NCBI RefSeq assembly: GCF_009796285.1
Contig: NZ_CP047020.1
Span: forward strand, 5,084,001-5,148,000
Reading direction: 5' to 3'
Length of the DNA: 64,000 nucleotides
Source of the DNA: Streptomyces broussonetiae
Lineage (GTDB): Bacteria > Actinomycetota > Actinomycetes > Streptomycetales > Streptomycetaceae
Shown here: positions 1 to 64,000 of the stretch, one piece after another
How positions within the stretch are numbered: the stretch's first letter is position 1
Layout of the letters: each line of letters starts with the position of its first letter
Translations under genes and position numbers: made by a program
Notes under the pieces: generated by a model
Database searches by the model: none
Told to the model about the DNA's origin: nothing
The model's input: the letters and a program-made list of their open reading frames with translations, nothing else

Positions 1-429
1 AAGGCGATCGCCGAGCGCTTCGCCGACATCCAGCGGCAGGCGCGCCACGAGCTTCTCACCTTCTGCAAACCGCCGTTCGTCGCTCCCACCGAGAACGCGG
101 AGGGCATCGCGGTGGTGCGCAGGCTCCACCGGGCGGGCGGCACGGTCCGGGCGATCTACCTCGACGACGCCCTGGACGACCCCGAGACGGTGGAACACCT
201 GCGGCGCTTCTCCGCCGCGGGAGAGGTGGCCCGCTTCGCGCCCGAACTGCCGCTCAAGCTCGTCATCGCCGACGCCTCCCTCGTCCTGTGCGACATGCCC
301 GACCCGGTGGCCGGCGCCGGCTCCACCACCACCCTCTTCATCGAACACCCGGCCCTCGCCGCCTGCCTGCGCCTGGCCTTCCACACGGTGTGGCAGGGCG
401 CCGCGCCCGAGCCCGGCCCGGCGCCGTGA
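1..429 (+). CDS. TrmB/LuxR-like transcriptional regulator, C-terminal part (runs in from the left edge)
   Basis: The frame is open from base 1 to a TGA at 427-429, giving 142 residues with the 5' end outside the window. It reads like the effector domain that follows a TrmB-type helix-turn-helix in Streptomyces regulators: 'RAIYLDD', then 'PLKLVIADASLVLCDMP' and 'TTLFIEHPALAACL', a pattern also seen in the regulators at 47.7 and 48.9 kb ('ELRHPALVAYL', 'ELRHPGLVQYL'). The DNA-binding part, probably a C- or N-terminal HTH, is not visible, so the target is unknown. The last residues are a Pro-rich tail. The family assignment rests on pattern likeness only. Confidence 0.55.
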   Translation, partial: KAIAERFADIQRQARHELLTFCKPPFVAPTENAEGIAVVRRLHRAGGTVRAIYLDDALDDPETVEHLRRFSAAGEVARFAPELPLKLVIADASLVLCDMPDPVAGAGSTTTLFIEHPALAACLRLAFHTVWQGAAPEPGPAP

Positions 430-558
430 GGGACGCGCACCCTTGACCGTCCGATGTGGCTCAGGTCACATTGAAACGTTCTCGTGGCGGTCGCACATCC
501 CGTGCGACGGTGAAACGCGCTCCTCTCAAGACCACGGGGGAACTGGAGGCAGACCGCT

Positions 559-1920
559 GTGACCCACGCAAACGCCGACTCCCGCCGGAACGCGGACCGC
601 AGTCTGACACCCGACCAACTCGAGTACTTCGACAAGGAGTTCGCCGCCCGTCCGGTGAACCGGCTGATGCAGAACGCGGTCACCCGGACGCCGGTGGACG
701 ACGTCGCCCTGGACCGCCGGATCCTGACCGGCATCGACCACTCGGTCTCCCACCACCTGGACGACTGGAAGGCCACCAACCAGAAGCAGAGCGGCCGCTG
801 CTGGATGTTCGCCGGGCTCAACCTGCTCCGGGTCGGCGCCGCGCAGAAGCTCGGCGTGCGGGACTTCGAGTTCTCCCAGAACTACCTGCTCTGGTGGGAC
901 AAGTTCGAGCGGGCGAACCACTTCCTCGAGGCGATCGTCGAGACCTCGGACCGGGACGTGGACGACCGTACGGTGGCGCACCTGCTGGCGGACCCGATCG
1001 GTGACGGCGGGCAGTGGAACATGTTCGTGGCGCTGGTTGCCAAGCACGGTCTGGTGCCCAAGTCGGCCATGCCCGAGACCGACTCCTCCTCCGCCACCCG
1101 GGCGATGAACCGGGCCCTGGAGACCTTGCTCCGCCAGGGCGCCCGCGACCTGCGCGAGCGGGCCGGCGAGGGTGTCGTGGCGCAGCGGGAGCACAAACGG
1201 GAGGTGCTGGCCGCCGTCCACCGGGTGCTCGGCATCCACCTCGGCACGCCCCCGAAGCGGTTCCTGTGGCAGTGGGAGGACAAGGACAGGCGGTTCCACC
1301 GCGACGGCTGGCTCACCCCGGCCCAGTTCGCGGCCTCGTACGTACAGCTTCCGCTGGACGAGTACGTCTGCCTGGTGCACGACCCGCGGGAGTCGAGCCC
1401 GGTCGGGCGCACCTTCACCGTCGAGTACCTCGGCAACGTCGTGGACGCCCCGCCGGTGGTCTATCTCAACGTCGGGATGGAGCTGGTGAAGCAGCTGGCC
1501 ATGGACGCGATCGTGGGCGGCGAGCCGGTGTGGTTCGGCTGCGACGTGAAAAAGATGATGCGCGCGGACGCCGGTGTCTGGGACGCCGCTCTCTTCGACT
1601 ACGCGTCCGTCTACGACGCCCCCTTCACCATGGACAAGGCCGCCCGGCTGCTGCACCACGACACGCAGATGACCCACGCGATGCTGTTCACCGGCGTCGA
1701 CGTGGTGGACGGGAGCCCGCGCCGCTGGCGGGTGGAGAACAGCTGGGGCGAGGAGAAGGCCGACAAGGGCTTTTGGACCATGACCGACTCGTGGTTCGGC
1801 GAGCATGTCTTCGAGATCGCGGTCCGCCGCTCCGCGCTGCCGCCGGAGCTGGCGGCAGCGCTCGACCGGCCCCCGATCGTCCTGCCCGCCTGGGACCCCA
1901 TGGGTGCCCTCGCCGACTGA
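559..1920 (+). CDS. pepC: C1-family cysteine peptidase, bleomycin hydrolase / aminopeptidase C type
   Basis: The protein is 453 residues, the usual size for aminopeptidase C/bleomycin hydrolase, a cytosolic self-compartmentalising thiol peptidase that trims peptides from the N-terminus. The three papain-type catalytic residues are visible: Cys81 in 'QSGRCWMF', His373 in 'MTHAMLF' and Asn394 in 'VENSWGE'. The GTG at 559 follows a good ribosome site (GGAGG at 545-549). There is no signal peptide, which fits a cytosolic enzyme. It appears to be a single-gene unit; the next recognisable sequence downstream is an ene-reductase remnant on the other strand. Such genes are common in Streptomyces but are not tied to a pathway here. 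The identification is firm; the substrate is not known. Confidence 0.9.
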   Translation: MTHANADSRRNADRSLTPDQLEYFDKEFAARPVNRLMQNAVTRTPVDDVALDRRILTGIDHSVSHHLDDWKATNQKQSGRCWMFAGLNLLRVGAAQKLGVRDFEFSQNYLLWWDKFERANHFLEAIVETSDRDVDDRTVAHLLADPIGDGGQWNMFVALVAKHGLVPKSAMPETDSSSATRAMNRALETLLRQGARDLRERAGEGVVAQREHKREVLAAVHRVLGIHLGTPPKRFLWQWEDKDRRFHRDGWLTPAQFAASYVQLPLDEYVCLVHDPRESSPVGRTFTVEYLGNVVDAPPVVYLNVGMELVKQLAMDAIVGGEPVWFGCDVKKMMRADAGVWDAALFDYASVYDAPFTMDKAARLLHHDTQMTHAMLFTGVDVVDGSPRRWRVENSWGEEKADKGFWTMTDSWFGEHVFEIAVRRSALPPELAAALDRPPIVLPAWDPMGALAD

Positions 1921-1985
1921 TCCGCACGCGGGGACGTGCGGGCGCCCGCCGTGCGGTGGGCACCCGCAACGGGGATGGGGCAGCC

Positions 1986-2198
1986 GAGGGCGGGATAGTC
2001 GGTGTAGCCGCGGTGGTCGCCGCCGAAGGACGTGGCGCGGTCCGGGGTGTTGAACGGGCCGCCGGCGGTCAGGCGGGCGGGCAGGTCGGGGTTGGCGAGG
2101 AAGAGGGCGCCGTAGGCGATGAGGTCGGCGGTGCCGTCCTCGAGGTGTGGGCGGAGCCGGAGGACAGTGTCGTCGCCGGTCCGGAGGCGGGCGAGAGG
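1986..2198 (-). pseudogene. remnant of an Old Yellow Enzyme-type alkene reductase (C-terminal end only)
   Basis: Read leftward, about 70 codons match the end of FMN-dependent ene-reductases (NemA/OYE family): 'DGTADLIAYGALFLANPDLP', then a Gly/Pro turn, 'FNTPD', 'FGGD' and 'GYTDYPAL'. In intact proteins of about 360 residues this segment ends the barrel, and the frame stops soon after 'DYP'. Here the N-terminal 280 or so residues are missing and the frame runs on into unrelated codons, so the piece cannot be a working enzyme. It fills most of the 440-base gap between the peptidase and the hydrolase. It is likely a deletion scar from a former neighbour. Confidence 0.65.
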
Positions 2199-2357
2199 GA
2201 CACGATGATCCGTGTCCTGGACCGTATCGAGGACAGGCTCGGCAGTGCGGTCGAGCGCCACGCCCCCCTGTCGTAGAGGCGGTGCGCCCCACGGGCCGGC
2301 CGGCGGTCCACCCTTCTCGGTGTCGGTGGGCCGCCGGCACCCCCGAGCGTTCAGGGG

Positions 2358-3578
2358 TCAGTCAGGCAGCCGGTCCAGCAGCCACGTGCACAGTTCCTCG
2401 GTGATGGCGGTGTGGCCGGTGTTGGTGACGGAGCAGAGGAAGTCGTCGGCGTCGCTCTCGCCGGGGTCGATGTCGTCGACGGCGGTGTAGAGGTCCTTGT
2501 GCTGGTCGATGTCACGGATGGAGACCGCGCTCACCGAGGGCACGAAGCAGACGTGCTCGTGGCGCAGGTCGACCTGGCCGCCGAACTTCCGGAGCATGTC
2601 GGCGAGGATCCCGTACGAGCGCAGGGTGCCCCCCGGCGCCCCGTCGGTCTCCGGGAAGTCGCTGGTGGTGATGGTCTTCTCGGCCTGGGGGAAGCGCCGT
2701 TTCAGCTCGGCGACGACGACGTCGCGGCCCTGGGCCTGGGTGGAGAAGACCGTGCCGGGGTAGATCCGCTGGACGCCGAGGGCGAAGCTTCCGGGCTCGA
2801 TGCCCAGACCGGCGCCGTCACCGCGGCCGTTGGCGAGCGCGAGGAGGCGGGGGAGCCGCGGCCATGAGCCGACCTCCTCCAACTTCCGCAGGAATTCCTG
2901 CCGTTCGGGGGCGACGCCGATCCGGCCGCTGTGCGGGTCGTAGTGACGCCAGAGCATCTGCCGCGCCGCCGGGCTGTTCATCTGCCGGGCGAAGTCGTTG
3001 GCCACGGGGATGAAGTGCGCGAACGCCTGGAGTCCGACGGGGATGACGGCGCCGCGGTGCGGGCTGTCGTAGGAGAAGTACATCCGCGTGCGGTGGTCCA
3101 TGCGCTGCATCTCGAGCCTGGCCAGGGCGAAGCGGGTGATCATGCCGCCCATGCTGAACCCGCCGACCGACAGCGGCGCGGCGCCCAGTTGCTCGGCGAC
3201 CGTCCGCATGATCGCGGCCTCCGCGGCGCGGGCGTTGTCCAGGACCGAGGCCGTGCGCTCCTCGAAGCCGAGCAGGATCACGTCCCGGCCCCGCCTGCGC
3301 AACTGATCGAGCAGCGGGTAGCCCCCGTCCGCTCCGTTCAGGCCGACGTAGAGCCAATTCAGGTCGCTGCGGCCGAGGTTGAAGCCGTCCGCCATGATCA
3401 CCGGTCGGGTGATGCCCCTGTTGCGCTCGCCGAAGTAGACGTGGGCGAAGCCGTTCGGCAGCTGCCACCGCTCGTCGGGCTCGGGAGCCTCTGTCATGCC
3501 CTTGGGCGCGGTGGCCAGCGGATCACCGATGGTGAACCCGCCGACCTGCCGCTCGGCCGTCTCCTCTTGCTGTGGGGT
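2358..3578 (-). CDS. alpha/beta hydrolase (lipase/esterase-like)
   Basis: About 406 residues. A nucleophile elbow 'GGFSMGG' lies in the middle third, preceded by 'RPVIMADGFNLG', which resembles the oxyanion strand of esterases, and followed by 'SYDSPHRGA'. A late 'TNTGHTAI' could supply the catalytic His. The start is set at GTG 3578 because GAGGAG lies seven bases upstream of it; the in-frame ATG at 3596 lacks a ribosome site. No signal peptide is evident, so the enzyme is probably cytosolic. It is transcribed away from the MarR gene that starts at 3859, and the 280-base gap between them may hold both promoters. The substrate cannot be read from sequence; a phospholipase-like role is one alternative. 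Confidence 0.7.
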   Translation of the reverse strand, partial: TPQQEETAERQVGGFTIGDPLATAPKGMTEAPEPDERWQLPNGFAHVYFGERNRGITRPVIMADGFNLGRSDLNWLYVGLNGADGGYPLLDQLRRRGRDVILLGFEERTASVLDNARAAEAAIMRTVAEQLGAAPLSVGGFSMGGMITRFALARLEMQRMDHRTRMYFSYDSPHRGAVIPVGLQAFAHFIPVANDFARQMNSPAARQMLWRHYDPHSGRIGVAPERQEFLRKLEEVGSWPRLPRLLALANGRGDGAGLGIEPGSFALGVQRIYPGTVFSTQAQGRDVVVAELKRRFPQAEKTITTSDFPETDGAPGGTLRSYGILADMLRKFGGQVDLRHEHVCFVPSVSAVSIRDIDQHKDLYTAVDDIDPGESDADDFLCSVTNTGHTAITEELCTWLLDRLPD

Positions 3579-3822
3579 CACTGGTCTGCTCCTCATGCAG
3601 GGGGGTGGGCACGCCGGAGCAGCGGCAGCGCACGGGCGTGCCCACCGGACTGCCGACGGCGTGAGAACAACCTGATGATCACCAGGCGTGGATGGCTTCA
3701 CCCTGGAACGAAGACGGTTTCACTCGTTCGTGGAACGTCTCCGGGAGTTGGCGAAGTGGCTGGTCAGCGGACGTATGCGCGCGCCGGTGCGACCGGCTCT
3801 CATGCCACGTGGAAGGCTGGGA

Positions 3823-3858
3823 TTGCAAAGCTAGGTTTAGAATATTAGCCTTCCAATT
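3823..3858 (+). promoter_or_regulatory. AT-rich promoter/operator candidate in front of the MarR gene
   Basis: This is the most AT-rich patch for several kilobases. It contains TAGAAT at 3838-3843, a plausible -10 box ending about 15 bases before the GTG at 3859, plus the loosely symmetrical AAGCTAG...TAGCCTT. MarR proteins usually repress their own divergent or adjacent promoter through such sites. No convincing -35 box is seen at normal spacing. Confidence 0.35.
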
Positions 3859-4317
3859 GTGAGGGAATCCGAGGAGTACGTGAGCGAGGCGCCGGGGGTC
3901 CGGGAGACGGCCAACCGGCTGCGCGTTGCCATCGGCGCGTTCAAACGCCGTGCCCAGGAGGCCTCGGCCGCGGGCGAGCTGAGCGCCCCGCAGCTCACCG
4001 CCCTGTCACGGCTCGACCGGCTGGGACCCATGACCACGGCGGGGCTGGCCCGGCGTGAGCAGATCACTCCGCAGGCGATGGGAGCCACCGTCGCGAGCCT
4101 GGAGAAGCTGGGTCTGGTGGCGCGCACCGCGGACGCCGCGGACGCGCGCCGCTCGATCCTGAGTCTGACCCCGGAAGGCCTGGCGGCCGTTCGCTCGGGA
4201 CGCAACGCCATGACCGACAAGGTCACCGCCGCCCTCGAGGAGTCGTTCACCGACGCGGAGATCGAGACCCTCGCCGACGCGGCACCACTGATCGAGCGTC
4301 TTGCCGATCTGCTGTGA
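3859..4317 (+). CDS. MarR-family transcriptional regulator
   Basis: 152 residues with the winged-helix layout of MarR proteins: helices around 'LSAPQLTALSRLDRLGPMTT', the recognition helix 'REQITPQAMGATVASLEKLG', and the wing 'RTADAADARRSILSLTPEG', which carries the family's DxRR signature. It should act as a dimeric repressor that responds to a small ligand. The start could be GTG 3859, with a short leader, or GTG 3880, which has GAGGAG only three bases upstream; both keep the DNA-binding fold. The truncated MFS gene 30 bases downstream suggests it once controlled an efflux pump, a common MarR-MFS pairing. Confidence 0.88.
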   Translation: MRESEEYVSEAPGVRETANRLRVAIGAFKRRAQEASAAGELSAPQLTALSRLDRLGPMTTAGLARREQITPQAMGATVASLEKLGLVARTADAADARRSILSLTPEGLAAVRSGRNAMTDKVTAALEESFTDAEIETLADAAPLIERLADLL

Positions 4318-4347
4318 GCGCCGCTCCGACACGCAACCGGAGCCGCC

Positions 4348-4887
4348 ATGTCCGCCTCGCCCGAGGCGAGTTCCTCCTCCGTGACCGGTGACGGCATATC
4401 CGTGCGGGGCCGCCCCTTCTCGTGGCGGTTCACCACGCCGCTGTTCATCGGGTCGGCCCTCAACCCCGGCAACAGCTCGCTGATCGCGACGGCTCTGCTG
4501 CCGATCCCCCACGGCGTCGGGGTGCCGGTCGGGCAGACCGCGGCACTGGTCACCGCGCTCTACCTGGCGAGCGCGATCGCGCAGCCCACCGCCGGCAAAG
4601 CCGCCGAGGTGTTCGGGCCGCGCCGGGTCTTCCTCGCCGGGATCGTCCTGGTCGCCGTCGGCGGAGTGGCCGGCGGATGCGCACAGGACCTGATCACGCT
4701 GCTGATCGGCCGGGTCCCGATCGGCCTCGGCACCTCCTGCGCCTGCCCGACCGCGATGCTGCTGATCCGCCGCCGGGCCCGGGCCGCCGGTCTGGACAGG
4801 CCCCCGGGCGCAGTGCGTGATCACCCTCCTCGACCGCACCCTGTCGAGGAGGAAGGCCTCTTCCCGGCCCTCGCGCATATTGCATGA
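4348..4887 (+). pseudogene. truncated MFS transporter with an unrelated tail
   Basis: The first 150 or so residues are a good major-facilitator N-terminus: a cytoplasmic lead, then 'FIGSALNPGNSSLIATALLPI', 'ALVTALYLASAIAQPTAGKAAEVFGPRRVF' (loop 2-3 signature) and further membrane segments up to 'CPTAMLLIRRRARAAG'. A full transporter needs about 450 residues and 12-14 segments; this stops at 179 with only four. After 'RAAGLDRPPG' the frame enters 'DHPPRPHPVEEEGLFPALAHIA', whose H-x-H and 'EEEGLFPAL' recall a hemerythrin-type domain, so a deletion probably joined two genes. It lies just behind the MarR regulator, its likely former controller. It cannot work as a pump. Confidence 0.7.
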
Positions 4888-5029
4888 CTGAAATACGAAT
4901 TGCCCCGCGTCACGTGAAAGGCCCATTCGGGGTTATCGGGTTCACCACGGACCAGGCTCGGCGAGGAGATCCGCCTTTTCTCACACCTCATCATTTACAC
5001 TTTCGTCATCACGCAACGTGAGGGACAAT

Positions 5030-5413
5030 GTGAGATTCGTAAATGAAATGTCGCGTAGACCGCGGCGCCCCTTTGTGCTCCGCGCAGCGCTGATCACCGT
5101 ACTTGTCGTGCAGTCCGCTGCGCTCGTCGCCCAGGACATGCAGATCGACGATCTGCATGCACAACACATCGACCTCCAGGACGAGCACCTCAAGCCCGGC
5201 CCGTCCGGTCCGCCCGGCCCCACTGGTCCGCCCGGACCCGTCGGCCCGGCGGGCAAGGACGGGAAGGACGGCACGGACGGGCAGGACGGGCAGAACGGCA
5301 CGAACGGCCGTGACGGCAGGGACGGCCATGACGGCAAGGACGGCAAGGACGGCACGGACGGACAGAACGCCGCCTCCATGACATCGCCGTCCGAGAGCCC
5401 GAGCCCCACCTGA
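5030..5413 (+). CDS. collagen-like membrane-anchored or secreted protein (copy 1)
   Basis: 127 residues. The N-terminus has a basic stretch 'SRRPRRPF' followed by a hydrophobic segment 'VLRAALITVLVVQSAALVA' (signal or anchor), then a heptad-like region 'QIDDLHAQHIDLQDEHL' that may be a trimerising coiled coil. About 20 Gly-X-Y triplets follow: proline-rich first (GPP, GPT, GPV), then polar (GKD, GTD, GQD, GRD). A Ser/Pro-rich tail closes it. GTG 5030 follows GAGGGA at 5020-5025. Bacterial proteins of this kind form collagen-like triple helices at the cell surface. A similar gene with the same leader and start context lies 550 bases on. The function is unknown; the GXY repeat is certain. Confidence 0.8.
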   Translation: MRFVNEMSRRPRRPFVLRAALITVLVVQSAALVAQDMQIDDLHAQHIDLQDEHLKPGPSGPPGPTGPPGPVGPAGKDGKDGTDGQDGQNGTNGRDGRDGHDGKDGKDGTDGQNAASMTSPSESPSPT

Positions 5414-5580
5414 GGCCCAGGGCTGCACCGAGGTCCGGCCGGCCGGTGGCGCGTCCGAGTTCTGTGGCTTCAGCGTGATCCGCCGCCGTTTCCCGCCGGG
5501 TCCTGTGCGGTAGTGGTGCGCATCGCGCTTCCCATTCCTCGTCATTCCCTTTTTCGCCGTCGTACCGCGTGAGGAATAAT

Positions 5581-5976
5581 GTGAGCAGCGTAAATGAAAC
5601 ATCGCGCAGACCATGGCGTCCCCTTGCATTCGGCGCCGCGCTCGTCGTCGCGGTCATCGCGCAGTCCACCGCGCTCATCGCCCACCAGATGCAGCTCGAC
5701 GACATGCAGTCACGGAACATGGACCTCCAGGCAGTCCTCATCGAGCCCGGCATCTCAGGCCCGCCCGGCCCCACCGGTTCTGCCGGCCCGCGCGGCCCCT
5801 CCGGCCCGCCGGGCAGGCCCGGCAGGCACGGGGCACCCGGCCGGCACGGGAGGAACGGGATCAACGGGTGGCGTGGTCCCAGCGGCAGGAGAGGCCATGA
5901 CGGACGGCACGGGAAGAACGGCGAAGTCGTGTCGAACGCCGAGGCGCGTGCAGGTCGTGAAGTCGAGCCGCCATGA
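5581..5976 (+). CDS. collagen-like membrane-anchored or secreted protein (copy 2)
   Basis: 131 residues with the plan of the gene at 5030: 'SRRPWRPLAFGAALVVAVIAQSTALIA' as signal or anchor, a short coiled-coil-like part 'QMQLDDMQSRNMDLQ', then Gly-X-Y triplets from 'GISGPPGPTGSAGPRGPSGPPG' onward. The triplets here are rich in Arg and His (GRP, GRH, GRN) where copy 1 is rich in Lys/Asp, so the two triple-helical parts would differ strongly in charge. GTG 5581 is preceded by GAGG with a six-base spacer, in the same motif as copy 1. The repeat ends in an irregular tail. The pair clearly arose by duplication; a mixed trimer is a possible reading but unproven. Confidence 0.78.
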   Translation: MSSVNETSRRPWRPLAFGAALVVAVIAQSTALIAHQMQLDDMQSRNMDLQAVLIEPGISGPPGPTGSAGPRGPSGPPGRPGRHGAPGRHGRNGINGWRGPSGRRGHDGRHGKNGEVVSNAEARAGREVEPP

Positions 5977-6267
5977 AGTCCTGACGTCATGAAGTCGTGA
6001 GCACACGCGAGGAGTTCGAGGAGCGATGTCGGCCCCGCACCGCTCACCGGTCTTGCTCGGCACGTGTGCGCAGATGCTTCCGTCGTGCCGTCCATGGCAT
6101 GCCGTCACCCGAAGCGCGGGCCTTGTCGTACGACGGTCGAGGCGGTTCGCCGATCGGCGGGCGAGCGGGGGCTGTCCGGTGACCCGGACGGCGTACTCCT
6201 GCTCGCGCCGCCGCTTCGATACGGGTCGGCTGGCAGGAACAGGGACCGGTATCGACGGGGAGGCGCG
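5977..6267 (+). other. intergenic region, no gene recognised
   Basis: This 290-base gap is read through by several frames but none has a credible ribosome site or a recognisable protein. The frame of the next gene is open upstream to 6064, but the Arg/Pro-rich codons there look non-coding. It probably holds the promoter of the membrane protein gene at 6268. Confidence 0.5.
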
Positions 6268-7581
6268 GTGACGGAAGGCAGCGCGGACGGCGACCACACG
6301 GAACGGTCGGACATAGCGGCACTGCGGGCCCGGGTGGCGGCTCTCGAGAGCGCTCGGCCCGGGCCGCCCCGGCACCGTGGCAGGTCCTCGCTCGCCGCGG
6401 TGCTCATCGTCGTCGGATGCGTCCTCGCCCCGCTCTCCGTCGTCGCCGCGTGGGCCGCTGACGAACTGGGGGACACCGACCGCTATGTGGCCACGGTCGC
6501 CCCCCTCGCCTCCGACCCCGCCGTGCAGAACGCCGTCGCCGACCGGGCCACCGACGCGCTCATGAGCCACCTCGACCTGCCGGCCCTGCTCTCGGAAGCG
6601 GTCCCCCAGGACCGGCCGCGCCTGCGGAAGGCGCTGGGCGGCAGGCTCGGCGACTCGCTGGAGGGAGCGGTACGCAGCTTCGTGCACGACCAGGCGCGGA
6701 CGGTCGCCGCGTCGGACGCCTTCAAGACCCTGTGGACCGATGCCAACCGCTCGATCCACAGTTCCCTCGACAAGGCCCTCACCGGCAGCGGCGGCGGTGC
6801 GGTCCAGCTGAGGAACGACTCGGTCACCCTCGACCTCGGCCCGCTGGTGGACCGGGTCGAACAGCGTCTCGTCGATGCCGGCATGACCGTCGCCGCACAC
6901 ATCCCCGCCGTGCACACCGACTTCACTCTGCTCAGGTCGGACCAGGTCGGGAAGGTCAAGACCTATGTGCGGCTGCTCCAGCTCGCCGGGAACCGGCTGC
7001 CGGTGCTGGCCGTGCTGCTGGTCGCCGCGGGCGTACTGCTCTCGGTCCGGCGGCGCCGGGCCCTGGTCGCGGGCTGCCTGGGCGTCGCCGTCGCCACCGG
7101 GATCCTCGGCATCGGGCTGCGCGTGTTCCGCGTGATCTATCTCGACCGGCTGCCCGCCGACGTCTCCCCCGCCGCGGCCGGAGCCGTGTACGACGCGCTG
7201 ACCCACTTCCTGTACACCACCGTGCGCATGGTCGTGGCCCTCGGCATCGTCATCGCCCTCGGCGCCTGGCTCGCCGGTCCGGGCCGGTACGCCGGGCTCG
7301 TCAGGGGGTTGTGGACCTCCGGCATCGGTGCGGTGCGTGCCACCGCCGACCGCGCGGGGCTGCGCACCGGACCGGTCGGGCCCTTCGTGCGCCGTCACCG
7401 CGCCTGGATCACCTGGCTCCTGGTGGTCGTATCGCTGCTGGTCTACCTGCTGTGGTCGTACCCCACCGGCTGGGTGGTGGTCGGCATCGCCCTGTGCCTG
7501 CTGTTCGTGCTCGCCGTGGTCGAGTTCCTGGCGGCGCAGCCACCGGCCGACGGCCGGCCCGCGGCCGGAACGTCTGCCTGA
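6268..7581 (+). CDS. integral membrane protein of unknown function
   Basis: 437 residues from GTG 6268, which follows GGGGAGG. After a charged N-terminus with a short helix 'DIAALRARVAALESA' there is one membrane segment ('SLAAVLIVVGCVLAPLSVVAAWA'). A long extracytoplasmic domain of about 200 residues follows, beginning 'DTDRYVATVAPLASDPAVQNAVADRATDAL'. Then come about five membrane segments in the C-terminal half, the last 'WVVVGIALCLLFVLAVVEFLAA'. Proteins with this 'TDRYVATVAPLA...PAVQ' start are frequent in Streptomyces and Mycobacterium and have no assigned role. The gene stands alone between the collagen-like pair and the DUF7144 gene. A cell-envelope function is the most I can infer. 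Confidence 0.7.
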   Translation: MTEGSADGDHTERSDIAALRARVAALESARPGPPRHRGRSSLAAVLIVVGCVLAPLSVVAAWAADELGDTDRYVATVAPLASDPAVQNAVADRATDALMSHLDLPALLSEAVPQDRPRLRKALGGRLGDSLEGAVRSFVHDQARTVAASDAFKTLWTDANRSIHSSLDKALTGSGGGAVQLRNDSVTLDLGPLVDRVEQRLVDAGMTVAAHIPAVHTDFTLLRSDQVGKVKTYVRLLQLAGNRLPVLAVLLVAAGVLLSVRRRRALVAGCLGVAVATGILGIGLRVFRVIYLDRLPADVSPAAAGAVYDALTHFLYTTVRMVVALGIVIALGAWLAGPGRYAGLVRGLWTSGIGAVRATADRAGLRTGPVGPFVRRHRAWITWLLVVVSLLVYLLWSYPTGWVVVGIALCLLFVLAVVEFLAAQPPADGRPAAGTSA

Positions 7582-7766
7582 CCTCCGCACCGCAGGCACA
7601 GCCCTGGTGAAACCGGGCGGGGGAGCCGAGACCGCCCTCCGTGTCCGCCGCCACCGTCACCCGATCGGCGTAACGCCTGTGGCCGCTCCACCCGTACGGG
7701 CCCACGGTCGAAACAGTCCGGCGGACGTCCCGAGCGCCGTCTGCCCTGTGAGAACGGAGCGTCGTC

Positions 7767-8210
7767 ATGACCGCACAGCCTCACTCCGGACCGTCCTCCG
7801 GCGGCTATCGCCCCTCGCCCGGTCCGCAGACCTCCTGGTCGACCGGTGGCGCCGTCTTCGCCGGTGTGATGCTTCTGCTGAACGGCATCCTGGCTGTCTT
7901 CCAGGGCATCTCGGCGATCGCCGCGGACGACGTCTACGCCCGTATCGACAGCTACGTCTACAAGGTCAACCTCACCGGCTGGGGCTGGATCCTGCTGATC
8001 CTCGGCGTCATCGCCGCCTTCGCCGGCTGGGGGATCCTCTCGGGCGCCTCGTGGGCGCGCGTGGTCGGTATCGTGCTCGCCTCCCTGAGTCTGGTGGCCC
8101 AGTTCCTCTTCCTGCCGTACGCGCCGGTGTGGTCCGTGATCATGATGGCCATCGACGTGTTCGTCATCTGGGCGCTCGCGGTCCACCAGCCCGACACCGC
8201 GAGCCGCTGA
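7767..8210 (+). CDS. DUF7144-type small four-helix membrane protein
   Basis: 147 residues. After a Pro/Ser-rich cytoplasmic start come four membrane segments: 'GAVFAGVMLLLNGILAVFQGISAI', 'WGWILLILGVIAAFAGWGIL', 'WARVVGIVLASLSLVAQFLFL' and 'WSVIMMAIDVFVIWALAVH'. The short extracytoplasmic loop 'DDVYARIDSYVYKVNLTGWGW' between the first two is typical of the family. The start is ATG 7767 with GGAG about eight bases before it. The function of the family is unknown. Neighbours are also membrane proteins of Streptomyces-specific families, but no operon is evident. Confidence 0.75.
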   Translation: MTAQPHSGPSSGGYRPSPGPQTSWSTGGAVFAGVMLLLNGILAVFQGISAIAADDVYARIDSYVYKVNLTGWGWILLILGVIAAFAGWGILSGASWARVVGIVLASLSLVAQFLFLPYAPVWSVIMMAIDVFVIWALAVHQPDTASR

Positions 8211-8539
8211 TCCACCGTCACCCGCCCGTCGCCCGGCCAAATCCGGTACGACTGAGCCACGTTCGCCCCCTGTGCCGACCATGTCGGCCCGTTCGCCGAG
8301 GAGATCGGCGCGCCGGGCGGGGACCGGGACCGCACCGGCAGGTGAACTCACCGCCGGTGCCCGGCAGGCTCCCCGCTCCCGTCGGCCCAAGGGCCCAGCG
8401 GAACGTGCGTCACTCGTACGGCGGGCCTGGCATGCAGTCGGTCGACACGGCCGGGAGCCTAGTATCCATAAACGGGAAAATCGGGCACTTTCTGCCTTCC
8501 TGGCATGGCGGGACTCACCTCACGACCGAAGGAGACGGG
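8211..8539 (+). other. intergenic region before the DUF6230 gene
   Basis: About 330 bases without a supported gene. Bases 8460-8490 (around CATAAACGGGAAAATCGGGC) are unusually AT-rich and lie about 60 bases before the DUF6230 start, the most likely promoter position. No terminator hairpin of note follows the DUF7144 gene. Confidence 0.45.
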
Positions 8540-9175
8540 ATGGCGCACCGCGCCGGGAGAACCGCCGGGAGAACCCGGTGGAGGCGCTTCGCGGTGATCC
8601 TGGTGCCCAGCATGGCGGCGTGTGCGGCGATCGGCGTCGCCATGGCGCAGGGGGTGCTCGCCGCGTCGTTCTTCGTCTCCGGACAGAAGTTCCAGGTCAC
8701 CGCGGACAAGTTGACCGCCCGTGGGGTCAGCCTCTACTCCATGGCCGACGTGACCAGGAAACGCAAAGTCGTACCCGTTCTGGTCACCGCCTTCCGGCAC
8801 GCGACGGTCGACGGGCTGTGCCAGTCCGTTGTCGTCGACGTTCCGGTGCTGGGCAGACAGACCCTGCGGGTCACCGGCGGGGGCGGCCGGCCGTCCAAGG
8901 CGTCGGAGCTGTTCATCGACGCGACGGCCGAGACGGCCAAGGACGCGAGCTTCAACGGCCTCGACATCGGTGTCGCTCAGGGTGCCATCACCAAGGGCCC
9001 GGTCAGGCCCGGAGACAGGGACTCGCAGTTCTTCGATCCCGACGGCGTCGGCCAGCAGGCCGTGTCGGTCACCCTGACCGATCTGCGGGTGAGCGCGATC
9101 GCGCTCTCCGCCGGCACGTTCAACATTCCGGGCCTGAGCGTGCGGACCGAGCCCGGCAACCACGCATGCCCCTGA
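8540..9175 (+). CDS. DUF6230 family exported protein
   Basis: 211 residues from ATG 8540, with AAGGAGAC directly upstream. One hydrophobic N-terminal segment ('FAVILVPSMAACAAIGVAMAQGVLAASF') acts as signal or anchor. The rest is a soluble domain with family features such as 'VSGQKFQVTADKLTARGVSLYS', 'LCQSVVV' and 'LFIDATAETAKDASFNGLDIGVAQG'. DUF6230 proteins are found across Streptomyces, sometimes mislabelled cholesterol esterase, and are usually encoded next to a DUF6114 membrane protein, as here. The intergenic distance of 87 bases and same orientation suggest co-transcription. An envelope role is likely; no catalytic motif is visible. Confidence 0.85.
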   Translation: MAHRAGRTAGRTRWRRFAVILVPSMAACAAIGVAMAQGVLAASFFVSGQKFQVTADKLTARGVSLYSMADVTRKRKVVPVLVTAFRHATVDGLCQSVVVDVPVLGRQTLRVTGGGGRPSKASELFIDATAETAKDASFNGLDIGVAQGAITKGPVRPGDRDSQFFDPDGVGQQAVSVTLTDLRVSAIALSAGTFNIPGLSVRTEPGNHACP

Positions 9176-9262
9176 CCCGGACGGCCCCTGCGCGGGAGGC
9201 CGCACGCCCGGGCCCCGCACCCTCCTCACGGGGCCGCAGCACCACTGACCAGGACGGGACGC

Positions 9263-9745
9263 GTGATCACCAACACCTTCGGAAGACGACGTGAACTGCT
9301 CGCCACGGCAACGGAGTTCCGGCGCCGGTTCCGGACCTGGCGTGGTCAACGCCCTTTCTGGGCCGGGCTGTTCACGTTCGCTTCCGGACTGCCCATTCTC
9401 TACTGGCCCTACGCACACCTGGACCTGCGCGGGATTCCGCTCGCCCTGTCGACCACGTCCGGTGCCGGATCCCTGGTGATCGGAGTTCTGCTCCTGGTAC
9501 TGGGCGTCACGCTCTGCTGCCGCCCTCACCTTCGGGTGTTCGACGGGATCGCCACCCTCCTGCTCGCCCTGATCTCCTTTCCCGTCGCGAACCTCGGCGG
9601 CCTCTTCCTCGGTGTGCTCTCCGGCCTGATCGGCGGCTCCCTGGCCTGTGCCTGGATGCCGCCCCCGGCCGGCGAGCGGTCGACGCCGCCGAGCGACCGC
9701 GCAGCCACGCCGGTTCCGGCGGGAGACAAGCCCAGTGGTACCTGA
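9263..9745 (+). CDS. DUF6114 family membrane protein
   Basis: 160 residues. The family signature 'WRGQRPFWAGLFTFASGLPILYWPY' opens the protein, followed by three or four membrane segments ending with 'FPVANLGGLFLGVLSGLIGGSLACAW'. The last 35 residues are a Pro/Thr-rich tail. It is the usual partner of the DUF6230 gene upstream, and the two probably act together at the membrane. The following gene starts inside its last codons (GTG 9735 against the stop at 9743-9745), pointing to translational coupling. Function unknown. Confidence 0.85.
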   Translation: MITNTFGRRRELLATATEFRRRFRTWRGQRPFWAGLFTFASGLPILYWPYAHLDLRGIPLALSTTSGAGSLVIGVLLLVLGVTLCCRPHLRVFDGIATLLLALISFPVANLGGLFLGVLSGLIGGSLACAWMPPPAGERSTPPSDRAATPVPAGDKPSGT

Positions 9746-10685
9746 CCACCGCCGCAGCCGGAGCGTGCACTCCCGCGCGCGCGAACCCGGGCACAAGCCC
9801 TTGGGCCGTACGAGAACGACGGGCCACGCGGCCGTCGTCGTCGGCCGCCTGCCGTGGCCTCTTGCCTGCGCGCTGGCCGTGGCCTCGGTGCCGCTGGCCC
9901 TGCACCTCGCCGCAGCGCGGGCGGCCGGCCCGCTGCCCGGCTCCGGTGCGGCAGCCGGTCCCACGGCGGGGGCGTCCGGTGTGCCGACGCCCGAGGACAT
10001 CAGCCCGGCGCCGGTGAGCGGCATGCCGACGCCCCCGAGCACCGCCCCGGAAACGCCCGGTACCTCGCCGTCACAGCGCGACGCCGGTCCTGCGACCGCG
10101 CACACCCCGTGGCCGACGAGAAGGACCGTGCGAGCGACGGCGCGAGCGACCGGGCGAGCGAGCGCGCACGTCTCCTCGCCGCCGGCCGCCGCACCGCTCG
10201 ACCTGCCCCCGGCCCGCCCCGCGAAGGTCTCCTGGGTGCTGCGCGCCGACCGGCTCGTCCTGCGCGGTGCGAGGTTCCGCGGGGTGGTCAGGGTGCGCAC
10301 CGCGGCCGGGACCGTCCGGGCGCTCAAGTTCACCGTACGGTCGCTGGACGCCGTCGGCCTCGATCTGTCCGCGGGCCGGGGCCGCACGGCGACGCGTCTT
10401 CGAGCCGGGCCCACGACCACGTCCACCTTCGGGGGCCAGGGCGCCGACGGCGTCGTGACCCTCTACGTCCGCAGGCTGTCCGGTACGCTCACGCGCCTCA
10501 CCGGCGGCCCGCTCCCCGCGCACCGCACGGTCACCCTCACCCCCGACGCCGTACCGCACTGGCTCTCGCACCCGGCCACTCCGGCCCGCACGATCACGCT
10601 GGTCGCGGTAACCGTTCGGCAGGCCGCCCAGTTCGGCGGCCGGCTGTCCGTCACGGGCCCGCAGCTGCGCGCCGCGGCCGGATGA
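9735..10685 (+). CDS. putative surface or secreted protein of the DUF6230-DUF6114 unit
   Basis: About 316 residues if started at GTG 9735, where GGAG lies nine bases before it; an upstream in-frame start at 9648 would overlap the DUF6114 gene by almost 100 bases. A hydrophobic segment 'LPWPLACALAVASVPLALHLAAARAAG' is followed by a long Pro/Ala/Thr-rich linker (residues 50-130). A C-terminal domain beginning 'KVSWVLRADRLVLRGARFRGVVRVRTAAGTVRALKFTV' resembles the soluble part of DUF6230-like proteins. The 11-base overlap with the upstream gene supports one operon. The role is unknown; the linker suggests that it reaches into the cell wall. Confidence 0.65.
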   Translation: MVPDHRRSRSVHSRAREPGHKPLGRTRTTGHAAVVVGRLPWPLACALAVASVPLALHLAAARAAGPLPGSGAAAGPTAGASGVPTPEDISPAPVSGMPTPPSTAPETPGTSPSQRDAGPATAHTPWPTRRTVRATARATGRASAHVSSPPAAAPLDLPPARPAKVSWVLRADRLVLRGARFRGVVRVRTAAGTVRALKFTVRSLDAVGLDLSAGRGRTATRLRAGPTTTSTFGGQGADGVVTLYVRRLSGTLTRLTGGPLPAHRTVTLTPDAVPHWLSHPATPARTITLVAVTVRQAAQFGGRLSVTGPQLRAAAG

Positions 10686-10992
10686 CCGGCGGGACAGGCG
10701 GCCTGCCACTCCGACGCGCGCAACGAGGAGTTGCGCGCGCATCAGGGCAGGCGGGCGTGCGGCCTTCGCCGAGCCGGACGACCGGTACGCACGGGCGGTC
10801 CGACCGCGGCTGCTGACTCCGCGGTGAGGCGCGTGCTTCCGTGCATGGTGCAGGCGCCGACGGGGGCTGCAGCGTCCGCCCGTCCTCAACAGCCGGACGA
10901 CACGAGTGATATCCAACCGTTTCACACGGTATGTGATGCATAACATCACGCGGGTAATGGGCCAACGGCTTCGGGCTGCAGAAGGCGGAGAA
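10686..10992 (+). other. intergenic region before the multicopper oxidase gene
   Basis: About 300 bases without a supported gene. The last 100 bases, with GTGATATCCAACCG and ATGTGATGCATAACATC, are distinctly AT-richer than their surroundings and probably hold the oxidase promoter. The oxidase frame is open back to 10906, so the promoter and the true start compete for the same bases. Confidence 0.45.
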
Positions 10993-13023
10993 GTGATCGG
11001 ACGAAGAGATCTGCTCGTAGCCGGGTCCCTCGGCGGGGCGGCCGTGTTCCTCTCCGAACCCCATGGGGCGGTGGCGCTCTCGAACGGAACCGCGGTGGCC
11101 CGCAGGGCCGGGGCGGCCGGCAGGTTCAGGGTTCCCGTGCTGGACCCCACGACCATCCCGAAATACGTCACCGACCTGGTGATCCCGCCGGTGATGCCGC
11201 CGGCTCGCCCTGCCCGGGAGGACGGCGCCGACACGTACGTCATCGGTGTCCGGCAGTTCAGCCAGCAGGTCCTGCCGCCCACTCTGCCGTCCACCACGGT
11301 GTGGGGATACGGCTCGCTCGAAGACGAACGGACGTTCAGCTTCCCGTCGTTCACCATCGAGGCCAGGGTCGACCGGCCCGTCCGTGTCACCTGGGTGAAC
11401 GATCTCGTCGACGATCAGGGCCGGTTCCGCCCGCACCTGCTGGCGGTCGACCCCACCCTGCACTGGGCGAACCCGCCGGGCGGCAGGGCCGGGCGGGATT
11501 CCCAGCCGACGTTCACGACGACGCCGGATCCGTACACCGGTCCCGTGCCGATCGTCACTCACCTGCACGGCGGGCATTCCACCGAGGAGAGCGACGGCTA
11601 CCCCGAGGCGTGGTACCTGCCACGCGCGAACGACATTCCTTCCGGGTTCGCCACCGCGGGCTCGTTCCACGACGCGTTCCGGGAGAAGTCCGCCCGTGAG
11701 CGCGGTGTGGCGTGGGAGCCGGGTACCGCGATCCACCGGTACGCCAACGACCGGCGGGCGGCGACCCTTTGGTTCCACGATCACACCCTGGGCATGAGCC
11801 GGCTCAACGTCTACGCCGGCCTCGTCGGGTTCTATCTGCTGCGCGGCGGCGAGTGCGACCTGCCCAAGGGGGTCCTGCCCGGACCGGCTCCCGCCCTGGG
11901 TGATCCGCCGGGCACCCGGTACCACGAGATCCCCCTGGTCATCCAGGACCGCTCGTTCAACCCGGACGGCTCGTTGTTCTATCCGGCGAGCCGGGAGTTC
12001 TTCGACGGGTTCACGGGGCCGTACACGCCCACCACTGATGTGCCCCCCATCTGGAACCCCGAGTTCTTCGCCGGCACCATGGTGGTCAACGGCCGGACCT
12101 GGCCGAAGCTCGAGGCCGAACCTCGTCGCTACCGACTGCGCCTCCTCAACGGCTGCGACGCCCGTTTCCTGATCCTGAAGATCGCGGACAGCCCGACCGC
12201 CCGGCCGGCGCGGTCGGCCGTACCGTTCTGGCAGATCGGCAACGAGGGAGGGCTGCTGCCGGCACCGGTACGGCGGGAGCGGCTGCTGCTGGCCAACGCG
12301 GAGCGGGCCGACGTCATCGTCGACTTCACCGGGATCCCGGAAGGCACCGAGCTGTTCCTCGTCAACGAGGGAGCGGACCAGCCCTTCGGGCGGGGCGAAC
12401 CCGGCGTGGACTTCCCCGTGGCGGATCCGGCCACCACCGGGCAGGTGATGAAGTTCGTGGTCGGCCCGTCGGCGGGCAGGGACAGGAGTGTTCCGCCGGA
12501 CAGGCTCCGGCTGCCCGGGACCAGGCCGCTCGGCTCGGCGAGCGTCACCCGTCGGCTGGCCCTCGGCGAGGTGGCCTCCACAAGGCCCCAAGTGCCGCTG
12601 GACACACCGGTCCTGGACCTGCTCGGCACGGTCGACTCCGCCGGCAACCCCGTACAGCTCCGCTGGGCCGATCCGGTCACCGAGAACCCGAGGCTGAACG
12701 CGACCGAAATCTGGGAGCTGCACAACTTCACGGTGGACGCCCACCCGATCCACATCCACCAGGTGCAGTTCGAGGTGGTGAACCGGCAACCGTTCAACGG
12801 ATCACCGGTTCCGCCGGAGACCTGGGAGCGCGGCTCCACGGACACCGTGATCGCGTATGCGGGAGAAATCACCCGGGTGAAGGCCCGGTTCGATCTTCCC
12901 GGCCGCTTCGTCTGGCACTGCCACATCCTCGAGCACGAGGACAACGAGATGATGCGGCCGCTCCAGGTCGGGGGCACACGCATGGTTGCGGCGAGTACCC
13001 GCACCCGGCAGCCGGGCACCTGA
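10993..13023 (+). CDS. multicopper oxidase, exported by the Tat pathway (CotA/bilirubin-oxidase-like)
   Basis: About 676 residues from GTG 10993. The first residues 'GRRDLLVAGSLGGAAVFL' are a twin-arginine signal, so the enzyme should be exported folded with copper. All four copper-binding motifs are present: 'HLHGGHS' near residue 190, 'WFHDHT' near 260, 'HPIHIH' near 584 and 'HCHILEHE' near 642. The last contains the Cys that binds type 1 copper. The reaction is one-electron oxidation of phenols, bilirubin or metal ions coupled to reduction of oxygen to water. It is longer than Bacillus CotA (about 510), with an insertion-rich first half. An ATG at 10906 is an alternative start but would bury the signal. 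The substrate is unknown. Confidence 0.9.
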   Translation: MIGRRDLLVAGSLGGAAVFLSEPHGAVALSNGTAVARRAGAAGRFRVPVLDPTTIPKYVTDLVIPPVMPPARPAREDGADTYVIGVRQFSQQVLPPTLPSTTVWGYGSLEDERTFSFPSFTIEARVDRPVRVTWVNDLVDDQGRFRPHLLAVDPTLHWANPPGGRAGRDSQPTFTTTPDPYTGPVPIVTHLHGGHSTEESDGYPEAWYLPRANDIPSGFATAGSFHDAFREKSARERGVAWEPGTAIHRYANDRRAATLWFHDHTLGMSRLNVYAGLVGFYLLRGGECDLPKGVLPGPAPALGDPPGTRYHEIPLVIQDRSFNPDGSLFYPASREFFDGFTGPYTPTTDVPPIWNPEFFAGTMVVNGRTWPKLEAEPRRYRLRLLNGCDARFLILKIADSPTARPARSAVPFWQIGNEGGLLPAPVRRERLLLANAERADVIVDFTGIPEGTELFLVNEGADQPFGRGEPGVDFPVADPATTGQVMKFVVGPSAGRDRSVPPDRLRLPGTRPLGSASVTRRLALGEVASTRPQVPLDTPVLDLLGTVDSAGNPVQLRWADPVTENPRLNATEIWELHNFTVDAHPIHIHQVQFEVVNRQPFNGSPVPPETWERGSTDTVIAYAGEITRVKARFDLPGRFVWHCHILEHEDNEMMRPLQVGGTRMVAASTRTRQPGT

Positions 13024-13025
13024 GC

Positions 13026-13208
13026 GTGATCAGCCCTGTTCCTCCCGGAAGCCGCCACGGCGCCGACCACTCGGTGCTGACCGACTACATCTCCACCGAG
13101 ACCTACTTCCAGCACAACCCCGAGGCCGCCGACGGCAGGATCGTCGAGCACCGGGACGTCATCGTCCCGGTCCCGGCGAAACTGCCGTGCGGCAACGGCC
13201 TGTTCTGA
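13026..13208 (+). pseudogene. SnoaL/NTF2-like protein with its middle deleted
   Basis: 60 codons starting two bases after the oxidase stop. Both ends of a SnoaL-like polyketide-cyclase-type domain are recognisable: 'DYISTETYFQHNPEAADG' from the front and 'GRIVEHRDVIVPVPAKLPCGNGLF' from the back. Intact relatives have about 60 more residues between these pieces, so an in-frame deletion at the 'DGR' junction removed the core of the fold. The close spacing to the oxidase suggests a former two-gene operon. The piece may still be translated but should not fold as an NTF2 barrel. Confidence 0.65.
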
Positions 13209-13260
13209 GCAGCCGCCGCAGGGGGAGGCCCGGTGCCGAGCGGGGAGAACGGCCGGCCCG

Positions 13261-14136
13261 TCAGCCGATGCGCGTTCCCGCGCCGCCGACACGGACGCGC
13301 GGGTCTCCCGAGCGCAGGGTCACCGTCAGTTCGCCGGGGCGGCCCAGGTCCTCGCCCTGGTACAGGGTCAGCACGGCATCCTCGGGGACCAGGGCGAGTT
13401 CACGGGCGTACGCACCGAACGCGGCGGCTGCGGCGCCCGTTGCCGGGTCCTCGACGACGCCGCCGACGGGGAACGGGTCACGGACATGGAAGACGGTGGC
13501 CGACTCCCGCCACACCAACTGGACCGTGGTCAGGTCCAAGCGGTGCATCAGGGCCTCGAGGCGGGCGAAGTCGTACGCGAGATCCGCGAGGCGCGTGCGT
13601 GTCGCCGCCGCGAGGACGAGATGGCGGGCACCGGCGAACGCGACGCGGGGCGGGAAGGCCGGGTCGAGGTCGGCGGCCGGCCAGTCGAGCGCGGCGAGTG
13701 CCTCCTCGAGGTCGGCGTCGGCGATCTCCTCGATGTGCGGCTCGACACTGGTGAGCGTGGCCCTGACGGTCCCGTCCTCCTCGGCCACCTCCACCGGCAC
13801 GGTTCCGGCGCGCGTCGCGAACACCAGCTCCCCGGTGCCGGTCCGCTCGGCGAGCGCGACGGCGGTCGCGACGGTGGCGTGCCCGCAGAACGGCACCTCG
13901 GCCCGGGGGCTGAAGTAACGGATGCTGTACGCCCGTCCCTCCTGTCCGCCGAGGCCCTCGGGGGGCGCGGTCAGGAACGCGGACTCCGAGTATCCGAGGT
14001 CGGCGGCGATGGCCAGCATGTCGCCGTCGTCCAGGGCACCGGCGTCCAGAACGACGCCGGCGGGGTTACCGCCGTCGGGGTCGGTGGAGAAGGCTGTGTA
14101 TCGCAACACCTCGGGCTGCGGCGCATTCGTCGTCAT
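13261..14136 (-). CDS. PhzF-family isomerase/epimerase-like protein
   Basis: 291 residues from ATG 14136; the open frame extends further upstream, but homology begins only at 'LRYTAFSTDPDGGNPAGVVLDA'. This is the PhzF/diaminopimelate-epimerase fold: the 'GNPAGVV' loop, the catalytic Glu in 'LGYSESAFL', 'RYFSPRAEVPFCGHATVATA' and, in the second half, 'VEDPATGAAAAAFGAYA'. PhzF itself isomerises a phenazine precursor, but most genomic copies have unknown substrates and there are no other phenazine genes here. It is transcribed leftward, and a tRNA-Gly fragment lies 140 bases upstream of its start. Confidence 0.85.
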   Translation of the reverse strand: MTTNAPQPEVLRYTAFSTDPDGGNPAGVVLDAGALDDGDMLAIAADLGYSESAFLTAPPEGLGGQEGRAYSIRYFSPRAEVPFCGHATVATAVALAERTGTGELVFATRAGTVPVEVAEEDGTVRATLTSVEPHIEEIADADLEEALAALDWPAADLDPAFPPRVAFAGARHLVLAAATRTRLADLAYDFARLEALMHRLDLTTVQLVWRESATVFHVRDPFPVGGVVEDPATGAAAAAFGAYARELALVPEDAVLTLYQGEDLGRPGELTVTLRSGDPRVRVGGAGTRIG

Positions 14137-14274
14137 GCTCGCGGCAACGCGGAGCGGGCCCGCGGCAATTCCCGCGAGCCGCACACCGACACAGGTCCAC
14201 GGGCCGTAGGCCCTCTTCGGCGGACCTGCGAGGGCGCTTTCGTAGCGCCGTCGGTCGTGCAGCACACCTCGAAC

Positions 14275-14315
14275 CCTTCTTCATGGAGCGGGTGACGAGA
14301 ATCGAACTCGCGCTC
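14275..14315 (-). repeat. tRNA-Gly 3'-end fragment, copy 3 (attachment-site-like scar)
   Basis: These 41 bases are identical to 31408-31448, covering the 3' third of the tRNA-Gly(CCC) gene (T-arm and acceptor strand with CCA) plus about nine bases of its trailer. The anticodon arm and 5' half are absent, so it is not a working tRNA. Site-specific integration into tRNA 3' ends leaves such copies. It marks the possible far left end of an island whose right end is the intact tRNA gene. Confidence 0.75.
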
Positions 14316-14322
14316 CCGGACG

Positions 14323-14610
14323 TCACCAACCGAGGGCACGCTCGTCGGCTCGCGCGGCCCGGTCCGGGGTGAGCGGGCGCGCGTCGTGGCAGGTGAAGCC
14401 GAGGCGGGTCAGTGCCCGGTGCATCTCGACCGAGGTGAAGTCGCGGCGGTTCTGCCGGGTGATCACTTCCCCGACCTGCATCACGGGGTAGACGCGGCGG
14501 TCGATGGTCACGCACAGGCCGGTGGCGGGTTCGGGTGTGATGCCGCTCATCGACTGCTCGACCTCGATCTTGGTCAGGTCGAAGGGGAAACGCGCGATGA
14601 CACAGCGCAT
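14323..14610 (-). CDS. small conserved protein of unknown function in the cold-shock/helicase cluster
   Basis: 95 residues from ATG 14610, chosen because GGAGG lies five bases upstream; a GTG at 14622 is an alternative. The sequence begins 'MRCVIARFPFDLTKIEVEQSM' and contains 'TGLCVTIDRRVYPVMQVGEVITRQNRRDF' and 'ALTRLGF'. I recall similar short proteins in Streptomyces but know no function. There is no signal peptide or membrane segment. It is the last gene of a leftward group containing a CBS-domain protein, a DEAD-box helicase and a cold-shock protein, which suggests a role in cold or RNA-structure stress. Confidence 0.7.
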   Translation of the reverse strand: MRCVIARFPFDLTKIEVEQSMSGITPEPATGLCVTIDRRVYPVMQVGEVITRQNRRDFTSVEMHRALTRLGFTCHDARPLTPDRAARADERALGW

Positions 14611-14643
14611 GGATGCCTCCACAGAACGGTCAGGGGTGATGGC

Positions 14644-15051
14644 TCAGGACATGAGGGCGAGGATGCCCAGGGCGTAGCCGTGTTCGTCGATCACGGGGGA
14701 CACGTCCAGGGTCCGGACCCGCATGGCGGCCTGCGCCTCTCCGAGTGCGGCGACGGACGAGGTGAACGGTCCGCGGTCGAGCGGGATGTCCCGCAGCCGG
14801 GTCCGGTCGCTGTACCACGAGCCGCCGCGGTGCCCGGCGAGCTGGGCCCGGGTGACCAGTCCCGCGCACCGTCCGTCCTCGTCCTGGAGGAGCAGGTGCG
14901 GGACACGGGCACCGATGAGCACGGACAGGGCGACGTCGACCGTCATCTGGTCGTCGACCTGGGGCCCGGGAGCGTGCATGGCGTCGCGGGCGGTCAGAGC
15001 GATGCAGTCGGCGCTGCCGGCCTGCTGCGTTCGGGGCGGATGTTGCGTCAA
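14644..15051 (-). CDS. CBS-domain pair protein
   Basis: About 135 residues. Two CBS motifs can be followed: 'TARDAMHAPGPQVDDQMTVDVALSVLIGARVPHLLLQDEDGRCAGLVTRAQL' and 'LRDIPLDRGPF...ALGEAQAAMRVRTLDVSPVIDEHGYALGILALM'. CBS pairs bind adenosyl ligands and act as energy sensors. No ATG or GTG lies in a good place; TTG 15051 has GGAG six bases upstream and gives a typical short CBS protein. It lies 80 bases downstream of the helicase gene in the same direction, so the two are probably co-transcribed. Confidence 0.7.
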   Translation of the reverse strand: MTQHPPRTQQAGSADCIALTARDAMHAPGPQVDDQMTVDVALSVLIGARVPHLLLQDEDGRCAGLVTRAQLAGHRGGSWYSDRTRLRDIPLDRGPFTSSVAALGEAQAAMRVRTLDVSPVIDEHGYALGILALMS

Positions 15052-15131
15052 GGGCTTCTCCTCTTCGTCGGGGCGGGCGGTACGGGCGACGGATCTGCCT
15101 GACTGCTGGGAGTGCATCCCCGTACGGGCGG

Positions 15132-16601
15132 CTACGGGGTGTTCCTCGGGGCGGAGCGACGGGCGCGGGCGGCGGCCCGGCCCCTGCGGTTGCGGCCGGC
15201 GGATCCCTTGCCCTCGCGTCTGCCCTCGCTTCGTCCGCCGACCGGCGCGGTGAGGGTGACGGGAACGCCGGAGGGGGTACGGGCGCCGGTGATGCGCTGT
15301 AGTTCGGCCTCGCCGGGGCGGATCAGGGCGGTGCTCGCAGTGATGCCGGCGTCGGCCATCAGACGGTCCACGGCGCGGCGCTGGTGCGGCAGGACGAGGG
15401 TGACGACGGTGCCGGACTCGCCGGCCCGGGCGGTACGGCCGCCGCGGTGGAGGTAGTCCTTGTGGTCGCCGGGAGGGTCGACGTTCACGACGAGGTCGAG
15501 GTGGTCGACGTGTATGCCGCGGGCCGCGACGTTGGTGGCCACCAGGGCCGTGACGTGGCCGTCCTTGAACTGGGCGAGTGTCCGGTTGCGCTGCGGCTGG
15601 GACTTGCCGCCGTGCAGGGCCGAGGCACGTACCCCGACGGACAGCAGGTGCTGGGCGAACCGGTCGACCGCGTGCTTGGTGTCCAGGAACATGATCACGC
15701 GTCCGTCGCGGGCGGCGATCTCGGTCGCGGCGGTGTCCTTGTCGGCGTCGCGCACGTGCAGCAGATGGTGCTCCATGGTGGTGACGGCTCCCGCGGACGG
15801 GTCGACCGAGTGCACCACGGGATCGTGGAGGTAGCGGCGCACCAGGAGGTCGATGTTGCGGTCCAGAGTGGCCGAGAACAGCAACCGCTGGCCGCGGGCC
15901 GGGACTTGGTCGAGGAGTGCGGTCACCTGCGGCATGAAGCCCATGTCGGCCATCTGGTCGGCCTCGTCCAGGACGGTGACGGCGACCTGGTCGAGCCGAC
16001 AGGCTCCTCGCTCGATGAGGTCCTTGAGGCGGCCGGGCGTGGCGACGACGACTTCTGCACCGCCGCGCAGCGCACTCGCCTGCCGGCCGATCGGCATGCC
16101 GCCCACCACGGTGGTGAGCCGCAGGCGCAGCGCGCGGGCGTACGGGGTGAGCGCGTCGGTGACCTGCTGGGCCAGTTCCCGGGTGGGGACGAGGACCAGG
16201 GCGAGCGGTTGTCCGGGCTGGGCCCGCTGCCCGTCGAGGCGGGCCAGTACCGGCAGGCCGAAGGCGAGCGTCTTGCCCGAGCCCGTACGCCCCCGGCCCA
16301 GGACGTCCCGACCCGCCAGCGCGTTCGGCAGGGTGGCGGCCTGGATCGGGAAGGGAACGGCCACGCCCTCGGTGCCGAGCGCGGCCAGCAGCCGTGCGGG
16401 CAGGTCCAGTTCGGCGAACGTCTCGACCGGGGGCAGCGGCTCGGTGAGGGTGACCGGCAGGGCGAACTCCTGTCGGCGTGCGCCGGGGCGTGCTCGTTGA
16501 CCGCTCTTGTGCCGGGGGCCCGGACCGGAATGTCGACGGTGCCCTTCCTGCGCCCGAAAGCGGCTGGAACGACCGGAGCTGGCGGAACGGGTTCGGTCCA
16601 C
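15132..16601 (-). CDS. DEAD-box ATP-dependent RNA helicase
   Basis: 489 residues from GTG 16601 (GAGGAAGG upstream). The helicase motifs appear in order: Q motif 'VPFPIQAATLP', motif I 'GRTGSGKT', Ia 'PTRELAQQ', Ib 'TPGRLKD', II 'LDEADQMADMGF', III 'FSATL', IV 'VIMFLDTKHAV', V 'ATNVAARGIHVD' and VI 'HRGGRTARAG'. A basic N-terminal tail (residues 1-45) and an Arg/Gly-rich C-terminal tail would bind RNA without specificity. It should unwind structured RNA, as cold-induced CsdA/RhlE-type helicases do. The neighbouring cold-shock protein gene upstream and CBS protein downstream, all leftward, fit a cold-response unit. Confidence 0.93.
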   Translation of the reverse strand: MDRTRSASSGRSSRFRAQEGHRRHSGPGPRHKSGQRARPGARRQEFALPVTLTEPLPPVETFAELDLPARLLAALGTEGVAVPFPIQAATLPNALAGRDVLGRGRTGSGKTLAFGLPVLARLDGQRAQPGQPLALVLVPTRELAQQVTDALTPYARALRLRLTTVVGGMPIGRQASALRGGAEVVVATPGRLKDLIERGACRLDQVAVTVLDEADQMADMGFMPQVTALLDQVPARGQRLLFSATLDRNIDLLVRRYLHDPVVHSVDPSAGAVTTMEHHLLHVRDADKDTAATEIAARDGRVIMFLDTKHAVDRFAQHLLSVGVRASALHGGKSQPQRNRTLAQFKDGHVTALVATNVAARGIHVDHLDLVVNVDPPGDHKDYLHRGGRTARAGESGTVVTLVLPHQRRAVDRLMADAGITASTALIRPGEAELQRITGARTPSGVPVTLTAPVGGRSEGRREGKGSAGRNRRGRAAARARRSAPRNTP

Positions 16602-16742
16602 GACGGGGCCTTCCTCGATGCGGCACGTATCGAGGAATTCCTTGAGGGGGAATCACAGGAATGAGCCGAGTGAAATCCGAAGACCTCGGGTTGACGTTCC
16701 CCAGGTTCCTCGCGGTCCTACGGGAGTAGAAAGAAATAGGCC

Positions 16743-16771
16743 GGGGCCCGCACCCCAAGAGCGCGGGCCCC
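16743..16771 (-). terminator. rho-independent-like terminator after the cold-shock gene
   Basis: On the minus strand GGGGCCCGC (16771-16763) pairs with GCGGGCCCC (16751-16743) across an 11-base loop and is followed shortly by TTTCTTTC. It lies about 45 bases past the cold-shock stop, so most transcripts probably end here, with some read-through into the helicase gene. Confidence 0.75.
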
Positions 16772-16817
16772 AGCCACATGTGCGCGAACCCGTGGCTCGC
16801 GACGATTCGCGTCAGCG

Positions 16818-17024
16818 TCAGGCGGGAACGATGTTCTCGGCCTGCGGGCCCTTCTGGCCCTGCGTGACGTCGAAGCTAACCTTCTGGCCTTCCTGAAGCT
16901 CGCGGAAGCCACCGTTGCTGATGATGTTCGAGTAGTGGGCGAACACGTCAGCGCCGCCACCCTCCTGCTCGATGAAGCCGAAGCCCTTTTCCGCGTTGAA
17001 CCACTTCACGGTGCCAGATGCCAT
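16818..17024 (-). CDS. cold-shock protein (CspA family)
   Basis: 68 residues, the exact size of the family. The RNA-binding motifs are intact: RNP1 'KGFGFIEQ' and RNP2 'VFAHYSNI'; the protein opens '[16 protein letters not shown]'. It binds single-stranded nucleic acid and acts as an RNA chaperone. ATG 17024 has GGGAG about seven bases upstream. The leader before it, roughly 17025-17180, is free of genes and AT-rich around 17130-17170, as expected for the long, cold-responsive leaders of csp mRNAs. Helicase and CBS genes follow downstream. Confidence 0.95.
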
Positions 17025-17255
17025 ATTGAATCTCCCTTGAGGGGCAGTGCCGGACTCCGCACTTTACGGAGCCGAGTCGCCGCGATGATCACCCCTCCGG
17101 AAGGATCCCGGAAAGCTCTGCAAAGAAAAAATCTCTGGCAACCAAAACTGCAACTGCTATCACGCTAACACAGGGCGAGTCGCGAAGGCCATGCTTTTCT
17201 GGGCTCGTCCGGCAATTGTCATCCCGCTGGAGTGTGCATTTCTGTGTCGGCGGGA

Positions 17256-17594
17256 CTAGGTATCCGCACGGTGCTCGTCCGGCTCCCGGCGCATTTCCCG
17301 GTGCATCCGGAGGGCGTCGTCGAGCTGGTCCTCCAGGGTGACGATGCGGCACGCGGCCTCGACGGGGGTGCCCTGGTCGACCAGCTCCCGGGCGCGGGCG
17401 GCGACACGCAACTGGCGACGGGAATACCGGCGGTGGCCGCCTTCCGAACGCAGCGGAGTGATCAGCCCGGCGTCGCCGACGGCCCTGAGGAAGGCGGGGG
17501 TGGTGCCGAGGACATCGGCGGCCCGCCCCATGGTGAAGGCGGGATAGTCGTCGTCGTCGAGGTTGTCGGCGACAGGGGTGTTCTCAGCGGGCAT
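17256..17594 (-). CDS. MerR-like helix-turn-helix regulator, copy A
   Basis: 112 residues from ATG 17594, with GAAGGTG just upstream. An acidic opening 'DNLDDDDYPAFTMGRAADVLG' leads into a MerR-type winged helix: 'TPAFLRAVGDAGLITPLRSEGGHRRYSRRQLRVAARARELVDQGTPVEAACRIVTLEDQLDDA', with the diagnostic 'GGHRRYS' wing. A short coiled coil 'LEDQLDDALRMHREM' follows, with no ligand domain, so it is a compact dimeric regulator. A close paralogue with the same acidic start lies at 24.1-24.4 kb. Such regulators often accompany cold-shock genes in Streptomyces, as here. The target is unknown. Confidence 0.82.
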   Translation of the reverse strand: MPAENTPVADNLDDDDYPAFTMGRAADVLGTTPAFLRAVGDAGLITPLRSEGGHRRYSRRQLRVAARARELVDQGTPVEAACRIVTLEDQLDDALRMHREMRREPDEHRADT

Positions 17595-17768
17595 AGCACC
17601 TTCGTTTCGGGGACGCGGCGAGGGAGCCGGGCGTGCCTGGCGCCCGTGCTGCGAAGGACTCGGCGCCATCCGCCTGCGGTGCCATCTGCCTCGTGCGACA
17701 ACCCTAACTCCAGCGGGCACGGACATGTGGTCCCGCCGTGGCAGATATCCTGTGTCCGGCCGGCGTAC

Positions 17769-18059
17769 TCAGCTCGCGAAGTCGTCGTGCTCGTCCTGCT
17801 CCTCCTCCAGCTCTTCCATCAGGCGGACACCGACGTGTGTCAGCGAGACGGCGGCCGGGGTCCGGTGCGAGGTCCAGTCCACGTGGATCAGGCCCTCGTC
17901 GGCCAGGTAGACGCACGCGGCGGAGAGGTCCTCGTCGGGCAGGTCCAGCTCGGCGCGGAGCACCGATCCGCTGATCTCGAGGCGGTTGTGCTCGACGGCC
18001 CCGTACAGGGATTCCAGGACCGCCTTCCGGTTGTTCTTGCGTTCGCGGAGTTTCGTCAT
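17769..18059 (-). CDS. small protein with a possible winged-helix fold
   Basis: 96 residues from ATG 18059. 'RKAVLESLYGAVEHNRLEISGSVLRAELDLPDEDLSAACVYLADEGLIHVDW' has the alternation of helices and the 'YLADEGLI' turn seen in small winged-helix proteins. 'AAVSLTHVGVRLMEELEEEQDEHDDF' ends it with a strongly acidic tail. The sequence could be a DNA- or protein-binding adaptor. No family name can be given. It sits between the MerR gene and another small gene, all leftward. Confidence 0.65.
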   Translation of the reverse strand: MTKLRERKNNRKAVLESLYGAVEHNRLEISGSVLRAELDLPDEDLSAACVYLADEGLIHVDWTSHRTPAAVSLTHVGVRLMEELEEEQDEHDDFAS

Positions 18060-18137
18060 GGCTGTCGTTCTCCGAGGTGTTTGCCGGCCGCGTGGGTATG
18101 GACGCGACGGTGGATCACCGTGCCTCAGGGACCCGGG

Positions 18138-18398
18138 TCACACCTCGTCGGCGTGTGTTCGTGCCTGCTCTGTCGATGTACTGGTCGAGAGCCAGGACCG
18201 TGCGGGTTCCGCGGCGTTCGCGGTGTCGAGGGTGAGGTGGAGCCGGGTCCCTCCTTCGTGGCCGGCGGGGTAGCTGCGCTGCTCGGTCGAGGCGAAGCAG
18301 CGGCGGAGGACGTCGGCCACGCGCCGGGCGACCTCTGGGGTCGCGGCCACGATGCGGACCTCGGCGTGACTCTCGGAGGGCAAGGGCTCGTGCTCCAT
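18138..18398 (-). CDS. small hypothetical protein
   Basis: 86 residues from ATG 18398, which has a near-perfect ribosome site (AGGAGG with a six-base spacer), the main reason to trust it. The sequence has 'AEVRIVAATPEVARRVADVLRRCFASTEQRSYPAGHEGGTRLHLTLDT', an alpha/beta pattern like small ferredoxin-fold domains, and a Ser/Thr-rich tail. There is no signal peptide. It probably belongs with the small gene at 17769, 80 bases downstream. Function unknown. Confidence 0.68.
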   Translation of the reverse strand: MEHEPLPSESHAEVRIVAATPEVARRVADVLRRCFASTEQRSYPAGHEGGTRLHLTLDTANAAEPARSWLSTSTSTEQARTHADEV

Positions 18399-18785
18399 AC
18401 GGACCTCCTGGCGGGCGACGGGTACACACCGGAACGCGGTCGTTGCCCGGGCCGCCGAGCGACGGTGACGGGGCTGCGGTGTGTTTCCACGGCACCCCTC
18501 TCCTGAAGGGTATGCCGGGTAAGGGCGGCCGTGCGTACCGCGGCCGACCGGCGGTCCGGCCGGAGTGCGGTGGAGAGACCGAGGGCACTGCGCGCACCGG
18601 CTCCGGCACCGGTGCCGCTCCCGGAGATCGACGACACGGGAGCGGTCCTCGTCCGCGACCCGGGGCAGGGTCCGCCCCATGACCGCGCACTGCCGCGCCC
18701 GGCGTCACGCTGGTGGACGCCCGGGACCGCAGGGTGCTCGAGACGCAGCGGTCCCGGGGGTGGCGGAGCGCCGCAGACGACCCCC

Positions 18786-20654
18786 TTACCCACCTGTTGC
18801 CCGGCCCGTTCCGGGTTCTGGTGCCGGCTCCGGAGAGGTGAGCACCGTACGTGTCGCCGTCGTCTCGGCCTCGGGCAGGCGCAGGGCGAGGAGGGCGATG
18901 TCGTCGGTGCTGCCGGGGGGCATCCGGGCGGACAGCTGGTCGCACAGGGTCTCCAGCGGTTCGTGGGCGAGGGCGAGGGCGTGGCGGCGCAGCCGGCCGA
19001 GCCCGCTGTCCAGGTCGCTGCCGGGCACTTCGATCAGGCCGTCGGTGTAGAGCAGGAGCGTGGACCCCGGCGGCAGGACGTGGGCGGCGCTCGGCCGGTG
19101 ACCGCCGGCGTCCAGGTGGGTTCCGAGGATGAGTCCCTGCCCGGCTTCGAGGTACTGCGCGTTTCCGTCGGGGGTCAGCAAGAGGGGCGGCGGGTGCCCG
19201 GCGCTGGTCCAGCGCAGTGTCCAGGGGCCGGTGTCCGGTCCTTCCACCCGGGCGAGGACGAGGGTGGCCATCGACACGCTGGTGATGGCGTGCATGGCGG
19301 TGTCGAGACGGTCAACGATGGCGCCGGTCGGCTCGGTGCGGTCCCAGGCGAGGGAGCGCAGGATGCCGTGCAACTGCGCCATACCGGCCGCGGCGGTCAG
19401 ATCGTGGCCCACGACGTCGCCGATGACCAGCGCGAGCGTGCCGTCCCGCAGTGTGAACGCGTCGTACCAGTCGCCACCGACCTGAGAGCCGGCCGGAGCG
19501 GGCTGGTACCGGGCGGCCAGCTGGATCCGGCCGTGCTCGGGCAGCGGGGGGAGGAGGTTGCGCTGCATGGCCTCGGCGACCGCACGCTGCCGGCCGAACC
19601 GGCGGGCGTTGTCGATGACGAGGCCCACCCGGCGGCCGATGTCGCTCGCCACGTCCACATCGCCGGTGCCGAAGGGACGCGCCGGGTCGGTCCGCACCAG
19701 GGTCAGGGCGCCGGTGACCTGCCGTCTGGTGCCCAGCGGCACCGTGATGACGGATGCCGCGCCGGCCGCTTTGAGGAAGGCGCTGTGAACGGCGGCCGGC
19801 GGGGAGTCGGGCGGTACCTCCAGGTCCGCCCGGTCCTGTACGACGGGACCGGCTCCGTGCAGTACCTGGACCAGGGGCGAACGGGCCGACTCCTCGGCCG
19901 GCGGCGGAAGTTGACCTTGCCAGTCCTCTTGCCCGGCGTCACGGCCCTCGGGCCCGGTCACCGCCACCCGGTGCACCTGACGGGGGCCGACCAGGAGGTC
20001 CACCACCGCCCAGTCGGCGAGACGGGGAACCAGGAGCCGGCTCAACCGGGCAAGGGCCTCGTCCACCTCCAGGGTCTGACCGAGTACGTCGGTGATCTCC
20101 GCCACGAGGGTCAACCGCTCGGCGAGGCTCTCCAGAGCGCTCGTACGAGCGGCTTGCTCCGCCTGTTCCGCACGCTCCCTCTGTTCCACGCGTTCCGCCT
20201 GCTCCTGACGGGCACCGTGGCCCGCCGCGGTCTCGTGGATGAGTACGACCATGCCCTGGACGACGCCGGAGACATCGCAGACGTCGTCGTCGGTCAGGGG
20301 CGAGGTCGACCAGGAGACCGGGACCAGCCGTCCGTCACCCCGCAGGCACCTGTCGTCGTCCCCGCGCGCCGAACGCCCCTCGGCCAGTGCCCGCAGCAGC
20401 GGGCAGCGCTCTCGGGGGATCCGGGCGCCTCCCGGGTCCCGGTGGCACAGGTCGTGCAGGTCCTGCCCGCACATCGTCGCTGCCGCGCGCCCCAGCAGCT
20501 GCTCGGCGGCCGGGTTGACCGCGGCGATCCGCCCGGCCGAGTCGATCACGGCGACGGCCGTACCCAGCTGCTCGACGACCTGCTGCCACAGCTGCGGCTT
20601 CGCTGCCGGCAGCGGCCGTTCGTGCTCTGCGCCGGGCTTCAAGCCGTCCATCAC
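18786..20654 (-). CDS. PAS-GAF-SpoIIE protein serine/threonine phosphatase
   Basis: 622 residues in three parts. A PAS domain occupies about 20-150 ('LGTAVAVIDSAGRIAAVNPAAEQLLGR'). A charged coiled coil follows at 153-185. A GAF domain spans about 190-355 ('LARLSRLLVPRLADWAVVDL'), and a PP2C-like SpoIIE domain about 380-600. The last carries the metal-binding motifs 'VGGDWYDAF', 'VIGDVVGHD' and 'STDDIALLALRL'. Such proteins dephosphorylate anti-sigma-factor antagonists in response to small-molecule or redox input sensed by PAS/GAF. No anti-sigma partner is encoded nearby. A broken relative lies at 25.5-26.0 kb. Start ATG 20654 or 20651. Confidence 0.9.
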   Translation of the reverse strand: MMDGLKPGAEHERPLPAAKPQLWQQVVEQLGTAVAVIDSAGRIAAVNPAAEQLLGRAAATMCGQDLHDLCHRDPGGARIPRERCPLLRALAEGRSARGDDDRCLRGDGRLVPVSWSTSPLTDDDVCDVSGVVQGMVVLIHETAAGHGARQEQAERVEQRERAEQAEQAARTSALESLAERLTLVAEITDVLGQTLEVDEALARLSRLLVPRLADWAVVDLLVGPRQVHRVAVTGPEGRDAGQEDWQGQLPPPAEESARSPLVQVLHGAGPVVQDRADLEVPPDSPPAAVHSAFLKAAGAASVITVPLGTRRQVTGALTLVRTDPARPFGTGDVDVASDIGRRVGLVIDNARRFGRQRAVAEAMQRNLLPPLPEHGRIQLAARYQPAPAGSQVGGDWYDAFTLRDGTLALVIGDVVGHDLTAAAGMAQLHGILRSLAWDRTEPTGAIVDRLDTAMHAITSVSMATLVLARVEGPDTGPWTLRWTSAGHPPPLLLTPDGNAQYLEAGQGLILGTHLDAGGHRPSAAHVLPPGSTLLLYTDGLIEVPGSDLDSGLGRLRRHALALAHEPLETLCDQLSARMPPGSTDDIALLALRLPEAETTATRTVLTSPEPAPEPGTGRATGG

Positions 20655-20778
20655 GCCGCCGCCCTTCCTGCACGGACCAGACCGCCGCCGGGGCCCCGGC
20701 CCCGGTCATGAAGACGCCGGTGCCCCGATGGTCCTCCTGCGAGTACCCGGCCGCACGGCCGACACGACGGCGCATCCG

Positions 20779-21066
20779 CTACAGCGCCGTACGGCTCCTC
20801 CGGCTGAGCCCGACACCGCCGGTGCGGACGGAGGGCCGGCCCGCGGCCCGGCTCGGCCGCTCGGCCCGGGCCGTCTCGTGCAACAGGACGCCGGCGATCA
20901 GCGCGGTGACCTCCCAAGCGGACATTTCCGCGTCCTTGGGCAGGAGCTGGGGGAGGCGATCGGCCAGACAGTCCTGAAGATGGGCCACGTTGCCGTAGTG
21001 GTTGAGGACCTTCTGCGGGTGAGCGCCGACGTGAAGAAGCTGCCCGCCTGCGTGAAGGCGCTGAGT
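20779..21066 (-). pseudogene. possible remnant of an unrecognised leftward gene
   Basis: The minus-strand frame between a TGA at 21067-21069 and 20779 reads plausibly as protein in its first two thirds: 'HPQKVLNHYGNVAHLQDCLADRLPQLL' and 'MSAWEVTALIAGVLLHE'. The end is Arg/Ser-rich and looks non-coding. It has no ATG and only a GTG at 20988, without a ribosome site. I cannot name a family. It may be the 3' part of a truncated gene; chance cannot be excluded. Confidence 0.25.
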
Positions 21067-21537
21067 TCACCTGGGCCACAGCTCGTCGTCATGGCGAAAC
21101 CGCTGCTTCGACAGCAACGTCGTCAAGGGCCCCCGCCGCGCGAATCTGTCAGCACGCGGGCGAGCGGCAGCGCGAGGTGGCCGCCGGCTTCGACGACGTG
21201 GTCCGTGTCGAACGCGTGCAGCAGCATGCCGGTTCGGAGGCCCAGATCGGAGGACCATGGCGAGCGCACAGGACGACCGGCGAAGTGTGTGCCTGGTAGG
21301 GGTTGGCTGTCGCGTTCCTCGCAGCAGGCAACGCTCGGCCCCGGTTCACCTTCCGGCGGGTCCGGGACAGCGGGCTGCGGGGACTCTTGGGGCATGGCCC
21401 GGCGGAGGCCGTCGGGGCTCTGCGGGCAGCGCCTGGTTGGCCGGGGTGCTGGGCGAACGGGCCCGCGTGCGCTCTGGTGAGGATGCACGCGGGCCCGTCG
21501 TCCGGGTGGCGGGTTCGACCTCCCGCCGGAGGACCGG
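21067..21537. other. gene-poor stretch, nothing recognised
   Basis: About 470 bases before the protease stop codon. Several frames are open, as everywhere at this GC content. One leftward frame includes 'LGLRTGMLLHAFDTDHVVEAGGHLALPLARVL', which looks protein-like but has no start signal and no family I know. I see no terminator, repeat or RNA gene. Confidence 0.35.
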
Positions 21538-23379
21538 TCAGCTCAGCCGGTAGCCGTTGTAGCCGTAGCCGATCTTGACGCGGGAGGCCAGCGGGTGCGA
21601 GACGTCGCCCGTGCCTTCGTACAGCCACAGGTTGCCGCTGCTGTCGCGGGCGATCAGGTCGGAGTGGCCGTTGCCGGTCATGTCCCCGTTCATCACGTAC
21701 GCGGTGTAGTGGAAGCCGTAGCCGATCTTCACGCGGGAGGCCAGCGGGGCCGACTTGTTGCCGGTGCCCTTGTACAGCCACAGGTTCCCGGAGGAGTCCT
21801 GGGCGAGCAGGTCGAGCTTGCCGTCGCCGGTGAAGTCGCCCTTGCCGAAGACGTTGGCGCCGTACATGTTCCAGCCGTAGCCGAGCTTGACGCGCGAGCC
21901 GAAGTTGCCGTGGCCGGTGCCCGGGTAGAGCCAGATGTTGCCGCTGGAGTCAACGGCAAGCAGGTCCTGGTAGCCGTCACCGGTGACGTCGCCGGGCACG
22001 AGCATGACCTTCATGCCGTTCCAGCCGGACCCGAGCGCGCTGACCTCGGTGTTGCCGGTGGACAGGTTGTAGTGCTGCCAGTACAGGCTGCCGTCGGTGG
22101 TGCGTACCAGCAGGTCGGCGTAGCCGTCGCGGTCCAGGTCGGCCTGGCGCACCAGGTTGACCCCGCTCCAGTCGCCGAGCGACACCCGGGACCCGAAGGA
22201 CTTGCCGCGTGAGTCGTACTCGTATCCCTGGCCGTTGGACGCGATCGCGAACATGTCGGCGCGGCCGTCACCGCTCAGGTCGGTGTCGTCGATGCGCGGT
22301 TCGGCCGCCCCGACGTACGTGCTCAGCTTGGTGAAGACGCTGTAGGAGCCCTGGCTCACGCAGTCCTGCACGCCCCACGACACGACGCCGACGACGCGCC
22401 CGCCGACGACCAGCGGGCCGCCGGAGTCGCCGTTGCAGGTGGCGACCGTGCCGCTGTCGGAGCCGCTGGCCGACGCACCGACGCAGGTCATGGCGCCCGC
22501 CACGAAGTCGCCGCCGTAATAACTCGAGCAGGTCGAGTCGCCGTTCACCGGCACGGTGGCCTTGCGCAGGGTCTGCGAGATGTCCTGGCTGGTGGAACTG
22601 GTGCGCCCCCAGCCGTAGATCTGTGCCTGGGTGCCCGCCTTGTACGACGTGGTGTCGTCGGAGGTGGTGATGGGCAGCGGCTTGGCGCTGATCGGGTTGG
22701 GCAGCGTCAGCACGGCGACGTCGTTGACGGCGGTGCCGCTCGATGTGATCTTGAACGAAGGGGCGTTCCACTGCCGCCACACGCCCGTCACCGTGCCGCC
22801 GTGGAGGTCGGTGGTGTTGGTCGACGAGTCGGTGGTCGGCAGCTGGTCGGTCCCGTAGACGATGGAACCGTTGGCGTGCCAGTCGTAGCCCGAGACACAG
22901 TGCGCGGCGGTGAGGATCTTCGTGGGCGACACGACGGTGCCGCCGCAGAAGAAGCCGACGTCGTCACTGGTGTCGGTGGTGCCCTTGTCGTCGTAGTACC
23001 ACAGCTGCACCATCCACGGGGCTGTGGAGATGCTGGTGGTCGTGCCGCCGATGATCTGCGTGCCGGCGGTGCCGGAGGACGACGGCTGCGGCTTGGGGCT
23101 GGTGGTGGTGCCGGACGACGCTCCGGTGCTCGCGGCGGGTCGCAGGACGGCGGGGGTGTTGGCGGCCGGCGCGGTGAGCGCGCCGTGCACCCGGGCAGTG
23201 AGCTGCGACTTGCCGACGCTGCCGTGGCCCGTGACGCCGATGTCCGTCGGCAGTGATGCCGCGTTGGCGGGCGCCATGAGGAACGCACCGGCGCCGCCGA
23301 GAAGCAGCGTGGCGGCAGCGGCGGGTACGGCTATCCGGGCCCGGCGACGGTGTTTCCCGCCTCTGGGGGCAGAGGACAC
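21538..23379 (-). CDS. secreted trypsin-fold serine protease with C-terminal FG-GAP/VCBS repeats
   Basis: 613 residues from GTG 23379 (GGAG six bases upstream). A basic start and 'IAVPAAAATLLLGGAGAFLMAPANAA' form a signal peptide, then a Ser/Thr/Pro-rich pro-region up to about 107, and 'IIGG' at 109-112 marks the mature end. The catalytic triad is His160 in 'LTAAHC', Asp220 in 'VNDVAVL' and Ser319 in 'GDSGGP'. The position that gives trypsin its Lys/Arg preference (six before the Ser) is Ala, so specificity should differ from trypsin. From about 355 come FG-GAP repeats such as 'DLSGDGRADMFA', 'DLDRDGYADLLVR' and 'DVTGDGYQDLLA', which form a calcium-binding propeller for substrate or surface binding. 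Confidence 0.9.
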   Translation of the reverse strand: MSSAPRGGKHRRRARIAVPAAAATLLLGGAGAFLMAPANAASLPTDIGVTGHGSVGKSQLTARVHGALTAPAANTPAVLRPAASTGASSGTTTSPKPQPSSSGTAGTQIIGGTTTSISTAPWMVQLWYYDDKGTTDTSDDVGFFCGGTVVSPTKILTAAHCVSGYDWHANGSIVYGTDQLPTTDSSTNTTDLHGGTVTGVWRQWNAPSFKITSSGTAVNDVAVLTLPNPISAKPLPITTSDDTTSYKAGTQAQIYGWGRTSSTSQDISQTLRKATVPVNGDSTCSSYYGGDFVAGAMTCVGASASGSDSGTVATCNGDSGGPLVVGGRVVGVVSWGVQDCVSQGSYSVFTKLSTYVGAAEPRIDDTDLSGDGRADMFAIASNGQGYEYDSRGKSFGSRVSLGDWSGVNLVRQADLDRDGYADLLVRTTDGSLYWQHYNLSTGNTEVSALGSGWNGMKVMLVPGDVTGDGYQDLLAVDSSGNIWLYPGTGHGNFGSRVKLGYGWNMYGANVFGKGDFTGDGKLDLLAQDSSGNLWLYKGTGNKSAPLASRVKIGYGFHYTAYVMNGDMTGNGHSDLIARDSSGNLWLYEGTGDVSHPLASRVKIGYGYNGYRLS

Positions 23380-23530
23380 TCATGTCTCCTGTGGTGAAGA
23401 TGCTGAGGGGGGTGGCATCAACGAAGCGGCTGATAGTACTTCCAGCCCGTTGATCTTCACCAGCCTCTTACGCCACGGAAACCTGACTTTCTCGTCTCTG
23501 TCACCAGGTTGCCCCGCTTCTGGGGCGTCG

Positions 23531-23634
23531 GCCCTCGGCCTCGCCGATGCGGTGAGCGTGGCTCGCCGCCGACTACGACACGGACGCGATTCTCACCCGC
23601 GACCGACGGGACTTCCGGGCCGCACGCCTGTTGG
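23531..23634 (+). pseudogene. remnant of a PIN-domain (VapC-like) toxin, frameshifted
   Basis: Reading 'LGLADAVSVA' in one frame and 'LAADYDTDAILTRDRRDFRAARLL' in the next reconstructs the C-terminal end of a PIN ribonuclease: the conserved Asp of 'DA(V/I)', the 'T-D-A-I-x-T-x-D-x-x-DF' block and a closing helix. The frame breaks at the GTGGCTCGCC around 23560. The first 80 or so residues are missing and there is no antitoxin gene in front. It is one of several broken mobile-type genes in the 23-31 kb stretch. Confidence 0.5.
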
Positions 23635-24061
23635 GCCGCTCCAGGGCGTCCGGGTACGTCCCGACGATCTCCCGCTCCGACGCAGGGCCCTCGGCGGTCA
23701 AGTGCCCGCTCCGGCGAGCGGCTTGCGCACCGCCCACGACGGATCACGTGCAAAGCCTGCGCCGTTGCGCGGGCCGGTTGGTACCGCTGGTGACCCTGGT
23801 CGTCCGCTCTTGTGGGCACGCTGTGGGCACGGCGTTGAAGGACACCGGCCGAAGCGCTTGCGCGAACGGGCTCTGCGCTTGGCGCCGCTGTCTGCGTCGA
23901 CATGCCCGGGGACCCTTGGCGAGTGCACAGCCCTTCCGGCGGGGTGCGCCTCCCGGAGGCGAGGGCGGCGTCGGTTCGGCAGCAGCGGACCGGCGACCTT
24001 CCGAGCCGTGCTCTCCTTCGGCCGCAAGACGGCGTTCCGGATACGGCACGCGCCCGCGTGT
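23635..24061. other. gene-poor stretch after the PIN remnant
   Basis: About 430 bases in which I recognise no protein, RNA or repeat. A close direct repeat TGTGGGCACGCTGTGGGCAC occurs near 23812-23832. Composition is the usual high GC; open frames here have no ribosome sites and Arg/Pro-heavy content. Confidence 0.4.
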
Positions 24062-24412
24062 TCAGGCGGAGTCGGAGCCGGCACGGTCCGCCGATTCGCC
24101 GGCGGCGCGACGGTACTCGGCGTTTATGCGCTGCGCTTCCTCGAGCTGGTCCTCGAGGATGACGATGCGACACGCGGCCTCGATCGGAGTCCCCTTGTCG
24201 ACGAGCTCCCGGGCGCGCGCGGCGATCCGCAGTTGGTAGCGGGAGTACCGGCGATGTCCTCCCTCCGAGCGGAGCGGAGTGATCAGACGAGCCTCACCGA
24301 TGGCCCGGAGGAAGGCCGGGGTGGCGCCGAGCATCTCGGCTGCCCGGCCCATCGTGTACGCGGGGTAGTCGTCGTCGTCCAGACGATCATGAAGGGGGTT
24401 GTCCGATGTCAT
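24062..24412 (-). CDS. MerR-like helix-turn-helix regulator, copy B
   Basis: 116 residues from ATG 24412, with GAGGTGAC directly upstream. It has the architecture of the regulator at 17256: acidic opening 'DRLDDDDYPAYTMGRAAEMLG', winged helix with 'GGHRRYSRYQLRIAARARELVDKGTPIEAACRIVILEDQLEEA' and a short coiled coil. The HTH parts are nearly superimposable; the ends differ. It stands alone, with the PIN remnant on one side and a 600-base gap on the other, so it may be a duplicated copy carried with the accessory stretch. Target unknown. Confidence 0.82.
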   Translation of the reverse strand: MTSDNPLHDRLDDDDYPAYTMGRAAEMLGATPAFLRAIGEARLITPLRSEGGHRRYSRYQLRIAARARELVDKGTPIEAACRIVILEDQLEEAQRINAEYRRAAGESADRAGSDSA

Positions 24413-24814
24413 GTCACCTCGTTGTGCAACGCGTCGAGGGGCCCTGGTGCGTACGGCACCAGGGCCCCGAAGGAAATTGAACACCATCTGTCGGCCCTAC
24501 TGCTGTGCCGACCTTCTGTTTCCGCTACCCGGCCCGGCAGAGGGGGTGCGGGGGGATCGCAGCTGCTTGACCGGGGACCACCATCCATTCCGGGGTCTTG
24601 CGGTACCCGGGCCGAGTACTTCTCGGGCCGGGCGATCCTGATGGCGTCTGCTCCTCCGTTCCTCTCTGAACCAACCACTGAGTGAACCGGTACTGCTGTT
24701 GGCAGCTCCTCGACGTGCGAGCCGCCCAGTGCGGCTCTCAGTCCCGTCACCGTTCTGGGAACACTGGCTTCGAGGCTCGAGAGCCGCGCTGACCTGCGTA
24801 CTTCGTATTAAGCC

Positions 24815-24839
24815 ACCCGCCAGTTCGTGTCTGGCGGGT
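24815..24839 (+). repeat. 9-bp perfect hairpin
   Basis: ACCCGCCAG at 24815-24823 pairs with CTGGCGGGT at 24831-24839 across the loop TTCGTGT. No T-tract follows, so a terminator role is doubtful. It could be an operator or an attenuator-like RNA structure in the leader of the gene at 25048. Confidence 0.45.
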
Positions 24840-24885
24840 CCCGTCGACCGTGTCTACGAGAAGAGCGTACCCATGTCAGGAACGA

Positions 24886-24911
24886 AAATCTACTCATGCA
24901 AAAGTAGATTT
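24886..24911 (+). promoter_or_regulatory. AT-rich inverted repeat, candidate operator
   Basis: AAATCTACT at 24886-24894 is exactly repeated in inverted form, AGTAGATTT, at 24903-24911, with an 8-base spacer. In such GC-rich DNA a 9-bp AT-rich dyad is unlikely by chance. It lies 137 bases before the gene at 25048. The binding protein is unknown; the MerR copy at 24062 is a nearby candidate. Confidence 0.45.
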
Positions 24912-25047
24912 CACCCTTCTGGTGATGGAAGAAGCCTGCCGCGATCGGGCCTCACCGGTCGGCGGAAGCCGCCTCCTGCCGAGCGCGCAACTGCTTCAGC
25001 CCCACGGGCGGTTCCTGATACGGGTGGGCCGAATAAGCTGTGCTGTC

Positions 25048-25422
25048 ATGTCGAACCCTGATGAGCTGCTCGTCGCCATCTCCGCCGCTGTGGAGTCCGA
25101 GCGAAGCAATCAGATGTCGCTGACCGTGGTCGTCGGCGGCGCCGTCATCACCGGCCGGCTGGCTCCGGAGGCCGTGTGGAGGGAGCGGGTGGCGGAGGTC
25201 CTGAAGGACTCGGACCGTCTCGGCCCGTTCTCGGACGTCTTTGCGCGCGGTCCGCGAGGGAACCGGCCCGGTCGTGGCGAGGCGCCCACGCATCTGCACT
25301 TTCATCTCGCTCGGATCCTGCAGGGCAGCCTCGGCATCCCGGAGACGGGCGGCATGTACCGAGTCGCGATCAAGGACGTCAGCGCATGGACCGTAGGAGA
25401 TCTCATCCACTTCGACCGGTGA
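25048..25422 (+). CDS. possible GvpU-like gas vesicle accessory protein
   Basis: 124 residues from ATG 25048. The body, 'ERSNQMSLTVVVGGAVITGRLAPEAVWRERVAEVL' followed by 'THLHFHLARILQG' and 'GMYRVAIKDVSAWTVGDLIHFDR', reads as a small beta-rich domain. It matches what I remember of proteins annotated GvpU in Streptomyces: a 'VxGxxITGxL' strand and a terminal 'RxxxVSAWTLG'. No gas-vesicle structural gene (GvpA/GvpF) lies in the window, so any such role would be as an orphan. It is a single-gene unit, closed by the strong palindrome at 25479. The family name is tentative; that it is a gene is much surer. Confidence 0.6.
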   Translation: MSNPDELLVAISAAVESERSNQMSLTVVVGGAVITGRLAPEAVWRERVAEVLKDSDRLGPFSDVFARGPRGNRPGRGEAPTHLHFHLARILQGSLGIPETGGMYRVAIKDVSAWTVGDLIHFDR

Positions 25423-25478
25423 GACGCTGCCTCCGCCCCGTTGCCCGGCCGGCGCTTTCCGAGTGGACGGTGACACAG

Positions 25479-25520
25479 CGGTGGGGGCCCTGCCGACGCG
25501 CGTCGGCAGGGCCCCCACCG
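25479..25520. terminator. 42-base perfect palindrome, strong bidirectional terminator candidate
   Basis: Every base from 25479 to 25520 pairs: CGGTGGGGGCCCTGCCGAC on the left mirrors the right arm around a central CGCG. It begins 57 bases after the stop of the gene at 25422 and separates it from a leftward pseudogene, so it can end transcription from both sides. No T-tract is present, which is common for Streptomyces terminators. Confidence 0.7.
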
Positions 25521-25544
25521 GGATCCTGAGGGCGGTCTCCCGCC

Positions 25545-25965
25545 CGCATCGATCATGACCACGTGGAGGACGTCGCCGTTGAGGGCGTGGTCGAAGCTGC
25601 TGCCGCCACGTCATGGGCGGGTTCCAGGATCCCGGCCACAGCGACCCGAGGCATGGTCACCGTCAGCGGCGGCAGCAGGGATCACTGGATCTCCGCGGCG
25701 GCGCTCACCGCCTCACCGCGTCGGACACGGAAGAAAGGTCGGAATAGCCGTGCTTGGCCACCAGCAGGTCGGCCACCAGGCCGGAGATCCGGAGCAGCAG
25801 GCGGCGGTCGTCGTCATCGACGCTGTCCAGCGTCACCGCCATGACCCCCACCTGGTCACCGCCGTCCAGCAGCGGCAGATGGACCCGGACGCCGTCCTCC
25901 TCGGGCAGCTCGACGCGGACCGCGTCGAGAAAGCAGCGGCCCGCCTCGGAGTCGTCGATCACCTG
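25545..25965 (-). pseudogene. broken SpoIIE/PP2C-type phosphatase (GAF end and start of catalytic domain)
   Basis: Reading leftward from about 25965, 'AGRCFLDAVRVELPEEDGVRVHLPLLDGGDQVGVMAVTL' and 'LRISGLVADLLVAKHGYSDL' are a GAF-like domain. The next segment, 'AAAEIQ-stop-SLLPPLTVTMPRVAVAGILEPAHDV', is the usual linker and first strand of a SpoIIE domain; a TGA replaces the conserved Trp codon. After a frameshift, 'SSFDHALNGDVLHVVMIDAG' continues the metal-binding region, and then homology stops. Both ends are missing, and the 5' side meets an IS5 transposase remnant. It was once a relative of the intact phosphatase at 18786, though the domain layout differs. Confidence 0.62.
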
Positions 25966-26061
25966 TGGTTTCCCCGTCCGTGAGGCCCTCACCGGGCAGG
26001 GGTACGAGCAGACTGCGGACACGGCCATGACAAATACCGTCGGCCGGCTCGGGACCTCGGC

Positions 26062-26253
26062 GTGCAACCGCTGACAGCCCGGCGCGACACAGAGCACGGT
26101 TCCGGCCTCGGCACCCAACGCTGGGGCGCGGAGCGCGCGTTCGCCCACCTGCACTGGTTCCGCCGGCTGCGGATCCGCCGGGAGGTCCACGACGACATCC
26201 ATGCAGCCTTCCTCACCTTGGCATGTGTGCTCATCTGCCGGAGGCGCTTGAAG
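26062..26253 (+). mobile_element. remnant of an IS5-family transposase
   Basis: About 60 codons, 'RRDTEHGSGLGTQRWGAERAFAHLHWFRRLRIRREVHDDIHAAFLTLACVLICRRRL', match the C-terminal end of IS5-type DDE transposases: the 'GLGxxRWxxERxFAxLHxFRRLRIRxE' block with the last catalytic Glu, and the closing 'AFLxLACxLI'. The rest of the transposase and the inverted repeats are not visible. It abuts the broken phosphatase, whose 5' end it may have removed. Confidence 0.7.
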
Positions 26254-26327
26254 TCATCCCAAGAGGAGTTCTTGGGACTTCAGCAAAGCGACAGGCTGGT
26301 CACCGGTTGACTCGAGGCGGCCACGAA

Positions 26328-26732
26328 TCAGGCTCCGGCGATGGTCCGGCCAGGGATCGCCTCCGCGAGCGCGACCCGCCAGGCCGGCGCGCCGAAGGGG
26401 TCGGCGAAGTACTGCGTCTCGTGCACCACGTGCTGGTCAGCGAATTCCATGATGCTCACCGAGTACGAAGGCACACCGTCGTAGGTGATGAGGCATTCGC
26501 TCACCCACAGATTCGCATGGCCGGTGATCCGCTGGACGGTGAAGTGCCGGTCGGCCGGGTGGCCGCCACGTTGCGCGGAGATCGTCGCGCGGCCCCGGAA
26601 CCGCTCACCTGACTGCGGGTAGTCCAGGATCGCGTCCGTGGCGTAGATGGCGTGCTCGGCTTCGGTGTCCCCGCGTTCCGAGGCCCGCCAGTGCTCCTCG
26701 ATCGCGGCCCTGGTCCGGGAGTCAGCTTCCAT
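26328..26732 (-). CDS. SnoaL-like / NTF2-fold protein
   Basis: 134 residues from ATG 26732 with GGAAGG eight bases upstream. 'AIEEHWRASERGDTEAEHAIYATDAILDYPQSGERFRGRATI' is the classic SnoaL-like opening (helix, then 'Y..DA.LDYPQSGE'), followed by strands 'HFTVQRITGHANLWVSECLITYDG' and 'SVSIMEFADQHVVHETQYFADPF'. The fold binds small hydrophobic molecules and may be catalytic or a scaffold. No pathway neighbour explains it. It lies between the IS5 remnant and the left tRNA-Gly scar, so it may belong to the island. Unlike the remnant at 13026 it is full length. Confidence 0.8.
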   Translation of the reverse strand: MEADSRTRAAIEEHWRASERGDTEAEHAIYATDAILDYPQSGERFRGRATISAQRGGHPADRHFTVQRITGHANLWVSECLITYDGVPSYSVSIMEFADQHVVHETQYFADPFGAPAWRVALAEAIPGRTIAGA

Positions 26733-26898
26733 GGCACCGTCCTTCCGTAGCGGTGCCAGCCTAGGCACTCCGGGCCGCAGCCAGGCCGGGACCAAGCGGG
26801 CATGAGCTGCCAAGTCCTCCCTTTGGCCGGACCGGGGGCTGCAGCCGTCCACCGTGGCAACGGCGTCGTCCCCATTGCCCTAGACAACAACAAACCAA

Positions 26899-26919
26899 CC
26901 CCAGGCCATTGACCTGGGG
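26899..26919 (-). terminator. hairpin behind the partial tRNA-Gly copy
   Basis: CCCCAGG at 26899-26905 pairs with CCTGGGG at 26913-26919 across a 7-base loop, directly downstream (minus strand) of the tRNA fragment at 26929-26972. It has the position of a tRNA terminator but a different sequence from the one behind the intact gene, as expected if the flank came from another genome. Confidence 0.6.
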
Positions 26920-26928
26920 TTTCTCTCC

Positions 26929-26972
26929 GGAGCGGGTGACGAGAATCGAACTCGCGCTCTCAGCTTGGGAAG
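26929..26972 (-). repeat. tRNA-Gly 3'-part copy 2 (attL-like)
   Basis: 44 bases identical to 31418-31461, from the anticodon-arm region to the acceptor 3' strand of tRNA-Gly(CCC), but lacking the encoded CCA and the 5' half. The tRNA itself is intact at the other end (31417-31490), next to an integrase C-terminus. This is the arrangement left by integration into a tRNA 3' end: displaced partial copy, element, intact tRNA. The enclosed segment is about 4.4 kb. Confidence 0.8.
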
Positions 26973-27406
26973 GCAAGGTGATCCACGTTCGATTGCTGTG
27001 CTGACCTGCGGCGGAGCCGTCTCGGCTTCCAGCTGGCCGCTGTCTGAGTCACCGCTGTTCCCCGTTGTTCCCCGCACGACCTGGCACGGGTCTGGCACGT
27101 CCGTCCTGCGGCGCCAACCATGGCAATGAATGAGACGGAAACCGAGATGGTCCCGTCTCGCCGCTGCCAGCGGTGGTGAGCCGCGTCGAAAGGGTTCACG
27201 ATGAAGGTAGCAGCGGGCTAACAAGCCAACGGTGACTCATGTGGGGGGACTGGTCATCGTCGCGTATTCCCAGAGCCCTCCCCGCTGTCTGAGCTGGTTC
27301 CCTCGCTGGGCGCTTTCCGAGCAGACGATCACTGATCGTGCCCCGTGGACTGGTGCTTGCAGACCAGTCCACGGACACAAGGGTTGCCGGGCCGAGGAAG
27401 GTCGTG
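26973..27406. other. gene-poor stretch inside the left end of the putative element
   Basis: About 430 bases without a supported gene. It includes repeated TGGCACG-type words (near 27080-27100), also seen near the integrase end at 31340-31355, and an AT-richer section around 27215-27255. No protein, RNA gene or long repeat is recognised. Confidence 0.4.
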
Positions 27407-27853
27407 ATGACTACAGAGGCTGAGCTGCTCAAGACCGACGACAAGCGGCTTGAGGAACTGTTTCGCCGGAGTCCGGCCGGCGAGATCCCCAAAGGCCCGA
27501 TGGAGGGCCGGGCAATCTTCCCCGATGCAGGGCCTGAAGGGGCGTGGCTGCTTGCCAGCCTGGTGCATCTGTTCGCGTGGCGGGGCAAGGTCTTCAGCCC
27601 TGACGGCTATCTCAGCAACCGGCTCACACCGATGGACATTCTCTCCATCGTCGCCATGGTCGCGCCCGGCCCGAGCCTTCTGGACGACCAGGAGTGCATC
27701 GTCATCGACTACTCCAACACGTCCCTGGTGTTCGGGAGCGTTCGCGATGAGATCCGCCAGGTCGGCCCACACCTGTATTTGGGTCTGATCTGGCTGTCCG
27801 GCCGCAAGGTCGGATGGTTCACGCTGCGCCACCCCGACAACGGCGACGCATAG
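27407..27853 (+). CDS. conserved protein of unknown function
   Basis: 148 residues from ATG 27407, with GAGGAAGG about six bases upstream. It has 'LEELFRRSPAGEIPKGPMEGRAIFP', 'LFAWRGKVFSPDGYLSNRLTPMDILSIVAMVAPGPSLLDDQECIVIDYSNTSLVFGSVRDEIRQVGPHLYLGLIWLSG', a pattern ('GKVF', 'LDxxExIVIDYSxTSLV', 'RDEIRxVxPxLYLG') I recognise from many bacterial proteins of unknown role, possibly lipocalin-like. There is no signal peptide. It lies alone within the tRNA-bounded segment. Confidence 0.7.
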   Translation: MTTEAELLKTDDKRLEELFRRSPAGEIPKGPMEGRAIFPDAGPEGAWLLASLVHLFAWRGKVFSPDGYLSNRLTPMDILSIVAMVAPGPSLLDDQECIVIDYSNTSLVFGSVRDEIRQVGPHLYLGLIWLSGRKVGWFTLRHPDNGDA

Positions 27854-27998
27854 AGCCGACGCGCCGAAGCCCTCACCCCCTGGCCACGATCACACCGAGC
27901 GCCTGCCACTGGTAGCGCGGCTCCCTGCGAATGCTCAGCAAGACCCGTCGGTGCGTCAGATGTCTGTCCTGCGGACGGAGGCTTTGCCCCGTGCCGAC

Positions 27999-30038
27999 AT
28001 GACGAAAGGCCCGATCTTGCTTCCCTCCACCATGCACCTCCACAGAGCAACACGGCGATCCTTGCGCGGCGTTGGGAAGGCGGAGTTCTCCCGACACCGC
28101 ACGGGCATCGCCCTTGCCGCATCGGCCACCATGGCCTTGGCCCTGACGGGACTTCCGGCGGCCACGCCCCCCGGCACACCGGCCCCGTTGCACGGAACTG
28201 TCACCAGCGCGGGAAAGCCGCTGTCCCACGCCAGCGTCACACTCTTCGCCGGTGACCGGCAGGACGTCCGGACGCTGGGGCGCGCCACGACAGACACCAA
28301 CGGAGCCTTCCAGATCCGGCCCCGCCAGCGCACAGGCTCCGTGCTCTACGTCGAAGCCGTGCCCGCTGGGGACCGGTCGTTGCGTCTGCGCTCCGTCGTG
28401 GGGTTCGGCCCCAGGGGCGGCGTCGCGCAGCGCTCCGAGTCCGCTGTCACGGTCAACGAATTCACCACCGTCGCCGCCTCGTACGCATTGGCCCAGTTCA
28501 CCGACCAGCGTGGCGTCACCGGGCCGAGCCCCGGCCTGGAGAACGCCGCAGCCACGTCCTACAGTCTCGCCGACCCGGCAACGGGTAAGCCCGGCAAGGT
28601 CGTCACCGACCAGAACAACGGCAGCAAGAACGACACCCTGGCCACTCTCAGTACCCTGGCGAACCTCATCTCGCTCTGCGCGCCGGGAGCGAACACTGGG
28701 CATTGCAAGGACATGCTGCAGTGGGCCACGCCGCAGGGCGGCAGCACACCGGGTGACACGGCCCAAGCGGTGGCCAACCTCGCCCGGAACCCGAAACTGG
28801 CCACGAGCAAGCTGTACGCCCTGGCCGGGCAGGCACACACCTACAGCCCCGCGCTCACCGCCGCCCCGGCGGCCTGGGTCCTGGCGCTGCACTACACCGC
28901 TCCGAAGGTCTACGCCCCCGGCCGGATCGCCGTCGACGCCAAGGGCAACATCTGGGCTGCCAACAACTGGCTGCCCGGGACACGAAACCCCAGCCCCTAC
29001 GTCACCGTGCAGGACCCCGTGGGCAATCCCATTTTCAACAGTCCCATCAGCGGCGGTGGCATGAAGGCGGGCGCCTGGGGCCTCGCCATCGACCACCAGG
29101 GCTTCGTCTGGGTGCCCAGCTACGCCGGGGACGCCATGGCGAAATACTCGCCGGCCGGGAAGCCGCTGTCGCCCAGCACGGGATTCAAGAACGGCGACCT
29201 GAACCACCCCCAGGGCACCGCGGTCGACCAGAGGGGCAACGTCTGGATCGCGAACTTCTACGGCCTCAAGGGCAACCCCGGCAAGGGAAGCGTCATCGTC
29301 TACCCCCACGGTGATCCCTCCAAGGCGATCACCATCACCGGGGGCGGACTCGACCACCCGTTCTCGCTCCAGATCGACGGCTACGGCCGGGCCTGGGTGT
29401 CCAACGCGCGCCTCAACGGGGCGAAACACCTCGACACACGCGTACTCAAGGGCCACGTAGGCGGCAGCGTCACCGTCATCGGACCCGACTTCAAGCCGAC
29501 CTCGTTCTCGCCCATCAAGGACGCCTCATTCGACTGGCCCCTCGCCCTCGCCGTCGACTCCAAGAACAACGTGTGGGTGCCGAGCTTCGTCAGCAACTCG
29601 GTCACCGAAATCGGGTCCAACGGAAAGGTGACAGGCGTACACAAACTCCCCACGGCCATCGCCCCCTGGTCCGTGGCCATCGACGGGTCCGACCGCGTCT
29701 GGGTGGCCGGCTTCGGCGCGCCCACCGTCTCCGTCCTGTGCGGCGTGAACACCAGCGCGTGCCCGTCCGGCTCTTCAACTGGCTCCGTGCTGTCGCCGCC
29801 CGACGGCTACCGCAGCAAGTCCATCCAGCACCTCACCGCCGTCCAGCTCGACCAGTCCGGCAACGTCTGGCTGGCCAACAACTGGTCCAAGATCATCCCG
29901 CCCACCGGCGGCAACGGCCTGGTCGAACTCATCGGAGTCGCCACACCCGTCTGCACACCCCTGAACCCCCTACCGGCACGCCCGACAGCCACTGGCACAA
30001 CCGCCTGCTCAACCCAGACCAGCGTCCAGTCCGGATGA
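27999..30038 (+). CDS. large secreted protein with a beta-propeller (NHL/SMP-30-like) domain
   Basis: About 679 residues if started at ATG 27999; ATG 28032 is as likely, and neither has a clear ribosome site. A basic lead and 'TGIALAASATMALALTGLPAATP' form a signal peptide. Residues about 60-150 look like a carboxypeptidase-regulatory-type beta sandwich ('LHGTVTSAGKPLSHASVTLFAGD'). From about 310 there are propeller blades of the form 'IAVDAKGNIWAANNW', 'LAIDHQGFVWVPSY', 'TAVDQRGNVWIANFY', 'LQIDGYGRAWVSN', 'LAVDSKNNVWVPSF', 'VAIDGSDRVWVAGF' and 'VQLDQSGNVWLANNW'. Such propellers bind ligands or act as lactonases or lyases. No enzyme residue can be picked out. It fills most of the tRNA-bounded segment. 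Confidence 0.8.
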   Translation: MTKGPILLPSTMHLHRATRRSLRGVGKAEFSRHRTGIALAASATMALALTGLPAATPPGTPAPLHGTVTSAGKPLSHASVTLFAGDRQDVRTLGRATTDTNGAFQIRPRQRTGSVLYVEAVPAGDRSLRLRSVVGFGPRGGVAQRSESAVTVNEFTTVAASYALAQFTDQRGVTGPSPGLENAAATSYSLADPATGKPGKVVTDQNNGSKNDTLATLSTLANLISLCAPGANTGHCKDMLQWATPQGGSTPGDTAQAVANLARNPKLATSKLYALAGQAHTYSPALTAAPAAWVLALHYTAPKVYAPGRIAVDAKGNIWAANNWLPGTRNPSPYVTVQDPVGNPIFNSPISGGGMKAGAWGLAIDHQGFVWVPSYAGDAMAKYSPAGKPLSPSTGFKNGDLNHPQGTAVDQRGNVWIANFYGLKGNPGKGSVIVYPHGDPSKAITITGGGLDHPFSLQIDGYGRAWVSNARLNGAKHLDTRVLKGHVGGSVTVIGPDFKPTSFSPIKDASFDWPLALAVDSKNNVWVPSFVSNSVTEIGSNGKVTGVHKLPTAIAPWSVAIDGSDRVWVAGFGAPTVSVLCGVNTSACPSGSSTGSVLSPPDGYRSKSIQHLTAVQLDQSGNVWLANNWSKIIPPTGGNGLVELIGVATPVCTPLNPLPARPTATGTTACSTQTSVQSG

Positions 30039-30262
30039 GAATGGCCCACGTAGTGCTGCCGTCGAGTGCGAAAGGATCGCGGAGCCGACCGCCCCGGCCA
30101 CGGCGTACCTCTTCTCTGGCATCAGGCTGCTGATCGCTGTGCGCGCGGAACGGGCGCCGGCCGGGCTGGAGCGGGGCGGAGACAGAGCGCAGGCCCGGCC
30201 GGGGACCGGGCCGCGCGCGGGGAGCGGAGCGATCCGCCTTGAACCAGCAGAGAAAGTTGTAC

Positions 30263-30890
30263 TCAATCGGCCGCGTGGGGTTTGTCTTCACGGCTGTATG
30301 CCTCGGCCTCGTCCAGAGTCGTGGTCGTCATGATGGAGCGGGCGAGCTGGTTGCGGCTCAACGCCTCGTCCAGGTCGACTTCATGGACCCTCGGCCCCTC
30401 ATCAGTCAGCGGCACGGGAAGGCCGGCATCCCGTACCTCGCAGGTTCCCCGCACTCCTTGCGCCGTGGCCGCGAGCATCCCGGTTGCCTCGGAAGGGTGC
30501 CAGTCCAGGGCAGAGCTGATCGACTTCACGTCGTCTGTCGTGAAGGTGAGGACGACGGGACCCAGCAAGCCGCGGAAGTCGTCTGCCGGGAGTTCACCGT
30601 CCAGGCCGGGACCGGCTACCAGCAGTCGGATAGGCGCGTTCACCTGGCAGCACGCGGCCAAGGTGAGGGCATCAGCAAGGGGGCTCTTCGGCGTCGGCTC
30701 ATCGCCTCGCGCGAGGATGTCACCGCCCATGTCCAGGAGGTCAATCGACTCGGGCTCCAGGTGGCTTACCAACTCTTCGAGTTGGCGCGTGATGCCCTCG
30801 GCGCCGTGGTGAGGGTCGATCAGGGCGAAGGTGTGCGGGAGTTCTGCGGCGAGTCGAGGAAGGGTCGATCCAGCTGGAGCGATCGGGCGA
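30263..30890 (-). pseudogene. DUF1152 family gene, 5' end deleted
   Basis: The leftward frame carries the C-terminal two thirds of a DUF1152 protein: 'FALIDPHHGAEGITRQLEELVSHLEPESIDLLDMGGDILARGDEPTPKSPLADALTLAACC', 'IRLLVAGPGLDGELP' and the end. Intact proteins have about 310 residues, with a Rossmann-like first part that is missing here. The homology breaks off near 30890, exactly where integrase homology on the other strand begins, so one deletion seems to have cut both genes. Confidence 0.7.
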
Positions 30891-30896
30891 GCCGTG

Positions 30897-31367
30897 GCTG
30901 GGCGACGCGTGCAGAGCGACACCAAGAGCGAAGCGGGAACTCGGACTGTGATTCTTCCCGCCTTCCTCCGCCGGGAGCTGCGCTGGCACCTGGAGAGCTA
31001 CGCCGGACCAGGGCCGGACGGGCTGATCTTCGTCGGGGAGAAGGGCGCCCCCTTCCGCCACAGCACCTTCGGGCGGAAGTGGCATAGGGCCCGTGAGATT
31101 GTCGGCATGCCGGAGGGCTTCCGGTTCTGCGATCTCCGGCACACCGGACACACTCTGTCCACCCGGTCCGGCGCCACCTTCAAGGACACGATGGTCCGCG
31201 CCGGACAGTCCTCCGAGAAGGCCGCGCTGATCCACCAGCACTCCGGCGACGATCGACAGGAAGAGGCCGCCGACGGCCTCGACGCCACCGTCCGGAAGGC
31301 TCGGGCGGAGGCAGCCAAGAAGACGGTCGACAAGCCTTCTGGCACGAATCTGGCACGCGGCGAGTGA
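30897..31367 (+). pseudogene. tyrosine integrase, C-terminal fragment without the catalytic Tyr
   Basis: About 155 codons match the end of actinobacterial phage/ICE-type integrases: 'VQSDTKSEAGTRTVILPAFLRREL', 'FCDLRHTGHTLSTRSGATFKDTMVRAGQSSEKAALIHQHS'. The Arg of motif II ('LRHTGHT') is kept. The N-terminal arm and core-binding domains and the first catalytic Arg are missing, and the nucleophile of the usual 'IYQH' is His ('IHQH'). It therefore cannot recombine. It ends 50 bases before the tRNA-Gly gene, the standard place for an integrase of a tRNA-targeting element. Confidence 0.85.
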
Positions 31368-31381
31368 TCACCACGCACAGC

Positions 31382-31411
31382 AAAAAGGCCCGGGTCTGTG
31401 ACCTGGGCCTT
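31382..31411 (-). terminator. terminator of the tRNA-Gly gene
   Basis: On the minus strand AAGGCCCAGGTC pairs with GACCCGGGCCTT (one mismatch) across a 3-base loop and ends in TTT. It lies six bases past the CCA end of the tRNA. The opposite face could also stop transcripts coming from the integrase side. Confidence 0.75.
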
Positions 31412-31416
31412 CTTCA

Positions 31417-31490
31417 TGGAGCGGGTGACGAGAATCGAACTCGCGCTCTCAGCTTGGGAAGCTGATGTTCTACCATTAAACTACACCCGC
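31417..31490 (-). tRNA. tRNA-Gly (anticodon CCC)
   Basis: The minus strand folds into a complete cloverleaf: acceptor stem GCGGGTG/CACCCGC, D-arm with TAGTTTAATGGTAGA, a perfect 5-bp anticodon stem TCAGC/GCTGA around the loop TTCCCAA (anticodon CCC), and a T-arm GCGAG-TTCGATT-CTCGT. The discriminator is T and CCA is encoded. It decodes GGG. Its 3' part recurs at 26929 and 14275, so it has served as an integration site. dcd lies about 600 bases away on the other strand. Confidence 0.95.
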
Positions 31491-31772
31491 GTAAGTACGG
31501 ACCGACCAGCCTTGACAAGTCGATGTCCGGACGCTGCTCACTGTACATCATCGCAGACCCCCGGTGCTCAGGCCCGGGGGTCTGAGGTTGTTTCAGGGGC
31601 GGGATCCGGCTGCGGGCGGCCGGAGTTGGGGCGTACGGTGGAGGCCTTGGGGAGGGGCCGGGCGGGGCGGAGTGCCGCCTGGAGAGTCGTCTCTTTGATC
31701 CCGTAATGTGGCTTTTGTCGTCAGGGGTCGTACGCCCGACGAGGGTCTTGGGGAAGGGACTAAAGGGACTTG

Positions 31773-31931
31773 ATGGAACGCACCGTCGTCCGTTGTGCGG
31801 ACGGGCACGTCTTCAGCGCCGCTTCGTTCCCGATGCAGCAGGCCGAGCGACTCGGTCCCGGTCGGCTCATGAGGTGTCCCGGGTGCGCCCGGCTGCGCAG
31901 CGTGGTGCCGGTCGCCCTGCAGAAGCGTTAG
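31773..31931 (+). CDS. small zinc-ribbon-like protein
   Basis: 52 residues from ATG 31773 (AGGGA upstream). 'TVVRCADGHVFSAASFP' and 'LMRCPGCARLRSVVPV' give three Cys and one His placed as in a half-treble or zinc ribbon. I recall this short protein as conserved next to dcd in Streptomyces. It may bind zinc and nucleic acid; the function is unknown. The 145 bases to dcd leave room for a separate promoter. Confidence 0.7.
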   Translation: MERTVVRCADGHVFSAASFPMQQAERLGPGRLMRCPGCARLRSVVPVALQKR

Positions 31932-32075
31932 CGAAGCAGGGGGCGCGGGAGACACAGGAGACGCGGGAGAAGAAGCAGTAACGGGGGCCGCGGCGCACGC
32001 CGCAGCGACAGTTGCCAGGGCGCGCTGAGTCGTCACGATTGTCACGGCTCCGCGCGCCTTGCGTATCCTCGCTAC

Positions 32076-32651
32076 GTGCTTCTCTCAGACAAGGACATCC
32101 GGGCCGAGATCGACGCCGGGCGGGTACGGATCGATCCCTACGACCAATCCATGGTGCAGCCGTCGAGCATCGACGTACGGCTGGACCGGTACTTCCGGGT
32201 GTTCGAGAACCACCGGTACCCGCACATCGACCCCTCGGTCGAGCAGCCCGATCTGACGCGGCTCGTGGAGCCCGAAGGGGACGAGCCGTTCATTCTCCAT
32301 CCCGGGGAGTTCGTGCTCGCCTCGACGTACGAGGTCATCACGCTGCCCGACGATCTCGCCTCGCGCCTGGAGGGGAAGTCCTCGCTCGGGCGGCTCGGGC
32401 TGGTGACCCACTCCACCGCCGGGTTCATCGACCCCGGCTTCAGCGGGCATGTGACCCTCGAACTGTCCAACCTCGCCACGCTGCCCATCAAGCTCTGGCC
32501 CGGGATGAAGATCGGCCAGCTGTGCATGTTCCGGCTGACCTCGCCCGCCGAGTTCCCGTACGGCAGCGACCGTTACGGCTCCCGTTACCAGGGGCAGCGC
32601 GGGCCGACCGCCTCGCGGTCCTACGTCAATTTCCATCGGACCCAGGTGTGA
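32076..32651 (+). CDS. dcd: dCTP deaminase
   Basis: 191 residues, the standard length, starting at GTG 32076 with '[36 protein letters not shown]'. The active-site block '[35 protein letters not shown]' contains the catalytic Glu and the Ser/Arg residues that hold dCTP. The enzyme converts dCTP to dUTP, the main source of dUMP for thymidylate synthesis; actinobacterial versions may also remove phosphate to give dUMP directly. It is a trimer in the cytosol. The phosphoribosyltransferase gene starts 15 bases after its stop, so both are likely one transcript and belong to nucleotide metabolism. Confidence 0.96.
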
Positions 32652-32665
32652 GGGCAAGCACAGGC

Positions 32666-33184
32666 ATGAGCGAGACGCAGGGCGTGCGGGAGAACCTGAC
32701 CTACGAGGCGTTCGGCGGCGCCATCCGTGAGCTGGCGCAGACCATCGCCGACGACGGGTACGAGCCCGACATCGTGCTCAGCATCGCCCGGGGCGGGGTG
32801 TTCGTCGCCGGCGGGCTCGCCTACGCCCTCGACTGCAAGAACATCCATCTCGTGAACGTCGAGTTCTACACCGGTGTGGGAACCACCCTGGAAATGCCGG
32901 TCATGCTCGCGCCCGTCCCCAACGTGATCGACTTCTCCGACAAGAAGGTGCTGATCACCGACGACGTCGCCGACACCGGCAAGACCCTGAAGCTCGTGCG
33001 CGACTTCTGCCTCGACACCGTCGCCGAGGTGCGCTCCGCTGTGGTCTACGAGAAGTCCCACTCGCTCGTGAAGTGCGAGTACGTCTGGAAGCGGACCGAC
33101 GACTGGATCAACTTCCCGTGGAGTGTCCTGCCTCCAGTACATAGGTCGGGGGAGACGGCCAAGGAGAACAAGGAAGCGCTCTGA
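32666..33184 (+). CDS. phosphoribosyltransferase (purine salvage type)
   Basis: 172 residues from ATG 32666. The PRPP-binding motif is clear, 'VLITDDVADTGKTL', and the type I fold is seen in 'PDIVLSIARGGVFVAGGLAYALDCKNIHLVNVEFY'. The end, 'KRTDDWINFPWSVLPP', resembles the base-binding flap of xanthine/hypoxanthine phosphoribosyltransferases. It would transfer a base to PRPP. It follows dcd by 14 bases, fitting a nucleotide salvage operon. The exact base is not evident; a hypoxanthine or xanthine substrate is most likely. Confidence 0.87.
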   Translation: MSETQGVRENLTYEAFGGAIRELAQTIADDGYEPDIVLSIARGGVFVAGGLAYALDCKNIHLVNVEFYTGVGTTLEMPVMLAPVPNVIDFSDKKVLITDDVADTGKTLKLVRDFCLDTVAEVRSAVVYEKSHSLVKCEYVWKRTDDWINFPWSVLPPVHRSGETAKENKEAL

Positions 33185-33401
33185 CCTGCGGGCACACCGA
33201 GAGTGCGGGTGACGTGGCCACACGGGGTCACCGCATGGTGTGCCACCGTTCCCAGCGGCTGAGAGAGACATGCCGTCCGGCCTCATCCTGCTCCTCCGGG
33301 GCCCACTGCAGCGTTCCCGTCCCGGCTCAGAGGGCCTGGAGGCCTGTGCAGCGTGGCAACGGAAACGTAAACTCGTCACAAGGCACCCGATCGAGGCTGT
33401 G

Positions 33402-34451
33402 GTGCGCATGAACCACTTCCAGAACCTGGTGGGGCCGCTCGAGCAGGTGACGGCTTCCTACCGTGCCGTGCGGCCACGGTCGGCGCGCAAGGTGTCGGTC
33501 ACGCAGAGAGCCGACCAACTCGCCGCGTGGGTCGCCCTCAGCCTGGATGAGCCGGCGGCGCTCAAGAACCTGCACGACGAGGCCGCGGAGCTGCGCGACG
33601 TTGCCCGGCTGAGCGATGCACTTCCGAGGATCGCCGAGGGAGCGATGACGCTCATCGGCGCCGAGTTCGGGAACATCCAGTTCCTGAACCCCCTCGACGA
33701 CTCCCTGGTCCTGGTCACCCAGTCGGGGTTCAAGCAGGAGTTCCTCGACCACTTCGCGGTGGTCCATGACAACCGCTCGGTCTGCGGTCGGGCCGCCCGG
33801 CAGTGCGCCCAGGCAGTCACGCCCGACGTCCGCGAGGACCCCGCCTTCACCCCGCACCAGAAGACCTTCCGTGCCGCAGGGGTGCGCGCGGTCCAGTCGA
33901 CGCCGCTGGTCGATCGCGCCGGGCGGCTGGTCGGGGTGATCTCGACCCACGCGTCGCAGCCCGGCCGTCCGTCCGATCAGGACCTGTGGACCATGCAGCT
34001 CTACGCGCAGCTCGCCGGGGAGGCCGTCGCACGGCACCTGGCCGGCCCGCGTGTCGACGGTCATCCGGCCGACCTGCCGCACAACAGCACCGACCTGTAC
34101 CGGCGCGCGGCACTCCTCGAGGGAGCCGGGCCCAGGAGCGGGGTGACCCACTGGGTGTACCGGGTGGACGAACCGTGCGGTTCCGAGGGGTGTCGCATGT
34201 ACGGAGTCCACCCCGCCCAGTGGCGCGGCAGGATGACCACCGACAGCCCCGGCCAGGACGCGGAGTACGTTGCAGCCCTTGTCGTCCGCGAGCTGATGGC
34301 CGACTGGGACATGCGTGGACTGCGCAGCAAGAGGCCCGTACACGTGCACGTCTGGCGCGGCTGGGAGGGCACCCTGCAGAGCGCGGCCTTCACCATGGAG
34401 CTCCAGCCCGACCCCCGCGCGGACCGGCCTCCGGCCGTCGACGCCCTGTAG
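33402..34451 (+). CDS. GAF-domain sensor protein
   Basis: About 349 residues; starts at GTG 33402 (GAGG five bases upstream) or ATG 33408. Residues 60-220 are a GAF domain: 'LPRIAEGAMTLIGAEFGNIQFLNPLDDSLVLVTQSGF', 'VCGRAARQCAQAVTPDVREDPAFTPHQKTFRAAGVRAVQSTPLVDRAGRLVGVISTH'. This is the form often fused to ANTAR or histidine kinase parts. Here the C-terminal 130 residues have no recognisable output domain ('THWVYRVDEPCGSEGCRMYGVHPAQW', 'VHVHVWRGWEGTLQSAAFTMEL'). It lies upstream of a membrane Ser/Thr kinase, 165 bases apart, so a signalling link is possible. The ligand is unknown. Confidence 0.75.
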   Translation: MRMNHFQNLVGPLEQVTASYRAVRPRSARKVSVTQRADQLAAWVALSLDEPAALKNLHDEAAELRDVARLSDALPRIAEGAMTLIGAEFGNIQFLNPLDDSLVLVTQSGFKQEFLDHFAVVHDNRSVCGRAARQCAQAVTPDVREDPAFTPHQKTFRAAGVRAVQSTPLVDRAGRLVGVISTHASQPGRPSDQDLWTMQLYAQLAGEAVARHLAGPRVDGHPADLPHNSTDLYRRAALLEGAGPRSGVTHWVYRVDEPCGSEGCRMYGVHPAQWRGRMTTDSPGQDAEYVAALVVRELMADWDMRGLRSKRPVHVHVWRGWEGTLQSAAFTMELQPDPRADRPPAVDAL

Positions 34452-34617
34452 GAGCGGGATACCGGCCGACCGCACAGCAGTTGTCGAACCCCCCGTGGTC
34501 CTGATCACATCACCCGAGGGGAACGACATCCCGTGCCCATGGACTCCTTGCGTCTGTCGAACTCTGTCGAACAGGGTCTGCGATCCGCGGACTGCCGACG
34601 GTCGTGGGGGGAACGCG

Positions 34618-36102
34618 GTGGAGCACAGGACGCTGGGGCAGCGGTACGAGCTGGTGGAGCAGCTGGGCCAGGGTGGCATGGGCACGGTGTACCGGGCCGT
34701 CGACCACCGCCTGCGCCGTACCGTCGCGGTCAAGACCCTCTCCGCCGAGCTGGTGCGGCAGCCGCAGTTCCTCGCCCGGTTCCAGCGCGAGGCGCACGCC
34801 GCCGCCGCGCTCAATCACCCCGGCGTGGCGACCGTGTACGACGTGGGCGAGGACGCGGTGGACGGCTTCGCCGCGCCGTACCTCGTCATGGAGTACGTCG
34901 AGGGCCGCACTCTCGCCCACGAGCTGAGGGACGGCCCGCTGCCGGCCGAGCAGGCGGCGGACGTGGCGGGGCAGGTGCTCGAGGCCCTGCGGCACAGCCA
35001 CGGGCACGGCATCGTGCACCGGGACATCAAGCCGGCGAACGTCATGCTCACCCGGGCCGGCACGGCCAAGATCCTTGATTTCGGCATCGCGAAGGCGCTC
35101 AGCGAGGTGGCGACCCGGCTGACCGGGACAGGTGTGGCGGTCGGTACGCCTGCCTATCTCGCGCCGGAACAGATAGAAGGCCGCGACACGGACCACCGGA
35201 CGGATCTGTACGCGGTGGGCTGCCTGCTGTACGAGTTGCTGACCGGCCGCCCTCCCTACACCGGGGAGTCGCCGTTCTCGGTGATGCACCAGCACCTGGT
35301 ACAGGAGCCTGTGCCGCCGTCGCTGCTGCGCCCGGGTCTGTCGCCGGGCGTGGACGCGGTGGTGCTGCGGGCGCTGCGCAAGCGCCGCGAGGACCGGTTC
35401 GCCGACGCGGCGGAGATGAAGTCGGAACTGGAGCGGGTCGCGCAGACACCCATGGTGCCCGCGATGCCGACCCCGACCGAGGTGGATCGACCTGCTCCGC
35501 AGGCCCAGCCCGAGTCGGTGGAGGCTGTGCGGCGCGACGAGGCGGCGACGGGAGCGGACCGGGTCCGGTCCCTGGGCCGGGTGGTGTTCCGGCCCACGCC
35601 GGAGGGGATGGTCGCGCTCCTCGGCAGCACCCTCGCGGTGGTGGTGTCGCGCTCCGAGATGATCAGTACCGAGCACTTCCCGCTGGTCGCGCTGCTCGGT
35701 GGCCTCGCGGGGTGCGCACTGCTGCTGTGGTCGGCGCGCCTGGCGTGTGCCGTGGCCTGGGCTCCGGTGGCGGAGGCGGTGGCGGTGTGGTCGGAGTTCT
35801 CCCGCGCCAACGTGGGCTGGGAGACGAGGTACGTCGTCATCGCCCTGCTGCTGGGGCTCGTCGCCGGGCTGTGTCTGGTGGCCGGTTACCGGGACGAGCG
35901 CTCGGGCGGATTCGCGTTGGTGGCGTTCTGGTTCACGGGGCTGACGTCGGTGTGGTTCTTCCTCGACGACCTGCGCAAGATCGGCGTGTTCTACGTCGTG
36001 CTGCTCGGGGTCTGCCTCGCCCTCGGCGCCCAGACCCTCAAGACCCGTCTCGCCGAGTCCGGCCGCCCCGCCGTCCCGGTCCCGGAGCGGGCCGCCCGCT
36101 GA
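34618..36102 (+). CDS. membrane-bound eukaryotic-type Ser/Thr protein kinase
   Basis: 494 residues from GTG 34618. The kinase domain (about 8-275) has all motifs: P-loop '[10 protein letters not shown]', Lys in 'TVAVKTL', '[12 protein letters not shown]', catalytic loop '[11 protein letters not shown]', 'LDFGIAK', '[13 protein letters not shown]', and '[19 protein letters not shown]'. A Pro-rich linker follows (280-330). The C-terminus has about five membrane segments, for example '[28 protein letters not shown]' and '[20 protein letters not shown]', instead of the single pass plus PASTA repeats of PknB. The polytopic tail may sense the membrane state. It runs toward a Yip1 gene and stops at a hairpin. 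Confidence 0.92.
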
Positions 36103-36237
36103 GCCGGTCCTGGCCCCTGGCCCCCGCTCGCGGGCCATGCCGGGCAGGCTCCCGGCACCTGGTCCCGGAGGACCGGCGCCTGGTCCGGGGCACGGAAAAG
36201 GGCCCCTGTCCTGCCGGAGCCCTTCGTCGTACCGCCG

Positions 36238-36271
36238 TTCGCACCGGGCCGGGAAAGCGGCCCCGTGCGAA
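36238..36271. terminator. hairpin between the convergent kinase and Yip1 genes
   Basis: TTCGCACCGGGCCG at 36238-36251 and CGGCCCCGTGCGAA at 36258-36271 form a long stem with one internal mismatch and a short purine loop. It abuts the Yip1 stop codon and can end both converging transcripts. Confidence 0.65.
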
Positions 36272-37246
36272 CTAGAACGTGCCCAGCTTCACGATCGACA
36301 GCAGCGCGATCAGCTGGATCGCCGACGCGCCCAGCGCCTTCGGCCACGGCAGGTCGTGGGAGCGGGAGACCATCAGGGTCAGCAGCGCGCCCGCGCCGAT
36401 CCAGGTGGCCCAGCCGAGCAGTTGGACGAAGCCCGCGTCGCCGCCGGCGAACATGGCGACCAGCAGGCGGGGCGCGTCCGTGAGGGACGTGATCAGCATG
36501 GACAGGCCGACCGTCGGCTGCCAGGCGCCGTCACCGCCGAGCTGGCGGGCCAGGGTGTGGGTGACCACGCCCAGGATGAACAGGCCCAGCACCATCACGA
36601 CCGCCGTGATCAGCACGATCGGCACCGCGTTGGAGAGCGTCGCGCCGATCGCGTCCTTGCGGGCGCCGTCGAAGCCGAAGACGGCGAGCAGGCCGTAGAG
36701 GAACGTGGTGATGAGCGCCGGGGTCCACATCGTGTAGTCCCGCATGCGCAGGAACGTCTGGTTGGGGGAGAGGAGGATCCCCTTCAGCAGTTCCTTCCAG
36801 TGCAGCGGCGGGCCGAGCGGGGCCGCGGGCGCGGTCGCCGAGCCGGCCTGGTAGGTCGCTCCCTGGGTGTAGCCGGCGGCCTCGTCGATCGAGAACGCCT
36901 GGGTGTGGCCCGGGTTGTTGGCCGCGTACGGGTCCGGCGCACCGTGTCCGGCACCGGCCGGATGGCCGCCGCCGTCGCCGAAGTACTCCGGGCCGTCCTC
37001 ACCCGGACCCGGGTACCCGTACGGCTGTCCCTGCTGCGGGTGCGGCCGCTGCTGTCCCTGGTGCGGGTACGGCGGCTGCGGCGCCGGCGGGTAGCTGTAC
37101 GACGGGCCCGACGGCCGGCCGTACGAGGGCCCCGCGGGCTGCCCGTACCGCGGCCCCGGCCGGCCGTTCGACGGGGCCTGCGGTGCCTGCTGTCCTTGGG
37201 GGGTGCGGTTGTCCCGGTCCCCTCGTCCGATCCTGAATCCAGCCAC
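36272..37246 (-). CDS. Yip1-family membrane protein with Pro/Gly/Tyr-rich N-terminus
   Basis: 324 residues. The first 135 are low-complexity (Pro, Gly, Gln, Tyr, for example 'GQPAGPSYGRPSGPSYSYPP'), a disordered cytoplasmic tail. The rest is a Yip1 domain: 'WKELLKGILLSPNQTFLRMRDYTMWTPALITTFLYGLLAVFG', then four more membrane segments with 'VVMVLGLFILGVVTHTLARQLGGDGAWQPTVGL'. In bacteria such proteins are of unknown role, possibly in envelope trafficking or lipid homeostasis. The GTG start 37246 lacks a strong ribosome site. The gene is convergent with the kinase. Confidence 0.82.
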   Translation of the reverse strand: MAGFRIGRGDRDNRTPQGQQAPQAPSNGRPGPRYGQPAGPSYGRPSGPSYSYPPAPQPPYPHQGQQRPHPQQGQPYGYPGPGEDGPEYFGDGGGHPAGAGHGAPDPYAANNPGHTQAFSIDEAAGYTQGATYQAGSATAPAAPLGPPLHWKELLKGILLSPNQTFLRMRDYTMWTPALITTFLYGLLAVFGFDGARKDAIGATLSNAVPIVLITAVVMVLGLFILGVVTHTLARQLGGDGAWQPTVGLSMLITSLTDAPRLLVAMFAGGDAGFVQLLGWATWIGAGALLTLMVSRSHDLPWPKALGASAIQLIALLSIVKLGTF

Positions 37247-37532
37247 GTCATCGAACGTACCTGGTCCCGGAGAGCGCTGTGGCGGGCCCGGGCGTCAGGG
37301 CCCGGCTTTGCGGCCGACCTGTGACATCCCGTAAGGGACCGTCAGGGGACGGATCCGGGGAAATCCAGGGTTTGCCGGGGAGGTCGGTCCAGGAAGCCGC
37401 CGCCCACGGTCGTCAGGTGGACGGCCCCTGTGCAGTCGACGAGGTGCGGACCGTCCGTGTCGGCCGTGAGGTGTCCCGTGGTCCGTCCGGGGGCGTGGGG
37501 CACCACACTCCGAACACGTGGCGCGCGACTCA

Positions 37533-37880
37533 TCAAGGGCCGACAGCCGAGATCACCTTTCCATTTTTGTTGATCATGAAGCCTTGCTGGGCCAGCGCAG
37601 CGATAAGGCCGAAGATCGCGACGCCCATGGGGGGACGTGTCCAGGTAGGGCTCTTCGACGCTGACGAGCAGCACGCCGTGTTTGGCCAACTCCTCATTGA
37701 TCAGCATGGCCTCAAGGGCACCCTGCCGAGTGAGGCGGGACAGCGAGAACACGACCACTGCGTCCAGGTGCCCAGCCGGATTTACCGACGTCGGCGAAGT
37801 GGCCCGCGTTGTCCCAGCCTTTGGCCGTGATCAGCGCCTCGCACTTGGTCCGCTGCGCTTCGGGGGACGACGCGGAGTCG
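37533..37880 (-). pseudogene. serine recombinase/invertase remnant with frameshifts
   Basis: Three pieces in three frames reconstruct the catalytic half of a small serine recombinase: 'SSPEAQRTKCEALITAKGWDNAGHFADVGKSGWAPG', then 'VVVFSLSRLTRQGALEAMLINEELAKHGVLLVSVEEPYLDTS', then 'MGVAIFGLIAALAQQGFMINKNGKVISAVGP' to a TGA. The switch in the run of C/G near 37635 is a simple slip. The catalytic Ser region and the DNA-binding end are gone. 'SRLTRQ' and 'EPYLDTS' are strong family marks. It occupies most of the 730-base gap between the Yip1 and monooxygenase genes. Confidence 0.75.
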
Positions 37881-37975
37881 TCCTCACGCTTCCTTGACCG
37901 TCAGATGTAGGACACTGCGCGCACATGGTCCAGATTAGGGGTCCAGTCGGAGCCCCGTTTGACGAGAGGTGTCAT

Positions 37976-38302
37976 GTGCCTAGCGTAGTAAAAATCAACG
38001 TGCTGACCGTTCCCGCCGAGCAGCGGGAGGTGCTGGAGAAGCGGTTCGCCTCGCGTGCCCACGCGGTGGAGAACTCCGACGGCTTCGAGTGGTTCGAGCT
38101 GCTGCGGCCCGTCGAGGGCACCGACACCTACCTCGTGTACACGCGCTGGCGGGACGAGGCGTCGTTCCATGCCTGGATGGAGGGGCCGATGAAGGCCGCG
38201 CACCAGGGCGGCGCGGAGGGCGAGCGCCCGAAGCCGGCGGCCTCCGGCTCCACCCTGTGGTCCTTCGAGGTGGTGCAGCAGGCGGGGCCCAAGTCCGCGT
38301 AG
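37976..38302 (+). CDS. antibiotic-biosynthesis-monooxygenase (ABM) domain protein, HmoB/IsdG-like
   Basis: 108 residues from GTG 37976 with GAGAGG upstream. 'VVKINVLTVPAEQREVLEKRFASRAHAVENSDGFEWFELLRPVEGTDTYLVYTRWRDEASFHAWMEGPMKAAHQG' is a complete ABM ferredoxin-like fold: dimeric, with the 'F..W' and 'Y.V.T.W' strands. Similar proteins oxidise quinone-like substrates or degrade heme. The His in 'AAHQGG' could be a heme ligand in the IsdG-like reading. It ends at a strong bidirectional terminator facing the Fe-S oxidoreductase gene. Confidence 0.85.
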   Translation: MPSVVKINVLTVPAEQREVLEKRFASRAHAVENSDGFEWFELLRPVEGTDTYLVYTRWRDEASFHAWMEGPMKAAHQGGAEGERPKPAASGSTLWSFEVVQQAGPKSA

Positions 38303-38330
38303 GGCATCGCCCGCACGCCCGTAGACGACG

Positions 38331-38363
38331 ACGCCCCCCTGTCCGAGACGGACAGGGGGGCGT
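38331..38363. terminator. strong bidirectional terminator
   Basis: A 15-bp perfect stem, ACGCCCCCCTGTCCG with CGGACAGGGGGGCGT, around a 3-base loop AGA. It lies between the ends of the ABM gene and the Fe-S oxidoreductase gene, which converge on it. Confidence 0.85.
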
Positions 38364-38381
38364 CTGACGTGACGGCCCGTT

Positions 38382-40664
38382 CTACTTCACGGGTTCGGGC
38401 TCGGGTGCGTTCTCGGTCTCGGTCCGGCCGGCGGGGTCGGCGGGGGTCCTGACGGAGTCGAGGAGGAGCTGGGCGACGTCGACGACCTGGATGGACTCCT
38501 TCGCCGTTCCGTCGTTCTTCTTGCCGTTGACGGAGTCGGTGAGCATGACGAGGCAGAACGGGCAGGCGGTGGAGACGATGTCGGGGTTGAGGGAGAGGGC
38601 TTCGTCGACGCGTTCGTTGTTGATGCGCTTGCCGATGCGCTCTTCCATCCACATCCGGGCGCCGCCGGCGCCGCAGCAGAAGCCGCGTTCCTTGTGGCGG
38701 TGCATCTCCTCGTTGCGCAGGCCCGGGACCTTGCCGATGATCTCGCGCGGGGGCGTGTAGATCTTGTTGTGGCGGCCGAGGTAGCAGGGGTCGTGGTAGG
38801 TGATGATGCCCTCGACGGGGGTGACGGGGATCAGCTTGCCCTCGTCGACCAGGTGCTGCAGCAGCTGGGTGTGGTGGATGACCTCGTAGTCGCCGCCGAG
38901 CTGGGGGTATTCGTTGCCGATCGTGTTGAGGCAGTGCGGGCAGGTGGCGACGATCTTCTTGGCGGACCGGGGCTTCTTCGACTCGGCGGTGACCTTGCCC
39001 TCGTCGTCCAGCTCCTCGCCGAACGCGGTGTTGAGGGCCATCACGTTCTCCATGCCCAGTTCCTGGAAGAGGGGTTCGTTGCCCAGGCGGCGGGCGGAGT
39101 CACCGGTGCACTTCTCGTCGCCGCCCATGATGGCGAACTTCACGCCGGCGATGTGGAGGAGTTCGGCGAAGGCCTTGGTGGTCTTCTTCGCGCGGTCCTC
39201 CAGGGCGCCGGCGCAGCCGACCCAGTACAGGTACTCGACCTCGGTGAGGTCCTCGATGTCCTTGCCGAGGACCGGGATCTCGAAGTCGACTTCCTTGGTC
39301 CATTCCAGGCGCTGCTTCTTGGCCAGGCCCCAGGGGTTGCCCTTCTTCTCCAGGTTCTTGAGCATCGTGCCGGCCTCGGAGGGGAACGCGGACTCGATCA
39401 TGACCTGGTAGCGGCGCATGTCGACGATGTGGTCGATGTGCTCGATGTCGACGGGGCACTGTTCGACGCAGGCGCCGCAGGTGGTGCAGGACCACAGCAC
39501 GTCGGGGTCGATGACGCCGCCTTCCTGGGCGGTGCCGATCAGCGGGCGTTCGGCCTCGGCCAGGGCGGCGGCGGGCACTCCGGCCAGCTGCTCCTTGCCC
39601 GCCTTCTCCTCGCCCTCCGTGGTCTTGCCGCCGCCGGCCAGCAGGTAGGGCGCCTTGGCGTGGGCGTGGTCCCGCAGCGACATGATCAGCAGCTTGGGGG
39701 ACAGGGGCTTGCCGGTGTTCCAGGCGGGGCACTGCGACTGGCAGCGGCCGCACTCGGTGCAGGTGGAGAAGTCCAGCAGGCCCTTCCAGGAGAACTGCTC
39801 GACCTGGGAGACGCCGAAGACGTCGTCCTCGCCGGGGTCCTCGAAGTTGATCGGCTTGCCGTCCGAGGTCATCGGCAGCAGCGCGCCGAGAGAGGTCCCG
39901 CCGTCGGCGTTGCGCTTGAACCAGATGTTCGGGAAGGCCAGGAAGCGGTGCCAGGCCACGCCCATGTCGGTCTTGAGCGCGACCACGATCATCCAGATGA
40001 AGGACGTCGCGATCTTCAGACCCGCGAAGAAGTAGGTGAGGTTCTGGAGCGTGGAGACGTCCATGCCCTTCAGCCACGCCACGACCGGGTACGAGATGAA
40101 GAAGGAGGCCTCGTAGCCGTCGACGTGGTGCTGGGCGCCCTCGAGCGCGTGCAGCATGAAGATGCAGACGCCGACGACGAGGATGACGGTCTCGACGAAG
40201 TACGCCTGGCCGAAACTCGAGCCGGCGAAGCGGGACTTGCGGCCCGGCTTGTTCGGCTTGCTCAGCTGGCGGATGACGACCAGGACCGCGATGCCGAGCA
40301 CCGTCGTCGTACCGATGAACTCGACGAAGACGTTGTACGGCGTCCAGTCGCCGATGACCGGCAGGATCCAGTCGGCCTTGAAGAGCTGGCCGATGGCGTT
40401 GACGATCGTCAGCAGCAGTGTGTAGAAGCCGATCGCCACGAACCAGTGCGCCACTCCCACGACGCCCCAGCGGTTCATGCGGGTGTGGCCGAGGAACTCC
40501 TTGGCCACGGTGACGGTGCGCTGTGCGGGGTCGTTGGTCCTGGTCCCGGCCGGAACCGGCTGGCCCAACCGCATGAAGTTGAAGATCTGCAGGAGGGCGC
40601 GGCCGAACAGAGCCACGCCGACCACGATCAGGACCAGCGACACGATGATCGCGGCGAGTTGCAT
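38382..40664 (-). CDS. membrane iron-sulfur oxidoreductase, heterodisulfide-reductase-like (HdrD/DsrK type)
   Basis: 760 residues from ATG 40664 (AGGAGC five bases upstream). The N-terminal third has about six membrane segments ('MQLAAIIVSLVLIVVGVALFG', 'VVGVAHWFVAIGFYTLLLTIVNAI'), like the heme b subunit of nitrate or Hdr-type reductases. Two [4Fe-4S] motifs follow, 'CTECGRCQSQCP' and 'CTTCGACVEQCP'. Two CCG-like domains close the protein: 'CPHCLNTIGNEY...HHTQLL', 'DPCYLGRHN' and 'GFCCGAGGARMWMEE', then 'ACPFCLVML'. This large fused form is widespread in actinobacteria and probably passes electrons from a cytosolic donor to quinone. The TTAC-N6-GTAA dyad just upstream may control it. Confidence 0.9.
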   Translation of the reverse strand: MQLAAIIVSLVLIVVGVALFGRALLQIFNFMRLGQPVPAGTRTNDPAQRTVTVAKEFLGHTRMNRWGVVGVAHWFVAIGFYTLLLTIVNAIGQLFKADWILPVIGDWTPYNVFVEFIGTTTVLGIAVLVVIRQLSKPNKPGRKSRFAGSSFGQAYFVETVILVVGVCIFMLHALEGAQHHVDGYEASFFISYPVVAWLKGMDVSTLQNLTYFFAGLKIATSFIWMIVVALKTDMGVAWHRFLAFPNIWFKRNADGGTSLGALLPMTSDGKPINFEDPGEDDVFGVSQVEQFSWKGLLDFSTCTECGRCQSQCPAWNTGKPLSPKLLIMSLRDHAHAKAPYLLAGGGKTTEGEEKAGKEQLAGVPAAALAEAERPLIGTAQEGGVIDPDVLWSCTTCGACVEQCPVDIEHIDHIVDMRRYQVMIESAFPSEAGTMLKNLEKKGNPWGLAKKQRLEWTKEVDFEIPVLGKDIEDLTEVEYLYWVGCAGALEDRAKKTTKAFAELLHIAGVKFAIMGGDEKCTGDSARRLGNEPLFQELGMENVMALNTAFGEELDDEGKVTAESKKPRSAKKIVATCPHCLNTIGNEYPQLGGDYEVIHHTQLLQHLVDEGKLIPVTPVEGIITYHDPCYLGRHNKIYTPPREIIGKVPGLRNEEMHRHKERGFCCGAGGARMWMEERIGKRINNERVDEALSLNPDIVSTACPFCLVMLTDSVNGKKNDGTAKESIQVVDVAQLLLDSVRTPADPAGRTETENAPEPEPVK

Positions 40665-40698
40665 TGGGGCTCCTGAGGCGGCCTTGAACTGAGCGATA

Positions 40699-40712
40699 TT
40701 ACTAAGCGGTAA
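40699..40712. promoter_or_regulatory. TTAC-N6-GTAA dyad, candidate operator
   Basis: TTACTAAGCGGTAA is a small symmetrical site 34 bases upstream of the Fe-S oxidoreductase start, within an AT-rich patch (GATATT...AACTTATG) that looks like the promoter. The half-site spacing suits a TetR-family dimer; in actinobacteria similar dyads precede fatty-acid oxidation genes. Which regulator binds is unknown. Confidence 0.45.
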
Positions 40713-40847
40713 CTTATGCAGTCCGTCTGAGACTACCCCCATCATCCTTCGGGATGCAGCAGGCCTCGGGGTGATGCGCGTCATCCCCCGGCTCATCAGA
40801 TCGTGTTATTCATACCGAATTGCTACATTCGCCCCTACCTTAGAGCC

Positions 40848-41867
40848 GTGCTCTACGGGATCGCCGCCGCCACCGCCGCCCTTCTGCTCGCCGCTCTCCT
40901 CGCGGCGCTGCTCAGGGGGCCCGCGCTGCGGGCGGGCATCGTCGACCGGCGCATGCAGCGCCGCCTGCCGCTGCTCGGCGGGCTCGCCGTGGTGGCCGTC
41001 ACCTGCTTCGTCGCCTGGGTCGGCGAGTGGACCCGGATCGCCCCGCTCGGGGACGGGGTCGGCAGGCTGCTGATCGTCGCCGCGGTGCTCGCCGCGCTGG
41101 GCCTGGTCGCCGATGTGTGGCGGCTTCGCGCGCGCGTGCTCGTCGCCGGTACGGCCGTGGCGGCGTTCTGCGTGGTGCCGTACGACGAGACGGGTGTGCC
41201 GGGCGGGATGCTCGCCGTGTGCTGGATCGTGGTCGCCTCGCTCGCCTTCAAGGGGCTCGATCACGTGGACGGGCTGGCGGGGACCGTCGGGGTCGTCACC
41301 GCCTTCGGGGCCGGAGCCTGTGCCGCCGCCGAGGTGCTGGACGGGCTCGCCGTCCTGCTGAGCGTGTTCGCCGCCGCGCTCACCGGCTTTCTGATGCACA
41401 ACTGGCATCCCGCGCGGATCGGGCTCGGTGCCTGCGGCTCCCTGTTCACCGGGTTCCTGCTGTCCTCCTCGCTCGTCCTCACGCGCGCGGGCTACGGGCT
41501 CGGGCCGAGCGCGGCGGTGGTGTGCTGTTTCGGTGCGGTCGCCCTCGCCGACGCCGTACTCGTGGTTCTCGCCCGGTGGCTGGCCCGGCGCCCGCTGCTG
41601 CGGCGCGGTCCCGACCATCTCGCGCACCGGCTGCGCCGGCTCGGGCTCACCCCGCCGGGCTCCGTCGTGCTGCTGGGCGCCGGCTCCTTCTCGACGGTGC
41701 TCGTGGGGGTGCTGATGCACACCGGGTGGACCGGTGAGCGGGCCGTGCTGTGGGTGGCCGGAGGGGTGCTGGTGACGGTCGCCGTACTCCTTCGTATCCC
41801 TGTCCAGCGGCCCCGGGAGACGACATCTGTGCAGGTCAGCGGCCAGTTGCGTGTAAGGAACGGATAA
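40848..41867 (+). CDS. MraY/WecA-like membrane glycosyltransferase homologue with altered catalytic residues
   Basis: 339 residues from GTG 40848; TACCTT sits at -10 relative to this codon, suggesting a leaderless message. About ten membrane segments and the family landmarks are visible: 'RRLPLLGGLAVVAV' (P..GG.A), 'LVADVWRLRARV' where transferases have an Asp pair, 'FKGLDHVDGLAGTVG' for the 'N..DG.DGLA' block, 'HNWHPARIGLGACGSLFTGFLL' for 'N..PA..F.GD.GS', and 'HLAHRLRRLGL' for the final His-rich loop. Both the first Asp of the pair (Ala88) and the later catalytic Asp (Ala195) are lost. A full UDP-sugar:polyprenyl-phosphate transferase reaction is therefore doubtful. It lies just upstream of dnaK. 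Confidence 0.8.
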   Translation: MLYGIAAATAALLLAALLAALLRGPALRAGIVDRRMQRRLPLLGGLAVVAVTCFVAWVGEWTRIAPLGDGVGRLLIVAAVLAALGLVADVWRLRARVLVAGTAVAAFCVVPYDETGVPGGMLAVCWIVVASLAFKGLDHVDGLAGTVGVVTAFGAGACAAAEVLDGLAVLLSVFAAALTGFLMHNWHPARIGLGACGSLFTGFLLSSSLVLTRAGYGLGPSAAVVCCFGAVALADAVLVVLARWLARRPLLRRGPDHLAHRLRRLGLTPPGSVVLLGAGSFSTVLVGVLMHTGWTGERAVLWVAGGVLVTVAVLLRIPVQRPRETTSVQVSGQLRVRNG

Positions 41868-41869
41868 GA

Positions 41870-41890
41870 CTTGAGTCGCTGCGACTCAGG
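41870..41890. promoter_or_regulatory. HAIR operator 1 upstream of dnaK (HspR site)
   Basis: CTTGAGT-N7-ACTCAGG matches the HspR inverted repeat CTTGAGT-N7-ACTCAAG with one change. It lies about 25 bases upstream of the likely -35 (TTGACC at 41895-41900). Confidence 0.85.
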
Positions 41891-41898
41891 TCTGTTGA

Positions 41899-44474
<2,576 letters not shown>

Positions 44475-44510
44475 CGTAATCACTCGAGTCAGGAAGGAGG
44501 GGCGTCGGGG

Positions 44511-45680
44511 ATGAGCACCAAGGACTTCATCGAGAAGGACTACTACAAGGTCCTCGGCGTCCCCAAGGACGCCACCGAGGCCGAGATCAAGAAGGCGTAC
44601 CGGAAGCTCGCCCGCGAGTTCCACCCGGACGCCAACAAGGGCAACGCCAAGGCCGAGGAGCGCTTCAAGGAGATCTCCGAGGCGAACGACATCCTCGGTG
44701 ACCCCAAGAAGCGCAAGGAGTACGACGACGCGCGCGCCCTGTTCGGCAACGGCGGTTTCCGCCCCGGGCCGGGTGCCGGCGGCTCCTTCAACTTCGACCT
44801 GGGCGACCTCTTCGGAGGCGGCGGCAACGCCCAGGGCGGAGGCTTCGGCGGAGGTATCGGTGACGTCTTCGGGGGCCTGTTCAACCGGGGCGGCACGACC
44901 GGCACGCGCACTCAGCCGCGGCGCGGCCAGGACATCGAGTCCGAGGTCACGCTGAGCTTCACGGAGGCCATCGAGGGCGCCACGGTGCCACTCAGGATGT
45001 CCTCCCAGGCGCCCTGCAAGGCCTGCTCGGGCACCGGCGACAAGAACGGCACACCGCGTGTGTGCCCGACCTGTGTCGGCACCGGCCAGGTGGCGCGGGG
45101 TTCGGGCGGCGGTTTCTCGCTGACCGATCCCTGCCCCGACTGCAAGGGCCGCGGCCTGATCGCCGAGCACCCCTGCGCGGAGTGCAAGGGCAGCGGGCGG
45201 GCGAAGTCGTCCCGCACGATGCAGGTCCGCATCCCGGCCGGGGTGACCGACGGGCAGCGGATCCGGCTGCGCGGCAAGGGCGCGCCCGGCGAGCGGGGCG
45301 GACCGGCGGGCGATCTGTTCGTGGTCGTGCACGTCGGCGAGCACCCGGTGTTCGGGCGCAAGGGCGACAACCTCACGGTCACCGTGCCGGTGACGTTCGC
45401 CGAGGCGGCCCTCGGCGGCGAGGTGCGGGTGCCGACCCTCGGCGGCCCGCCCGTCACCCTGAAGCTGCCGCCCGGCACGCCCAACGGCCGTACGATGCGC
45501 GCCCGGGGCAAGGGCGCGGTCCGCAAGGACGGCACCCACGGCGATCTGCTGGTCACCGTCGAGGTACGTGTTCCCAGGGACGTGTCGGGGAAGGCTCGTG
45601 ACGCACTCGAGGCGTATCGCGAGGCCACCGCGGGCGAGGACCCGCGGGCCGAGCTGTTCGAGGCGGCGAAGGGAGACTGA
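44511..45680 (+). CDS. dnaJ: DnaJ-type co-chaperone (class A Hsp40)
   Basis: 389 residues from ATG 44511 (AGGAAGG upstream). J domain with the HPD tripeptide in 'LAREFHPDANKGNAKAEERFKEI', a Gly/Phe-rich stretch ('GDLFGGGGNAQGGGFGGGIGDVFGGLF'), four zinc-binding CxxCxGxG repeats ('CKACSGTG', 'CPTCVGTG', 'CPDCKGRG', 'CAECKGSG'), and two C-terminal beta-sandwich domains. It stimulates DnaK ATPase and delivers substrates. It is placed in the HspR-controlled operon between grpE and hspR; this is the usual DnaJ1 copy of actinomycetes. Confidence 0.97.
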   Translation: MSTKDFIEKDYYKVLGVPKDATEAEIKKAYRKLAREFHPDANKGNAKAEERFKEISEANDILGDPKKRKEYDDARALFGNGGFRPGPGAGGSFNFDLGDLFGGGGNAQGGGFGGGIGDVFGGLFNRGGTTGTRTQPRRGQDIESEVTLSFTEAIEGATVPLRMSSQAPCKACSGTGDKNGTPRVCPTCVGTGQVARGSGGGFSLTDPCPDCKGRGLIAEHPCAECKGSGRAKSSRTMQVRIPAGVTDGQRIRLRGKGAPGERGGPAGDLFVVVHVGEHPVFGRKGDNLTVTVPVTFAEAALGGEVRVPTLGGPPVTLKLPPGTPNGRTMRARGKGAVRKDGTHGDLLVTVEVRVPRDVSGKARDALEAYREATAGEDPRAELFEAAKGD

Positions 45681-45685
45681 GAGAG

Positions 45686-46135
45686 ATGGACGGCCGTCGA
45701 CGTAACCCGTATGAACTGACCGAGGAGACCCCGGTCTACGTCATCTCGGTGGCGGCCCAGCTCTCCGGACTCCACCCGCAGACGCTGCGCCAGTACGACC
45801 GCCTGGGTCTGGTCTCCCCGGACCGGACCGCCGGCCGGGGCCGCCGCTACTCGGCCCGTGACATCGAACTGCTCCGCCAGGTGCAGCAGTTGTCGCAGGA
45901 CGAGGGCATCAACCTGGCCGGAATCAAGCGCATCATCGAACTGGAGAACCAGGTCGCCGCCCTGCAGTCCCGTGTCGCGGAGCTGGAGGCGGCCCTGGAC
46001 GGCGCGGCGGCCGCGATGCAGCAGCGCGAGGCCGCCGTCCACGCCTCCTACCGGCGTGACCTGGTGCCGTACCAGGAGGTGCAGCAGACCAGCGCGTTGG
46101 TGGTGTGGCGGCCCAAGCGGCAGCAGCGCGACTGA
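45686..46135 (+). CDS. hspR: heat-shock repressor HspR (MerR family)
   Basis: 149 residues, five bases after the dnaJ stop. The MerR winged helix is 'YVISVAAQLSGLHPQTLRQYDRLGLVSPDRTAGRGRRYSARDIELLRQVQQLSQDEGINLAGIKRIIELENQVAALQ', leading into a long coiled coil. A C-terminal segment 'ALVVWRPKRQQ' is the tail reported to contact DnaK. It represses its own operon and clpB through the HAIR inverted repeats found here at 41870, 41922 and 51158. A Thr-rich 'ELTEETPVYV' opens it. The operon ends at the terminator 46163. Confidence 0.96.
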   Translation: MDGRRRNPYELTEETPVYVISVAAQLSGLHPQTLRQYDRLGLVSPDRTAGRGRRYSARDIELLRQVQQLSQDEGINLAGIKRIIELENQVAALQSRVAELEAALDGAAAAMQQREAAVHASYRRDLVPYQEVQQTSALVVWRPKRQQRD

Positions 46136-46162
46136 CACGCAGCAGACCTGAGTACCTCACAA

Positions 46163-46187
46163 GGGGCCCGCTTTCGGGCCCCTTTTT
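46163..46187 (+). terminator. rho-independent terminator of the dnaK operon
   Basis: GGGGCCCG (46163-46170), loop CTTT, CGGGCCCC (46175-46182), then TTTTTC. It follows the hspR stop by 27 bases. Confidence 0.93.
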
Positions 46188-46423
46188 CTTTGCCGATTTC
46201 TTTGCCGACCCATACCGTCCCGTGAACTCCCGTTGAATGGAGGGTCCGTAAAGAGCGTTTGAAGATGATTCCGCTCCTTCTTCACAGGTGCATCGGAGCG
46301 TGCTGTTGCGCACTCGTTAAGTAGTTCCGCTTGACGCCGGGTGTGGCCTGAGCGTTGTCTTTTCAGACACCTGGGTCGTATAGCAGCCCCCACGTCCGGA
46401 ACGCACATGAAGTGAGCCCTCGC

Positions 46424-47530
46424 ATGCGTCGTATCGCCATATCCGTGGCCGTGTCCACGATGACCCTTTCGCTTGCCGGCTGCGGCATGCTGAACGCGTC
46501 GGGGAGCGGGGCGAGCGCGAGCCCGAGCAAGGGCGACGACCTCACGGTGGGCCTGCTGCTGCCGGAGAAGACGAACACCCGCTACGACAGGTTCGACTAC
46601 CCCATCATCAAGTCCCAGGTCGCCGAGCTGACCAAGAAGCGGGGCAAGGTCGAGTACGCCAACGCCGACGCGGACGCCGCCAAGCAGACCGCGCAGCTGC
46701 AGCAGATGATCGACGACAAGGTCGATGTCATCCTGCTCGACGCGGTCGACTCGCACGCGGTGGCCGCCGGGGTGCAGAAGGCCAAGGACGCGGGCATTCC
46801 GGTCATCGCCTACGACCGGCTCGCCGAGGGCCCGATCGACGCCTATGTCTCCTTCGACAACGAGCTGGTGGGCGAGGTGCAGGGCCGCAGTCTGCTGGAG
46901 GCGCTGGGCTCGAACGCCGACAGCTCCAACAAGATCGTCATGATGAACGGCTCGCCCACCGACCCGAACGCCAAGCAGTTCAAGGAGGGCGCGCTCTCCG
47001 AGCTGAACGGCAAGGTGACGATCGCGGCGACGTTCGACACCACCGACTGGAAGCCGGAGAACGCCGAGGCCAACATGACCAAGGCGATCAACCAGATCGG
47101 CAGGAACAACATCGCCGGGGTCTACTCCGCCAACGACGACATGGCCGGCGGCATCATCAAGGCCCTCAAGGCGGCCGGAGTCACCACCCTGCCCCCGATC
47201 ACCGGCCAGGACGCCTCGCTGGAGGGTGTCCAGCGGGTGGTGGCCGGAGAGCAGTACATGAGCGTCTACAAGGCCTACCCGGACGAGGCCCAGGCCGCGG
47301 CCCAGATGGCCGTCGCCCGGATCCAGGGCAAGGACATCCAGTTCGACGCCCTCACCCAGGACAAGGTCGACAGCCCCACCACCAAGAACATCCCGGCCAA
47401 GCTGATCCAGCCGACCGCGCTGACCAAGAGCAACATCAAGTCCACGGTCATCGCCGACGGCATCTACACCGTGGGCGACATCTGCACCGCCAAGTACAAG
47501 GCCGCCTGTGCGGCGATTGGCTTGAAGTAG
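46424..47530 (+). CDS. sugar ABC transporter substrate-binding lipoprotein (xylose/ChvE type)
   Basis: 368 residues from ATG 46424. 'MTLSLAGCGML' is a lipobox, so the protein is anchored outside the membrane. The mature part is a type 1 periplasmic binding protein of the CUT2 class: 'LTVGLLLPEKTNTRYDRFDYPIIKSQV', 'DKVDVILLDAVDSHAVAAGVQKAKDAGIPVIAYDRLAEG', 'IVMMNGSPTDPNAKQFKEGA', 'AGVYSANDDMAGGIIKALKAAG' and 'ITGQDASLEGVQRVVAGEQYMSVYK'. These match XylF-like proteins that bind xylose or similar sugars. No permease or ATPase gene follows, so it either serves a transporter encoded elsewhere or has become an orphan sensor. The 287 bases before it are AT-rich, with no gene. Confidence 0.88.
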   Translation: MRRIAISVAVSTMTLSLAGCGMLNASGSGASASPSKGDDLTVGLLLPEKTNTRYDRFDYPIIKSQVAELTKKRGKVEYANADADAAKQTAQLQQMIDDKVDVILLDAVDSHAVAAGVQKAKDAGIPVIAYDRLAEGPIDAYVSFDNELVGEVQGRSLLEALGSNADSSNKIVMMNGSPTDPNAKQFKEGALSELNGKVTIAATFDTTDWKPENAEANMTKAINQIGRNNIAGVYSANDDMAGGIIKALKAAGVTTLPPITGQDASLEGVQRVVAGEQYMSVYKAYPDEAQAAAQMAVARIQGKDIQFDALTQDKVDSPTTKNIPAKLIQPTALTKSNIKSTVIADGIYTVGDICTAKYKAACAAIGLK

Positions 47531-47690
47531 ACCGCAGCTTCCTGCAGAGGAGAGAGGCGGAGCCTGGGTCATACCCGGGCATAACAGGCCTGCGCGGCCG
47601 CTCCATTGGAGCGAGCCGTGTTGCGGACCCGGTCGGCGCCGCGCATAGTTGCGCTGCGGAAGTGGCAGCACACCGGGGGTGAAATGGGCG

Positions 47691-48734
47691 ATGGCCGGGC
47701 GCGGGGCGGAGGAGCATCCACACGGGGCCGACCGACTGTGCGCGGCCGGAGACCGGCTGTACTCCCGGGCCGTACGCCGCGGGCGGGTACCGCGCGCCGA
47801 CATCGAGACGGTGCCCTGCCTGCTGGAGCTGGCCCTGCTGCACCCGGATCCCGACGACATGGACTGGCTGGTGCCGACCTCCCCGCAGGAGGTCATGACT
47901 CGGCTGCTGCGCGGGGTCTGCGACGAGGTCAGCGCGAGCCAGCGGAGGATGGGCTCGGCGGTGGCCGCCTTCGAGTGGTATGCCGGTCTCGGCCGGCAGC
48001 TGCCCGCGCTGACGGCACCGGCCGAGGGCAGCGCCATCCGGGTGCTGGACGGGCTGTCACGGATCCAGGCGGCCATGGACGAGGCGACGGAGGCGTGCAC
48101 CACCGAGGTGCTCACCGTGCAGCCCGGCGGCATCCGCCGGGAGGCCGAGCTGACCGAGGGCCTGCACCGGGCGCTGGCCCTGCGCGGCCGGGGCGTGCGC
48201 ATGCGCGACCTGTACACCCATGTCGCCCGCCACGGCCAGGGCCTGCTCAACTACCTGGAGCTGATGGGCGACACGGTCGAGGCCCGCAGCCTGGACGAGG
48301 TCATCGACCGGCTGATCCTCTTCGACCGCACGGTGGCGTTCGTCCCCGCCAACCCCGACTGCACGATGGCCCTGGAACTGCGCCATCCGGCCCTCGTGGC
48401 CTACCTGGTGACGGTCTTCGAGCGCCTCTGGCGCCTCGCGATCCCGCTCACCGCGCCCCTGCCCGACACCGGCATCGAGGGCATCTCGCACCGTGAGCAG
48501 TCCATCGCCGCGCTGCTCGCCGAGGGCCACCAGGACGCAGTGATCGCCGAGCGGCTCGGGATCAGCGTGCGCACCTGCCGCGCCCACATCGCCCGCCTGT
48601 CGGAGACCCTCGGCGCGGCCAGCCGTACCCAACTGGGTGTCCGTATCGCCCAGGTGGGCCTGGACGGCAACCGCTCCTGTCTGACGGCCGCCCCGGTCAC
48701 GGCCGCTGACCAGGAATCCCCGAGCGTGCGATGA
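47691..48734 (+). CDS. LuxR-type orphan regulator with TrmB-like sensory part, copy 1
   Basis: 347 residues from ATG 47691 (GGGGGTGA upstream). The N-terminal 270 residues lack a receiver domain; they contain 'LLHPDPDDMDWLVP', 'TEACTTEVLTVQPGG', 'GRGVRMRDLYTH' and 'VAFVPANPDCTMALELRHPALVAYLVTVFERLW', the TrmB-like effector module of large Streptomyces orphan regulators. The C-terminus is a LuxR-type HTH, 'EQSIAALLAEGHQDAVIAERLGISVRTCRAHIARLSETLGAASRTQLGV'. A close paralogue is the next gene on the other strand. The two and the small peptide gene beyond may form one regulatory unit. Confidence 0.82.
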   Translation: MAGRGAEEHPHGADRLCAAGDRLYSRAVRRGRVPRADIETVPCLLELALLHPDPDDMDWLVPTSPQEVMTRLLRGVCDEVSASQRRMGSAVAAFEWYAGLGRQLPALTAPAEGSAIRVLDGLSRIQAAMDEATEACTTEVLTVQPGGIRREAELTEGLHRALALRGRGVRMRDLYTHVARHGQGLLNYLELMGDTVEARSLDEVIDRLILFDRTVAFVPANPDCTMALELRHPALVAYLVTVFERLWRLAIPLTAPLPDTGIEGISHREQSIAALLAEGHQDAVIAERLGISVRTCRAHIARLSETLGAASRTQLGVRIAQVGLDGNRSCLTAAPVTAADQESPSVR

Positions 48735-48860
48735 GACGGCCGGGCCGCGTCCGGCCGGCGCTGCCGAGCGCGGCGGCGAGCCCGGCGACGTGCAGGTGCG
48801 CGGGGTCCCCGGGCGAGGGCCTTTCCCGGGCGCCGTGCCCCGCAGGGGGCGCCGGATCCT

Positions 48861-49823
48861 TCACCGGTCCCGGTCGAGCATGCCGGACTGGGCGATGAGG
48901 TACCCGAGCTGGGCGCGGCTGCCGCTGCCGAGGGCCTGGGCGAGCTTGGCGATGTGGGCCCGGCAGGTGCGCACGTTCATGCCCAGACGGCGCGCTATGG
49001 CCTCGTCGACATGGCCCTCCACCAGGAGTTTGGCGATGGAGTGCTGGATGTCCGTGATGCCGTCGGGGGCTGTCTCGTAGGGGGCGCCGGTGCTCATCGG
49101 CACCGCGCGCGCCCACATGAACTCGAACACCTTGATCAGGTACTGCACCAGGCCCGGGTGCCTGAGTTCCAGGGCGACCTGCCGGTCGTCGCGGATCGGG
49201 ATGAAGGCCACGGTCTCGTCGCAGATGATCAGCCGCTCCACCAGCTCGTCGATGGTGCGGTACTCCACCTTGCCCTCGGAGAACTGGGACACGTATCCGA
49301 GCGTCTCGGGGCTGTAGCGGGCCGTGTGCTGGTAGAGGGTCCTGATCCGCACACCGCGTTCGAGGAGCGGGCGGTCGCGTTCCAGGCCCTGCAGCAGGGT
49401 GTGTTCGAGGCGGCGGCTGGTCGGCTGCACGGTGAGCACCTCGGAGCGGCACTCGGCCGTGGCCACGTCGAGTGCCGCGTTGATGCGGTCCAGGCCTTCC
49501 AGTACCGAGATGGCGTGCGTGGGCGTCGAGCTCTGGGCGCTGAGCGTCATGAACGGTTCGAAGGCGTCGGCGAGTTCGATCGACAGCCGTCTGCGCTCGG
49601 AGATCTCGCGTTCGAGCGGGTTGAGGCGCTGGGCCAGGGCCACCGTGGGAGGGGTGGGACGCAGCCAGTTCGCGTCGTCGGGGTCCGGGTGCAGAAGGGC
49701 GAACTCCATGAGGCAGGGAGCGGGTTCGACATCCGCGCGGGCTATGCGTCCGGTCCGTAGCGCCTTCGCGTAGAGGCGGCCACCTTCCTCACACAGCTCG
49801 GTCATCGTATGGGGATGTGACAC
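48861..49823 (-). CDS. LuxR-type orphan regulator with TrmB-like sensory part, copy 2
   Basis: About 320 residues. GTG 49823 ('VSHPHTMTELCEEGG') aligns best with the paralogue; ATG 49871 and ATG 49805 are alternatives without ribosome sites. Shared blocks with copy 1 include 'APCLMEFALLHPDPDDANWL', 'TAECRSEVLTVQP', 'RGVRIRTLYQHTARY', 'VALELRHPGLVQYLIKVFEFMWARAVP' and the HTH 'QHSIAKLLVEGHVDEAIARRLGMNVRTCRAHIAKLAQALGS'. It is divergent from the DTTWG peptide gene, and their 134-base shared gap contains paired direct repeats, so it is the prime candidate to control that gene. The ligand is unknown. Confidence 0.84.
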   Translation of the reverse strand: MSHPHTMTELCEEGGRLYAKALRTGRIARADVEPAPCLMEFALLHPDPDDANWLRPTPPTVALAQRLNPLEREISERRRLSIELADAFEPFMTLSAQSSTPTHAISVLEGLDRINAALDVATAECRSEVLTVQPTSRRLEHTLLQGLERDRPLLERGVRIRTLYQHTARYSPETLGYVSQFSEGKVEYRTIDELVERLIICDETVAFIPIRDDRQVALELRHPGLVQYLIKVFEFMWARAVPMSTGAPYETAPDGITDIQHSIAKLLVEGHVDEAIARRLGMNVRTCRAHIAKLAQALGSGSRAQLGYLIAQSGMLDRDR

Positions 49824-49865
49824 TTTGGTCCGATTCGATGTCAAATCTCCACCCCCCAGGGTCCT

Positions 49866-49913
49866 GAACATGCAGGAACATGATGCACCGATTGTGTGGC
49901 CATGACGTGGCCA
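49866..49913. promoter_or_regulatory. two helically phased direct-repeat pairs between regulator and peptide gene
   Basis: GAACATG occurs at 49866-49872 and 49876-49882 (10-bp period). GTGGCCA occurs at 49896-49902 and 49907-49913 (11-bp period). Repeats one helical turn apart allow a protein dimer or tandem dimers to bind the same face of DNA. They lie in the divergent promoter gap of the LuxR-like regulator and the secreted peptide gene. Confidence 0.5.
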
Positions 49914-49957
49914 AATAAGCCATCGTCTTGTTCGACGGGGGAAGAGGGGACCTTCAA

Positions 49958-50182
49958 GTGAGGACGAAGCCGACTATGTGCAACAGAATGCTTCGGTCGA
50001 TGCTTGCCGTCGCCTTCTCCACCGTTGTGGCCATCGGCGCGTTGAGTGGCCTCTTCGGTGCGAGGGGTGACGCTCAGGCGCAGGACACCACCTGGGGAGT
50101 GGCTCCTCGGTCTGTCGCTGTGAGTGCCGACGGCACCGGATCGGCCCATTCCGATGGTGCAGACGACACCACCTGGGGCTGA
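49958..50182 (+). CDS. small secreted peptide with DTTWG at both ends of the predicted mature form
   Basis: 74 residues from GTG 49958, preceded by GAGGGGA seven bases upstream. Residues 11-41 are a Sec signal ('MLRSMLAVAFSTVVAIGALSG') ending in 'DAQA', so cleavage after Ala41 is likely. The remaining 33 residues begin 'QDTTWG' (42-47) and end 'DDTTWG' (69-74); the segment between is Gly/Ser/Ala/Val-rich without Cys. The exact placing of the motif at both termini suggests processing or recognition at each end. It is followed after three bases by a Rieske-like gene and is divergent from a LuxR-like regulator. I know no family name; a signal peptide or modified-peptide precursor is a plausible but unproven reading. 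Confidence 0.75.
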   Translation: MRTKPTMCNRMLRSMLAVAFSTVVAIGALSGLFGARGDAQAQDTTWGVAPRSVAVSADGTGSAHSDGADDTTWG

Positions 50183-50185
50183 CTG

Positions 50186-50521
50186 ATGACTACTCCACCC
50201 GACGACCGTTCCTTCCGGCGCGAGATGGCCACCGCCTACCGCTCCGGCTGGCACTTCATCGACCTGGTCACGGCCATCCCGCACAGCGGGGATTCGCTGA
50301 TGGTGACCGTCTTCGGTGAACCGGTCGTCGTGACACGGGACGAGGACGGGGACGTGCGGGCGTACCGGTGCCTGCGCAAGCCGCGTGGCGCGCCCCAGCC
50401 GGTGCGCTGTGCCATCCGGTACGGAATGATCTTCGTGAACCTGGACCAGCGGGATCACCGGCTTGCCGAGCCGACGGATTCCGACCTGCGAACCATCTCG
50501 GCCACCCCCCGCAGTGCCTGA
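50186..50521 (+). CDS. Rieske-oxygenase-like protein lacking the usual cluster ligands
   Basis: 111 residues, starting three bases after the DTTWG peptide stop, so translation is likely coupled. 'ATAYRSGWHFIDLVTAIPHSGDSLMVTVFGEPVVVTRDEDGDVRAYRCLRKPRG' follows the N-terminal Rieske domain of ring-hydroxylating oxygenases, where 'RCLRKPRG' takes the place of the CxH block. The second CxxH block is replaced by 'RCAIRYGMIFVNLDQ', which in oxygenases comes after it. Only two Cys and no ligand His remain, so a 2Fe-2S cluster is unlikely. It may be a degenerate domain used to bind the peptide or a precursor. It ends at a strong terminator. Confidence 0.65.
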   Translation: MTTPPDDRSFRREMATAYRSGWHFIDLVTAIPHSGDSLMVTVFGEPVVVTRDEDGDVRAYRCLRKPRGAPQPVRCAIRYGMIFVNLDQRDHRLAEPTDSDLRTISATPRSA

Positions 50522-50565
50522 CGCGATTCCCCCGTCGTAAAAGATCGCTCAGGTGCTTCCCCCCG

Positions 50566-50610
50566 CAGCGGCGTCACCGTGACCTGAACACGGTGACGCC
50601 GCTGTAGTTT
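50566..50610 (+). terminator. strong terminator of the peptide-Rieske-like operon
   Basis: CAGCGGCGTCACCGTG (50566-50581) and CACGGTGACGCCGCTG (50589-50604) form a 16-bp perfect stem with a 7-base loop, followed by TAGTTTTT. Confidence 0.92.
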
Positions 50611-50704
50611 TTGGGGACATTTCGGGGTATGGGCGCGCTTCCATGGTGGCTGAAAATATTCGTTCAGGCCGACCAAAGCGTCACCCCTGGTGTCACCCGG
50701 CGTG

Positions 50705-51121
50705 TCAGCCATGGCCCAGCGCCCGCTCGACCTCGATCTCGATCACCACGCGCGACGGATTCGGCCCCGGCGTCCGCTCGTAGCGCTCGGCGTAGCGCCG
50801 CACCGCCTCCGCGACCCGTTCCGGTTCCGTCCGCACCCGCGCACGCCCTTCCAGGGTGGCCCAGCGCCGGCCGTCCACCTGGCACACCGCCACGCGGGCG
50901 CCCCCGGTGCCGGCCGCGCGGACGTGCCGTACCTTCGCGCTGGACACGTTGGTGATCACCCGAGCCAGTCCGGACGCCGCGTCGTAGGTCACCCCGACCG
51001 GTACCACGTGCGGGCTGCCGTCGGGCCGGAGCGTGGTCAGCGTGCACAGATGCCGTTCGCGCCAGAACGCGAGGTAACGCTCGTCCGGTGCCGCCGGATC
51101 CACGGAGTGCGTCATCGCCAT
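50705..51121 (-). CDS. pyridoxamine-5'-phosphate-oxidase-fold protein (flavin/F420-binding split barrel)
   Basis: 138 residues from ATG 51121 (or ATG 51115). 'RYLAFWRERHLCTLTTLRPDGSPHVVPVGVTYDAASGLARVITNVSSAKVRHVRAAG' and 'GARVAVCQVDGRRWATLEGRARV' are the split-barrel fold; the PPOX or F420-dependent class is typical for actinobacteria. It may reduce small quinones or bind flavin. The true PdxH has other signature residues, so PLP synthesis is not implied. The start lies 37 bases from the clpB HAIR site, so HspR could influence both directions. Confidence 0.82.
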   Translation of the reverse strand: MAMTHSVDPAAPDERYLAFWRERHLCTLTTLRPDGSPHVVPVGVTYDAASGLARVITNVSSAKVRHVRAAGTGGARVAVCQVDGRRWATLEGRARVRTEPERVAEAVRRYAERYERTPGPNPSRVVIEIEVERALGHG

Positions 51122-51157
51122 GCCCGCAACCTAGTCCCCCAAGGGCTCCCCGCCCAC

Positions 51158-51178
51158 CTTGAGCGGAATAGACTCAAC
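51158..51178. promoter_or_regulatory. HAIR operator upstream of clpB (HspR site)
   Basis: CTTGAGC-N7-ACTCAAC, one base off the consensus in each arm, 58 bases before the clpB start. Together with the two dnaK sites it places clpB in the HspR regulon, as known in Streptomyces. Confidence 0.85.
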
Positions 51179-51236
51179 TTTGTGTACGCTGGTTAGGTCA
51201 GCAGTGGAGAGAGTCGCCGAGGAGGAGAACGGACAC

Positions 51237-53846
<2,610 letters not shown>

Positions 53847-53886
53847 CGAGGGGTGCGCGTCGGCGTGCGTTCCCCTGCGGCGGGAA

Positions 53887-53911
53887 CCGTGTCAGCCCAG
53901 GGCTGACACGG
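53887..53911 (+). terminator. hairpin terminator after clpB
   Basis: CCGTGTCAGCC (53887-53897) and GGCTGACACGG (53901-53911) form an 11-bp perfect stem with a 3-base loop, 41 bases past the clpB stop. No T-tract follows. Confidence 0.7.
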
Positions 53912-53981
53912 GCCGCCGGGGCTTGCCACCCCCCTCCCCGCATGAGGGAGGATGGCGGAATCCAATGAAGGGAAATTCACG

Positions 53982-54521
53982 GTGAGCATCGACCCGTCCT
54001 CGATTCCGAACTTCGGGGGCCAGCCCGACCCGCAGCCCCAGGGACCGGCCGGCCCCGTCCTCCCGGATCAGGACCTCGTGAAGCAGCTCCTCGACCAGAT
54101 GGAGCTGAAGTACGTCGTGGACGAGGAGGGCGACCTCGCGGCTCCGTGGGAGCAGTTCCGCACCTACTTCATGTTCCGCGGTGAGGCCGAGCAGGCGGTC
54201 TTCTCGGTGCGGACCTTCTACGACCGCCCCCACAAGATCGACGAGAAGGCGCAGCTGCTCGAGTCGATCGACGACTGGAACCGCCGCACCCTGTGGCCCA
54301 AGGTCTACACCCACACCCACGACGACGGCACCGTCCGTCTCATCGGTGAGGCCCAGATGCTGATCGGCACGGGCGTCGACATCAACCACTTCGTCTCCTC
54401 GACGGTCAGCTGGGTGCGGGCCGCGATCGAGTTCGACAAGTGGCTGGTCGAGCAGCTCGGCCTGGAGCAGGACGTCGACCAGGGCGACCAGGGCGACCAG
54501 CCCGAGAGCGACGGGGAGTAA
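53982..54521 (+). CDS. YbjN-domain protein
   Basis: 179 residues from GTG 53982 (AAGGGA eight bases upstream). An ATG at 53952 would add ten residues but sits on its own ribosome site. The N-terminal 30 residues are Pro/Gly/Gln-rich. The core 'DLVKQLLDQMELKYVVDEEGDLAAPWEQFRTYFMFRGEAEQAVFSVRTFYDRPHKIDEKAQLLESIDDWNRRTLWPKVYTHTHDDGTVRLIGEAQM' is a YbjN domain, related to type III secretion chaperone-like folds and seen in actinobacterial ESX or other accessory contexts. The tail is acidic. Function unknown. Confidence 0.87.
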   Translation: MSIDPSSIPNFGGQPDPQPQGPAGPVLPDQDLVKQLLDQMELKYVVDEEGDLAAPWEQFRTYFMFRGEAEQAVFSVRTFYDRPHKIDEKAQLLESIDDWNRRTLWPKVYTHTHDDGTVRLIGEAQMLIGTGVDINHFVSSTVSWVRAAIEFDKWLVEQLGLEQDVDQGDQGDQPESDGE

Positions 54522-54560
54522 GCCCCCAAGGCGTCCCCCGGAAGTCGTCCGGGCGGCGTC

Positions 54561-55751
54561 CTACAGCGGCGTGGCCGCGTACACCAGCAGGTACGCGCCG
54601 TAGAGATAGCTGAACCCGGCCAGGGTCGCGACCAGCACGGTCGTGTGCCAGGGCCGGGTTCTCGCCGTTCGCACCAGCACGTGCGCGAGCGGCAGCAGCA
54701 GCGGGAACGCCGGCAGCAGGAACCGCGGCTTGCACTCGAAGAACCCCGACCCGCCGAGCGCGATCAGCAGCAGCACCCCGCTGTACACCAGCAGCGGCAG
54801 CGGGGCGCGGTCCAGCAGGAGCAGCACGTACAGCACCGCTCCCGCCGTCACGGTCAACAGCGCCATCGGGAACACGAACCGGCTGCCGTGCGCCAGCATC
54901 AGGTGCACGAAGTGCACCGAGCCGCGCCCGAAGTCGAACGTCGATCCCCACTGCCGCTGCACCTCGAAATAGCCGCCCAGCAGATCGCCCTCGCGCCGGC
55001 CGACCCAGAGTACGTACGCGGTCCAGCCCAGCGGGGCGAGCGCCGCGCCCGTCCACAGCCTGTGGGAAACTTTTCCGCGCCGCTGCCACGCCTCACTGCA
55101 GGCCGCCGCCAGCACGGCCACGGCGACCGCGAACCCGTTCGGCCGGGCGAGCCCCGCGAGCGCCGCGAGCGTGCCCGCCCACAGCCAGTTCCCGGCCAGC
55201 ACCGCGTACAGCGCCCAGGCCGCAAGCGCGGTCAGCAGCGGCTCGGTGTACGCCATCGACAGCACCACCGAGTGCGGCAGCAGCCCCCACAGCAGGACCA
55301 GTGCGATCCCGGTGGCCCGTCCGTACAGCCGGGAGCCGACCGCGTGGATGCCGACGGCGGCCACCGCGGCCGCGGTCCACGAGATGAGCAGCCCGGCGGC
55401 GCCCCCGCCGAACGGGAACAGCGCCGTCAGCGCCCGCACCAGTGCCGGGTACAGCGGGAAGAACGCGAGGTCGCTGTGGACGCCCGGGTCGTGCGAGGGC
55501 AGGTCGTGGCCGTAGCCGTGCACGGAGATGCCCAGGTACCAGACCGAGTCCCAGGACCGGCCGAGCAGCGTGAGCGGGTGCTGCCCGGCGAACCGGGCGA
55601 CGAGGGCGACCACGGCCGCGCCGGCGAGCCGGGCACCGAGGAACAGGCCTACGGCGACCCCGCTCGCGCGCTGCGCTCGCCCGGGCGCAGCAAGGACGGC
55701 GCTGACAGTGCGGGCGGTGCGGGCGGAACGGACGGGGCTGGCGTGGGTCAC
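54561..55751 (-). CDS. polytopic mannosyltransferase-like protein (Gpi18/PIG-V-like)
   Basis: About 396 residues from GTG 55751 (AAGGTG eight bases upstream); ATG 55778 is an alternative. There are about ten membrane segments. The first extracytoplasmic loop holds the acidic motif 'RSWDSVWYLGISVHGYGHDLPSHDPGVHSDLAFFPLYPALVRAL', typical of GT-C glycosyltransferases that use polyprenyl-phosphate mannose, and the 'FFPLYP' signature of the PIG-V/Gpi18 branch. Others are 'LLPHSVVLSMAYTEPLLTALAAWALYAV' and 'FFECKPRFLLPAFPLLLPLAHVL'. It probably adds mannose to an exported lipid or protein. It is a single-gene unit. Confidence 0.85.
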   Translation of the reverse strand: MTHASPVRSARTARTVSAVLAAPGRAQRASGVAVGLFLGARLAGAAVVALVARFAGQHPLTLLGRSWDSVWYLGISVHGYGHDLPSHDPGVHSDLAFFPLYPALVRALTALFPFGGGAAGLLISWTAAAVAAVGIHAVGSRLYGRATGIALVLLWGLLPHSVVLSMAYTEPLLTALAAWALYAVLAGNWLWAGTLAALAGLARPNGFAVAVAVLAAACSEAWQRRGKVSHRLWTGAALAPLGWTAYVLWVGRREGDLLGGYFEVQRQWGSTFDFGRGSVHFVHLMLAHGSRFVFPMALLTVTAGAVLYVLLLLDRAPLPLLVYSGVLLLIALGGSGFFECKPRFLLPAFPLLLPLAHVLVRTARTRPWHTTVLVATLAGFSYLYGAYLLVYAATPL

Positions 55752-55958
55752 ATCTGTGCACCTTGCGTGAGGTGTCATTCGGCCGTGCGGTGACGCGCCG
55801 TCGAGGTCCGCGTCGTCGCCCGTCTGCGTCGCCCGTCTGCGTCGCCCGGCTACGGGCGCGTTCTTCTGATCCGGTCTCAGATCACTTCCTCCGCCGGAAC
55901 CCCTGGGTAAACTTGCGAAGGCTGCGCTGGCCCGTTGGGGTGTCGACGTGGGGGCTTG

Positions 55959-57179
55959 GTGAACCCGATAGCGTTGTACTACCCGCACATTCATGTGCGG
56001 GACGACACATGGCTGAAGTACGCCGCGCTGTACTGGCCCAGGATGGGCAGGCTGCGCCCGCGGGACTATCCCCTCCTGGACTCCGTGGTGTCCGCACGGT
56101 TGCACGCGGCGGGGTGGCTGCTGGACATCGAGCCCCCGCAGTGGGCGTGGCCCCAGGTGGGGCAGCCCTTCCTGGAGCTGATCAACGATCACGCACAGGC
56201 GCTGCGCGACCGCTTCGGGGTCGACCGCATCGACACCTGGGGCGTTCCCGCCGCCGAGGCCGGGTTCGGGTACGCCGGGGGTGTCCGTTCGGCGGGCGGG
56301 CGCGACGACGCGGCGGCCCGCGGTGAGGTGACGTGGCTGAACCCGCGGTTCGGGTTCGTGCACGCCAGCAAGATCGGCCCGGAGGTCGTGGCCGCCGCGG
56401 TGGACGCCGGGCTGGCGGTCACCGGGCCGGGCAGGGGCGGGACCTGGGTGGGGATGCATCCGGAACTGGCCCACGTCTACACCTGCGCGTTGACCGAACG
56501 GGTCGCCACCGAGGACCACTTGCAGCCGGTCACCGACCAGGAGCAGCCGCACACCGCGTTGTCCGGGTGGACCCTCGACCGCCTGGTGCACCTGTTGGTC
56601 GACCGGCCGGTGGCCCACGACGAGGGGCCCCGGCCCCATCCGGACCTGTTGGACTCGTTCGTGTTCATGGCGTTCGCGACCGTGGTGCCGGCGAACCTGG
56701 ACACCGTGCCGGTCGAGAAGATCATCGAGATCCGCTCGACGTTCGGTGCCGAGTTGGACGCCTTCCGGACGTACGCGGCCGAGCAGGTACAGGAGTTCGC
56801 CGCGATCGAGGACGTCCGTGACCTGGCCGTCCGTCGCGAGTACCTGCGGCTCGAAGTCGACAGGACCGTGACCACACGGTTGAACGGGTTGCGTGAGCGG
56901 CTGCGCAGTGTCGGCCTGGAGTCGGTCTACGCCCTGGCCAACGTCAAGTCCGTGGCGTTGCCGCCGCTGGCCGCGCTGGCGGCCGAGACCGCCGGGGTGC
57001 CCGCGGCGCTCACCGCCCCCGCCGCGCTGGCCGCCTGCGTGGTCAGCGCGCCCGTCCAGTGGCGCCGGCAACGCCGGGCGGCCATCGAGGAGTCGCCCGT
57101 CAGCTACCTGTTCCGGCTTGAGCGGGAGGTCAGTCCCACGAAGCTGATCGACCGGCTGCGCAAGGTCTGGCCGGCGTGA
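55959..57179 (+). CDS. DUF6236 family protein
   Basis: 406 residues from GTG 55959, where 'NPIALYYPHIHVRDDTWLKYAALYWPRMGRL' begins, the mark of DUF6236. The middle has 'LIDRLVHLLVDRP'-like and 'LLDSFVFMAFATVVPANLDTVPVEKIIEIRSTFGAELDAFRTYAAEQVQEFAAI' helical parts, and the end has 'ALANVKSVALPPLAALAAETAGVPAALTAPAALAACVVSAPVQW', hydrophobic enough for one or two membrane helices. The next gene overlaps its stop by four bases, so the two are coupled. Family members occur in variable actinobacterial islands, but no function is established. Confidence 0.8.
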   Translation: MNPIALYYPHIHVRDDTWLKYAALYWPRMGRLRPRDYPLLDSVVSARLHAAGWLLDIEPPQWAWPQVGQPFLELINDHAQALRDRFGVDRIDTWGVPAAEAGFGYAGGVRSAGGRDDAAARGEVTWLNPRFGFVHASKIGPEVVAAAVDAGLAVTGPGRGGTWVGMHPELAHVYTCALTERVATEDHLQPVTDQEQPHTALSGWTLDRLVHLLVDRPVAHDEGPRPHPDLLDSFVFMAFATVVPANLDTVPVEKIIEIRSTFGAELDAFRTYAAEQVQEFAAIEDVRDLAVRREYLRLEVDRTVTTRLNGLRERLRSVGLESVYALANVKSVALPPLAALAAETAGVPAALTAPAALAACVVSAPVQWRRQRRAAIEESPVSYLFRLEREVSPTKLIDRLRKVWPA

Positions 57180-58711
57180 CCCCCGACGGACAGGGGCGGG
57201 CGGTGGAGAGGGACGACGCGTTCGCCGTCGCGCTGCGGGCGGCGTTCAGCGGTGCCGGCGAGGGCCACACACCGGACGTCGACCTGGCCGCGCTGATGCG
57301 TCCGGCGCCGGATCCGGAACTGGAGGCGCGGATGCGCGCGCTCGCGGATCTCGTCGCCCGTGAGCTGGACGCCTGCGCACCGGAGGGCCGGCAACGCCTG
57401 GACGCCGTGTTCGTACTGACCGGACGGATCGAGAGGGCGCGCCTGACCTGCCACACCGGCACCCGGTCGGTGGAGGTCGCACCGAGTTCCGCGGTGCTGC
57501 GGCTCGTGAGCGACCACCGTGAGCTGGCTGCCCGCACGCCCACCGGCCCGTGGTGGCGCATGCGGGTACGGCTCACGGCCGACGGTGCCCCCGACATCGA
57601 CTACGACCACGGCGAGCTGCCCATTGCGGACGAGGACCGCCTGCCGCCCGACGCGTACCGCGCCGACCTGGCCCGCCTGGGGTTCCCGCGCGAGAAGCTG
57701 CCGACCTGGCTCGCGGCCTACGTGGGCCATGAGGACCGCCAGTCGCGCAGCCCGGTGCTGGCCGCGGCCCGGGCTCGGGCCGATGCCGAAGCCGGGGTGC
57801 GCCCGGTGGCGCCCGTCGACGGACTGCCGCAGCTGCCGACGATGTGGGCGCGGTGGGCGCTGCTGTCGGCCGCGTTCGTCGCGGCCGGTTCCGCCGCGGG
57901 CCCCCGGGTGCGGCCCTCGCACGCCTGGTTCGAGCACTCCGGCCGGGGCGGGGCCACGCTCTGGCTGCTCCCCGGTGACCGGGCGGTGCTCTCGGGTGGG
58001 GTGTGGGAGGCGCCCGGCCTGGCCGCCGCCTACCGGGGGGACGCGCCGTTCCCGGACCTGTTCGCCGGAGCGCCGGCCTCGGTGACGGACGAGGTCCTCG
58101 ACCCACGCGGAGCCGACGGCCTGCTGTCCTTCTGCTACTGGTACGAGGGCCGGCGCTGGTGCCGGGGCGAGTCGCAGCAGCCGGAGGAGGTCACCACGGC
58201 GGTCCCGGACGTCCGGACCGCGGACACCGTGATCGACGTCGTCGCCCGCCTGACCGGCCGGGGCGACGAGCCGGCCGTGCGCAGGGCGGCGGTGCAGCTG
58301 GTCGCCGCGGCCGAGGCGAGAACGGTGACGCGTGACATGCTGGTCGGCCTGTTCGGTGGCGGGGACGGCGACGTCGACGGCGCGCTCCAGCAACTGGTGC
58401 TGGCGGACGTGGCCGGACGTGCGGACTTCCCGCCGATCGACGAGCAGTCGGCGATCGCCATCGTGCGCGAGCACATGCTCGACAACGGTCTGGAGACCCC
58501 GGAGTACTCGGTCCGCAACCTCGCGGCGTCGCGGCTCGGCGTCGGCTGGATGGTCTACGTCCCGGTGCCCCGGGGCGAGACGAGGATCTGGCGGGCGATC
58601 TTCTACGTGGCGGACGACGGCGTGCTGGAGCGGTCGTCGTCCGCCGAGGCCCCGTCCCGCTACGAGGCCGGATTCGAGAAGCGGTTCCACGAACGCCGCC
58701 GGAACCGGTGA
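57176..58711 (+). CDS. protein of unknown function coupled to the DUF6236 gene
   Basis: 511 residues; GTG 57176 overlaps the DUF6236 stop (57177-57179). The first 200 residues have 'GPWWRMRVRLTADGAPDIDYDHGELPIADEDRLPPDAYRADLARLGFPREKLPTWLAAYVGHE', like SUKH/YwqJ-type immunity-associated domains. The middle has 'LLSFCYWYEGRRWCRGES'. The last 90 residues are 'AIAIVREHMLDNGLETPEYSVRNLAASRLGVGWMVYVPVPRGETRIWRAIFYVADDGVLERSSSAEAPSRYEAGFEKRF', recalling an Imm35/YrhB-like fold. No catalytic motif or signal is seen. A role in toxin immunity or intercellular conflict is an inference from these resemblances only. Confidence 0.7.
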   Translation: MTPDGQGRAVERDDAFAVALRAAFSGAGEGHTPDVDLAALMRPAPDPELEARMRALADLVARELDACAPEGRQRLDAVFVLTGRIERARLTCHTGTRSVEVAPSSAVLRLVSDHRELAARTPTGPWWRMRVRLTADGAPDIDYDHGELPIADEDRLPPDAYRADLARLGFPREKLPTWLAAYVGHEDRQSRSPVLAAARARADAEAGVRPVAPVDGLPQLPTMWARWALLSAAFVAAGSAAGPRVRPSHAWFEHSGRGGATLWLLPGDRAVLSGGVWEAPGLAAAYRGDAPFPDLFAGAPASVTDEVLDPRGADGLLSFCYWYEGRRWCRGESQQPEEVTTAVPDVRTADTVIDVVARLTGRGDEPAVRRAAVQLVAAAEARTVTRDMLVGLFGGGDGDVDGALQQLVLADVAGRADFPPIDEQSAIAIVREHMLDNGLETPEYSVRNLAASRLGVGWMVYVPVPRGETRIWRAIFYVADDGVLERSSSAEAPSRYEAGFEKRFHERRRNR

Positions 58712-58723
58712 GCAGACCCCGGG

Positions 58724-61700
58724 TCATCCCACGTCGAGGTCCCAGTCGAGGGCCCACAGCCGGACCACGGCGTCGTCGCCCCCGGAGACGAGGAAGTGCC
58801 CGTCGCCCGTCAGCGCGATGCACTGGACGCCGCCCGGGTGCGCCTCGACCGTGCGCAGGGACCGGCCCGATGCGATGTCCCAGATCCGCAGCGTCGAGTC
58901 CTCGGCGCCGGAGACCGCGTAGCGTCCGTCCGGGGTGAAGCGGATCCCCCGAGCGTTGCCGAGGTGCTGGTCGAGCACGGCGACAGTGTCGCCGGTGGCG
59001 ACGTCCCAGACCCGGACGCTCCGGTCCGAGTAGCCGCCGGCGGACATGGCGAAACGACCGTCACCGCTCAGCGTGACCGCCATCGCCCAGTGCGTGTGGC
59101 CGTGCAGAACGCGCAGACAGTGGCCGGTGGCGAGGTCCCACAGCCGTACGGTGGCGTCTGCTCCCGCAGTGGCCGCAAGCCGCCCGCGGCCGTCGATCCA
59201 GGCGGACTGGACCGGGCCGTCGTGCCCGGTCATCGTCCGCAGACACACCCCGCGCTCCAGGTCCCAGAGGCGGAACGAACGGTCGGCCCCGCCGATCAGC
59301 GCCTGCCGCCCGTCGGCGGTGAACCGGGTCGACCTCGGCCCTCGACTGAGGGGTCCGATCATGCGCATCAGGGGTTGCGCCGTGTCGACCGCGATGAGGC
59401 GCTCCCCGTCCACGGAGTACAGCTGTTCGCCCGTGCCGACGGACCAGGCATGCACCGAGCCGTCCCGGCCGGACGCCATGACGCGCGAACCGTCCGCGCT
59501 GAGTTGCACCACGTCGACCGCCTCGTGGCGACCCTTTCCCGGGTGGGTGAAGGTGCGCAGGGAACGGCCCGTCGCCGGATCCCACAGACGTACCGTCCCG
59601 TCGATCCCGGCCGAGGCCGCGATCCGGCCGTCGGCCGTCACGTCGACCGACATGATCCCGTTCCGGTGTCCCGCAAGACTCCGCTCGGTCCAGACGGCAC
59701 GCAGGCCGGTGCGGGCGGCGGTCGCGCTCAGGGCGCGCCAGGCCGCCATGACGTTCGGCGCCCGCTCGTGGCCGAAGACTCCCCGGGCCTCGCGGAGCCG
59801 GGCGAGCGCGCCGGCGCGGTCCCCGGTCGCCGCCCTGCGTTCCGCCTCGTCGACCAGGGCCCGGACCCTGTCGTCCCGCTCGCTCAGCTCCTCGTGCCTG
59901 CGGGGCCGGCTCAGCTGGGGCTGCGCGGCGTAGGGGCGGGGCATCCGCCACAGGCGGACCGAGTTGTCCTGCCCGGCGGACAGGGCGTACTCGTGGTTCT
60001 TGCCCCAGCGGACATGGCGTACTTCGCCGTCGTGCCCGCGGAACGTCCGCCGGCACTTACCGGTGGCCACGTCCCACACTCGTACGGTGCCGTCCAGGCC
60101 ACCGGAGAGGAGCAGCTTGCCGTCGGAGCCGAACGCCAGCGACTCGGCGAAGCGGGCGTGCCCGGTCAGCGTCCGGACGTGGCCGCCGCCGCGCAGGTCC
60201 CAGATGTCGATGGTCGGGTTCCGGCTGCTCGCGACGGCCGCGACGCCCGCGTCGGGATCGAAGCAGAGCGCCATGTGGTTGGCGCCCTCGGTACCGAGGA
60301 CGGAGCGGCACTCTCCGCTCTCCAGATCCCACAGGCGGGCGACGCAGTCCGCGTATCCGGCGACGAGCACCCAGCGGCCGTCCGGGCTGAGTTCCGCCTC
60401 GACGAACTGGTGCACGTCCCGGTCGAACCGCCATCGGACCTGCCTGCTCCGCAGGTCCCAGACCACGAGAGCGGCACCGGCCCGGCCGTCGCGCCTCGTG
60501 TACTCCAGGCCGACCGCGGTTCCCGTGCGCGGGCTCAGGGCCGCCCAGGCCAGCCTGCCCGCCGTCCGGGCGGCGCGCAGGCAGCTGCCGTCGTCCAGGT
60601 CCCAGAACCGCGCCGTGTTGTCCCCTCCGACGGACGCCGCGTACCGGCCGTCCGGGGTGATCCGGACGGAGCGGACCCCTCCGGAGTGGCCTTCCAGGGT
60701 GTGCAGGCACCGCCCGGTGAGCACGTCCCACACGCGGACCTCGTCGTCCACGCCACCGGTCACCGCGCGCCGCCCGTCGGCGCAGACATCGACCCGGAGA
60801 ATGGGTTCGGCCCATCCGGGGCGGGTCCACGCCCAGCGGATCTCCCGTGTGCCGAGGCATACGGCGTCGCGGACGGCGGCCGAATCGAGGTGCTCCAAGG
60901 CGGTGCGGACGTCGGGCCGGCCGGGCAGCTCGTGGTTGACGCGTTCGAGGAGCGGGCGCGCGGCCGTGAGGTCGCCGCGTTCCATGTGGGCGAGGCCGAG
61001 GACATGCCGTGCCGCCCAGGAGTTCCCGGTGTCGCGGCGGACGGCCTCGAGATCGGCGACGACCTTCTCATCGGTGATCTCGCCGCGGCGCCAGCGCATC
61101 AGCCCGAAGTTGTAGGTGGCCTCCGCGTGCTGGGGATCGGCGGACAGCGCGGAGGTGAACTCGGCCTCGACCGCGGCCCGCGCGTCGTCCTGCTCCCTGA
61201 GGTCGAGGAGCGACAGGGCCCGGTTGTTGTGTCCGTCGCCCCGCAGGTCCGCGGCCTGCGGTTCCAGACGTGGGTATCTCCGGCCGGTCACCCGCCGGTA
61301 GATGCCGGCGATCTCGGTCGCGACGTCGGCCGCCGACGCGGGCCGGGCCGAGGGGTCGATCCCGAGACAGCGTTCGAGCAGATCCGCCAAGCCGGGCGGG
61401 ATCGACGCGAGGGAGGGGTCCACGAGTGCGCCGGCCCGGTAGCTCTCGAGGACCGAGCCCGCCTGAGGGCCGAGCCCCCAGCACATCCTGCCGGTGAACA
61501 TCTCCAGTACCGACGCGGCGAAACTGAAGATGTCCGTGCTCGTCCCGAGCGAGCGACGCGCCAGCTGTTCCGGGGAGGCGTACGCCTTCGTCATGCCGCC
61601 GAACGACACCGGGGTTTCCGTCCCGGGCGACGCGGTGCGCATCCCGGAGTCCGGGGCGGCGACTCTGCGTGCCCGGGCCAGGCCGAAGTCGGTGACCTTG

Positions 61701-62215
61701 GCGACGACCGTGCCCTGCGTGTGGTCGTCGATGAGGACGTTCGCGGGCTTCACGTCCTGGTGGATCAGCTGTCTGCCGTGTGCATGGCCGAGCCCCCAGG
61801 CGATCTGGACGGCCACGTCGAGCACGCGTGCCGTCGCCGCGTCCGGGCCGCCCGCGTACAGGCGTCCGTCGGTGATCCAGTCGTGCAGGCTGCCGCCGCC
61901 CACGTACTCCGCGAACACGCGCGGGACACCGTCCATCGTGCGGACGTAGTGGCAGCTGCAGATGTTCGGGTGCATGCCCAGCGAGACCCAGTCCTCGGCC
62001 TCCGCGACGAACAGTCGCTTCTGTGCCTCGGTCTCGAACCAGTCGGCGTTCGGGCACTTCACCGCGAGGTCGATCTCCCACTGCAGGTGCCGGACCCGCA
62101 GCACCTGTCCCATCGCGCCCTGGCCGGCGACCCCCTCGACGCGATAGCGGCCCTCCACCGTGGCACCGACCGGCCACGGCTGTGGACCGCCCCTCGCTCC
62201 TTCAGGCTCGCTCAT
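58724..62215 (-). CDS. large Ser/Thr kinase with TPR-like linker and two seven-repeat WD40 propellers
   Basis: 1163 residues from ATG 62215. The kinase domain (about 20-290) has a P-loop 'GVAGQGAMGQVL', Lys in 'DLAVKCPN', a catalytic loop 'HQDVKPANVLI' (Gln in place of the usual Arg), 'TDFGLARA' and 'AYASPEQLA'. TPR-like helices (about 340-450) follow. Then come WD repeats, seven ('VWDVLTGRCLHTLEGH' to 'SAGQDNSVRLWRMP'), a helical linker 'LSERDDRVRALVDEAERRAATGDRAGALARLREARGVF', and seven more ('LAGHRNGIMSVDVTADGR' to 'VVRLWALDWDLDVG'). The propellers are protein-binding platforms. No membrane segment is visible, unlike the kinase at 34.6 kb. It faces the DUF6236 pair convergently. Confidence 0.88.
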   Translation of the reverse strand: MSEPEGARGGPQPWPVGATVEGRYRVEGVAGQGAMGQVLRVRHLQWEIDLAVKCPNADWFETEAQKRLFVAEAEDWVSLGMHPNICSCHYVRTMDGVPRVFAEYVGGGSLHDWITDGRLYAGGPDAATARVLDVAVQIAWGLGHAHGRQLIHQDVKPANVLIDDHTQGTVVAKVTDFGLARARRVAAPDSGMRTASPGTETPVSFGGMTKAYASPEQLARRSLGTSTDIFSFAASVLEMFTGRMCWGLGPQAGSVLESYRAGALVDPSLASIPPGLADLLERCLGIDPSARPASAADVATEIAGIYRRVTGRRYPRLEPQAADLRGDGHNNRALSLLDLREQDDARAAVEAEFTSALSADPQHAEATYNFGLMRWRRGEITDEKVVADLEAVRRDTGNSWAARHVLGLAHMERGDLTAARPLLERVNHELPGRPDVRTALEHLDSAAVRDAVCLGTREIRWAWTRPGWAEPILRVDVCADGRRAVTGGVDDEVRVWDVLTGRCLHTLEGHSGGVRSVRITPDGRYAASVGGDNTARFWDLDDGSCLRAARTAGRLAWAALSPRTGTAVGLEYTRRDGRAGAALVVWDLRSRQVRWRFDRDVHQFVEAELSPDGRWVLVAGYADCVARLWDLESGECRSVLGTEGANHMALCFDPDAGVAAVASSRNPTIDIWDLRGGGHVRTLTGHARFAESLAFGSDGKLLLSGGLDGTVRVWDVATGKCRRTFRGHDGEVRHVRWGKNHEYALSAGQDNSVRLWRMPRPYAAQPQLSRPRRHEELSERDDRVRALVDEAERRAATGDRAGALARLREARGVFGHERAPNVMAAWRALSATAARTGLRAVWTERSLAGHRNGIMSVDVTADGRIAASAGIDGTVRLWDPATGRSLRTFTHPGKGRHEAVDVVQLSADGSRVMASGRDGSVHAWSVGTGEQLYSVDGERLIAVDTAQPLMRMIGPLSRGPRSTRFTADGRQALIGGADRSFRLWDLERGVCLRTMTGHDGPVQSAWIDGRGRLAATAGADATVRLWDLATGHCLRVLHGHTHWAMAVTLSGDGRFAMSAGGYSDRSVRVWDVATGDTVAVLDQHLGNARGIRFTPDGRYAVSGAEDSTLRIWDIASGRSLRTVEAHPGGVQCIALTGDGHFLVSGGDDAVVRLWALDWDLDVG

Positions 62216-62316
62216 GGCCGCCGACTGCGCATCCGCGCCTCCCCCGGAACATGGAGACCGGATTGTCGCACGGAAGCGGCGTACGGCGGTTGCCGATATC
62301 CCGGTTCTGCTGTGTT

Positions 62317-62682
62317 TCAGGCCGACAGCTGCCGCAGCCGTTCCGCCGCCTCCTTCAGCACCTCCGCGCGCTTGCAGAACGCGAACCGTACGAACGGTGC
62401 CCCCGCCTCCCGGTGGTCGTAGAAGACCGCGTTCGGGATGGCGACGACCCCCGCCCGCTGCGGCAGCGAGCGGCAGAAGGCGAAGCCGTCGCCCTTTTCG
62501 GACAGCACGGCGCCGAGGGGGCGGATGTCGGTGGTGATGAAGTACGTGCCGGCGGTGTCGTAGACCTTGAAGCCCGCCTCCCTGAGGCCCGCCGCGAGGA
62601 TGTCCCGCCTGGTCTGCATGTCCTGGCGGAGGGTCTCGAAGTACGACTCCGGGAGGGCGAGGGCCTTCCAGCCGCGATCCAC
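62317..62682 (-). pseudogene. aminotransferase 3' end, truncated copy (left)
   Basis: About 121 codons of the C-terminal part of a PLP-dependent class I/II aminotransferase: 'ALALPESYFETLRQDMQTRRDILAAGLREAGFKVYDTAGTYFITTDIRPLG', 'FCRSLPQRAGVVAIPNAVFYDH', 'FVRFAFCKRAEVLKEAAERL'. It includes the C-terminal small domain with the Arg that binds the substrate carboxylate ('FVRFAF'), but the PLP Lys and the N-terminal two thirds are missing. Homology stops at 62682, where the promoter of the toxin-antitoxin pair begins. A second copy of the same 3' end, whose 5' part runs out of the window, lies at 63696-64000. Confidence 0.8.
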
Positions 62683-62696
62683 GTCGCGCGATAGAA

Positions 62697-62724
62697 ATCA
62701 GAGCACAATCAGAGTACGGTCTGA
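62697..62724 (+). promoter_or_regulatory. repeat-rich operator/promoter of the toxin-antitoxin pair
   Basis: ATCAGAGCAC at 62697-62706 is repeated as ATCAGAGTAC at 62708-62717 (11-bp period), and the second copy forms an inverted pair with TCTGA at 62720-62724. The stretch is AT-rich and ends two bases before the antitoxin start. Antitoxins of this kind usually bind such sites to repress their own operon. Confidence 0.6.
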
Positions 62725-62726
62725 GT

Positions 62727-63212
62727 ATGAGCATCGCACCCTTGGCATTCGAATCGGAGTCTGTCTCGTTCACCGATCTGTCGCGGAACCCGAAGGCTGT
62801 CGCCGCCAGGGCCGCCGCCCTCGGATGCCTGCGTGTCACGCACCGGGACGCGCCCGACATGGTGTTGACCACGGCCATATACGCAGAGCGCGCCGAGGAG
62901 AACCTGACCACGGCGTCCCGGCTGTTCCTCGCACTGCTGAAACAGGACGACGGTGCCAAGTCGCTTTTGCTTGCTCTGCCCGAGGTGTTCCCGTGGGTGC
63001 GCCACCTGGACGCCGAGGAAGTCCGGGAATTCACTGTCGAGCTTCTGGAAGCGCTGTCCGACGCCGCTGAACTGGGCGCCAGGGAGGCCGTGCACCGAGC
63101 GATCGTCTCGTGGCGGGCCACCGCCCGCATCAACGCCGATCCTGATCAGCTCAGGGAAGCGCTCCGTCCGCTCGGTGACGTCGACCTCGGCCCCGTCGAG
63201 GTGCACGAGTGA
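62727..63212 (+). CDS. antitoxin, Phd/YefM-like
   Basis: 161 residues from ATG 62727. The first 60 residues carry the Phd/YefM-like opening 'FESESVSFTDLSRNPKAVAARAAALGCLRVTHRDAPDMVLTT', the 'F(T/S)xLxRNPKxV' DNA-binding part. The C-terminal 100 residues are helical ('LFLALLKQDDGAKSLLLALPEVFPWVRHLDAEEVREFTVELLEAL') and presumably wrap the toxin. The toxin gene starts four bases before its stop, giving coupled synthesis. It should repress its own promoter through the repeats at 62697. Confidence 0.75.
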   Translation: MSIAPLAFESESVSFTDLSRNPKAVAARAAALGCLRVTHRDAPDMVLTTAIYAERAEENLTTASRLFLALLKQDDGAKSLLLALPEVFPWVRHLDAEEVREFTVELLEALSDAAELGAREAVHRAIVSWRATARINADPDQLREALRPLGDVDLGPVEVHE

Positions 63213-63559
63213 GCCCGAAGAAAGGCGATCGGGTCAGTGTTCCTCCGCTGAGCGGCTGGAACGTCATTTACGGCACGACGGAAGCCGCGACCGGTTGGGA
63301 GGAGCTGTGCCGGGTGGCGTTGCCGAACGCGCATCGCTGCCTGGAAGCCCTTCGCGCAGACCCGCTGTCGCGGGCCAACTGGAACCGCCAGCACCAGCTC
63401 CGAGGCAGACACGCCACCAGGGCATGGAAGGGCTCTGAGCTGGAGCAGTGGGAGTACGAAATCACCAGCGGCGGCAGGGTCCGCTACCTGGTCAGCCCGG
63501 ACACCTCGACTGTGATCCTTGTGTACGCCTCCCCGCGACACCCGAAGGACACCGAATAG
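63209..63559 (+). CDS. toxin, RelE/ParE-like
   Basis: 116 residues, overlapping the antitoxin gene by four bases. 'YGTTEAATGWEELCRVALPNAHRCLEALRADPLSRANWNRQHQLRGRHATRAWKGSELEQWEYEITSGGRVRYLVSPDTSTVILVYASPRHPKDTE' follows the RelE-fold plan: two helices, then strands 'QWEYEI', 'GRVRYLV' and 'VILVYASPRH', with the basic residues (Arg in 'RVRY' and the terminal 'PRHPK') used by RelE-type mRNA interferases. It would cut mRNA at the ribosome or, if ParE-like, block gyrase. Overlap with the antitoxin, size and order fit a type II module. Confidence 0.78.
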   Translation: MSPKKGDRVSVPPLSGWNVIYGTTEAATGWEELCRVALPNAHRCLEALRADPLSRANWNRQHQLRGRHATRAWKGSELEQWEYEITSGGRVRYLVSPDTSTVILVYASPRHPKDTE

Positions 63560-63695
63560 CCTCCGGTGTTTCGCCCGTGCGGAAGGCAAGGTGAACCGGG
63601 GCGCGGGTTGCGATGGGCTCTTGCGGTGCAGGTGGCTGGCCGACCGGAGTCGGAGGACGGCCGCGCCAAGGACGACTGGCCCCATGGAGCGGCGG

Positions 63696-64000
63696 TCAGT
63701 GCGCGAACGCCTTGCGGAGCCGTTCCGCCGCGTCCGCCAGTACCTCGGTGCGTTTGCAGAACGCGAACCTGACGTAGGAGGCGCCCGCCTCTTGATGGTC
63801 GTAGAAGACCGCGTTCGGGATAGCGACGACCCCGGCCCGTTCCGGCAGGGCGCGACAGAAGGCGAAGCCGTCGCTTTCGCCGAGGGGGCGGATGTCGGTG
63901 GTGATGAAATACGTGCCGCTCGGGCGGAAGACCCTGAAGCCTGCCTGCTCCAGGCCGCCCGCGAGCAGGTCCCGCTTGGCGTGCATGTCGGCTCGGAACT
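63696..64000 (-). CDS. PLP-dependent aminotransferase, C-terminal part (runs out at the right edge)
   Basis: Stop at 63696; the 5' part lies beyond the window. 'MHAKRDLLAGGLEQAGFRVFRPSGTYFITTDIRPLG', '[52 protein letters not shown]' is the C-terminal small domain of class I/II aminotransferases (methionine or succinyl-DAP aminotransferase type), with the substrate Arg in 'YVRFAF'. It is the closest relative of the truncated copy at 62317, at roughly 75-80 % identity by eye, but the two differ at many codons. The 130 bases between the toxin stop and this gene are empty. Confidence 0.85.
   Translation of the reverse strand, partial: FRADMHAKRDLLAGGLEQAGFRVFRPSGTYFITTDIRPLGESDGFAFCRALPERAGVVAIPNAVFYDHQEAGASYVRFAFCKRTEVLADAAERLRKAFAH

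Follow-up and report, generated by a model that had tools for sequence, protein, structure and literature searches.

A short gene of Streptomyces broussonetiae encodes a predicted secreted peptide that carries the same five residues, DTTWG, twice. What is such a peptide for, and which protein recognizes it? We analysed the stretch of 64,000 nucleotides in which the gene lies (the window; coordinates are positions in it) and compared the locus among related genomes. The features are as follows.

49958..50182, + strand: PEP, a 74-residue precursor with two DTTWG units (open reading frame; family comparison)
49958..50080, + strand: leader of PEP (residues 1-41), conserved in the alignment and, by inspection, similar to a signal peptide
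50084..50098, + strand: DTTWG unit 1 of PEP (translation of the open reading frame)
50165..50179, + strand: DTTWG unit 2, at the exact C-terminus of PEP (translation of the open reading frame)
48861..49871, - strand: REG, divergent regulator with a TrmB-like PLD-fold domain and a LuxR-type HTH, the proposed receptor; start codon uncertain
49389..49457, - strand: REG residues 139-161, proposed specificity segment; the codon for residue 145 is 49437-49439
50186..50521, + strand: RIE, a 111-residue Rieske-like protein without the ligand histidines, adjoining PEP
49842..49932, no strand: REG-PEP intergenic block, strongly conserved, reaching into the annotated start of REG; candidate shared promoter/operator
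49862..49877, no strand: inverted repeat TCCTG-aacatg-CAGGA, noticed by eye, with arms of 5 bases; it spans the annotated start of REG
50565..50605, + strand: terminator-like hairpin with a T tail, 3' of RIE
47649..48734, + strand: REG2, a paralogue of REG (50% identical), used as a negative control; no demonstrated membership in the system

The peptide gene and its neighbours

A preliminary description, made from the DNA of the window alone, had taken PEP to be a real gene whose predicted mature product has DTTWG at both ends and no Cys. Each of these points was borne out. The start codon is a GTG with a purine-rich ribosome site upstream. A longer form that begins with TTG is also among the listed open reading frames; we take the GTG as the start because homologues begin there. 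By inspection, the leader begins with basic residues, continues into a hydrophobic core and closes with an A-x-A-like sequence, and a predicted cut after ..GDAQA would leave a 33-residue product, QDTTWG...DDTTWG. The calculated monoisotopic masses are 3274.44 for this product, 521.21 for DTTW and 578.23 for DTTWG. The sole Cys, C8, is in the leader and there is none past the predicted cleavage site. RIE begins three bases past the stop codon of PEP and is followed by a strong terminator-like hairpin. The family is conserved, and its repeat pattern is far beyond chance (see below). PEP matched no Pfam family at E up to 1, and against NCBIfam it gave an insignificant match alone (E 0.055).

The order of the three genes is fixed. 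REG and RIE flank the precursor gene in all 152 precursor loci that we recovered, with REG divergent. The start of RIE is at most 9 bases from the final precursor codon in 152 of these 152 loci, and the match to REG lies 84-101 bases from the precursor. The block between REG and PEP is strongly conserved across 140 unique sequences, and the inverted repeat in it, seen by eye, is a candidate operator. The conserved N-terminus annotated for REG, MFRTLGGGDL, is encoded within this block (49842-49871 of the window). In two loci (L030 and L303), the frame that is open with the rest of REG begins downstream of it. It may be that this stretch is untranslated and that the DNA itself is what is conserved.

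REG and RIE are the only fixed neighbours, and the module lacks a gene for a protease or an importer. In the window, the locus sits between genes that we take to be dnaJ- and hspR-like on one side and clpB-like on the other. We also scanned about 1.5 kb on each side of the 15 other REG-like matches in the same genome (L159-L173). This crude scan, which would miss more divergent or distant genes, found a few small open reading frames with a hydrophobic stretch and none with a W repeat. One of these remote matches (L165), at about 1-435 of the window (genome 5083821-5084435, + strand), has one in-frame TGA in the matched stretch and may be the remnant of a regulator or an artefact of the reading frame.

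RIE is highly conserved. In an independent search it was found in 326 of 392 genomes of the genus, some of the matches being weak. It was also found in 186 of 245 genomes of the order, all in one of the 8 genera sampled; some of these 186 matches were also weak, and on repetition of the search five looked false, with 32-36% identity within frames about 450-590 residues long. Among 80 named records with RIE, 78 were Streptomyces, one was 'Actinobacteria bacterium' and one was Kitasatospora aureofaciens. The ligands of a Rieske [2Fe-2S] cluster are in the motif CxH...CxxH. RIE has CLR/CLRK...CAIR at the expected place, with Arg at the positions of the His ligands, and in one locus (L302) Cys62 is changed to Ala. 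We considered RIE as a working Rieske protein and rejected this, based on the missing ligand histidines and the loss of Cys62. A structural model of RIE was weak (pLDDT 63.5), and its top Foldseek matches were mostly Rieske-type oxygenases (best E 0.026, none reaching 0.001). In two genomes, RIE was found at one place in two overlapping pieces (L306 and L313 in G489; L307 and L314 in G546), possibly frameshifted copies.

A repeated word that differs between species

A precursor profile matched 296 of 392 Streptomyces genomes (profile search, E up to 0.01; a few matches were weak). In a homologue search of 61 relatives, 26 genomes had matches; on inspection, 24 of these proved to be real, all of them from this genus. 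No real homologue was found in the 24 genomes of other genera among the 61. Three matching loci (L025, L026 and L027) were rejected as not homologous. A pattern based on the leader recovered precursors in 152 of 157 loci, missing L017, L025, L026, L027 and L061, and the 152 include 145 non-redundant loci. The precursor in L017, read by hand, has the imperfect words DVVWD and DRAWD. The preliminary description had held that a lack of doubled-motif homologues in related genomes would count against its reading; such homologues are common.

Behind the conserved leader, the mature part of the precursor contains 1-15 copies of a short word, nearly always [D/N/E]-x-x-W. Of the 360 W residues past residue 28 in the 145 non-redundant loci, 356 are preceded by D, N or E at a distance of three residues. 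The word varies between species and is constant inside one precursor. Of 108 precursors with at least two xxxW words, 103 had a single word type. When words were redistributed among precursors in 2000 rounds, the mean number was 5.8 and the maximum was 14. The other five precursors each had one stray or variant word. Words that we saw include DTTW, DSTW, DSSW, DTSW, NSSW, DSHW, DTRW, DLGW and EISW, with EPTW, DPVW and DFGW on deeper branches; the word of the window is DTTW(G). The full set of modules holds 42 distinct words plus DITW, after two wrong-frame words were removed from 44. The repeat seen in the window is real, and its DTTWG is not a fixed motif: it is a species-specific word within a general xxxW repeat. 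Most words of the family would escape the search pattern D[ST]TWG that had been proposed for finding relatives.

Number and spacing of the words vary. There is a single word in 37 of the 145 loci, so copy number is not essential, and the highest number is 15 (L361). The first word begins at residue 42, beside the predicted cleavage site, in 93 of the 145 loci, and the last word is at the C-terminus in 58. The spacers that separate the words are not conserved. The precursor in L361, a near-perfect tandem of 15 DTGWT units, suggests a recent repeat expansion and a route by which all copies could change jointly. Two precursors each have two slightly different words (DSTWS and DSVWS in L210; NTSWP and DTSWP in L223) and are possible snapshots of a word in change. 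In two others, the first residue of the word is not acidic (FTEWP in L185; ITEWP in L203), and both are beside a REG with Leu145. The precursor in L302, beside the RIE that lacks Cys62, has seven EPTWE units and a different leader.

One residue of REG follows the second letter of the word

To find columns of REG and RIE that change together with the letters of the word, we compared the branches of a tree on which each of them changes. REG residue 145 and position 2 of the word came first, with 22 changes in common where 3.0 would be expected (z 12.4). Seven entries followed with z of 3.4-5.6, all within REG residues 141-159. No column of RIE was above z 2.6 in this test.

The pairing is simple. 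In the first set of 145 loci, Met145 was found with Ser in 87 of 87 cases, and Val145 with Thr, Leu, Ile or Val in 56 of 56; there was one Leu-Thr pair and one alignment gap. A further named set of 80 loci, two of which yielded no precursor (L190 and L220), had not been used for finding the rule. The Met and Val pairings held in all 53 further precursors whose words start with an acidic residue, although these come from named genomes of related species and so depend on phylogeny; L185 and L203 were left out. Two more classes, both of which fit a size code, came from deeper loci: Ala145 occurs there with Leu or Phe, and Leu145 with Pro or Thr. Counted over 291 modules, which are not independent because the species are related, the totals were: Met-Ser 143 of 143; Val-Thr 81, Val-Ile 17, Val-Leu 15 and Val-Val 5 (118 of 118); Ala-Leu 4 and Ala-Phe 3 (7 of 7); and Leu-Pro 19, Leu-Thr 3 and Leu-Ile 1. 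One locus without a word (L316) was dropped from this count, and five (L289, L338, L030, L303 and L331) were read by hand, L303 and L331 as additions to the other 289. L289 is a soft exception, with Leu145 next to four copies of DITWE and one of DPTWE.

The association does not depend on the specificity segment having shaped the tree. On a tree built without REG residues 136-164, 29 of 36 changes at residue 145 shared a branch with one of 42 changes at word position 2, compared to 4.3 expected by chance and a maximum of 13 in 5000 rounds. This test was run before the hand corrections, and one of the 29 shared changes is a gap artefact. The remaining seven changes were on branches without a change at position 2.

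REG2 served as a control. In 72 named loci, the best column of REG2 (one of the 72 rows is a fragment) had a z of only 3.2, whereas that for REG145 was 9.8. The segment of REG2 that matches the specificity segment of REG was nearly constant in these loci.

Other residues of REG follow other letters of the word. Ser158 goes with Pro after the W (55 of 60) and Arg158 with Ser or Asp there (64 of 65). Met or Val at residue 154 accompanies Asn at word position 1 (15 of 15), and weaker matches were also found at residue 152. The pairings of 154 and 158 overlap the phylogeny more. Besides 145, only 154 and 158 recurred in the top eight of both trees that we compared. On a tree dominated by RIE, two REG columns outside the segment, 230 and 190, had z of 8.3 and 7.7, and one RIE column had 4.7; in the 72-locus analysis, REG columns 18, 190 and 31 outranked 154. 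The pair of residue 145 and word position 2 was the only one that led every analysis, and apart from residue 145 the map of the pocket is approximate.

A predicted structure places these residues in a domain that could bind a ligand. The AlphaFold model of REG (60 sequences; pLDDT 77, pTM 0.51) resembles the archaeal regulators TrmBL2 and TrmB, domain by domain, over residues ~22-260 (Foldseek E ~6e-13 for TrmBL2), with an rmsd of 9-19 A over the whole length. Residues ~118-260 resemble the sugar-binding domain of TrmB and other PLD folds (rmsd near 3; for 2f5t_X, Z 14.2 and rmsd 2.8 over 129 residues). Residues ~269-333 match LuxR/GerE HTH domains (Z ~11) and also gave a profile match to such chains; the Pfam GerE match (E 0.0023) is below the GerE cut-off. 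By inspection, the model has no predicted membrane segment. Among Pfam matches at E up to 1 there was no TPR family and no autoinducer-binding domain, and the region concerned resembles PLD folds. Residue 145 is on the strand 144-149, and residues 152-158 are in the next loop and helix. In the model, a ligand pocket would lie around residues 145 and 152-158, and the covariation points to a peptide as the ligand. The word is matched residue by residue, and a single residue in a single protein leads the match; the best explanation is that REG contacts the word directly. Recognition of the word by REG is strongly supported by these comparisons.

A proposed peptide signal and its reader

What, then, does the peptide do? 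Comparison shows that the unit is repeated, that it is the same throughout a precursor, that the gene order is fixed and that REG matches the word residue by residue. The presence of a leader and of several copies suggests a pheromone that is exported, processed and returned to the cytoplasm. Taking these together, we think it likely that PEP gives rise to a short peptide pheromone and that REG is the receptor that reads it directly. The precursor would be exported by the Sec route and cut to free one or more units of about 4-5 residues (DTTW or DTTWG here). A unit would then return into the cell, probably via an oligopeptide permease, and bind the PLD-fold pocket of REG, formed by the strand 144-149, the loop that follows and the helix 156-165. 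Binding would alter the action of the LuxR-type HTH at the shared promoter of PEP and REG and at other targets, including those for antibiotic production. RIE would be produced along with the peptide, in an accessory role. Joint change of receptor and unit would give rise to the different words of different species groups. Neither the ends of the mature form nor position 5 of the word is certain. The preliminary description had suggested a processed or modified peptide or an autoinducer; a processed peptide, probably an autoinducer, is what we favor, now tied to the divergent LuxR/TrmB-like regulator. The 33-residue product that it predicted is less likely to be the active species than a unit of about 4-5 residues.

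It is also possible, but in our view unlikely, that the producing cell is itself where REG binds the word, still as part of the precursor, either ahead of export or when export fails; REG would then read the precursor level or secretion stress and not cell density. This would account for the covariation equally well. It would fit with a receptor without a membrane segment, with a module that has no importer and with flanking genes that are presumably heat-shock genes (dnaJ-, hspR- and clpB-like). However, a sensor in the cytoplasm would need neither up to 15 copies of a word nor words that differ between species, and species-specific words are typical of signals that are distinguished outside the cell.

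Much less probable is that the words are the cores of a RiPP, with the W modified and REG acting as a pathway regulator that recognizes the product. Precursors with several cores and a conserved leader are common in RiPPs, and RIE resembles the start of Rieske oxygenases. However, the fixed neighbours include no known modification enzyme, RIE has Arg in place of the ligand histidines and has lost Cys62 in one locus, and no column of RIE tracks the words as REG145 does. That PEP is a structural or adhesive secreted repeat protein, associated with REG only by shared ancestry at the locus, would fit the variable repeat number and the unconserved spacers but is the least probable of these readings, as RIE and REG2 are inherited at the same locus without covariation like that of REG145, and the covariation persists on the tree without the segment.

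The pheromone and receptor that we favor would work like the RRNPP(A) systems of Bacillota, which use an exported peptide and a cytoplasmic receptor and include the tandem-repeat propeptides of Rap-Phr (PMC11343458, PMC9765709, PMC10075063). In both, a small exported propeptide (here predicted), with several copies of the pheromone, is encoded next to a cytoplasmic receptor (here a proposed one). PEP-REG is nonetheless not a member of RRNPP: receptors of that group are TPR proteins, whereas in REG a LuxR-type HTH is joined to a TrmB-like PLD fold, and PEP, from Streptomyces and not Bacillota, has an xxxW unit in up to 15 copies. REG shares with TrmB and TrmBL2 (PDB 2f5t, 3qph, 5box, 5bpd) the fold of each domain over residues ~22-260, including the ligand-binding domain. 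Two things set REG apart from TrmB, whose domain is sugar-binding according to the title of 2f5t: an extra LuxR/GerE HTH at the C-terminus, and a peptide partner with which REG covaries. The arrangement of the domains of REG is also unmatched. It resembles LuxR-type regulators in the C-terminal GerE HTH and differs from them in its PLD-like ligand domain. Precursors of the yeast alpha-factor type also hold repeated pheromone copies in one secreted protein, but these are eukaryotic and their receptor is in the membrane. In searches of the open-licence papers of PubMed Central other than preprints, we found no report of PEP, or of REG as a peptide receptor. The receptor class and the signal family would be unrelated to those of RRNPP, in a known kind of job.

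A peptide signal has been described in Streptomyces coelicolor. Nodwell and Losick reportedly identified, in 1998, a 655-Da peptide that is imported by BldK. That BldK imports an extracellular peptide signal of 655 Da is stated in two other papers (PMC9640686, PMC11303876), and the unit of PEP would likewise be a small extracellular peptide taken up by an oligopeptide permease. We found an exact 31-base stretch of S. coelicolor bldKB in one of 392 genomes (G270), a probable close relative. The unmodified words of that genome would have masses of 533.25 (DTIW), 620.28 (DTIWS) and 707.31 (SDTIWS), none of which is 655 for these cut sites.

The same genome suggests a link between the locus and antibiotic control. 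Its genes run from REG2 through a third regulator (327 residues), REG (with Val145), PEP (with one DTIWS) and RIE to clpB. The third regulator (L385, 856-1839, - strand) is of the TrmB/LuxR type, is 48% identical to REG and overlaps the end of REG; there is no room for it at this place in the window. In S. coelicolor, clpB is given as SCO3661 (PMC2687793), and SCO3665 (327 residues) and SCO3666 (394) are given as LuxR-family genes (PMC3282765). Based on the gene order and on these labels and lengths, we infer that SCO3664 is the REG of S. coelicolor, an orthologue by position and count. Insertions in SCO3664, labelled 'regulator', are listed among those that raised actinorhodin more than 50-fold, and complementation is given as restoring 12 of 16 mutants, SCO3664 possibly among them (PMC6585502). 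If the system works as we propose, it would give a testable reason for the strong rise in actinorhodin from these insertions.

Our results point to peptide signals that form one family and differ from species to species, in the main bacterial producers of antibiotics. Gamma-butyrolactones are given as the Streptomyces signal (PMC13220807), and signals of Actinomycetota are described as typically small molecules made by enzymes (PMC10075063). If our reading is correct, a phylum known for enzyme-made signals would also have a cytosolic receptor for peptide pheromones, of a fold undescribed for that job in the literature that we searched. On balance, we lean toward the broader notion that most Streptomyces use a gene-encoded language with over 40 words, each of four letters and with Trp as the last. 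Each word would be read in the cell by a hybrid of TrmB fold and LuxR-type HTH through the simple size code of residue 145 set out above, and would help to set the timing of antibiotic production. A genus-wide, species-specific peptide code for which a receptor and its main specificity residue can be named would be directly testable with cheap synthetic peptides of 4-5 residues. If true, it may offer a handle by which species of choice could be switched in their production of antibiotics, and it would supply peptide sensors in a matched set.
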